Below are positions 1 through 28,626 of a DNA stretch of 28,626 bases, one piece after another. Numbering within the stretch: position 1 is the first letter of the stretch; each line of letters begins with the position of its first letter. The notes beneath the pieces are model-generated. The model saw nothing but the letters and a program-made list of their open reading frames with translations, had not been told where the DNA came from and searched no databases. The stretch comes from a virus, in IMG/VR virus record IMGVR_UViG_3300033145_001191, positions 1 to 28,626 of that record; one strand, written 5' to 3'. The position numbers and the translations under genes are program-made.

Positions 1-1466
1 TCTGCATAATATCCCAAGTGAGTAGCATCTACATAAAAACCATCACCAGAAGGTGAAGCAATAAAATCAATTTTACCATTTTCATCTACAACAACACTAT
101 TTAAAGCAGCACTAGCATTAGCCTGTGCATCTACAATATCATCATGAGTACTTCCACTAGTAATAATCATCTTTCCGGTTAAATAAACATTATCTGAATA
201 TAACCCATATCCAGGATCGGCCGGAATATCACCTTGTTCTGCTATGCCCTCTAAATTACCTATACGTACTTTAATATCATCAAAAGATGTAGTAAAAGAA
301 TCTACTCCATCATAAATATCCATATAAGGGTTATCATCATCATTAGCATCTAATAATAAGGAACCTTGTCTTTGATCATTAGTAGTATTACCAAACCGTA
401 TAAATGTTTGTCCAGTTAAATCATCTGTTGGTTCTACTAGAATTAAAGTTATATCTGGATTTCCTACATAAACTTTATAGTAATCATCTAATACAGTTAT
501 AGATTTAACAATATATTCAAATCTAGTTACATTAGGTGTTTTAAATTTCTGTGCTACAATTAAATCATTAGCCATAAAAGAAGCACCTTCTTTACCGGTA
601 TTAAAATAATATTGTTTTTTATAAGCGGTAATACCTGAATCAGTAGAACCACCATAAGCTGCCTTTAAATTAAGATGTGTATTATCAGTAATTGTATCTA
701 TAATAAATCTTAATGTACTTATTTTAATTTCATCCCCTACTGCTAGTTCACTACTAAAAAGTGTACTTGTACCAACTACTGCTACACTTAAGTTTGTTAC
801 AGCAACAGTACCCGTCAAGGTTGTAGATACTTCGTGTAATCCTGTAGTAATAGAATCATCCTCACTCTCATAAGTTTCATTTACATCAGTTACCCACAAA
901 ACTCCATTTACAGCCCTATATTTATTAACAACAAGTTCAAAGATATCCATTCTACCACGAACTTTCAAATTATCTAATTCAAGAAAATATTTACCACCAT
1001 CTTCCCATAATGAATATCCTGCTCCTAAGAATCCTGCAGAAAAGAATGAATCATCTTTAATTCCTGCATCCGCCCTTATAGCATCAATAAATCTAGAATT
1101 ACCATTTACATCTAATAAATAATTAGGAGTAGCATCATTAATTCCTACTTTACCATCACTATAATAAATATCAGAACCAGTTTTAGTCCAATAACTACCA
1201 GCTCCTGATCCTAAATTATCATCAACATATTTTTTTGTTGCGGGTTCATAATCACCATCTGGTACAAATACATCTGTATTAACTTTAGCTAAATATCGTG
1301 CATCACCTCTAGTTGTATTAAAATACTGCAAATGATCATCTGCATCTAATGAACCTAAATCATTATGATTAAGAAATGACCAATCGGCGATAGAGGCAAT
1401 TAATGTTTCTAAACTATCTACATCTAAAGATATAGGATCTGAGCCGAATTCAATACTACTACTCAT
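1..1466 (-). CDS. Tail fibre or tail-tip protein, C-terminus beyond window
   Basis: An open frame starts with ATG at 1466 and has no stop down to base 1, giving about 488 visible residues (MSSSIEFGSDPISLDV...). It has features of phage fibre stalks: an early HLQYFNTTRGDARYL segment, an ATKKYVDDNLG segment and a GKVGINDATPNYLLDVNG collar-type motif that resembles GDIGINRTDPSYKLDVNG in the 1200-residue fibre gene two places upstream. It is rich in Asp, Thr, Gly and Ser and has no predicted membrane segment. It follows the BACON protein by about 40 bases and is probably in the same transcript. The start is preceded by TAAAAAAT, the usual leader here. The likely role is a distal tail appendage for host attachment. 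The fold and function of the rest are unknown because the C-terminus is missing. Confidence 0.75.
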   Translation of the reverse strand, partial: MSSSIEFGSDPISLDVDSLETLIASIADWSFLNHNDLGSLDADDHLQYFNTTRGDARYLAKVNTDVFVPDGDYEPATKKYVDDNLGSGAGSYWTKTGSDIYYSDGKVGINDATPNYLLDVNGNSRFIDAIRADAGIKDDSFFSAGFLGAGYSLWEDGGKYFLELDNLKVRGRMDIFELVVNKYRAVNGVLWVTDVNETYESEDDSITTGLHEVSTTLTGTVAVTNLSVAVVGTSTLFSSELAVGDEIKISTLRFIIDTITDNTHLNLKAAYGGSTDSGITAYKKQYYFNTGKEGASFMANDLIVAQKFKTPNVTRFEYIVKSITVLDDYYKVYVGNPDITLILVEPTDDLTGQTFIRFGNTTNDQRQGSLLLDANDDDNPYMDIYDGVDSFTTSFDDIKVRIGNLEGIAEQGDIPADPGYGLYSDNVYLTGKMIITSGSTHDDIVDAQANASAALNSVVVDENGKIDFIASPSGDGFYVDATHLGYYA

Positions 1467-1504
1467 ATTTTTTAATTTTAAATTATTAAACTTCAATTAA
1501 ATTT

Positions 1505-2866
1505 CTACGTTGGATCTTGCCATACATCAACTATATAATTATTAGCATCACTTGTAATTGTAACCTGTCCATGTCTTATTCCTCCAGTATTATTTGCATC
1601 AGTATTAATTCTAAAATAACCATTTCCAGTACCCGACATTCCACCAGTATAAGTTAACCAAGAACTTCCTAATGTTATAGCAGCATGCCAATCATTAGTT
1701 GAATTAGTACTAACAGCAACTGATTGTGTATCTCCAGCTGGGTTTGGATACCATGGATTTGGAGCTGCAGTTAATCTAATACCATCTTGTTCTACAGTTA
1801 ATATTTTATCATCACTTGTACTACTAAAAGTAACAGTTCCATCACGAGGGGCTCCTGCATTTGTAGATACATTAATCTGAACTATTCTTGTTCCATCATC
1901 AGATGTAGGAGCTGTTACTGTTAACCATGTATCACCTGTACTTACAGTTGCACTCCAATTATTTCCTTCACTAGCAACTAAATGAAGATATAAATTATCT
2001 GCAGGTTCATCAGGTTCCCATAAAGTAGATGATATCTCTAACATATGTACTCCATCATATTGTAACCTTAATTGAGGTTTCCATATATAATCCCCTGTTT
2101 CTATACCATCTTTCCACAAAGTTACAGAATTACTAGCTGTAGGTACAATATTTACATAATCTAAATAGTTTTTAAGTTGAACTTTTAAAACAGTTCCTAT
2201 AGCAGCATTTAATTTATATAATTCAGTACTATCTTTAGGCATTATACCTAAAACTTCCGAAGAATCTCCTTGAGAATAAACACCTAAATACTTAGTCATA
2301 AATTCATTAAAAGAAGAAGAAAAGTCCTCAGTAATCAAAGGAGATCCATGATCTGAAATACCTGCACCTATTCTATAGGTATTTTGTTTAGTCACAATTC
2401 TAAATACCATATTAGCTGAAATCATAGTTTGAGTAACTAATGTAGTATCAAAACTTAAATATGACCTAGTTATATTCATTCTATAATCACCACCCCCTGC
2501 ATCCAATTTCTCACCAGATATCCTATAAGAAGTCAATACAACTTCAGCTCCATAAAACGCATCTCTTAATGCCTCCCAAGCATCTTTATCGGTACCTGTA
2601 ATATCATTCCATCTATAAATCCGTCCTGTTTCAGCACCTATATAAGGTTCTAAATATATCCATCTCAAACCTGAATACCCATAATTCCTAAAGTTGCTTA
2701 ATCTATCAAATCCAGTACCTGTTCCTACATATCCATTACCACCATAAGCAGGATCAAATTCTTCATTTATAGCATCATCAAAACATCCTTGAAGAGATTC
2801 TAAACTAGGAGTTATTTCATTAACTACATCAGAAAGTTTAAAATTTGTTGTGTCTGGTACTGACAT
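1505..2866 (-). CDS. Virion or tail protein with two C-terminal BACON-like domains
   Basis: This is a 453-residue protein. Residues 1-280 form a domain I do not recognise, rich in aromatic residues and Gly (YLEPYIGAETGRIYRWND near 71-88). Residues about 285-362 and 366-451 are two tandem Ig-like repeats with the BACON signature: an aromatic-rich strand (NNWSATVS; NDWHAAITL), then TWLTV or SWLTY, an R-x-G-x-V-T-(F/I) strand (RDGTVTF; RHGQVTI) and a final V-x-Q (TVEQDG; DVWQDP). BACON domains are known from Bacteroidetes carbohydrate-active proteins and from crAssphage, where binding to mucin or glycans has been proposed. The gene sits one base after the 1200-residue fibre gene, between two fibre genes, so a tail-located receptor or glycan contact is the natural inference. 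There is no signal peptide. The domain call is strong; the ligand is unknown. Confidence 0.8.
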   Translation of the reverse strand: MSVPDTTNFKLSDVVNEITPSLESLQGCFDDAINEEFDPAYGGNGYVGTGTGFDRLSNFRNYGYSGLRWIYLEPYIGAETGRIYRWNDITGTDKDAWEALRDAFYGAEVVLTSYRISGEKLDAGGGDYRMNITRSYLSFDTTLVTQTMISANMVFRIVTKQNTYRIGAGISDHGSPLITEDFSSSFNEFMTKYLGVYSQGDSSEVLGIMPKDSTELYKLNAAIGTVLKVQLKNYLDYVNIVPTASNSVTLWKDGIETGDYIWKPQLRLQYDGVHMLEISSTLWEPDEPADNLYLHLVASEGNNWSATVSTGDTWLTVTAPTSDDGTRIVQINVSTNAGAPRDGTVTFSSTSDDKILTVEQDGIRLTAAPNPWYPNPAGDTQSVAVSTNSTNDWHAAITLGSSWLTYTGGMSGTGNGYFRINTDANNTGGIRHGQVTITSDANNYIVDVWQDPT

Positions 2867-2867
2867 A

Positions 2868-5800
2868 TTATGCTCCTTCTAATTGTTTAATTCGTTTCTC
2901 TAATCGTATTATCTTATCATTCAAAACATGAATAGCTGCATTATTAATTGCAGTAATTGTACTATATCCTACTCCCTTGTATTCTCCCCCTTGACTTACC
3001 ATTTCAGGTCTTATTTTTTCCATGTCCTGAGCAATAAATCCTACGTGATCAAATTCGTCTCTATCATCTTTCCAGTTAAAATGTACAGGACGTAATGATA
3101 AAGCAATATTTAAACCATCTCTTATGGTAACTATATTCTTTTTTAATCTACTATCAGAAGATAATACAAAATCACTTGCAGTTACATCATTTACAAACCG
3201 TCCTGTTCCGTTTACGTCTAATTTATATGAAGGGTCTGTTCGGTTTATGCCAATGTCGCCATTATCGTATATTACTAACCTATCCTTAGATTGAGCAACA
3301 TCTGTAATGTAAAATCTATTAGTTACCCCAGCAATTCCAAGTCTATATTTTCCACTTAGAGCCCCCGTTCTTTCTATATAAAATTGGTTAACCGTAGAAT
3401 CTGAAATATGCAATTTCGCCCCAGGACTCGTTGTTCCTATTCCTACTCTCCCACCAACTGGTTGTAATAATAAATTATAAGCTGTGGCGGTACTATCCCC
3501 CCTCATCTGCTGAATCCAACCATTACCGTTTGCATTAACAATTCCCGAATACATTCCCCATGTCCCATTATCAGATAACAGAGTATGTCCTCCGTGAGTT
3601 CCTAAAGTTGGTATAACTCCCCCTGATTTCAATACTTCAAAATTAACTTGAGGACTCGTTGTTCCTATTCCTACATTTCCATTACCTAAAATTGTCATCG
3701 CATCGGTTAGTGTATGACTATCAGCACCAGCATTAACTGCAAATTTCAATATTCCCTTATACCCAGAAGAACCATCTGAATATATACCAGCCCGACTAAA
3801 GTTATTATTATATTGAAATTTTATGCCATCCTCAGAGACACCAGCACCATCTGCTTTACCTGATAATATACTCAAACGAGAGGCTGGATTATTTGTTCCA
3901 ATGCCTACATTTCCTGTACTTGATATTCTAACTCTTTCACTCACTGATGTTCCATTATGAGTTGAAAGAGCAAGATAAGAAGGAGTAGCAGCACCTTCAC
4001 GAGCAGCTGCAATACGAGCTCCAAGAGCAGCCTCTGCAGCAATAGGTAAATTAAATACTATCGCCCCTCCTCTATCAGTCCCAGCATTGCCACTGTCTTC
4101 AAGTGCAAGAATATCAAGAATTGTATCATTATCAGGAACCGTAACAGTCAACTTTTTTCCAGGACTCGTTGTTCCTATTCCTACCCTATGAGTTGAATGA
4201 TTAACAACTAATGTATTGCTATCAAAATTATATGTTCCCGAAGCTGTATCACCATCATTCTTTAAATAATCATCAGCAGTAGCAACAGCACTAACAGCTT
4301 CAGCATCCGCATATCTTGCATGTAATGCAGTTTTTTGTGCTTGTGTAATATGTTCATAACTATCCCCATCATTCAATCCACTTAAAGAATTATGTGCGAA
4401 ATCTGATGCTACTTGGTCATCACTACCACTTGCGTGAAGTCTCGAATCATTACCTACACAAACTTCTGTACTACCTGTACCAAAATTCTTATTGAATGCG
4501 GTATTTTTACTGAATGCCTGTTCAGCTCCTACATCTCCATAACTTAACCCATGAGCAACAAATCCAAAAGTAGTTGCTGATAATGCTTTTAAAAAATGAC
4601 CAGTAGTTAACCCAGAAACTGTATGACTTGCACTTACTAAACCATGGGCAGTAGGGGTACGAGCATCCGAAAGTCTTGCATCATTTCCAACACAAGCGGT
4701 AGAAGCAGTAGAACCATATACTATATTATTCCCATGAATATTTATAGCCCCCTGATCAGCCTCCCATTTATATAAAGTAACATCAGATAAAGCTGTATTT
4801 AAATTAGCTAATGTATCACTTATTCCATAACCTGCAAAAGTAGTTGGTTTACTTGTAAGAGATGCAAAAGTATGAGTATGTCCACTTACTGCAAAATATG
4901 CAGTATCATGACTATCTAATGTATCTGCATCAACATTTAAAGCATCAATAAATGTTTTATCTACTCCTGTAGCCCAATTCCCCCATCCATAAGCTGTATT
5001 CCAATGTCCTGAATTATTTGTAATTGGTGTACCCCATGCTGAACCTGTAGATAATGCTATTCCTGCTCCAGGCCATTCCATTTCATTATGACCAAGATCA
5101 TCGTTAAAATTACTAAGATTATATCCGGAAGGATCTACAAACTCTAAAGCATCGGGTGTAGAATCTACCATTACCATAAATCCTCCTGAACCTGTATAAT
5201 TTGCAGGTGTATCAGTATGTTCAATAAATGTATCTATTGCTACAATAGCATCATATACAGCTCCTGAAGTAGGTAAATGAGTATTGTCATCAGTAAGAGT
5301 AGTTTCTATAGTATCTACAGTTGCACCTGTAAGTAATTTAATCCCACCTGAAACAGTTAAATCTGTTTCATCAAAAACCAAACCTGAAGAATAATCAAAA
5401 TCATCATTTATAGAATTCATATAGGGTATTTGACCCTCTGTACCAAATGAAACTGTTTCAACCGCTACATAATTAGAAAGTACAGCCATGTTAGTTTTAT
5501 ATAAAACACCATCACTGTTAATTATAAATTCATCTGTATCTACAAGACTAGTTGGTAAATTAGATTGACTAGAGATTGCAGAAACAGTTAAAATAGTAGC
5601 ACCATCTCCTATTGAGGTTACTTGACCGGTATGATTAGGATGTGTATAAAGAGTAGCATTATTTTCAACCCAATCTTGTGTAGCAACAGTTTCACCAAAC
5701 CATTCAAAATTATCTTTGTCTATATAAAGTATTTCTCCTGCATAATCACCACTTGTAGTAGTATCATAAGTAATTAATAATGCACCATCTGTTGGAGGAG

Positions 5801-6470
5801 AGTTATCATATAAATTTATAATCCTTGAATCATTTGGAGTATGTCCAGCTAAACTGTTTATAGAATAATCTTCTGTAAACTCCAGTCCCTCCCCTAAAGT
5901 TAATGTACCACCGGCGATAAGTAAATAATCATTTAAATCAGAAATTTGACTTTCAGTTATAACAATACCAGTTGATTTATCCCAAGCTAAAAATACAGGA
6001 TCTGTTTCAACTAAAAGATAACTTTGTAAATCACTAATTTGACTCTCGGTTATAATAATACCGGCACTTTTATCCCAATCAGAAAAAGCGGTCCATGGTG
6101 TAGTACCATCATCTAGCTTAGCAGCTCTTAAATTATCTACTTCACCTTGTATAAAATCATCTGCAGGAATTACTTCAGAATAAGCAATGTCTGTATTAGG
6201 AACATTACTTAATCCAATGTCAGCTTTGGTTAAAGAAATGGAATGAGTATGACTTGTTGCAGTAATAGCATTAGTGGAATCACCATCTAAACTATTAGGT
6301 GTACCTAATATTATAGAACCAGCATCAGTAATTGTAGTAAAGTCCATACCATCACCTGCTACTACAGAAGTTACTGTACCTTCAGTACCACCACCTTCAT
6401 CAGTAGTAGTATACTTTTCTAAAACTTTTAGAACCCAATTCCGCATTTGTTGCGGCTCAACATAAGCCAT
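2868..6470 (-). CDS. Tail fibre with C-terminal intramolecular chaperone (Peptidase S74)
   Basis: This 1200-residue protein is the longest in the window. The N-terminal half carries repeated stalk segments (ITESQISDLQSYLL and ITESQISDLNDYLL). From about residue 750 there are five collar-type motifs of the form VGIGTTSPG...L, the last being DIGINRTDP. Residues about 1104-1200 form an intramolecular chaperone domain of the endosialidase type: SDSRLKKNI with the expected catalytic Ser, then HVGFIAQDMEKI and a C-terminal helix ending KRIKQLEGA. In this family the chaperone trimerises the fibre and then cuts itself off just before the Ser of the SDSRLK motif. The mature fibre would therefore end near residue 1106. 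It lies between an 81-residue helical protein and the BACON protein. The likely role is a receptor-binding side or tail fibre. The S74 call is firm; the receptor is unknown. Confidence 0.9.
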   Translation of the reverse strand: MAYVEPQQMRNWVLKVLEKYTTTDEGGGTEGTVTSVVAGDGMDFTTITDAGSIILGTPNSLDGDSTNAITATSHTHSISLTKADIGLSNVPNTDIAYSEVIPADDFIQGEVDNLRAAKLDDGTTPWTAFSDWDKSAGIIITESQISDLQSYLLVETDPVFLAWDKSTGIVITESQISDLNDYLLIAGGTLTLGEGLEFTEDYSINSLAGHTPNDSRIINLYDNSPPTDGALLITYDTTTSGDYAGEILYIDKDNFEWFGETVATQDWVENNATLYTHPNHTGQVTSIGDGATILTVSAISSQSNLPTSLVDTDEFIINSDGVLYKTNMAVLSNYVAVETVSFGTEGQIPYMNSINDDFDYSSGLVFDETDLTVSGGIKLLTGATVDTIETTLTDDNTHLPTSGAVYDAIVAIDTFIEHTDTPANYTGSGGFMVMVDSTPDALEFVDPSGYNLSNFNDDLGHNEMEWPGAGIALSTGSAWGTPITNNSGHWNTAYGWGNWATGVDKTFIDALNVDADTLDSHDTAYFAVSGHTHTFASLTSKPTTFAGYGISDTLANLNTALSDVTLYKWEADQGAINIHGNNIVYGSTASTACVGNDARLSDARTPTAHGLVSASHTVSGLTTGHFLKALSATTFGFVAHGLSYGDVGAEQAFSKNTAFNKNFGTGSTEVCVGNDSRLHASGSDDQVASDFAHNSLSGLNDGDSYEHITQAQKTALHARYADAEAVSAVATADDYLKNDGDTASGTYNFDSNTLVVNHSTHRVGIGTTSPGKKLTVTVPDNDTILDILALEDSGNAGTDRGGAIVFNLPIAAEAALGARIAAAREGAATPSYLALSTHNGTSVSERVRISSTGNVGIGTNNPASRLSILSGKADGAGVSEDGIKFQYNNNFSRAGIYSDGSSGYKGILKFAVNAGADSHTLTDAMTILGNGNVGIGTTSPQVNFEVLKSGGVIPTLGTHGGHTLLSDNGTWGMYSGIVNANGNGWIQQMRGDSTATAYNLLLQPVGGRVGIGTTSPGAKLHISDSTVNQFYIERTGALSGKYRLGIAGVTNRFYITDVAQSKDRLVIYDNGDIGINRTDPSYKLDVNGTGRFVNDVTASDFVLSSDSRLKKNIVTIRDGLNIALSLRPVHFNWKDDRDEFDHVGFIAQDMEKIRPEMVSQGGEYKGVGYSTITAINNAAIHVLNDKIIRLEKRIKQLEGA
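3423..4184 (-). repeat. Three identical 24-base repeats inside the fibre gene
   Basis: The same 24 bases occur at 3423-3446, 3651-3674 and 4161-4184. On the coding strand each encodes VGIGTTSP plus flanking bases. A fourth protein-level copy (VGIGTNNP) has diverged at DNA level, so the exact identity is more than the protein motif requires. Identical short repeats in a fibre gene allow deletion or duplication of the segments between them. Confidence 0.85.
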
Positions 6471-6473
6471 GTT

Positions 6474-6719
6474 CTACCAGAATTTATTGCACTTGTCATA
6501 TATTCTATTTATTCTTTCTAATAACTCATTATAATTATCATCAGTTAAAATAGGTGCACCATAAGTTAAACTAAATATATAATTTTGTATCAAATATGAC
6601 ATATCTAATTCAATACTTACATCAATACCTAGACTTAATCGTCTACATATTCTGCTTGTAAGTTTATCGTTTGTATCTTGTGCTACTAGTTTTAAACTAG
6701 CTATTTCTGAACTTGTCAT
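6474..6719 (-). CDS. Small helical protein in tail module, unknown function
   Basis: An 81-residue protein (MTSSEIASLKLVAQDTNDK...) predicted mostly helical, with a hydrophobic middle (MSYLIQNYIFSLTYG) and a charged C-terminal helix (LLERINRIYDKCNKFW). The middle segment contains polar residues and is not a convincing membrane span. It lies 12 bases after the 195-residue gene and 3 bases before the large fibre gene, so all three are probably co-transcribed and the small protein may be a tail assembly or fibre-attachment factor. This is context only; I do not recognise the family. The start follows TAAAAAT, the common leader. Confidence 0.65.
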   Translation of the reverse strand: MTSSEIASLKLVAQDTNDKLTSRICRRLSLGIDVSIELDMSYLIQNYIFSLTYGAPILTDDNYNELLERINRIYDKCNKFW

Positions 6720-6731
6720 ATTTTTATATTA

Positions 6732-7319
6732 TTACCAACAACTACTTAAATCTCGACTATCCAAAATGTCATTTATTGTTACTAGCTTTTCCTCAAATTG
6801 TGTTTTTCTACCCATTTCTGCTGCTTCTTCTGATGAATTTAATAATGCAATTAGCATAAAATGTAATCTACTTTCCTTATAATCAATGTTATTCATATCT
6901 ATCAATAAAGGTAACATAGTACTTTTACATTTTGTATGTGCTAAAAATCCTTCATAATTAGTATCTTCATAGTCAGTAGTGTCATATGTTATCTCTAATT
7001 TAATAGTATAATAACCATCTGTATAATAAGTATCAGCTAAAGAAGGAGTGAAATCAGATGGAGCTATTTCTAAATAAGCCCCGGAACCATTACCAAATAT
7101 ATTGTCAAAAGTAGCTAACAAGCCTATTTCATCCACTCCACCACTAGTATCTACTAGTTCATAAGTATATTCAGTACTATCATATGTAATAGTTAAGTTT
7201 ACATTTGTTAATAATGAATGATCAAATGCTGTTAATGCAGTCCAATCGGATTGATCATATATTTTAAAAGTTTCTCCATCGGATTGTTCTGAAATTGCTA
7301 TGTCTAAGGAAAATGCCAT
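6732..7319 (-). CDS. Tail-module protein with beta N-half and helical C-half, unknown
   Basis: A 195-residue protein. Residues 1-125 look like beta strands with many Asp, Thr and Tyr (IAISEQSDGETFKIYDQS; VNLTITYDSTEYTYELVD; YYTIKLEITYDTTDY). Residues 130-195 look helical (ESRLHFMLIALLNSSEEAAEMG; FEEKLVTINDIL). Such a two-part build fits a structural adaptor, with a beta domain packed into the tail and a helical arm. It is preceded by an XhlA-like membrane peptide and followed by an 81-residue helical protein. It starts after TAAAAAT. No enzyme motif is visible. The function is inferred from position only. Confidence 0.65.
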   Translation of the reverse strand: MAFSLDIAISEQSDGETFKIYDQSDWTALTAFDHSLLTNVNLTITYDSTEYTYELVDTSGGVDEIGLLATFDNIFGNGSGAYLEIAPSDFTPSLADTYYTDGYYTIKLEITYDTTDYEDTNYEGFLAHTKCKSTMLPLLIDMNNIDYKESRLHFMLIALLNSSEEAAEMGRKTQFEEKLVTINDILDSRDLSSCW

Positions 7320-7336
7320 ATTTTTACTATTTTAAA

Positions 7337-7603
7337 TTATTTATTATTAAACACCAAATTAAAAAAAGCTGTTACTCCAGCGGCAAAAATTACTGCCATA
7401 GTCATAAAAATACCCTCTCTTTTCGATTGTATTTTTTTTATTTTATTAATACAATTTTTGTTTTTTTGCACCTGATTTACCAATCCTTCGGGATGATACT
7501 CATCTCCTAACAAACAAGTTTTAATTTCTGTTATATCACTATTCTGTTTTCCCTGCATTTCAATAAGACTAACCAGAAGTTCTTTTTGAGTTTTTTCAGC
7601 CAT
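7337..7603 (-). CDS. Small protein with coiled coil and C-terminal membrane anchor (XhlA-like layout)
   Basis: An 88-residue protein. Residues 1-60 are hydrophilic and probably helical (KTQKELLVSLIEMQGKQNSD, then VNQVQKNKNCINKIKKIQ). Residues about 66-84 (IFMTMAVIFAAGVTAFFNLVF) form one membrane span with a very short tail. This cytoplasmic helical region plus C-terminal span is the layout of XhlA/hemolysin-type phage lysis accessories, and also of some tail-located membrane proteins. It sits among tail genes rather than beside the holin candidate at 27608-27811. A lysis accessory, or a protein that meets the membrane during DNA entry, are both possible; the sequence does not decide. Confidence 0.6.
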   Translation of the reverse strand: MAEKTQKELLVSLIEMQGKQNSDITEIKTCLLGDEYHPEGLVNQVQKNKNCINKIKKIQSKREGIFMTMAVIFAAGVTAFFNLVFNNK

Positions 7604-7623
7604 TATGCTTGTTTATTAAATTG

Positions 7624-8850
7624 TTATATATTTTGTATTTCTAACCAAATTGTAGCATTATCCACTCCCGTACTTTCACTTTTAGTTTCGGCTGTTATTT
7701 GTGTTCCTTTATTAAATATAAATTCCGTTCCTTCTGGAAAATTAAATGAATCTCTTTTAATAACATTAACATCACCTTCAACCTGAAAATCTTTAAACCA
7801 AGTAGAACCATTATCTGCACTAAGTCGTAATCTAAACTTTTCACTTGCATCAGCTTCACCAGATACTCCTATTATTCTAAAAGGTTTAATTGATGTAACT
7901 GCAGCCCTTACTTCAACAGGTGCAGCAGTCCATACATTTGCACCATCTCCTGTTGCTACCGTTACCCCTGTAAAATTATCAGGTTCAATACCAATAGGGG
8001 ATGCACCCTTTAAGTTATTCCATTCATGATCTCCTACTTCATCATCAATGTTTGTAGTATTATTATGAAATAGTATGTTATCAAAATGTTGTCCACTTCC
8101 TGCATCTAAATCAAGCCCTAATCCACTATCACCTATATCTAAATAAGAGAATGAATTCCTTTCACTATTTGCATTAACTATCTGTATTGCAGTTAAACAT
8201 TCATGAATACTATTATAATGAATATTATTATATGCCGCATTATCCAGTAATAATCCTGTCATGTGTGTAACATGCCCTTTGAACTCACAATTCTCAATTA
8301 TACCATGTTTTAAAACTGTGGTTCCATCTATATGTAACGCTGTAGCAGCACCAGTAAGACTTTCCCCAACAAATTGACAACGCCTTACTCTAAAGGCTCC
8401 TTTTGTTATAATTACACCATTTACACTAGCATCTCCAAGATTAAAATTCAAGTTGTATAATGAAACATAACCAGTAAACTTTAAAATTGAAGTTGCTGAA
8501 ATATGAGTGTTCTTTATTTTAGCCCATGTTCGATGTGTACCTTGGAGAATATAATTCCCAGTATATGTAGGATCACCAGTAGTATAAATATCATAATTAT
8601 TACTACCTGTATTTATACCTATGTTTATTAATGTACATTCATTGACATCTGTACTTGCAACATCTAATGCTCCCTGTATCGTAGTATATGCATGAATCCA
8701 CGAAGAACCATCTGAATTATCTCCATTTGGAGAAACATATAAAGTTGCAGTTGCAGCACGACCAGTTATTTCAGTACCAATAATACCAGAATTCTCTTTA
8801 TTCCAATCACCTATACCTAATTTTGAAAGATTTCTACTTACCCAACTCAT
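7624..8850 (-). CDS. Parallel beta-helix (pectate-lyase-fold) tail protein
   Basis: A 408-residue protein. Residues 1-30 are an N-terminal segment beginning MSWVSRNLSKLG that resembles the start of the 154-residue protein at 9355-9819 (MTWVSKNIVKQ). Residues 37-62 (LYVSPNGDNSDGSSWIHAYT then TIQGAL) are the classic entry of right-handed beta-helix proteins with a pectate-lyase-like fold. Short N/I/H-rich coils follow to about 280 (IIENCEFKGH; NIHYNSIHECLTAIQI; NILFHNNTTNI). Residues about 310-408 form a separate beta domain. In phages this fold is common in tailspikes that bind or cut polysaccharide. No catalytic pair can be assigned by eye. The inference is a receptor-binding or depolymerase-type tailspike held to the particle by its N-terminus. 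Confidence 0.75.
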   Translation of the reverse strand: MSWVSRNLSKLGIGDWNKENSGIIGTEITGRAATATLYVSPNGDNSDGSSWIHAYTTIQGALDVASTDVNECTLINIGINTGSNNYDIYTTGDPTYTGNYILQGTHRTWAKIKNTHISATSILKFTGYVSLYNLNFNLGDASVNGVIITKGAFRVRRCQFVGESLTGAATALHIDGTTVLKHGIIENCEFKGHVTHMTGLLLDNAAYNNIHYNSIHECLTAIQIVNANSERNSFSYLDIGDSGLGLDLDAGSGQHFDNILFHNNTTNIDDEVGDHEWNNLKGASPIGIEPDNFTGVTVATGDGANVWTAAPVEVRAAVTSIKPFRIIGVSGEADASEKFRLRLSADNGSTWFKDFQVEGDVNVIKRDSFNFPEGTEFIFNKGTQITAETKSESTGVDNATIWLEIQNI

Positions 8851-8852
8851 AA

Positions 8853-9338
8853 TTAATAATAATAGTTACTAAATATTTTTTGATTTTTAACGGCCGAACC
8901 GCCTGTAGACCCTCTACCCTTTATTGATATAACATCTCCTTCTGATAAAGTATATGTTTGTACTCCACTAGTACCATCACCAGTATATGTTACTATGCCC
9001 ATATAACCACTTCCATCTGTCTCATGTTTACCACTGTCACAATAACATCCTAAATAATCTCCAGTCTCTACAGTTAAATTTAAACTACTAAAAGACTTTT
9101 TTGTTCCGGCAACCACTTCTCCCAATGAAACCGATGATCTAGGTGTATATGCTCCTGCCCCACCTCCTCCACTAAAAATACCTATTTTCATCGTAGTAAC
9201 AGTTGTTTGTACCCAAACTTCAACATCAGTAATAGTACCATTTGCATTAGCTGGATTATCCAAACAAATTATTGTTTTATTTCCTGCTACTAATGCAGTA
9301 CCTCTATCAATTGCTTCTGGACCTACATCAATTGTCAT
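8853..9338 (-). CDS. Small beta-sandwich virion protein, unknown function
   Basis: A 161-residue protein that appears all-beta: alternating hydrophobic strands (KTIICLDNP; ITDVEVWVQTTVTTMKIGIF; GDYLGCYCDSGK), Gly-rich turns (FSGGGGAGAY) and an odd C-terminus ending NQKIFSNYYY. It lies between two genes that share an N-terminal motif, with gaps of 2 and 16 bases, in the tail and fibre transcript. The character is that of a jelly-roll decoration or tail appendage protein. No enzymatic motif is present, and I do not recognise a family. Confidence 0.65.
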   Translation of the reverse strand: MTIDVGPEAIDRGTALVAGNKTIICLDNPANANGTITDVEVWVQTTVTTMKIGIFSGGGGAGAYTPRSSVSLGEVVAGTKKSFSSLNLTVETGDYLGCYCDSGKHETDGSGYMGIVTYTGDGTSGVQTYTLSEGDVISIKGRGSTGGSAVKNQKIFSNYYY

Positions 9339-9354
9339 AACTTACTATATATAT

Positions 9355-9819
9355 TTAGGTAGCAACTACTGTTGAATTAGTATCGAGTGGAATATAATGC
9401 ACTGTCCATTTTGTTGAACCTGTTGTATCAGTTGCAGTTGTATGAAGATCAATTGTACCAGCAGTTACAAGAACTGCATTTGCTTGAGATGTCACAGCAC
9501 CACTTGTTGCTACAACTAATGCATCTGTTAATGTTCCTGTAATATTATATATTGAACCCTTTGCATCACTTGTAACAGTTAATGCAGTACACAAATCAAC
9601 ATCTGCTCCAACAGTAGGATTAGCAATTAACTTAATGTCATTTGCTGTACCATCAAATACAACAGTTACTTCTCCAACTATTTGTGTTATTAGTACTCTA
9701 CCTGAAACAGTAAAGTATGGTGTTTGCGTTGAGGCAGGAAGAACAGCTGTAGCTCTTGATACTATTATTGGTTGTGTTTCAATTGCTTGTTTTACTATAT
9801 TTTTACTTACCCAAGTCAT
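9355..9819 (-). CDS. Small Ala/Thr/Val-rich structural protein sharing an N-terminal motif with the beta-helix protein
   Basis: A 154-residue beta-rich protein (ISRATAVLPASTQTPYFTVSGRVLITQIVG style strands with DGTANDIKLIANPTVGADVD). It starts MTWVSKNIVKQAIETQ, close to MSWVSRNLSKLGIGDW of the 408-residue tailspike candidate. The shared start suggests a common docking peptide onto the virion. It follows the 170-residue gene by 13 bases. A short virion accessory or decoration role is likely from composition and position; nothing more specific can be read. Confidence 0.65.
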   Translation of the reverse strand: MTWVSKNIVKQAIETQPIIVSRATAVLPASTQTPYFTVSGRVLITQIVGEVTVVFDGTANDIKLIANPTVGADVDLCTALTVTSDAKGSIYNITGTLTDALVVATSGAVTSQANAVLVTAGTIDLHTTATDTTGSTKWTVHYIPLDTNSTVVAT

Positions 9820-9832
9820 AATATTTTATTTT

Positions 9833-10345
9833 TTAATATCTTAGTATATAAACATCTGCTGCATTTGCCGGATCAGTAGTATCATCTTCTTCATACTTAA
9901 ATTCAAATATAAAAGTATGGAATTTGGTAGGAATATCAAGACATACATTATCTCCAGAGCTTCCGTTATTAATAGTTACTCCTGCAGCATTTCCTAATAA
10001 TTCTGTACTTACTTCAAAAATCATATCATCAGTAACTATAGCTGTATCTTCATCAGGTAAAACATAATCTGTTTTATTTGTTGCATAAACATTAAACGTT
10101 ACATCATTATGAGTATCATCTGCTGTAATAAGATACGTAAAACTCATATATCTATGACTATTCATAGGTACAACAGTACGAGTATATTTAGTATCATTTT
10201 GTGCACCCTCATTATCTTCATCAATATGTAAAGCTTCATCACCAGATATTTCTTGACCTTTAGCATTAACTAAAATAACTTCACCTTTAATAATTTGAGC
10301 TATTTTTTTAGGATTTAAACTTAAATTTGTGAAATTTTTATTCAT
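9833..10345 (-). CDS. Virion-associated beta protein, first gene of the tail transcription unit
   Basis: A 170-residue protein. It opens with a basic helix-like stretch (NLSLNPKKIAQIIKGEVILV) and then strands with many Asp and Thr (RYMSFTYLITADD; DVTFNVYATNKTDYVLPDED; FHTFIFEFKYEEDDTTD). It is the first gene after a terminator (10438-10461) and promoter (10382-10411), so it probably heads the tail and fibre operon that continues to the window start. The acidic, all-beta character fits a tail or capsid component. I do not recognise the family. Confidence 0.65.
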   Translation of the reverse strand: MNKNFTNLSLNPKKIAQIIKGEVILVNAKGQEISGDEALHIDEDNEGAQNDTKYTRTVVPMNSHRYMSFTYLITADDTHNDVTFNVYATNKTDYVLPDEDTAIVTDDMIFEVSTELLGNAAGVTINNGSSGDNVCLDIPTKFHTFIFEFKYEEDDTTDPANAADVYILRY

Positions 10346-10381
10346 AATTTAATTTCTTTTATATAAAATTCTATATTTTTA

Positions 10382-10411
10382 CAAATATAATAAATCGCCA
10401 TGAGACTTCAA
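10382..10411 (-). promoter_or_regulatory. Bacteroidota-type promoter for the tail/fibre operon
   Basis: On the minus strand TTG (10411-10409), 19 bases, then TATATTTG (10389-10382) match TTG-N17-23-TAnnTTTG. It lies about 37 bases upstream of the ATG at 10345 and just after a terminator hairpin. Confidence 0.75.
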
Positions 10412-10437
10412 ATCTATTAGAGATTAGTAGAAATAGA

Positions 10438-10461
10438 AAAAGGTGCCGCAAAGCACCTTTT
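10438..10461 (-). terminator. Hairpin terminator after the 409-residue structural gene
   Basis: A 9-bp perfect stem (AAAAGGTGC / GCACCTTTT) with a 6-base loop lies 22 bases after the stop at 10484. On the minus strand the 3' arm ends in TTTTTCTATTT, a U-rich tail. A second 7-bp hairpin (10473-10493) holds the stop codon in its loop. Confidence 0.8.
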
Positions 10462-10483
10462 CTTAATCTTTAGATAACCCTTA

Positions 10484-11713
10484 TTAGGTTATCGCTGTAG
10501 CAGCAACAGTTGTTTTAGCTGTACCATAATCAGTATCACATGTACTATCAAGATACCAAATCCGTATTCTAAACTTAGAGATCGGATTTAATCCTGTAGT
10601 AGCACTAGAAAATTTAGAATCTGAAGCTTCAAATTCGATAAGATTATATGTATTACCAGAAACAGCTTCAAATGTATGACTAGGTTGAGGTGGATAAGCA
10701 TTTACTTGTTTATCTTTCACGTTAAACAAACTAAGTGCTTCATCATATGAAACAAGTTGATAAGTACCAAAGCCTATATCAGGTTGTGTACTATATGTAA
10801 CTTCTGCAGTAGAAAAATTATCATTTAATTCTACTTCAAAATCTACAACATAAGGAGTATCTGTAATAGGATTAAACTTAGCATCTGTAATAGATACGCC
10901 AGTCATTTTAATACCCCAATCACCTTCAGTTACACTCTCTACTAAATTAGCAGCTACTGCTGTATCAGTACTACCCTGAAATTTTTGATCAAGAGTATAA
11001 ACTCTAGCAGCACCAACTCCAGCATCTACACTAGATACAATATAACAAGGAGTTGTTCCTGCACCTAATCCACCTATTCTAATAATAGTACCAGCAGTTA
11101 CAAGAGCAGTCATATCTTCACTGAAGACAATATCTGTTCCTTGATTTACAACTGAGAGAGTTGCAGTACCAAGAGCATCAGAAACAGCACCTGAATTAAT
11201 ACGTTCAAACTTAACATCTCTGTTAGCTTGTCTATCAAAAGCCTTAACACCAGCATTTACTATCCCAGCAGCTATATTACTTTGTGTAGCAGCAGTTGAC
11301 TTAAAAGGAATAGTCTTAATGAGAGGACTATTATTTAATAATCCAAACGTATGATTAAGTACAATGCCTAATGAATAATAAGTTGCATTAGCAGCATCTA
11401 AGGAACCTGAAGTTCCATTATATCCTACATAAGTTACTTGTTCCGTTAAGGCTGCATAATCTTTACTTACTGCATTTGCAATAGTTCCACCATCAAAAGC
11501 TGCTGATTTTTGCAATACACTATTTGTATTCATAAAAGCAAAATAGTAATCAGAACCAGAAGCAGCTGCCCCTGTTTCAGATTTACCAGTATTCAAAAAA
11601 GCAAACTGTCCTGATTTTGCATTAATACCAGTAATAGCAGCATCATCGGCAATTCCATCATCAACATTCAATACATATGTATATGTTGGTGAATCAAAAT
11701 TTTGAGAACTCAT
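10484..11713 (-). CDS. Abundant-type structural protein (tail or head component), unknown
   Basis: A 409-residue protein rich in Ala, Gly, Thr and Ser with few Lys or Trp, the composition of a major particle protein. It has repeated beta-strand/turn units (AAFDGGTIANAVSKDYAALT; VNQGTDIVFSEDMTALV; IRIGGLGAGTTPCYIVSSVD; KFRIRIWYLDSTCDTDYG). It is the last gene of the unit that starts at the 13376 promoter, and it is closed by a strong terminator. It follows the connector-like 232-residue gene. Candidates are a tail protein, a head fibre or a second capsid component; particle proteomics would separate these. No enzyme motif is visible. Confidence 0.7.
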   Translation of the reverse strand: MSSQNFDSPTYTYVLNVDDGIADDAAITGINAKSGQFAFLNTGKSETGAAASGSDYYFAFMNTNSVLQKSAAFDGGTIANAVSKDYAALTEQVTYVGYNGTSGSLDAANATYYSLGIVLNHTFGLLNNSPLIKTIPFKSTAATQSNIAAGIVNAGVKAFDRQANRDVKFERINSGAVSDALGTATLSVVNQGTDIVFSEDMTALVTAGTIIRIGGLGAGTTPCYIVSSVDAGVGAARVYTLDQKFQGSTDTAVAANLVESVTEGDWGIKMTGVSITDAKFNPITDTPYVVDFEVELNDNFSTAEVTYSTQPDIGFGTYQLVSYDEALSLFNVKDKQVNAYPPQPSHTFEAVSGNTYNLIEFEASDSKFSSATTGLNPISKFRIRIWYLDSTCDTDYGTAKTTVAATAIT

Positions 11714-11746
11714 AATTTTTAAAATTTAAATTTAACAATTTATTTA

Positions 11747-12445
11747 TTAATAGTTTCTTTGTAATTGATTTTCAGCAACCTGTAATTGATAACCTTGTGG
11801 GTCAGTTACAGCTAAATGAGCCAATTCCACAGCTCTCTCCACTATTAAAGGATGGGCTGCTTTTAAAAGTTTTGAACATCCATTGTCATAAGCATCAGCT
11901 ATACTGATCTCATTTTCATCTGGATGATATATTCCTACTACCTTATATACTGGATTAGTCAATGTAGTACCATCTGTAATAACCACCGTATTATAAGTAG
12001 CACCAACAGTAGATGATATTACCCAAAACTTACCGTCAGTACCTAAAGCAGGTTTTTTATAAGGATTTTTTAAATTATCCTGATAAAAATCGTAGGTTAT
12101 TCGTTTTAACTGAATCCTATTATGTGTATCATCTTTCAGATATTCATCTAAAATCCAAAATATCTTATCATCTAATTCAAATCCTTTTGCAGCAGTATCG
12201 TCAGAATTCAAAAAATAATCTACTTCTGCAGCAGTATCATTGTCATCATATATAGTAATAGGTTCCAGCATTCTCATTGTGAAAGCATCTTTTGTCAGTC
12301 CTTTATTAAGGATATCCCAAACCAGCTTTCTTTGTGCAATGCTAAGTAATGTTTGCCAACCAGAATTTGTAAATCCTGGTGCAGCAGAACTGTTAATACT
12401 TTCATAAAGTATTTTTACTTCTTGCGTCATCTCTGAGAATAGCAT
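11747..12445 (-). CDS. Head-tail connector / tail accessory protein (crAss-like ring protein type)
   Basis: A 232-residue protein. The N-terminus (EVKILYESINSSAAPGFTNS followed by GWQTLLSIAQRKLVWDIL) has the layout I associate with crAss-like tail accessory and ring proteins: an LYxxIxSxAAPG segment, then a helix containing AQ. This group is compared with P22 gp4-like connectors. A mixed middle domain follows (FWILDEYLKDD; QLKRITYDFYQDNLKNPYKKP), and the C-terminus is helical (HPLIVERAVELAHLAV). The start is immediately adjacent to the stop of the 300-residue gene (TAG then ATG), so translation is probably coupled. The inferred role is a ring below the portal that links head and tail. Confidence 0.65.
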   Translation of the reverse strand: MLFSEMTQEVKILYESINSSAAPGFTNSGWQTLLSIAQRKLVWDILNKGLTKDAFTMRMLEPITIYDDNDTAAEVDYFLNSDDTAAKGFELDDKIFWILDEYLKDDTHNRIQLKRITYDFYQDNLKNPYKKPALGTDGKFWVISSTVGATYNTVVITDGTTLTNPVYKVVGIYHPDENEISIADAYDNGCSKLLKAAHPLIVERAVELAHLAVTDPQGYQLQVAENQLQRNY

Positions 12446-13348
12446 CTACTTATCAATTTTCACCCTAGCAATGAGTTTTAAATACAAATCACTTTTAGTC
12501 TTCTCAGCATCTTTTAGATACTTGACTAATTCGTCTAACATATATGAAACTCCTTCACCAGGAATATTATAATTATTTCTACTTTCTTTTATAATAGCTC
12601 CTGCTCTAATTCCTTTTAAAATTAAATGTTTAATACTTGCATCCTTATCATCAATAAGTCTTAATACAGTATCAATATCAGAATCTATTGCCTTCTTTAT
12701 TTCTTTTGATAACCACTCTTTAGAAGCATCGGCCGGTACTTGCTTAGTGGATTTAGTCTCCATTAAGAAAGTTCCCAGAAATTCATTCATTCTAGTAGCA
12801 GAACCTTTTAATGTTCCTAAAAAAGTATAGGCAGAGACTAACTTTTTAGTTGTATCTGTTTCTACTCTTTCTTCATAATCTTCTTCTACTAAAGCAAATC
12901 TATATTCACCTTTCGCAAATCTATGTTCCCAATCAGGAGCTACTGTTGGTTCATGTTGCATTACTTTAAATCTTAATACATCCATAGGATCTGATAAATT
13001 AAATTCATATCCTGTATGCATTAGATTCCAATCTTTAACAATTTTTACAAAAAATGTTGCCCAAAAATTGTCTTTTTTCTTATGAATATTTAAATCAATA
13101 TCCAATGTTTTTTCAAAAAACTTTTTCTCCTCATCATTTACAAAAGGATCAACTAAAGTATTTCTACTTGTTCTTGCTAATTGAAACCAATTATTAGCAC
13201 CTTCATATTGAAAATATGCTACGTGATCAGGAGATTTTATCATTTTACCTCCTCTGATAACTGGTTTTAAAAATACTTTTTTATTCTGTAAATATCCTTT
13301 ATTAAATGCTTCTTCTTTACTAATTATTTCTTCTTTACTAATTGTCAT
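12446..13348 (-). CDS. Virion-module protein, mostly helical, unknown
   Basis: A 300-residue Lys/Asp/Glu-rich protein (MTISKEEIISKEEAFNKGYL). The middle part has aromatic-rich stretches (HVAYFQYEGANNWFQLARTS; DNFWATFFVKIVKDWNL). The C-terminal third is helical (WLSKEIKKAIDSDIDTVLRL; MLDELVKYLKDAEKTKSDLY). It is the first gene after the capsid terminator and the promoter at 13376-13406, and it abuts the connector gene. Position suggests a head-completion, internal or assembly protein. The family is not recognised, and nuclease or protease motifs are absent to the eye. Confidence 0.65.
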   Translation of the reverse strand: MTISKEEIISKEEAFNKGYLQNKKVFLKPVIRGGKMIKSPDHVAYFQYEGANNWFQLARTSRNTLVDPFVNDEEKKFFEKTLDIDLNIHKKKDNFWATFFVKIVKDWNLMHTGYEFNLSDPMDVLRFKVMQHEPTVAPDWEHRFAKGEYRFALVEEDYEERVETDTTKKLVSAYTFLGTLKGSATRMNEFLGTFLMETKSTKQVPADASKEWLSKEIKKAIDSDIDTVLRLIDDKDASIKHLILKGIRAGAIIKESRNNYNIPGEGVSYMLDELVKYLKDAEKTKSDLYLKLIARVKIDK

Positions 13349-13375
13349 ATACTTTGTCTTAAGTTAACTTTTTTA

Positions 13376-13406
13376 CAAAGATAAGGAAAGTAAGTGAGAT
13401 AACCAA
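13376..13406 (-). promoter_or_regulatory. Promoter for the connector operon, overlapping the capsid terminator
   Basis: The minus strand reads TTG (13406-13404), 20 bases, TATCTTTG (13383-13376). The -33 box is in the loop of the hairpin at 13387-13420, and the spacer is its 3' arm, so terminator and promoter share the same DNA. Confidence 0.8.
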
Positions 13407-13420
13407 ATCTCACCTACTTT
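13387..13420 (-). terminator. Hairpin after the major capsid gene
   Basis: A 14-bp stem (AAAGTAGGTGAGAT / ATCTCACTTACTTT on the minus strand, with one G-U pair) and a 6-base loop TTGGTT begin 8 bases after the capsid stop at 13429. There is no long U-run behind it. It may act as terminator, as an mRNA 3'-end stabiliser, or both. Confidence 0.75.
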
Positions 13421-13428
13421 TATTTTAT

Positions 13429-14919
13429 TTATCTCAATATACCAGGAATTATCCTAGCAGTTTTCTTAGGATTAGTTATTTTAATTCCACCTATGAATCC
13501 TTTAAAGACAGAATAACCATCTACAGAAGTAGCCATTATTCTAGGATCTGATCTCTTATTATAAGGATCAAATGGATCTCTAAATCCAGGGATGTAACCA
13601 AAGAACTCTTCCTCATCCTTCACAGACACTTTAGATATATTGGCTACTCCGTTAGTAGTACCTACATCAAAAATATCATATATACGTGAACTAGCAAGTC
13701 CACCATCGGGATGTCGTAATGTATTAGGATAACCGTCTTTACTTGGGTCAATGGTCAACTTAAATTTGATGCCATTTACAGCAACATAATTTAGGAATTG
13801 ACCTTCGTCCAAAGTAAGTTTTCCACCAGATGACTTAATGTTTACATCTGTTTGCAAGTATGAAAATCCAGAGGCTTTAGTAACAGCGTCTTTATGGAAT
13901 TGGTATGCACCATATTCACCTGTAGATAATACGAATGCACGTTTATCTTCAGGAATCTTACCATAAGACATATCCATTGCAAAGTCAGTCAACATATCTA
14001 AACTAAATGTATTATAGGAAAGAATATTTCCATATTCCATTTGTTCATATAGTCCGTAACCCGAACGAATTGTATTACCAGACTCACCTTTATGCCCATA
14101 AGAACCATCAGTAAGTTTATTAGATTTACCATACATCAATAAACGAGCTTTATCTCTCTGAAACTGTACGTAGAAATCCCAGCCAAGTTTATCAATCCAT
14201 CGTGTTTGTGTTTTACCATCTTGGTCAATAAAAGCATAAGCCAACGGCTTATTTTTACCTTTACTAATCATATTACCTGGAACATCATAATTCTTACGAA
14301 TCATGGCTGTTACATTCTCCATTTGATATGGAGCAGTATGGTGAACACCGGTACCTCTTTTAGACAGTTCTTGTTCAACCATCCCAAAGAGTTCAGAAAA
14401 TAATGTATTTGCAGCCAATTCACTAGCAGGAACCCACAAAGTATCATCTCCTGTAAAGAGTTGTACCTTATATCTCCATAAATTTCCTACATTTACAGGA
14501 TCTTCCAAGACACGCAATTGATATACTTCAGGTTTTTCACCTACAATGTGAGATGTAGCCTCGAAATATCTTTCAGGAAACCATAAGAAGAAAATTCCTC
14601 TTACTAATCCCGCTTGACTTGCATCAGTAACAGTAGTTGCACCAGCAGCATCTGTAGTAGCCTTTGCCAAAGGAATGCTTCGTTCATCAGAACCCTGCAG
14701 AAACCACTTATATACAACATCATCATTGATATATTCAGTAGGCAAATCATTAATAAAGGCAACTGTATTGTCTGTACCAACATTAAGTTCATATAAACGA
14801 TTCATCACCGGACTAATAACTTCTGCTTCTTGCATTCCAAGCCATCCTAAATGGCTCTCTCTTGTAAGGCCACCCCAATACTTTTGATCAACTGTCTGTA
14901 ACGGACTTATTTTGTTCAT
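13429..14919 (-). CDS. Major capsid protein (crAss-like type)
   Basis: A 496-residue protein with the length and look of HK97-fold capsid proteins of crAss-like phages. The N-terminus is NKISPLQTVDQKYWGGLTRE followed by SHLGWLGMQEAEVISPVMNR. It is a balanced alpha/beta protein with Gly/Pro-rich loops (FFGYIPGFRDPFDPYNKRSD; TSVDGYSVFKGFIGG). No delta domain or protease is fused. It follows a scaffold-like acidic protein and the portal, the expected head-gene order. It has no promoter of its own in the 53-base gap upstream, so it is probably transcribed from 16229-16259. A strong hairpin follows the stop, as expected for an abundant mRNA. The assignment is by order and family resemblance, without a search. 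Confidence 0.85.
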   Translation of the reverse strand: MNKISPLQTVDQKYWGGLTRESHLGWLGMQEAEVISPVMNRLYELNVGTDNTVAFINDLPTEYINDDVVYKWFLQGSDERSIPLAKATTDAAGATTVTDASQAGLVRGIFFLWFPERYFEATSHIVGEKPEVYQLRVLEDPVNVGNLWRYKVQLFTGDDTLWVPASELAANTLFSELFGMVEQELSKRGTGVHHTAPYQMENVTAMIRKNYDVPGNMISKGKNKPLAYAFIDQDGKTQTRWIDKLGWDFYVQFQRDKARLLMYGKSNKLTDGSYGHKGESGNTIRSGYGLYEQMEYGNILSYNTFSLDMLTDFAMDMSYGKIPEDKRAFVLSTGEYGAYQFHKDAVTKASGFSYLQTDVNIKSSGGKLTLDEGQFLNYVAVNGIKFKLTIDPSKDGYPNTLRHPDGGLASSRIYDIFDVGTTNGVANISKVSVKDEEEFFGYIPGFRDPFDPYNKRSDPRIMATSVDGYSVFKGFIGGIKITNPKKTARIIPGILR

Positions 14920-14972
14920 TTATTTAAAATTTAAAGGGGTTAATTAATTAATTATTTATATTTAAATCTACA

Positions 14973-16208
14973 TTATAAAATCGAACCAGTTGCCTTAATT
15001 ATAGCCTTGAGGTTTTGATCTTGTTTTCCTAAATCTAAATTCATTCCACTTCTTGAACCAGTATTCTTCTTATTAGATAAGTAGTCTTCTAGTTCAGAGG
15101 CTTCTTTACTTGTTTTAATATTCTTAATCTTATTCCAAGGCTGTCCTTTTTCAAAGTACCCTGTATGTAATAAATAAGCTATTCTCGAATCAAAAAACAT
15201 AGGATCTTCTGCTCTTTTAGCCCATATTTTGTTGGTTGTTCGACCGTTTTTATCTTGTATGGGCTTTATAAGCATATCATACATTTCTTGTTTAGTCTGC
15301 TTATTTACTTTTTGACCTGGTATAATTTCATTTATAGCATTTATACCATCTTTTAATTCTTCTAATCTCTGTTGTTTAGCTTGATCATTTAACTTTTGCT
15401 GTTCTTTAGCAGCTGCTTCTTGTTGTATGATATTGTCAGCAATTAATGTCTTTAATGCTCCTAAATACTCTTTAGAATCTTCAATATCATCACCCATATC
15501 AAAACTCCTATCAACTAACTGTTTAATTTTAGCATCTGACATTTGAGTTGTAAGACTGAAATAATCAGTCATTAATGATCTACGTTGTTCAATATTGTCT
15601 TCTTCTCCAAGTTTTTCTGCTTCAACAGAATCAAATTTCTTTTTTAGTTCTAATAAATTACCCGCAGTCTCAGGAGAAACACCTTTACCTATCATTTGCA
15701 AATAGTCTTGATAACCTGCATCTAGGTCTTTTTTAGCAGCTTCAATATTAGAATTAACTTCATTTTGTAGTAATTCTCTTAACGCCGTTGCATCTCCTTT
15801 TTCCTCTACAGCCTTAGTAAAACCTTCTTCATCAAAAGATGATAAAAGCCCCTGCTTGTCCAAATCTCTAGCAAAGATAATAGTAAAAGGAGCATCGGAA
15901 GAAGAAAAGTTTTCAGTTCGTTTGGACGCAGGGACCTTACCATCAGTAATTTCTTTGTCGTCATCTTCTTCTTTTGTCTCATCATCATCAGGTTTTATAT
16001 CTTCTAAAACCTTATTTACATTTAATTCTATACTAGGATCATCAGTTTTTTTCTCCGAATCATCTTCGGTTTTCTTATCTTCTTCAACAGTTTTAACAGG
16101 TTCGTCTTCTATTGCAGGTTGTTCTGCAAAGATTTCGTTGACATCAAGAGTATTATCCAACTCAGACATCTCTGAAAAATCTGTATTAAATACTTCCGTT
16201 TTGCTCAT
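14973..16208 (-). CDS. Putative scaffolding / capsid assembly protein
   Basis: A 411-residue protein with a strongly acidic N-terminal third (VEEDKKTEDDSEKKTDDPS; DDDETKEEDDDKEITDGK). A long helical, coiled-coil-like middle follows (LQNEVNSNIEAAKKDLDAGY; IIQQEAAAKEQQKLNDQAKQ). The C-terminus is more basic (KIKNIKTSKEASELEDYLSN; QDQNLKAIIKATGSIL). Low-complexity acidic, helical proteins encoded between portal and capsid are typically scaffolds with a basic C-terminal capsid-binding tail. No protease motif was found. The promoter at 16229-16259 lies 21 bases upstream, so this gene and the capsid gene form one unit. The function is inferred from position and composition. Confidence 0.7.
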   Translation of the reverse strand: MSKTEVFNTDFSEMSELDNTLDVNEIFAEQPAIEDEPVKTVEEDKKTEDDSEKKTDDPSIELNVNKVLEDIKPDDDETKEEDDDKEITDGKVPASKRTENFSSSDAPFTIIFARDLDKQGLLSSFDEEGFTKAVEEKGDATALRELLQNEVNSNIEAAKKDLDAGYQDYLQMIGKGVSPETAGNLLELKKKFDSVEAEKLGEEDNIEQRRSLMTDYFSLTTQMSDAKIKQLVDRSFDMGDDIEDSKEYLGALKTLIADNIIQQEAAAKEQQKLNDQAKQQRLEELKDGINAINEIIPGQKVNKQTKQEMYDMLIKPIQDKNGRTTNKIWAKRAEDPMFFDSRIAYLLHTGYFEKGQPWNKIKNIKTSKEASELEDYLSNKKNTGSRSGMNLDLGKQDQNLKAIIKATGSIL

Positions 16209-16228
16209 TCTTCTTCTATTTAATTATA

Positions 16229-16259
16229 CAAATATAATATTTACAATTTTCATTACCAA
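16229..16259 (-). promoter_or_regulatory. Promoter for the scaffold-capsid unit
   Basis: The minus strand reads TTTGGTA with TTG at 16259-16257, 20 bases, TATATTTG (16236-16229). It is 21 bases upstream of the ATG at 16208. Confidence 0.8.
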
Positions 16260-16295
16260 ATTTATCAACAAAAATTTGGAATTGTTATAACGTAA

Positions 16296-16314
16296 TCTAC
16301 TTTTGAAAAGTAGA
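16296..16314 (-). terminator. Hairpin after the portal gene
   Basis: An 8-bp stem (TCTACTTT / AAAGTAGA) with a 3-base loop lies 7 bases after the portal stop (16322). It is AT-rich and lacks a U-run, so it is weaker than the other terminators. The position just ahead of the next promoter matches the pattern elsewhere. Confidence 0.5.
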
Positions 16315-16321
16315 AATTCTA

Positions 16322-18694
16322 TTATTTAACCTTAGTTATTGGCTTACTTCGTTTAATTTTTAAGTCTTCACGTTTTAAAGCCTCATCCGCCCTATTCTTT
16401 CTAATAGTTTCTGCCAAACTACCTTCTTTAACTTTCATTCCACGTTCTTTTTCAGCATCTTCAACAGAAGTATCAGATTCTTCCTGGTTCTCGGCGCCAA
16501 TCAAAGCTACCTCAATCTTAGTATCACTATCAAGATCGGCTTTATATTTCACCATTGCACGATCAGCCTCAGCCTTTCTATCTTCGGCGATAAGTTTCTG
16601 TTCTTCGGCTTTACGTTTGGCCTCTTCAGCTTGTTGTTGTTGTTGTTGTATTTGTTTTTCAAATGATTCAAACTTACGTTGTAATGATGCAGGATCCTGT
16701 GTACGATATAATTCCATAACCATTGACATACTTCCTCCATTCTGTATAAATGGCTGTACTAATGATCTTAATGTTTGCATCATTTCATGATCTTCAGCAG
16801 CATTAGTAATATATACACCATATTCTGACTCATTAAATAAACTAGCATCGAAATCTAATACAGCTTGACTTCCATCACCTAATACAAATTGTCTTTTAAA
16901 CTTCTGTCCTTTCCATGCTAACTTAGCAGTTTCTAGATAAATCTCTAGACATCTTATACGGTAGTTATCATGTATTGAATAATATTTTTCAGTATTTAAT
17001 GAAGATTGTGCAACAGCTCTTTCTACACCACCTACAGTTTCACGATTCTCTATTGCACCCTTTCGTTGAGGAGTAATGCCGGTAATATCTTCAATCCTAT
17101 GTTCCAGGAATGCTAATATTCCTAACAATTGTTCTATAACTTTAGCATCTCCTATTTCAGTAGAACCACTAGTTTGATTCATAGCACCGGCTAATTTACC
17201 CATAGCAGCACCTTTATTACCTTCTTTAAATGGATCCTCAAAAATAATCTTCATCTGATCTATATAATATAGAAATTGATCCATAGTAAATTCAGAAGGA
17301 ATCATTGAAGTACTTATTTTAGCGATTTTACCTTTATAAGTCTTTAGTTCTTCCCACAACTTATGCATAAAATAGTTATAAGTTAACTGATAATCTTTCG
17401 ACATTCCTACCATTGATACCGATACTGAACTATTTACATTTACTGCTGTACCAACAATACCAGGTTTACATTTTGAGGGATTGTCAAGAGACCTAAATTG
17501 AATAGGACGAGGTCCAAGCTTGACAAATATATCATCTCCTAATTTAACTCCTTCATTAAATTCACTAATCCAAATCCATTTAACAACTTCTTTTTCTTCG
17601 TCAGATAACGGATAATCTTCGTCTATATATTTTTTCTGAAAATCCCCCTCTTCATCTATAAAAGGAAGTATTCCCATTTTCCTCATACCCTTCCAAACAA
17701 TGCGTAGCTTTCTAACATTACCAAATTCATCAAATGAACCCCCTAGAAAAGATGTTTGTTTATTTGTAGCAGTAATAATATTACCAATACCACCTTGTTG
17801 ATGTACCCAAGAAGTTAAATTAATAGGTTGATTAATTAACTGTCGTGAAAATAAACTACCTGCTATGGTCCTATTATAAGTATAACCTTCTTCAAGCTTT
17901 TTAATATCTGAAGAAGTCAACTCATCATGATGATCATCAATAACTTGTCCTATAGGATTATAGGAAATTTCTATGATCATATCGGAATCTTCTATATAAG
18001 GACTTTCTCCTGAACGTATAGTATATAAATGTAATGGGTTGATTTTTCTAAAAACAGGTTCACCAGCCATAATTTCAGCAGCACCTAATTCTTCACCACC
18101 TATTAATAGGTCTTCAAAATTCCTACTGAAAATCTCCTTCATTCCTTGATGATAAAAGCCATAGTTGATAATCTGAGCAGCCATACGTTCTCTACGATCT
18201 CTATAATTAAACTTCATCCACTTAGCCTGCCTTTGTATCTCTTGTGCGGCCTGCTCTTTATTAAATTCAGGAGAAACTACTTTTCGTAAGAAGTTATCAT
18301 TTAAAGTAGAAGTCATTTGTGTTAGCTTCTGATTAACCATATCTGGACTAGACATACTAACAATAGGATTAAATCTACGTTTTCTTTCTTCTCCTAATAA
18401 TACAGCTAAATACGAATTTATTAATGGGTAATTTTTATAGTTTCCATCAAAATCTGCTTCTAGATTATAAGGATTTACTGCTCTAGTTACTTCTTTAGGA
18501 TCAACAATATTATTGATTAAATTGTAGTTGCTGATTTTTTCAGCCATTGACGCTCTTATATTATTATTAGTATCAGAGCCAATAATAACATCTGCAGCTT
18601 CTACACATTCCTTATAAAAGGATTTAGTTTTTTGACTACGACTTCTTTTTTGATGTGGGAAACTGGTAATATTCCCCTTGACAAAATCTGACAT
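16322..18694 (-). CDS. Portal protein
   Basis: A 790-residue protein directly after the large terminase gene, where the portal is expected, and long as in crAss-like phages. The N-terminal part is helical (FYKECVEAADVIIGSDTNNN; YPLINSYLAVLLGEERKRRF). The middle has the mixed core with the phrase ITGITPQRKGAIENRETVGG followed by VERAVAQSSLNTEKYYSIHD, typical of the portal stem and clip regions with long helices. The C-terminal 120 residues are a charged coiled coil (QIQQQQQQAEEAKRKAEEQK; ERGMKVKEGSLAETIRKNRA) ending in a basic tail (KIKRSKPITKVK). The portal forms the dodecameric DNA channel at one vertex. A run of CAA codons gives a poly-Gln stretch. An AT-rich leader AAAATAAAATATG precedes the start. 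Confidence 0.85.
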   Translation of the reverse strand: MSDFVKGNITSFPHQKRSRSQKTKSFYKECVEAADVIIGSDTNNNIRASMAEKISNYNLINNIVDPKEVTRAVNPYNLEADFDGNYKNYPLINSYLAVLLGEERKRRFNPIVSMSSPDMVNQKLTQMTSTLNDNFLRKVVSPEFNKEQAAQEIQRQAKWMKFNYRDRRERMAAQIINYGFYHQGMKEIFSRNFEDLLIGGEELGAAEIMAGEPVFRKINPLHLYTIRSGESPYIEDSDMIIEISYNPIGQVIDDHHDELTSSDIKKLEEGYTYNRTIAGSLFSRQLINQPINLTSWVHQQGGIGNIITATNKQTSFLGGSFDEFGNVRKLRIVWKGMRKMGILPFIDEEGDFQKKYIDEDYPLSDEEKEVVKWIWISEFNEGVKLGDDIFVKLGPRPIQFRSLDNPSKCKPGIVGTAVNVNSSVSVSMVGMSKDYQLTYNYFMHKLWEELKTYKGKIAKISTSMIPSEFTMDQFLYYIDQMKIIFEDPFKEGNKGAAMGKLAGAMNQTSGSTEIGDAKVIEQLLGILAFLEHRIEDITGITPQRKGAIENRETVGGVERAVAQSSLNTEKYYSIHDNYRIRCLEIYLETAKLAWKGQKFKRQFVLGDGSQAVLDFDASLFNESEYGVYITNAAEDHEMMQTLRSLVQPFIQNGGSMSMVMELYRTQDPASLQRKFESFEKQIQQQQQQAEEAKRKAEEQKLIAEDRKAEADRAMVKYKADLDSDTKIEVALIGAENQEESDTSVEDAEKERGMKVKEGSLAETIRKNRADEALKREDLKIKRSKPITKVK

Positions 18695-18718
18695 ATTTTA
18701 TTTTTTAAATATTTTTAA

Positions 18719-18726
18719 CAAATGTA
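18719..18726 (-). promoter_or_regulatory. Possible -7 box upstream of the portal gene
   Basis: TACATTTG on the minus strand fits TAnnTTTG and lies 25 bases before the ATG at 18694. No TTG sits at the usual 19-20 bases upstream. A 7-bp AT-rich hairpin (18739-18758) holds the terminase stop codon in its loop, so the boundary may still be a weak terminator and promoter. Confidence 0.35.
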
Positions 18727-18746
18727 ATTAATTTATAGATGAAATA

Positions 18747-21035
18747 CTAGAATTTCATATTATATTTTGGACGGTTATAACGTAATCTCTTGTTCGGGGA
18801 AGTAAATCCACCGAATCTATCAAACCAAGGATCTTTTAATAATTGACTATGGTCTTCCTGTAATTGTCTACGTTCAAACTTTAATTTATCTTCCCGAAGT
18901 ATCATTAACATACCCATTGCAGAAATCCTATCATAGTTATCATCTGGATCCCAAGCAATTGCTTCTTTTAGATAAGCTATAGACCTAATTTTTTGTAGAT
19001 TTAAAATTTTAGGTTGTTCAATTAAATTTCCTTCATCGTCATATTCATCCATATTATCTATATCATAAGCATCACTAATCATCCAGTCTGCTTGTAATTT
19101 TCTTGCCCAAGCATTGATTTGTTTATTAGCATGTGTTCCTACTGCACGATTACCATATAATGCACCTTTTACTAATTCCATATCTTTTAGAATTTGAGGA
19201 GTATCACATAGATAATGCATGGCTTTTTTTTGCTCGAAAAATGAAAATAATCCTTTTAAGTTATTTTCATAATTAGCTTCAGCATTATAAAATTTCAATA
19301 ACCTTAATGCTTGTTCAAAAAATTCACTGGCCCTAGGTGGTCTACCGGTATATTCTGCAACTATTCTATCTAGTAATAAATCAAATATAAATACAGAACC
19401 CAATGAATGTGCATAAGTAGAAATATCATAATCAACAGGGTCAATTCCTGCAATATATCTGCCCCATGAAATTGTACCGTCTTGTTTACGTTTCGGCATT
19501 TGATAGATTTCTGTACAACCATATACATCTAAAACATCTCGTTTCAATGGATAATCCCTGAGAACAGGATGTAATTGAAGTTTGTCCCACTCAACTTTAC
19601 CATCCATTTTATATTTTAAGTGACCTACATAATGTGGACTTACAAACTTTTGTAAGTTAGGAGCTATTTGTGCAAGGTGATCTTTTAAATCTACTACTGG
19701 AAATATACTTCCCTCCCTTCGCATAATAGCCTCTTGAGGTGTTATTGGCATTTCAGCCTTATGTTGTACTAATGTATTAGGATCAGTAGAATTAGCTCTA
19801 ATTTTAATACGTGTTTGAAGTATTTCTATTAAGGCACCAATAACATCAGAATTACCATCTTTGTCATAGTATCTTAATCTATTTAAATAAGCTCCCCAAA
19901 ATAATCCACATTTACTGTCGCCTTTAGTATTCTTATCAAATACATTAGGCACACCTTTAACATTATATCCTAAACAGTTATAAAATAGTTCTTCAGCTCC
20001 TTTAAAGTTTGAGCCCTCAGTTCCTCCTGTTCCACCACCAATCATAGTAAAAAATGTAACACCACCTTCTTGTACAGATTGTCGTGCTACTTCCCAGGAC
20101 TTTAAAAGATTAGGAAACTTACCCCATTCTTCCCAATAAACCGGACCTCTTTTTCCTCTAGCTTTATCAGGATCACCTTTTGTAGTAACCCCCATTATTT
20201 CATTTTCCGTCCCCTCAACCTGACCATCTTTGGTTTTATAACCCATTTTCCATGTCATATTAGCTTTCGATTCAATTAACTTTAACCTAGGCCAAGGAGT
20301 ATGGTGGTCTGTCCATGAAACATTAGACATAAATTTACTAAGTATACCATCCTTCATTAAATACTCAGTTTCACTTGCTATAGCAAAAGCCACAACCCTT
20401 TCTCTAGTTTTAGAATTGTAACCTACTTTTAATATACGCCCTAAATCAGCTCCCATTTTATAACTGAAACCTGCTCCCCGTCGTTTCAATAAACCTGCAT
20501 GCTCCCCATCTCTTCTAGCTTGGTCAACATAATGAAAAAATATATAATCTCCATCATACATATCAGGAAACCCTAAAGGCCTATCTGCTGATTTTGTACC
20601 AGCAATAATCTTAGATTTCAAGATAGGAGAGTAATTAAGGTAATAATAAAATGATCCTGGAATCCATTCTCCATCATATTCTCGAATAAGACCATCTCTG
20701 CAACGTCTGGTTTCTTCTTTCCAAAATTGAAAGTAATCTGAATTTGGACTAGAGTTTGGAGCTAAAAAATTATAAGTTTTATGTCTTTCAAAATGAATAG
20801 CAGGTTGACGAAAATAATCCATATCTTCAAGGATATGTGGATTAATAACATCTACAATTACTTTACCTTCTTTATCATGTGGAGCATCTATAGCTCTGCC
20901 TCTATTGGCACGTGTTAAATTATAGATAAATAGAATAGAGTCTAGAATTTCTTCCAATTCTGCTATTACTCCTTTATCTAAACTTTTAATAAATTCAGGT
21001 GTTAATTCGGTTTGTATTTCATTAAATCTTGCCAT
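18747..21035 (-). CDS. terL: Terminase large subunit (TerL)
   Basis: A 762-residue protein with an ATPase then nuclease layout. The Walker A-like loop is KRRGAGFSYKMG (about 184-195), a deviant form without the usual GKS/T ending, followed by an adenine-side region. Walker B is GPVYWEEWGKF, with the Glu pair at 302-303. A coupling-motif candidate is TFFTMIGGGTGGTEGSNF (about 328-344). The RNase H-like nuclease starts at RYIAGIDPVDYDIS with acidic residues near 532-537, then ANYENNLKGLFSFFEQKK, and CDTP further on. TerL powers DNA packaging and cuts the concatemer. The start overlaps the preceding small gene by 14 bases. It ends the operon that begins at 24937, just before the portal gene. The assignment is firm; crAss-like affinity is suggested by length and motif style. 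Confidence 0.9.
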   Translation of the reverse strand: MARFNEIQTELTPEFIKSLDKGVIAELEEILDSILFIYNLTRANRGRAIDAPHDKEGKVIVDVINPHILEDMDYFRQPAIHFERHKTYNFLAPNSSPNSDYFQFWKEETRRCRDGLIREYDGEWIPGSFYYYLNYSPILKSKIIAGTKSADRPLGFPDMYDGDYIFFHYVDQARRDGEHAGLLKRRGAGFSYKMGADLGRILKVGYNSKTRERVVAFAIASETEYLMKDGILSKFMSNVSWTDHHTPWPRLKLIESKANMTWKMGYKTKDGQVEGTENEIMGVTTKGDPDKARGKRGPVYWEEWGKFPNLLKSWEVARQSVQEGGVTFFTMIGGGTGGTEGSNFKGAEELFYNCLGYNVKGVPNVFDKNTKGDSKCGLFWGAYLNRLRYYDKDGNSDVIGALIEILQTRIKIRANSTDPNTLVQHKAEMPITPQEAIMRREGSIFPVVDLKDHLAQIAPNLQKFVSPHYVGHLKYKMDGKVEWDKLQLHPVLRDYPLKRDVLDVYGCTEIYQMPKRKQDGTISWGRYIAGIDPVDYDISTYAHSLGSVFIFDLLLDRIVAEYTGRPPRASEFFEQALRLLKFYNAEANYENNLKGLFSFFEQKKAMHYLCDTPQILKDMELVKGALYGNRAVGTHANKQINAWARKLQADWMISDAYDIDNMDEYDDEGNLIEQPKILNLQKIRSIAYLKEAIAWDPDDNYDRISAMGMLMILREDKLKFERRQLQEDHSQLLKDPWFDRFGGFTSPNKRLRYNRPKYNMKF

Positions 21036-21303
21036 CTATTTTAGTTAACCCAAAGTCTTTAATAGTATCATCAATTGAAACATAAAAATTCAATCCCATA
21101 ATTGTAAAAATTTTTACTCCATAATCAGTATCTCCATTTGATTTAGGTACTCTTGATTTTCTATAAGTACAATATCCATTAGCTGCAGCATTTAGTTTTT
21201 TAAATACTTTTGGAGTAACATACAATCTAAAATTTCTATTTCTAGTAGATATATTTACATCTATTGCTTTATCTATAATTTCATTTAGTATATTTCTTTT
21301 CAT
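21022..21303 (-). CDS. Small basic protein upstream of TerL, unknown
   Basis: A 93-residue basic protein (MKRNILNEIIDKAID, then RNRNFRLYVTPKVFKKLNAA, ending FGLTKIDGKI). I chose the ATG at 21303. Longer frames from 21363 or 21333 overlap the end of the upstream gene, and the extra N-terminus (MGNKKSLCLKMGCKTLIIKK) looks unlike a domain. Its 3' end overlaps the TerL start by 14 bases, so translation may be coupled. Predicted beta/alpha mix; no motif recognised. Adjacency to TerL suggests a packaging role. Confidence 0.6.
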   Translation of the reverse strand: MKRNILNEIIDKAIDVNISTRNRNFRLYVTPKVFKKLNAAANGYCTYRKSRVPKSNGDTDYGVKIFTIMGLNFYVSIDDTIKDFGLTKIDGKI

Positions 21304-21322
21304 CTTCTTTATAATTAACGTC

Positions 21323-21874
21323 TTACAGCCCATCTTCAAACACAGACTTTTTTTGTTGCCCACGCACTATAGCTTCTTTCTGTAATTTCTTTTTCACCAT
21401 TTCTTCTAATTTATCTAAATTAGTCAGAATGCCAGCAGATTTTTCTATAACCGCTGCTAGTTGCGATATACTATAAATTGGCTTTCCATTCTTATCCAAT
21501 GCAAGTAAATCTACCTCACGATAAAACCGTCTGATTTTATCTACTCCAATCTTTGCATCTTTAAGGAATAATAATGCTAAAACCGATTTATCTCTTTCTA
21601 GATAAAAATCTCTAGCATCCTTGACTAATTTATCCTCTTTCCAATCTTTGGGAAAAGTAAGACTCTTCTTCACTACTGTACCCCTTTCCTTTTCATCTAA
21701 GATGTCTGAATAATCAGACCTAAAATCTTCCATGAAAAAAACATAGCTAAGTTCAGGCAATGCCCGACTTTTATTCTTACTCTTATCTCTATCCCAAATC
21801 TTTTTAAAAGGCTTTAAATTATAAGCCTCTTCCGAAATCTCAAGCTTATAATTTACTAGATTAAATAATTTCAT
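21323..21874 (-). CDS. Terminase small-subunit candidate / packaging accessory
   Basis: A 183-residue, mainly helical protein rich in Lys, Glu and Asp (WKEDKLVKDARDFYLERDKS; LDKLEEMVKKKLQKEAIVRG). It has a short hydrophobic block (VLALLFLKDAKIGVDKIRRF) that is more like a buried helix than a membrane span. Length, helical content, the C-terminal charged helices and the position two genes before TerL fit a small terminase subunit, a protein that varies too much between phages to be recognised by eye. The start overlaps the previous gene by 4 bases (ATGA), indicating coupling. The role is inferred from context only. Confidence 0.55.
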   Translation of the reverse strand: MKLFNLVNYKLEISEEAYNLKPFKKIWDRDKSKNKSRALPELSYVFFMEDFRSDYSDILDEKERGTVVKKSLTFPKDWKEDKLVKDARDFYLERDKSVLALLFLKDAKIGVDKIRRFYREVDLLALDKNGKPIYSISQLAAVIEKSAGILTNLDKLEEMVKKKLQKEAIVRGQQKKSVFEDGL

Positions 21875-22098
21875 TTATTCTTTTTCTTAATGCGTTCTTT
21901 CATCCAATCAGGACTATAATATATTCCCCAAAATGGAATTCTTACTGATGGAAAATATAATTTCTTCCTATCACATTTAGTTTTCATAACATGAGTTAAA
22001 AATTCAAAGGAAATATTAATAGCATTTAATACATCCGGTAATAATAGCCCATTTTCGTCTGCATATAATTTTGCTAATTTTCTTAAATCACTATTCAT
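21871..22098 (-). CDS. Small protein of unknown function in the packaging operon
   Basis: A 75-residue protein: helical N-half (SDLRKLAKLYADENGLLLPD, then VLNAINISFEFLTHVMKTKC) and a short aromatic/basic C-half (SVRIPFWGIYYSPDWMKERI). It overlaps the Cys4 mini-gene upstream by 8 bases and the 183-residue gene downstream by 4 bases. The arrangement of helices could be DNA-binding, but no clear helix-turn-helix is visible. Confidence 0.6.
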   Translation of the reverse strand: MNSDLRKLAKLYADENGLLLPDVLNAINISFEFLTHVMKTKCDRKKLYFPSVRIPFWGIYYSPDWMKERIKKKNK

Positions 22099-22261
22099 TT
22101 TCTAATATAGTGTTAGGTGTAAAAATACTATTTTCTTCCCGTATCTCCTTTATACATTGTTCACATAAAGGAATTAATTCTCCTAAGGGACCTTTTATAT
22201 ATCTTGATGCCTTGGTAGTTCTATTAAATATTTCACACCTAACACAATATTTATCATTCAT
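22091..22261 (-). CDS. 56-residue Cys4 zinc-ribbon mini-protein
   Basis: ATG at 22261, stop TAG at 22091-22093. The product begins MNDKYCVRCEIFNRTTKASR and later has PLCEQCIKEIREENS: two CxxC pairs 27 residues apart, the spacing of a small zinc ribbon. It fits tightly between the exonuclease gene (stop 22263) and the 75-residue gene (overlap 8 bases), which supports it as a real gene. The zinc ribbon could bind nucleic acid or a protein partner. Its neighbour, the exonuclease, also ends in a zinc ribbon with CPKCG and CQDCG. Confidence 0.65.
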   Translation of the reverse strand: MNDKYCVRCEIFNRTTKASRYIKGPLGELIPLCEQCIKEIREENSIFTPNTILENE

Positions 22262-22262
22262 T

Positions 22263-23198
22263 TTAATACGCTAAAGTAGTTAATAAATTCTTTCTTAATT
22301 CTTTAGGATATACATTTTGTCTTCTTCTAGCTAATGAACCACAGTCCTGACAAGTTAATGTTTCAAACTTAGATACTGAGGTATAATAAAATCCTGTTGA
22401 TTTCATTGCAGTACTACCACATTTTGGACAAACAGGATTTTCATTTTCAGTATAAAGACCTACATTAGGATGCCGTGACATCCATGGACGTAGTTTTAAA
22501 TAAACTGCTTCTAAAAGTTCTACATCATACTTATTATATTTCTCCATATAAATAAGTGCCCGTTCATTTCCTGCAATACAGTCTTTCCATAATTGAAAAT
22601 CAGTATGCATCTTAGGTTCAAACCCAAATACTTTAGCTAAGCCATTTAAGGAATTATGTGTAAATCCAAATTGTTTTTGTGATACCCGTAAAGTATCTAT
22701 AGTTTTATATGGTCTTGTTGGTTTTAGTCCATGTATAATAAAGCGTGTATTCATATTAGGCAAATCAAAACGATTTCCATTATGTGTTATAACTATATCT
22801 GCCTTATCTAATAATTCCCATAAGGACTTAACAATACGTTCATCATTTTCATTTAAAGCTTCTTTACCCTTTAGTCTATCAGATAATGTAACCGTTTCGT
22901 CAAGCCATTTAGCAGACCATGAAAGCATAAACCATTCTGATAATATATGTTCATCAGTAATATTTGCTCTCCATACCTGCTTCTGGAATACTGCGGCTTT
23001 TAAAGGAGATGTTTCAATATCAAATAACAATATACGTGGTAACTTACCATAACACTGTGACTTAAGAATTATCTTAGCTGCTTTCCTAGCTTGTTGTATA
23101 ATTTCAGGAGTAGTATCCCACCAAGCGGCTAATTTATTTTTGCCCATTCGTATAGTATATGGCTTTGATAAAAACTTTTCTGTTATTTTATTCATCAA
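22263..23198 (-). CDS. RNase H-like DEDDy 3'-5' exonuclease with C-terminal zinc ribbon
   Basis: A 311-residue protein. Residues about 20-45 form a charged helical segment (NKLAAWWDTTPEIIQQARKA) that may be a helix-turn-helix. Residues 55-240 form the exonuclease domain: LLFDIET (D60, E62), ITHNGNRFDLPNMNTR (D145 as motif II), and YNKYDVELLEAVY (Y221, D225, the YxxxD of DEDDy type). Residues 257-286 carry a Cys4 ribbon (CPKCG and CQDCG). The fold matches the RNase_H_2 / YprB group or stand-alone DNA polymerase proofreading-type nucleases. The polymerase domain is absent. Lying in the packaging operon, it might trim or repair DNA ends, or act in recombination. The exonuclease call is strong; the substrate is not known. 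Confidence 0.8.
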   Translation of the reverse strand: MMNKITEKFLSKPYTIRMGKNKLAAWWDTTPEIIQQARKAAKIILKSQCYGKLPRILLFDIETSPLKAAVFQKQVWRANITDEHILSEWFMLSWSAKWLDETVTLSDRLKGKEALNENDERIVKSLWELLDKADIVITHNGNRFDLPNMNTRFIIHGLKPTRPYKTIDTLRVSQKQFGFTHNSLNGLAKVFGFEPKMHTDFQLWKDCIAGNERALIYMEKYNKYDVELLEAVYLKLRPWMSRHPNVGLYTENENPVCPKCGSTAMKSTGFYYTSVSKFETLTCQDCGSLARRRQNVYPKELRKNLLTTLAY

Positions 23199-23226
23199 TT
23201 TTTAATTTTATAAATTTTAAAACTTT

Positions 23227-23583
23227 CTATTCACTTTCTGTAACAAAGAAAAAAGTGAGCGATTTATCTTTAGGAAGTATATATTTAGCTATTAATAAAT
23301 TACGTTTAATAATTCCTGCTTTCCGAAGTCCTTGCATTAAATTATATATACCAGATACCTTAATATTTAACTCCTGTGCCATCTGCATTCTTAACTTATA
23401 ATTAAAAATTTGTATATTTCTTTCCTCAAAAGGAAGTTTTCTATACTTATAATTATAGTACATTAAAAGCGAATAAAGTTCTAATTCCTTAGGCCTGACC
23501 TTATTGAATGGTGGAATATCATTTAGCAAAGCTAAAAGCTTTTTAAAATAATTATATTCATCTACTACTATCTTTAATTTCAT
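23227..23583 (-). CDS. Winged-helix-like DNA-binding protein
   Basis: A 118-residue protein. Helices at the N-half (YNYFKKLLALLNDIPPFNKV; PKELELYSLLMYYNYKYRKL) lead into a helix-turn-helix-like stretch (RMQMAQELNIKVSGIYNLMQ, then GLRKAGII), followed by a hydrophobic strand pair (LIAKYILP; LTFFFVT). This resembles replication-initiator or MarR-like winged helices in which the recognition helix begins after KVSG. It may regulate late genes or bind the packaging site. The start overlaps the 100-residue gene's stop by one base (TAATG). Confidence 0.6.
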   Translation of the reverse strand: MKLKIVVDEYNYFKKLLALLNDIPPFNKVRPKELELYSLLMYYNYKYRKLPFEERNIQIFNYKLRMQMAQELNIKVSGIYNLMQGLRKAGIIKRNLLIAKYILPKDKSLTFFFVTESE

Positions 23584-23885
23584 TATATTGTTACGTTTAC
23601 ATTATAGACCCCCTCTACTAATTCAGTATTACTAAAATCTAAATTAGTACCACCAGTAGTCCATGTATACCATGGATAAGGATTATCGGTCTTTGCTGGA
23701 TAATAAGGATATTTATATTCCCACATAATCCAGGGGCCATAAGATATGGTTGTATGAGTTTCCAAAGTAAACTGCTTCCATAAATCATTAGGAAACATTT
23801 TCTTCATTATTTTAAGAAATTCCTCAAGATTAACATTTTCTTCAACCTTGATAGTTTTTTGTTTAGTATCTATTTGTAATTTCAT
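23583..23885 (-). CDS. Small aromatic-rich protein of unknown function
   Basis: A 100-residue protein. The N-half has a charged helical stretch (VEENVNLEEFLKIMKKMFPN); the C-half is unusually rich in Trp, Tyr and Pro (YGPWIMWEYKYPYYPAKTDN; PYPWYTWTTGGTNLDFSN). Coding overlaps on both sides (4 bases upstream, 1 base downstream) support it as real. The high aromatic content suggests a compact beta protein or a protein-protein surface. Function unknown. Confidence 0.6.
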   Translation of the reverse strand: MKLQIDTKQKTIKVEENVNLEEFLKIMKKMFPNDLWKQFTLETHTTISYGPWIMWEYKYPYYPAKTDNPYPWYTWTTGGTNLDFSNTELVEGVYNVNVTI

Positions 23886-24142
23886 CGTTTTGTCCTCATT
23901 CTCTTTAATTTATGTTTACTTAACTTCCAAAATAACTCCAATTGTAAAGGAGTTAAATTGACTAATAATTCTCCATCCATTAAAACAGAATCACATATAT
24001 CTATAAAATAGGAATTATCCTTTATGATAATTTTTCTTTTACATCTACCAAATTCATCATAGACAATATCATTATGTTCCAGTTCATCTAGGATTACTTT
24101 TTTTAATGGAGAATAATTTGTATAATAATATTGTAATTCCAT
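23882..24142 (-). CDS. Small protein of unknown function
   Basis: An 86-residue protein with a Lys/Arg-rich C-terminus (LSKHKLKRMRTKR) and a beta-like middle (CKRKIIIKDNSYFIDICDSV). It starts 3 bases after the upstream gene and overlaps the downstream gene by 4 bases. The basic C-terminal helix suggests nucleic-acid contact. No family recognised. Confidence 0.55.
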   Translation of the reverse strand: MELQYYYTNYSPLKKVILDELEHNDIVYDEFGRCKRKIIIKDNSYFIDICDSVLMDGELLVNLTPLQLELFWKLSKHKLKRMRTKR

Positions 24143-24144
24143 AA

Positions 24145-24396
24145 TTATTTACTTTGTTTAAATCCGGTATAAGCAGCAGACAATAATGATACATCGTTAT
24201 GTAAAACCTGTATAAAATCAAACGTTGGTATACCAAACTTCCAGGTACGTTTACGAATAACTGCATCTGCTATATTTTCCTTTCTACCTACCCATATTTG
24301 TTCTGTATCTATTCTTCTTTTAGTTATACTATTACTTGTCTCAAAAGATTTTATTAATCTACTTTGTTCTTTTTCTATCTCCTTCTTGATTGTCAT
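24145..24396 (-). CDS. Small protein of unknown function, start uncertain
   Basis: An 83-residue frame from the ATG at 24396 (MTIKKEIEKEQSRLIKSFET...). A longer form from 24420 adds MQLLKEKY and lies deeper inside the 105-residue upstream gene, which ends at 24359. Either way the two genes overlap by 38-62 bases. The N-half is helical and charged, and the C-half is more hydrophobic (GIPTFDFIQVLHNDVSLLSA). Function unknown. Confidence 0.55.
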   Translation of the reverse strand: MTIKKEIEKEQSRLIKSFETSNSITKRRIDTEQIWVGRKENIADAVIRKRTWKFGIPTFDFIQVLHNDVSLLSAAYTGFKQSK

Positions 24397-24676
24397 GTAC
24401 TTTTCCTTTAAAAGTTGCACCTTTTTGTTTATGTCCTTTACCTCCTAAACTATTCCACAAAGAATTAGTCATTTTAGATAAATGAAACATTTCACCTTTT
24501 TTATGTTGTTTAAGTAGTTTCTTTAATTCACGACTGATAGATTTAAATAATCCCCTATCCATCTTTGCTGGTTTTATACCTTTATATATAAGTGCAACTT
24601 CTTTAAGACTAATTTTTCTATTTACACCTTTATAAGATATAATAAATCCTTTCTGTAAAACTTCTGCAAGTGTCAT
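24359..24676 (-). CDS. Small basic protein of unknown function
   Basis: A 105-residue, strongly basic protein (SISRELKKLLKQHKKGEMFH; GGKGHKQKGATFKGKVHDNQ, ending EGDRKRTK). The N-terminal half looks helical and the Gly/Lys-rich C-terminus looks disordered. Composition suggests DNA or RNA binding. Its start overlaps the stop of a 21-residue frame (TAATG). It overlaps the next gene at its 3' end. Confidence 0.55.
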   Translation of the reverse strand: MTLAEVLQKGFIISYKGVNRKISLKEVALIYKGIKPAKMDRGLFKSISRELKKLLKQHKKGEMFHLSKMTNSLWNSLGGKGHKQKGATFKGKVHDNQEGDRKRTK

Positions 24677-24741
24677 TATGCTTTAATTTTAGAAACAGGT
24701 TTCTTTTTCTTAATATCAAAATTAGCTTTATCAACAGCCAT
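24676..24741 (-). CDS. Possible 21-residue coupled peptide
   Basis: ATG at 24741, stop TAA at 24676-24678. The frame reads MAVDKANFDIKKKKPVSKIK and one more residue. It overlaps the GroES-like gene by 11 bases and shares TAATG with the next gene, so it bridges the 54-base gap exactly. It may be a real micro-protein or a translation-coupling leader. Too short to prove by eye. Confidence 0.35.
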   Translation of the reverse strand: MAVDKANFDIKKKKPVSKIKA

Positions 24742-24937
24742 TCCTATAGAAAGCCTCAATATCACCTTTCTTTAAATCATCTACGCTTTTCGATACTGCG
24801 ATAATTTCTGCATGGTCAACCAAAGAGGGATCATTATCATCACCAGCTAAAATAATTTTACTTTCTTTTTTATGTATCTTGATGAGCACATTGCCATCAT
24901 TCATTTTAATCTTTTCTAAATCTTTAATTCTATACAT
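24731..24937 (-). CDS. Small GroES-like (co-chaperonin-like) protein
   Basis: A 68-residue protein that follows the GroES barrel pattern: DGNVLIKIHKKESKIILAGD (the first strand pair where cochaperonins read V-L-V/I-K...E-x-K-x-x-x-x-I-x-L), then HAEIIAVSKSVDDLKKGDI (matching x-V-V-A-V-x...V-K-x-G-D). A mobile loop, which GroES needs to bind GroEL, is short here (GDDNDPSLVD). T4 gp31 and other phage co-chaperonins help fold capsid proteins. It is the first gene after promoter 24966-24996 and heads the packaging operon. A GroES-fold protein is plausible; chaperonin binding is unproven. Confidence 0.5.
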   Translation of the reverse strand: MYRIKDLEKIKMNDGNVLIKIHKKESKIILAGDDNDPSLVDHAEIIAVSKSVDDLKKGDIEAFYRNGC

Positions 24938-24965
24938 TATCTTTCTACTTTTTTATTTAACATTA

Positions 24966-24996
24966 CAAAGGTATGAATTAAAAATGTAACTACCAA
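24966..24996 (-). promoter_or_regulatory. Promoter for the packaging operon
   Basis: The minus strand reads TTTGGTAG with TTG at 24996-24994, 20 bases, TACCTTTG (24973-24966). It lies 29 bases upstream of the ATG at 24937 and just downstream of the terminator of the YiiX-like gene. It probably drives about 6.2 kb through TerL. Confidence 0.8.
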
Positions 24997-25015
24997 ATAA
25001 AAATGCAATTATTTT

Positions 25016-25050
25016 AAAAAAAATAACCACACTCGATTGAATGTGGTTAT
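25016..25050 (-). terminator. Rho-independent terminator after the YiiX-like gene
   Basis: On the minus strand a 9-bp stem (ATAACCACA / TGTGGTTAT, 25023-25050) with a 10-base loop is followed by an 8-T run and TAAAAT. It begins 34 bases after the stop of the gene ending at 25084. This is the clearest intrinsic terminator in the window. Confidence 0.9.
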
Positions 25051-25083
25051 AGTCTACTAAAAGTATAGGGAGGAAGGGAAAAT

Positions 25084-25638
25084 CTAAAAGTTTTTATAAA
25101 TTGTTTTCATAGAAGGTTCTTGTAACAAGTCTTCTGGATTTTTATCATAGGTTTTACCATGAAAAGTATTTCGTACAATATCCATTAATACTGCAGAAAA
25201 TTCAGAACAATACATTCTTTTCATAGCCTTCTTATTTTTAGGACCAACCCATTTGCCAGTTACAATCATATACATTTGATAAGGAAAAGCTAAAAAATCA
25301 TATCTGTGAGGAATAGTCATACAACCCACAGCAAATCTAGAAATCAACTTCTTTTCCTTACTAGTAAGTTGTCGCTTAAACCTTCTTACAATTACTTTAT
25401 GTTTCATTAAATAAACTCCTATAGGAATATGTGCCTCTACTCCTTTTGCAGTAGCTTCAGCTATAATCAAGTGACCCCATAAATTAATTACAGTACCGGC
25501 ATGATTAAGAATAGTTTTATTTAATATTTCTTTACGCCTTAACTTTCTATATACTTTCATCCACCATTGAATTGCTTTCCCAACCCAATTATTACCTTTA
25601 ACTAAAAATAAATCTCCTACTTGTGGTTCATATGTCAT
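25084..25638 (-). CDS. Permuted NlpC/P60 (YiiX/YebB-like) papain-fold hydrolase
   Basis: A 184-residue protein with the order His, Glu, Cys typical of the circularly permuted NlpC/P60 group. VGDLFLVKGNNWVGKAIQWW (residues 7-26) begins the domain. NHAGTVI holds His46, LIIAEATAKGVEAH has the acidic residue E61, and RMYCSEFSAVL holds Cys144. YiiX/YebB proteins are putative lipid- or peptidoglycan-related hydrolases. In a phage the activity could serve lysis (amidase/peptidase) or entry. It has no signal peptide. It is the last gene before a strong terminator and lies downstream of a homing-type nuclease. The fold call is good; the substrate is inferred. Confidence 0.75.
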   Translation of the reverse strand: MTYEPQVGDLFLVKGNNWVGKAIQWWMKVYRKLRRKEILNKTILNHAGTVINLWGHLIIAEATAKGVEAHIPIGVYLMKHKVIVRRFKRQLTSKEKKLISRFAVGCMTIPHRYDFLAFPYQMYMIVTGKWVGPKNKKAMKRMYCSEFSAVLMDIVRNTFHGKTYDKNPEDLLQEPSMKTIYKNF

Positions 25639-25665
25639 TATAATTATTTTTTAAATTTAACTTGA

Positions 25666-25735
25666 GCTCTATGCAGGTAACACTCCCGCTTCCCCTGATT
25701 ACAGAACAGGTGCATCATTTTAATGCTTAAAGAGC
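25666..25735 (-). other. Cloverleaf-like structured element of tRNA geometry
   Basis: Read on the minus strand, this stretch folds as a 7-bp acceptor-like stem (GCTCTTT / ATAGAGC, one mismatch), a 2-base linker, a 4-bp arm with 7-base loop, one base, a 5-bp arm (one mismatch) with 7-base loop, 4 bases, and a 5-bp arm (GCGGG / CCTGC) with 7-base loop. These are the exact spacings of a tRNA. The conserved tRNA bases are missing: no U8, no GG in the D-loop, no U33, no TTCRA in the T-loop. It is therefore not a functional canonical tRNA. It overlaps the stop of the nuclease gene by 9 bases and is more GC-rich than its surroundings. It could be part of an intron, a tRNA mimic, a decayed tRNA or chance. 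Confidence 0.35.
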
Positions 25736-26335
25736 TTTTATACTTTTCTTATGTTTAACTGCAATTTTATGTTTATGATAAGTTTTATAGTACGCTTTTT
25801 TAATCTCTTTTAATCTACTAAGAATATAATCTGACTCTTTTTCTATTGATATATTAGTAAACCTATATATCTTACCAACACCATTAGCCTTTAAAATACT
25901 AGTACGTTTTTTATCTAATTTCTTTTGTTCTTTTTCATTATGATATCCACCATCTACTTCTAGTACAACATTTTCCTTTGGCAAAAAGAAATCTACAATA
26001 AAAAACTTAACTCCAGTAACACCTTCATAGTAAAGAATATGTTGAAACTTATAATTAATGTCACATTCTTTTAAAAAAATCTTTAGTGCCTTTTCTGCAT
26101 ATGTTTGCTTTTGTATCAATTCTGCTCTAAATTCTTCTGCTTTCTTTTTACTATTTTGAAATGCAAAACCCCTCTGCTTATTGTAATATTCTTTTTTTTC
26201 TCTCTTACTAAGTAATCCTACCCTTCTTTTTTGTAATACTTTTAATACATATTCTGAATCATTTTCTTCTAAATGTTTTATCAAATCATCTAAAACACCC
26301 CTATGCATACATGTTATATCTACTTTTTTCTTCAT
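25727..26335 (-). CDS. DUF559 / EDxHD-type (Vsr-like) nuclease, probable homing endonuclease
   Basis: A 202-residue, very basic protein. The nuclease core is at residues 78-162: QTYAEKALKIFLKEC (E81), INYKFQHILYYE (Q98), VKFFIVDFFLP (D115), NVVLEVDGGYHNEKEQ (E126, D128, H132) and IYRFTNISIE. This E / Q / D / ExDGxxH order is that of PD-(D/E)XK-type DUF559 proteins related to Vsr and to the EDxHD homing endonucleases of phages such as I-Bth0305I. The N-terminal 75 residues are Lys/Glu-rich helices that could bind DNA. It sits alone between a structured non-coding segment (26341-26665) and a cloverleaf-like element, with no promoter of its own, as a mobile intron-borne or free-standing homing gene would. 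The nuclease call is strong; mobility is inferred. Confidence 0.75.
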   Translation of the reverse strand: MKKKVDITCMHRGVLDDLIKHLEENDSEYVLKVLQKRRVGLLSKREKKEYYNKQRGFAFQNSKKKAEEFRAELIQKQTYAEKALKIFLKECDINYKFQHILYYEGVTGVKFFIVDFFLPKENVVLEVDGGYHNEKEQKKLDKKRTSILKANGVGKIYRFTNISIEKESDYILSRLKEIKKAYYKTYHKHKIAVKHKKSIKAL

Positions 26336-26340
26336 CTTTA

Positions 26341-26665
26341 TTTTAAATAAAGTAAGCCCCTAATAGTAAAGACAATCTTCACTATTTAAACTAGTTACAG
26401 TTTTAAGACATTTCTTAAGTGGGGAACGTAAATTGATCCATTGCCATTTACTGTTGACGTAACCCTAAGCGGCTGTACCCGGCCATTCTAAGGCTTAGGC
26501 AAAATACTCTGTCTATTTAAACTTTGTGAACTATCGGAGAAAACCATTAACTATTTGTTAAATTTAAATCCGACTTCTAGGGCTCTCATTGTGGTTGCTA
26601 ATCACAGTGGAATCTAAATTCTATTTGAGCCCGATCCTCTGATGCTGAGCAATCGGAGGGTTCTA
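26341..26665 (-). ncRNA. Structured gene-free segment; candidate ncRNA or group I intron part
   Basis: The 342 bases between two genes have no convincing ORF but many paired arms. Stems are at 26362-26371/26377-26386, 26403-26407/26414-26418, 26428-26433/26446-26451, 26464-26470/26493-26499 (CCTAAGC/GCTTAGG), 26580-26585/26627-26632 (GGGCTC/GAGCCC) enclosing 26587-26593/26603-26609, and 26636-26643/26652-26659. GC is clearly higher than in the genes around it. The strand is set to match the genes. One stem (26362-26386) pairs better as minus-strand RNA through a G-U pair, but two (26587-26609 and 26636-26659) pair better as plus-strand RNA, so the strand is uncertain. Adjacency to a homing-type nuclease suggests a group I intron, but I could not find a convincing P7/P3 core. 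Confidence 0.45.
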
Positions 26666-26677
26666 TTATTAATATTC

Positions 26678-27280
26678 TTATAATCCTAATGTATGTACTC
26701 TATAAGCTACATGACATTTTAACACACCAGCTCCAGTACCTGCTCCAAAAGCAGTACCAGCATATAAGCTAATTATATTGTTACCAGCAACAGTAATAGC
26801 TTGATCAGATGCAGAAAGTGCATTGACTTGAACTACTTTATCTGCGCTAGCTCCTAAAAGATCAGCTTTTGCAATAGCTGTTGTGAAAGCAACCTGAGCA
26901 CCGGTTACTCCAACATTAATAACCATATCATCACCACCATCCGCATAAGCACCGGTGGCATAATCATAAATTAATAAAGCGGAGATAAATTCTAATGCAT
27001 AACCTGCCCCCTGAGCTGCTACTAAAGGTGCACCATCTGCATGTGCTACATCACCAGCAGCATTACCAACAATCTCTGTAGCAGTTAAAGTAACTTCTGC
27101 AATTTGTACAGGAGATACATTTGTACTTGCACTTAAGTTTGCTTGTGTTATAATTTCACCAATCTTGTCTTGAATTTTATCAACATGAATACCACGAGCT
27201 AAATAAGCGTCGTCCATATCTGTATGTTCATCCAAAAAAGTATCAAGATTTAATGTTTCTAAACTTGAAATTTCAGCCAT
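26678..27280 (-). CDS. Ala/Gly-rich virion-like protein, possible decoration protein
   Basis: A 200-residue protein. Residues 1-55 are an N-terminal segment (SLETLNLDTFLDEHTDMDDA; VDKIQDKIGEIITQANLS). The rest is strongly Ala/Gly/Val/Thr-rich beta (TATEIVGNAAGDVAHADGAP; INVGVTGAQVAFTTAIAKAD; GAGTGAGVLKCHVAYRVHT). Composition is that of an abundant structural protein, yet the gene is over 8 kb from the head genes. Its own promoter (27310-27340) lies 30 bases upstream, which fits high, separately controlled expression. No membrane segment or enzyme motif is visible. Structural role inferred from composition. Confidence 0.65.
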   Translation of the reverse strand: MAEISSLETLNLDTFLDEHTDMDDAYLARGIHVDKIQDKIGEIITQANLSASTNVSPVQIAEVTLTATEIVGNAAGDVAHADGAPLVAAQGAGYALEFISALLIYDYATGAYADGGDDMVINVGVTGAQVAFTTAIAKADLLGASADKVVQVNALSASDQAITVAGNNIISLYAGTAFGAGTGAGVLKCHVAYRVHTLGL

Positions 27281-27309
27281 AATTTTTTATTTTATATATA
27301 TATTTTGTA

Positions 27310-27340
27310 CAAAAGTAATAAATGTATTTTTAACTACCAA
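27310..27340 (-). promoter_or_regulatory. Promoter for the 200-residue virion-like gene
   Basis: The minus strand reads TTTGGTAG with TTG at 27340-27338, 20 bases, TACTTTTG (27317-27310). It is identical in layout to the promoters at 24966 and 27993. Confidence 0.8.
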
Positions 27341-27359
27341 ATAAAACTACAATTATTTT

Positions 27360-27376
27360 CTATCAATTTCTGATAG
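27360..27376 (-). terminator. Weak hairpin between the 72-residue gene and the next promoter
   Basis: A 6-bp AT-rich stem (CTATCA / TGATAG) with a 5-base loop lies 4 bases after the stop at 27380 and 20 bases before the promoter. There is no U-run, so it is only a possible terminator. The position fits the terminator-promoter pattern. Confidence 0.3.
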
Positions 27377-27379
27377 ATA

Positions 27380-27598
27380 TTAATATTTTAGTACTATAGC
27401 TACATCAGAAAGTAGTTTTACATTCTTTGTATCTCTATCATACCTAAATTCAATCATAGATGTTTTACATCCTGGATGTACTACAAATACTCTAGAATCT
27501 GTTTTAGGCTTATTTTTATACTTCATATCAACGACACATTTCATACACTTATCCAAGTCATATAATGTAATATGTACTCGTGGATCTAATTCTTTCAT
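27380..27598 (-). CDS. Small Cys-containing protein of unknown function
   Basis: A 72-residue protein, mainly beta-like (ITLYDLDKCMKCVVDMKYKN; RVFVVHPGCKTSMIEFRYDR; VKLLSDVAIVLKY) with a CMKC pair and one further Cys. Two or three Cys are too few for an obvious zinc finger. It lies 9 bases after the holin candidate. Unknown function; possibly linked to host takeover or lysis by position. Confidence 0.55.
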   Translation of the reverse strand: MKELDPRVHITLYDLDKCMKCVVDMKYKNKPKTDSRVFVVHPGCKTSMIEFRYDRDTKNVKLLSDVAIVLKY

Positions 27599-27607
27599 AT
27601 TCCTTAT

Positions 27608-27811
27608 TTATGCATCTTTAGCTTTGAATACTAATATAATAGCTCCAACAGATCCTATTATAGCTCCAATTGCTTCAATAATACCACCACATTGTTCAAT
27701 TATCATATTGCCTTCATCTTGTGATATTAATTTAAACATTATAGCTATAGGTAATAATGCAACTAAGAATCCTGTAATAGTTGTTTTCCAATTTTTAAAA
27801 TTTTCTAACAT
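27608..27811 (-). CDS. Putative holin (two membrane helices)
   Basis: A 67-residue protein: short N-terminal amphipathic part (MLENFKNWKTT), first membrane helix about residues 12-30 (TGFLVALLPIAIMFKLI), an acidic loop (SQDEGNMIIEQCGG), second helix about 43-62 (IIEAIGAIIGSVGAIILVFK), and a short charged end (KAKDA). Size and two-helix layout are those of small phage holins, which make the membrane hole for lysis. The lysis partner could be the YiiX-like hydrolase at 25084-25638, two transcription units away. A non-lysis membrane protein remains possible. Confidence 0.65.
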   Translation of the reverse strand: MLENFKNWKTTITGFLVALLPIAIMFKLISQDEGNMIIEQCGGIIEAIGAIIGSVGAIILVFKAKDA

Positions 27812-27837
27812 ATTATTTATATTTTATTAATTATTTA

Positions 27838-27963
27838 TTATTTTCTCCTACCTGCAGACCTGTTTATTGGACCTTTACCTCTACCAGTTCCCATTCCACG
27901 TCCTTTACCACCACTTCTAATTTTAGATCCTGGACACGGTTTCTTTTTTATAACTTTCTTCAT
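27838..27963 (-). CDS. 41-residue Lys/Arg/Gly-rich basic protein
   Basis: ATG at 27963, stop TAA at 27838-27840. The product is MKKVIKKKPCPGSKI, then an Arg/Gly/Lys segment (RSGGKGRGMGTGRGKGPINR) and SAGRRK. It is too short for most gene finders, but a good promoter (27993-28023) lies 30 bases upstream and points at it, so it is likely real. The RGG-like composition suggests RNA or DNA binding, or condensation of packaged DNA. Function unknown. Confidence 0.65.
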   Translation of the reverse strand: MKKVIKKKPCPGSKIRSGGKGRGMGTGRGKGPINRSAGRRK

Positions 27964-27992
27964 ATTATTATTTTTAATATTATTTTACTGTA

Positions 27993-28023
27993 CAAAGATA
28001 CAACATTAATTTGATATTACCAA
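27993..28023 (-). promoter_or_regulatory. Promoter for the basic-peptide / holin unit
   Basis: The minus strand reads TTTGGTA with TTG at 28023-28021, 20 bases, TATCTTTG (28000-27993), followed by TACAGT. The same TATCTTTGTACAGT block occurs at 28356-28369. Confidence 0.85.
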
Positions 28024-28035
28024 ATAAATTTAAGA

Positions 28036-28335
28036 TTAATATTCCATAGTAGTCAATATTTGGTGTAATGCTCCAGATAATTGTTTAACAAACTTTTCAT
28101 CATCATTTAATTCATCGTACCCTAATCTATTTAAAATAAAATGAACTGTTTCATGGATAGCCGTAGACTCTATCTCAGATTTATCAATACTTGCTCCATG
28201 AACAAAATCCTGTAATATAATAGTATTTTTTTTATATCGTGTTTGTCCATAAGCACTATCTTCATCTCCTTTATTATTATCAAAAATAATCTTTATTGTA
28301 CTACCAAATAACTTGAATTTTTTAGGAATCTTCAT
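28036..28335 (-). CDS. Small HExxH metalloprotein (putative peptidase)
   Basis: A 99-residue protein starting MKIPKKFKLFGSTIKIIFDN. AIHETVHFILNRLG holds the zinc-binding H61-E62-x-x-H65. A third ligand could be E75 or E80 in the stretch YDELNDDEKFVKQL. This arrangement resembles small phage metallopeptidases of the SprT or ImmA-like size class, which may act on host repressors, host proteins or the cell wall. I chose the ATG at 28335 because the promoter -7 box (28362-28369) lies between it and the longer upstream start at 28392, which would be outside the transcript. It is the last minus-strand gene before the divergent switch. Confidence 0.75.
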   Translation of the reverse strand: MKIPKKFKLFGSTIKIIFDNNKGDEDSAYGQTRYKKNTIILQDFVHGASIDKSEIESTAIHETVHFILNRLGYDELNDDEKFVKQLSGALHQILTTMEY

Positions 28336-28361
28336 AATTTTTAATTTAATTAATGACTGTA

Positions 28362-28392
28362 CAAAGATACAATAAATAATTAAGATATACAA
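28362..28392 (-). promoter_or_regulatory. Promoter for the HExxH gene
   Basis: The minus strand reads TTTG with TTG at 28392-28390, 20 bases, TATCTTTG (28369-28362), followed by TACAGT. It is 26 bases upstream of the ATG at 28335. Confidence 0.85.
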
Positions 28393-28396
28393 ATTT

Positions 28397-28427
28397 TTGG
28401 TAGGAAAAATTTTTGAAGTTAAGTATT
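28397..28427 (+). promoter_or_regulatory. Possible divergent promoter for the plus-strand arm
   Basis: The plus strand has TTTTTGGTAG with TTG at 28397-28399, 20 bases, then TAAGTATT at 28420-28427. The -33 side matches the shared extended box, but the -7 box is imperfect (TAAGTATT versus TAnnTTTG). If used, the leader to the ATG at 28525 would be about 90 bases. Confidence 0.3.
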
Positions 28428-28478
28428 TATTAGCTTGTCGTAACCTATTCCTACAAACACCCCCCCTAATTTTAAGAT

Positions 28479-28492
28479 TGGGCGATAGCCCG
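28479..28492 (+). promoter_or_regulatory. Leader hairpin ahead of the divergent gene
   Basis: TGGGC GATA GCCCG, a compact 5-bp stem with a tetraloop, lies 33 bases before the plus-strand ATG and next to a run of C at 28460-28466. In an AT-rich genome this GC-rich hairpin stands out. It could be a leader attenuator, an mRNA stabiliser or a terminator for transcripts crossing the switch. Confidence 0.4.
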
Positions 28493-28524
28493 CATTGTTT
28501 TATTTATTAACTAATTTATGTATT

Positions 28525-28626
28525 ATGAAAAATGGTTGGAAAGAGTTTTATGACAGTATTCCTGATGATAACAACAGGAGTCAAACATTGGCATTAACTG
28601 ATGTTGGTGGCAAAGTTGAGATTAAT
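28525..28626 (+). CDS. Start of a divergent plus-strand gene, truncated by the window
   Basis: ATG at 28525 opens a frame of 34 codons to the window end: MKNGWKEFYDSIPDDNNRSQ, then TLALTDVGGKVEIN. No stop is reached. It is the only plus-strand gene and marks the beginning of the opposite genome arm, which in crAss-like phages carries early and replication genes. Too little is visible to assign a function. The GC-rich hairpin at 28479-28492 lies in its leader. Confidence 0.6.
   Translation, partial: MKNGWKEFYDSIPDDNNRSQTLALTDVGGKVEIN

Follow-up and report, generated by a model that had tools for sequence, protein, structure and literature searches.

We favour, with somewhat better than even confidence, the reading that the stretch of DNA analysed here (28,626 nucleotides of a viral genome, hereafter the window) holds a free-standing EDxHD homing endonuclease gene and, directly upstream of it, a conserved folded phage leader RNA of about 330 nt, the two travelling together, with cutting by the enzyme a prediction from its sequence. 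Under this reading the nuclease would cut phages that lack the cassette, and repair would copy the cassette (RNA, nuclease and flank) into them by ordinary homing. The RNA itself would be a leader or a processed non-coding RNA rather than an intron, as suggested by the location of such RNAs mostly at the 5' end of transcripts and by a sister family of RNAs that usually lack a nuclease. Most likely it would either influence in cis how the genes behind it are transcribed or expressed, or be cut from the transcript as a small phage RNA, with the nuclease its frequent passenger. Phage homing nucleases are known in introns, in inteins, or alone; to our knowledge, their repeated association with conserved, folded RNAs of a kind not recognised as introns is undescribed, and a non-exhaustive search of the open-access literature found no paper evidently describing such RNAs.

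The nuclease gene and its setting

The window is a genome fragment of a crAss-like phage, as its major capsid protein matches Pfam Crass_capsid (E 1e-110) and its portal and terminase match PHROG families. All genes discussed lie on the minus strand, in the order promoter-like site, virion gene, RNA, nuclease, YiiX-like gene. The promoter-like site (27340-27310, minus strand) is of Bacteroidetes type, TTGGTAGTTAAAAAT..TACTTTTG, and precedes a virion-type gene (26678..27280) of 200 codons which is complete, with a natural C-terminus: the protein ends in ..LGL*, and its relatives end at the same place, mostly in ..TGL*. Between this gene and the nuclease gene lie 342 gene-free nucleotides (26677-26336); the next longest gap between predicted genes of the window has 146 nt. 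Behind the nuclease, 88 bases separate its end from the start of the downstream neighbour (25084..25638), which has its own ATG and no Pfam match; we keep for it the name YiiX-like, given in an earlier reading made from the sequence alone. In GC content both flanks (5', 36.0%; 3', 35.2%) exceed the nuclease gene (25.6%) and the whole window (31.9%). That sequence-only reading had remarked on the gene-free stretch, on the rise of GC in both flanks and on a placement like that of a mobile element between the virion and YiiX-like genes, and on all three points we agree with it.

Other features of the neighbourhood deserve mention in their own right. Bacteroidetes-type promoter-like sites of the form TTGGTAGTT/TTGGTAATN..TAnnTTTG recur on the minus strand (24966-24996, 27310-27340, 27993-28023, 13376-13406 and 16229-16259) and are likely to be unit boundaries of the phage. 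The interval between the virion gene and a gene for an MxRIKD protein is a swap site, occupied by the YiiX-like gene in the window and, by eye, by a caspase-like gene in another contig (L191:1335-2195).

The nuclease gene (25727..26335, minus strand) is intact and encodes 202 amino acids that match DUF559 (Pfam E 7e-13). Residues E81, D115, E126, D128, G129, H132, D141 and R158 do not vary across 44 aligned phage relatives, a pattern consistent with the EDxHD signature. An AlphaFold model (mean pLDDT 90.7) has as its top PDB match the catalytic domain of I-Bth0305I (3r3p; E 1.9e-4, TM-score 0.76 on the target), so both the catalytic core and the fold place the protein in the EDxHD class; in the model the core lies between about 75 N-terminal residues, folded as a helical extension, and a long helix at the C-terminus. 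From sequence and model together, the gene is assigned to the EDxHD/DUF559 homing-type nucleases, a known homing family (PMC3943268, PMC6083498), with cleavage predicted only, in agreement with the class named in the sequence-only reading. The model also has weak fold matches to apicomplexan mitochondrial ribosome proteins, which may carry RNA-binding RAP domains; we mention these matches as a lead for possible RNA binding by the nuclease fold.

Scans with the nuclease or the virion protein as single queries gave no matches, nor did a DNA search for phages carrying the 2.4-kb region, but profile scans succeeded and placed related nucleases at 79 viral loci. In the tree of these proteins the nearest relative is the nuclease of locus L094 (40% identity overall; fork support 94/84), and next to this pair come L060 and L109/L110 (support 95/70). 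Among the side observations at these loci are a tandem pair of EDxHD nucleases behind a single upstream RNA (L059:2830-3813), and several nucleases that lie 0.5 to 3 kb from phage tRNA genes (L059, L061, L064, L065 and L103).

The 3' tail of the locus (25639..25733, minus strand) can be folded into a cloverleaf over the nuclease stop codon, and the sequence-only reading had treated this 70-base element as a structured counterpart to the 5' segment. That half of its claim of structure on both sides does not stand, whereas the 5' half, considered below, does. The fold is not significant (z -1.75), and the tails of the nuclease relatives contain nothing alike, bar a chance-looking match in a GC-rich contig. 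A tRNA identity was considered and rejected, as ARAGORN called no tRNA and the Rfam tRNA model gave no match even when E values up to 10 were allowed. The cloverleaf is not counted as part of the element.

The upstream RNA and its counterpart in a second phage

A gene-free stretch of the same kind also precedes the L094 nuclease. When the window's stretch (26336..26677, minus strand, with the RNA probably at about 26661-26336) was compared with 78 usable nuclease upstream regions, that of L094 came top, with a score of 88 against 45.6 +/- 8.3 for shuffled sequence (0 of 200 shuffles as high); second and third by z-score were L096 (82) and L098 (48). Conversely, when the L094 RNA was scanned along both strands of the whole window, the highest-scoring tile was 26347-26688 on the minus strand (score 86), the next independent place scoring 69 in a background with a mean of 38.5 and a standard deviation of 8.2 over 994 tiles. 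As a noise check, other crAss-like contigs, cut into 12,270 tiles, were scanned with the window RNA, and the maximum was 79; this match, at 4081 of L191, lies in coding sequence, was dismissed as chance, and sets the noise ceiling of the scan. Exact blocks common to the two RNAs occur in the same order: TAGAAGTCGGAT, TTTCTCCGATAGT, CACAAAG, TCCCCACT and AGGGGC. The nuclease tree and the RNA ranking agree in putting L094 closest to the window, as co-inheritance of the two parts would have it. These comparisons of sequence show the upstream stretch to be a genuine structured RNA, homologous to that of L094, and the 5' structured segment of the sequence-only reading is upheld through its conservation there. 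The L094 copy also has what we take to be a resemblance to the 3' end of T4 td, which is not counted as evidence.

Folding energy only modestly beats that of shuffles (z -1.9 on the minus, sense strand and -2.6 on the plus strand), and the case for an RNA thus rests on conservation. Twelve helices can be drawn in the window RNA. The L094 RNA can be given helices in matching order, and 5 of the 12 keep their place there but differ in sequence. With numbers this small and helices paired up by eye between the two RNAs, the structure lends support to the homology but is not proof of it. The minimum-energy fold recovers most of the drawn helices unaided, and at least seven paired arms are predicted, as had been claimed from the sequence.

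From the 5' end (all coordinates on the minus strand), helix D0 (26631..26656, CCGAT/ATCGG) has no certain counterpart in L094, where a different hairpin is found. Domain D1 (26580..26632) has a closing helix GGGCTC/GAGCCC and two inner hairpins; L094 has ACCTC/GAGGT, again with two inner hairpins, and its sequences differ from those of the window. Domain D2 (26534..26573) follows the linker TAGAAG with a TCGGA/TCCGA helix, and has an inner hairpin TTAAC/GTTAA; its pairs vary in relatives (TAGG/CCTA, TTGG/CCAA). The TCGGA/TCCGA helix is kept in 4 further relatives, with double changes in one pair, and 100% of its cells are paired as against 33-62% when slid, a value reached by 19 of 500 shuffles. 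Domain D3 (26464..26499) is a CCTAAGC/GCTTAGG hairpin in whose place L094 and L098 have a possible pseudoknot instead, and the hairpin D3b (26428..26451, GTAAAT/ATTTAC) is present in the window only. Domain D4 (26357..26424) consists of a CCCC/GGGG helix around a hairpin whose sequence differs among the window, L094 and L060; a gapped pattern made for it recovered solely its source locus. The last helix ends about 20 nt ahead of the nuclease start codon, which is left uncovered.

The arrangement of the pair differs between the two phages. L094 has a near copy of the window's 27310-27340 promoter, then the RNA, the nuclease and two virion paralogues, the first of which is the best relative found for the window's virion gene (55% identical). 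The RNA-nuclease pair is therefore next to the virion gene in both phages but in different places, downstream of it in the window, and between the promoter and the virion genes in L094. The window copy of the RNA, unlike those of its relatives, has no promoter directly ahead of it. A third contig, L191, has no cassette: about 26 nt separate its virion paralogue from the gene that comes next. Comparison of homologous phages with and without the insert, which the sequence-only reading had put forward as a check, gives two occupied positions and one close-packed arrangement. RNA and nuclease seem to travel together, and the two-position arrangement is what a mobile unit would be expected to look like from sequence; the case for mobility is made by two positions in two divergent phages, rather than by near-identical filled and empty alleles.

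Conserved RNAs in other phages

The upstream gaps of other phage EDxHD nucleases also contain conserved sequence. Upstream DNA is 81% identical over 324 nt between L106 and L125, with nucleases that share 42% amino acid identity; the corresponding values are 82% over 129 nt and 40% for L101/L107, and 77% over 203 nt and 49% for L109/L110. As judged by these identities, the upstream stretch is better conserved than the nuclease in several clades. Further conserved upstream stretches are those of L106:1-572 and L125 (upstream of 2345), L109/L110, L112/L123 and L147/L154/L163, and these four groups are apparently unrelated to one another.

Strong covariation is seen in a sister RNA family, to which one of these upstream RNAs led, and which a 19-base pattern finds in 18 viral contigs (L072-L089, for example L075:9799-9998 on the plus strand and L076:5224-5411 on the minus strand), with further copies at L173:3469-3672 and L174:2971-3157. 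Its features are a long P1 helix, a conserved ARTAAAGGRTA, and the blocks AGGGCAGAGGTAA, TAGAGATAAC and ACTAATAATATATAAACGCC; a pseudoknot AAGAG/CTCTT is likely. In an alignment of 14 sequences, 25 of 34 pairs are changed on both sides (16.7 in shuffled alignments), the covariation score is 0.538 (0.196 shuffled), and 88% of cells are paired (36-54% when slid). With the family's model, R1, further copies were detected in Kehishuvirus 'tikkala', bajarodcaudo virus 1 and cr106_1. The family has no match in Rfam release 15, so that crAss-like phages, which are abundant gut viruses, have one or more RNA families with strong covariation that Rfam does not match. The role of such RNAs at transcript starts, and whether nucleases depend on them, thereby become testable questions.

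By eye, many copies of the sister RNA start just behind a Bacteroidetes-type promoter (TTTG..TAnnTTTG), and they usually precede tRNA clusters or structural genes. This usual site at the start of transcripts, ahead of unrelated genes, argues for a role in cis or for a small RNA processed from the 5' end. A DUF559 gene is present in 3 of the 18 records, each time directly behind the RNA; the other 15, five of which are 98-105 kb long, have no DUF559 match, which implies that the sister RNA does not need the nuclease. The sequence-only reading had offered a new nuclease-plus-RNA element as one of its two options, and this is the option that has gained support, although, unexpectedly, a phage RNA family of related appearance is mostly nuclease-free.

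Kinship of the window RNA with the sister families is suggestive at the level of sequence. The best matches of R1 in the window are at background level and do not fall at the element, which is thus not assigned to that family. The family-2 model, R2, finds the right spot at rank 4 with an E of 0.75, which is not significant and not counted as proof. A lone match of the family-2 pattern in L093 was put down to chance.

Introns, guides and leaders

The alternative with the longest pedigree is a divergent group I or other self-splicing intron that carries a homing endonuclease and is spliced from an intergenic spacer. EDxHD enzymes do occur in group I introns (PMC3943268), and crAss-like phages are rich in introns, inteins and PDDEXK nucleases, with group I introns abundant in other groups of these phages (PMC7886860). 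However, both genes that flank the window element are complete, leaving no interrupted exon for splicing to restore; the L094 copy starts at its promoter, without an upstream exon, and its nuclease stops 34 nt before the next start codon; behind the L060 nuclease come a terminator-like hairpin and a new promoter-like site; and the relatives lack a 3' ribozyme half. No P7/S-type motif common to the homologues is seen by eye. A group I intron is therefore unlikely, given the complete neighbours, the absence of an upstream exon in L094 and the missing 3' half, and we regard this explanation, one of the two options of the sequence-only reading, as improbable; the doubt about group I already voiced there was well placed.

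Rfam has less to say on this point than might be hoped. In the window it has no group I, group II, HEARO, GOLLD or ROOL match, and searches at gathering and at permissive thresholds, over the window and the relatives' loci, returned tRNAs and chance matches only. In a control phage, cr111_1, the major capsid protein gene is split by an insert (L196:1457-2369) with a GIY-YIG-like ORF and, by eye, group I features, and this apparent intron was missed as well. The silence of Rfam, including that on the core elements P3-P8, P7/R and S, is thus weak evidence against group I, and we have withdrawn it as proof. The covariance-model search proposed in the sequence-only reading accordingly carries little weight on group I, and introns of crAss-like phages may be under-detected. 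A group II intron is not indicated, as there is no Rfam group II match and the ORF is a nuclease rather than a reverse transcriptase.

Somewhat less improbable than an intron, though still unlikely, is a fixed and conserved phage RNA gene beside which a homing gene inserted, its target being in or near the RNA gene. The 15 nuclease-free records of the sister family and the position of the nuclease directly behind the RNA in the other three would suit this well. So would the five nucleases found behind family-1 RNA, which are not one clade (4 changes, as against 4.9 in shuffled assignments), as independent insertions would give; but the pair is intact at two positions in the window and L094, and there the RNA moves with the nuclease. 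A leader that controls expression of the nuclease alone, for example by delaying its translation, would account for the place of the RNA immediately 5' of the start codon in relatives with the pair. We hold this to be highly doubtful, as sister RNAs precede unrelated genes and the last helix of the window RNA stops short of the start codon. Equally doubtful in our estimation is the bolder proposal that the RNA is a functional partner which would bind, steer or license the nuclease. The EDxHD nucleases of crAss-like phages would then be homing elements of a new, RNA-dependent class, and the RNAs that occur alone would be leftovers of such pairs or copies acting in trans. By analogy with IscB and its upstream HEARO/omega RNA, the nuclease could even be guided by, or dependent on, the RNA, which lies directly upstream in the same orientation and is more conserved than the protein in several clades. 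To this reading we give the smallest chance of all, since the nuclease is small and, apart from the helices added at its N-terminus, has the fold of an ordinary homing enzyme, most sister RNA records are without a DUF559 nuclease, and a search of the virion gene and the remainder of the window for guide-like matches to the RNA gave nothing beyond chance.

The preferred reading, a homing gene and a leader RNA that would move as a unit, can also be set against systems already described. I-Bth0305I, from a Bacillus thuringiensis phage, shares the catalytic fold and the invariant E, D, ExD, H and D with the window's nuclease; it is intron-encoded, whereas the window gene is free-standing behind an RNA that is not intron-like. 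Free-standing phage homing genes of the T4 seg/mob type resemble it in their intergenic and promiscuous position and intact nuclease, but the window nuclease has an accompanying conserved structured RNA of about 330 nt. HEARO/IscB resembles the window in that a structured RNA immediately precedes a nuclease gene and is oriented like it; the window differs from it in nuclease fold (DUF559/EDxHD, not IscB-type) and in RNA, with no Rfam HEARO match and no sign of a guide, and the sister RNA is usually nuclease-free. GOLLD and ROOL are ornate large phage RNAs, often near tRNA clusters; the window RNA, which is without an Rfam match, is about half their size or less.
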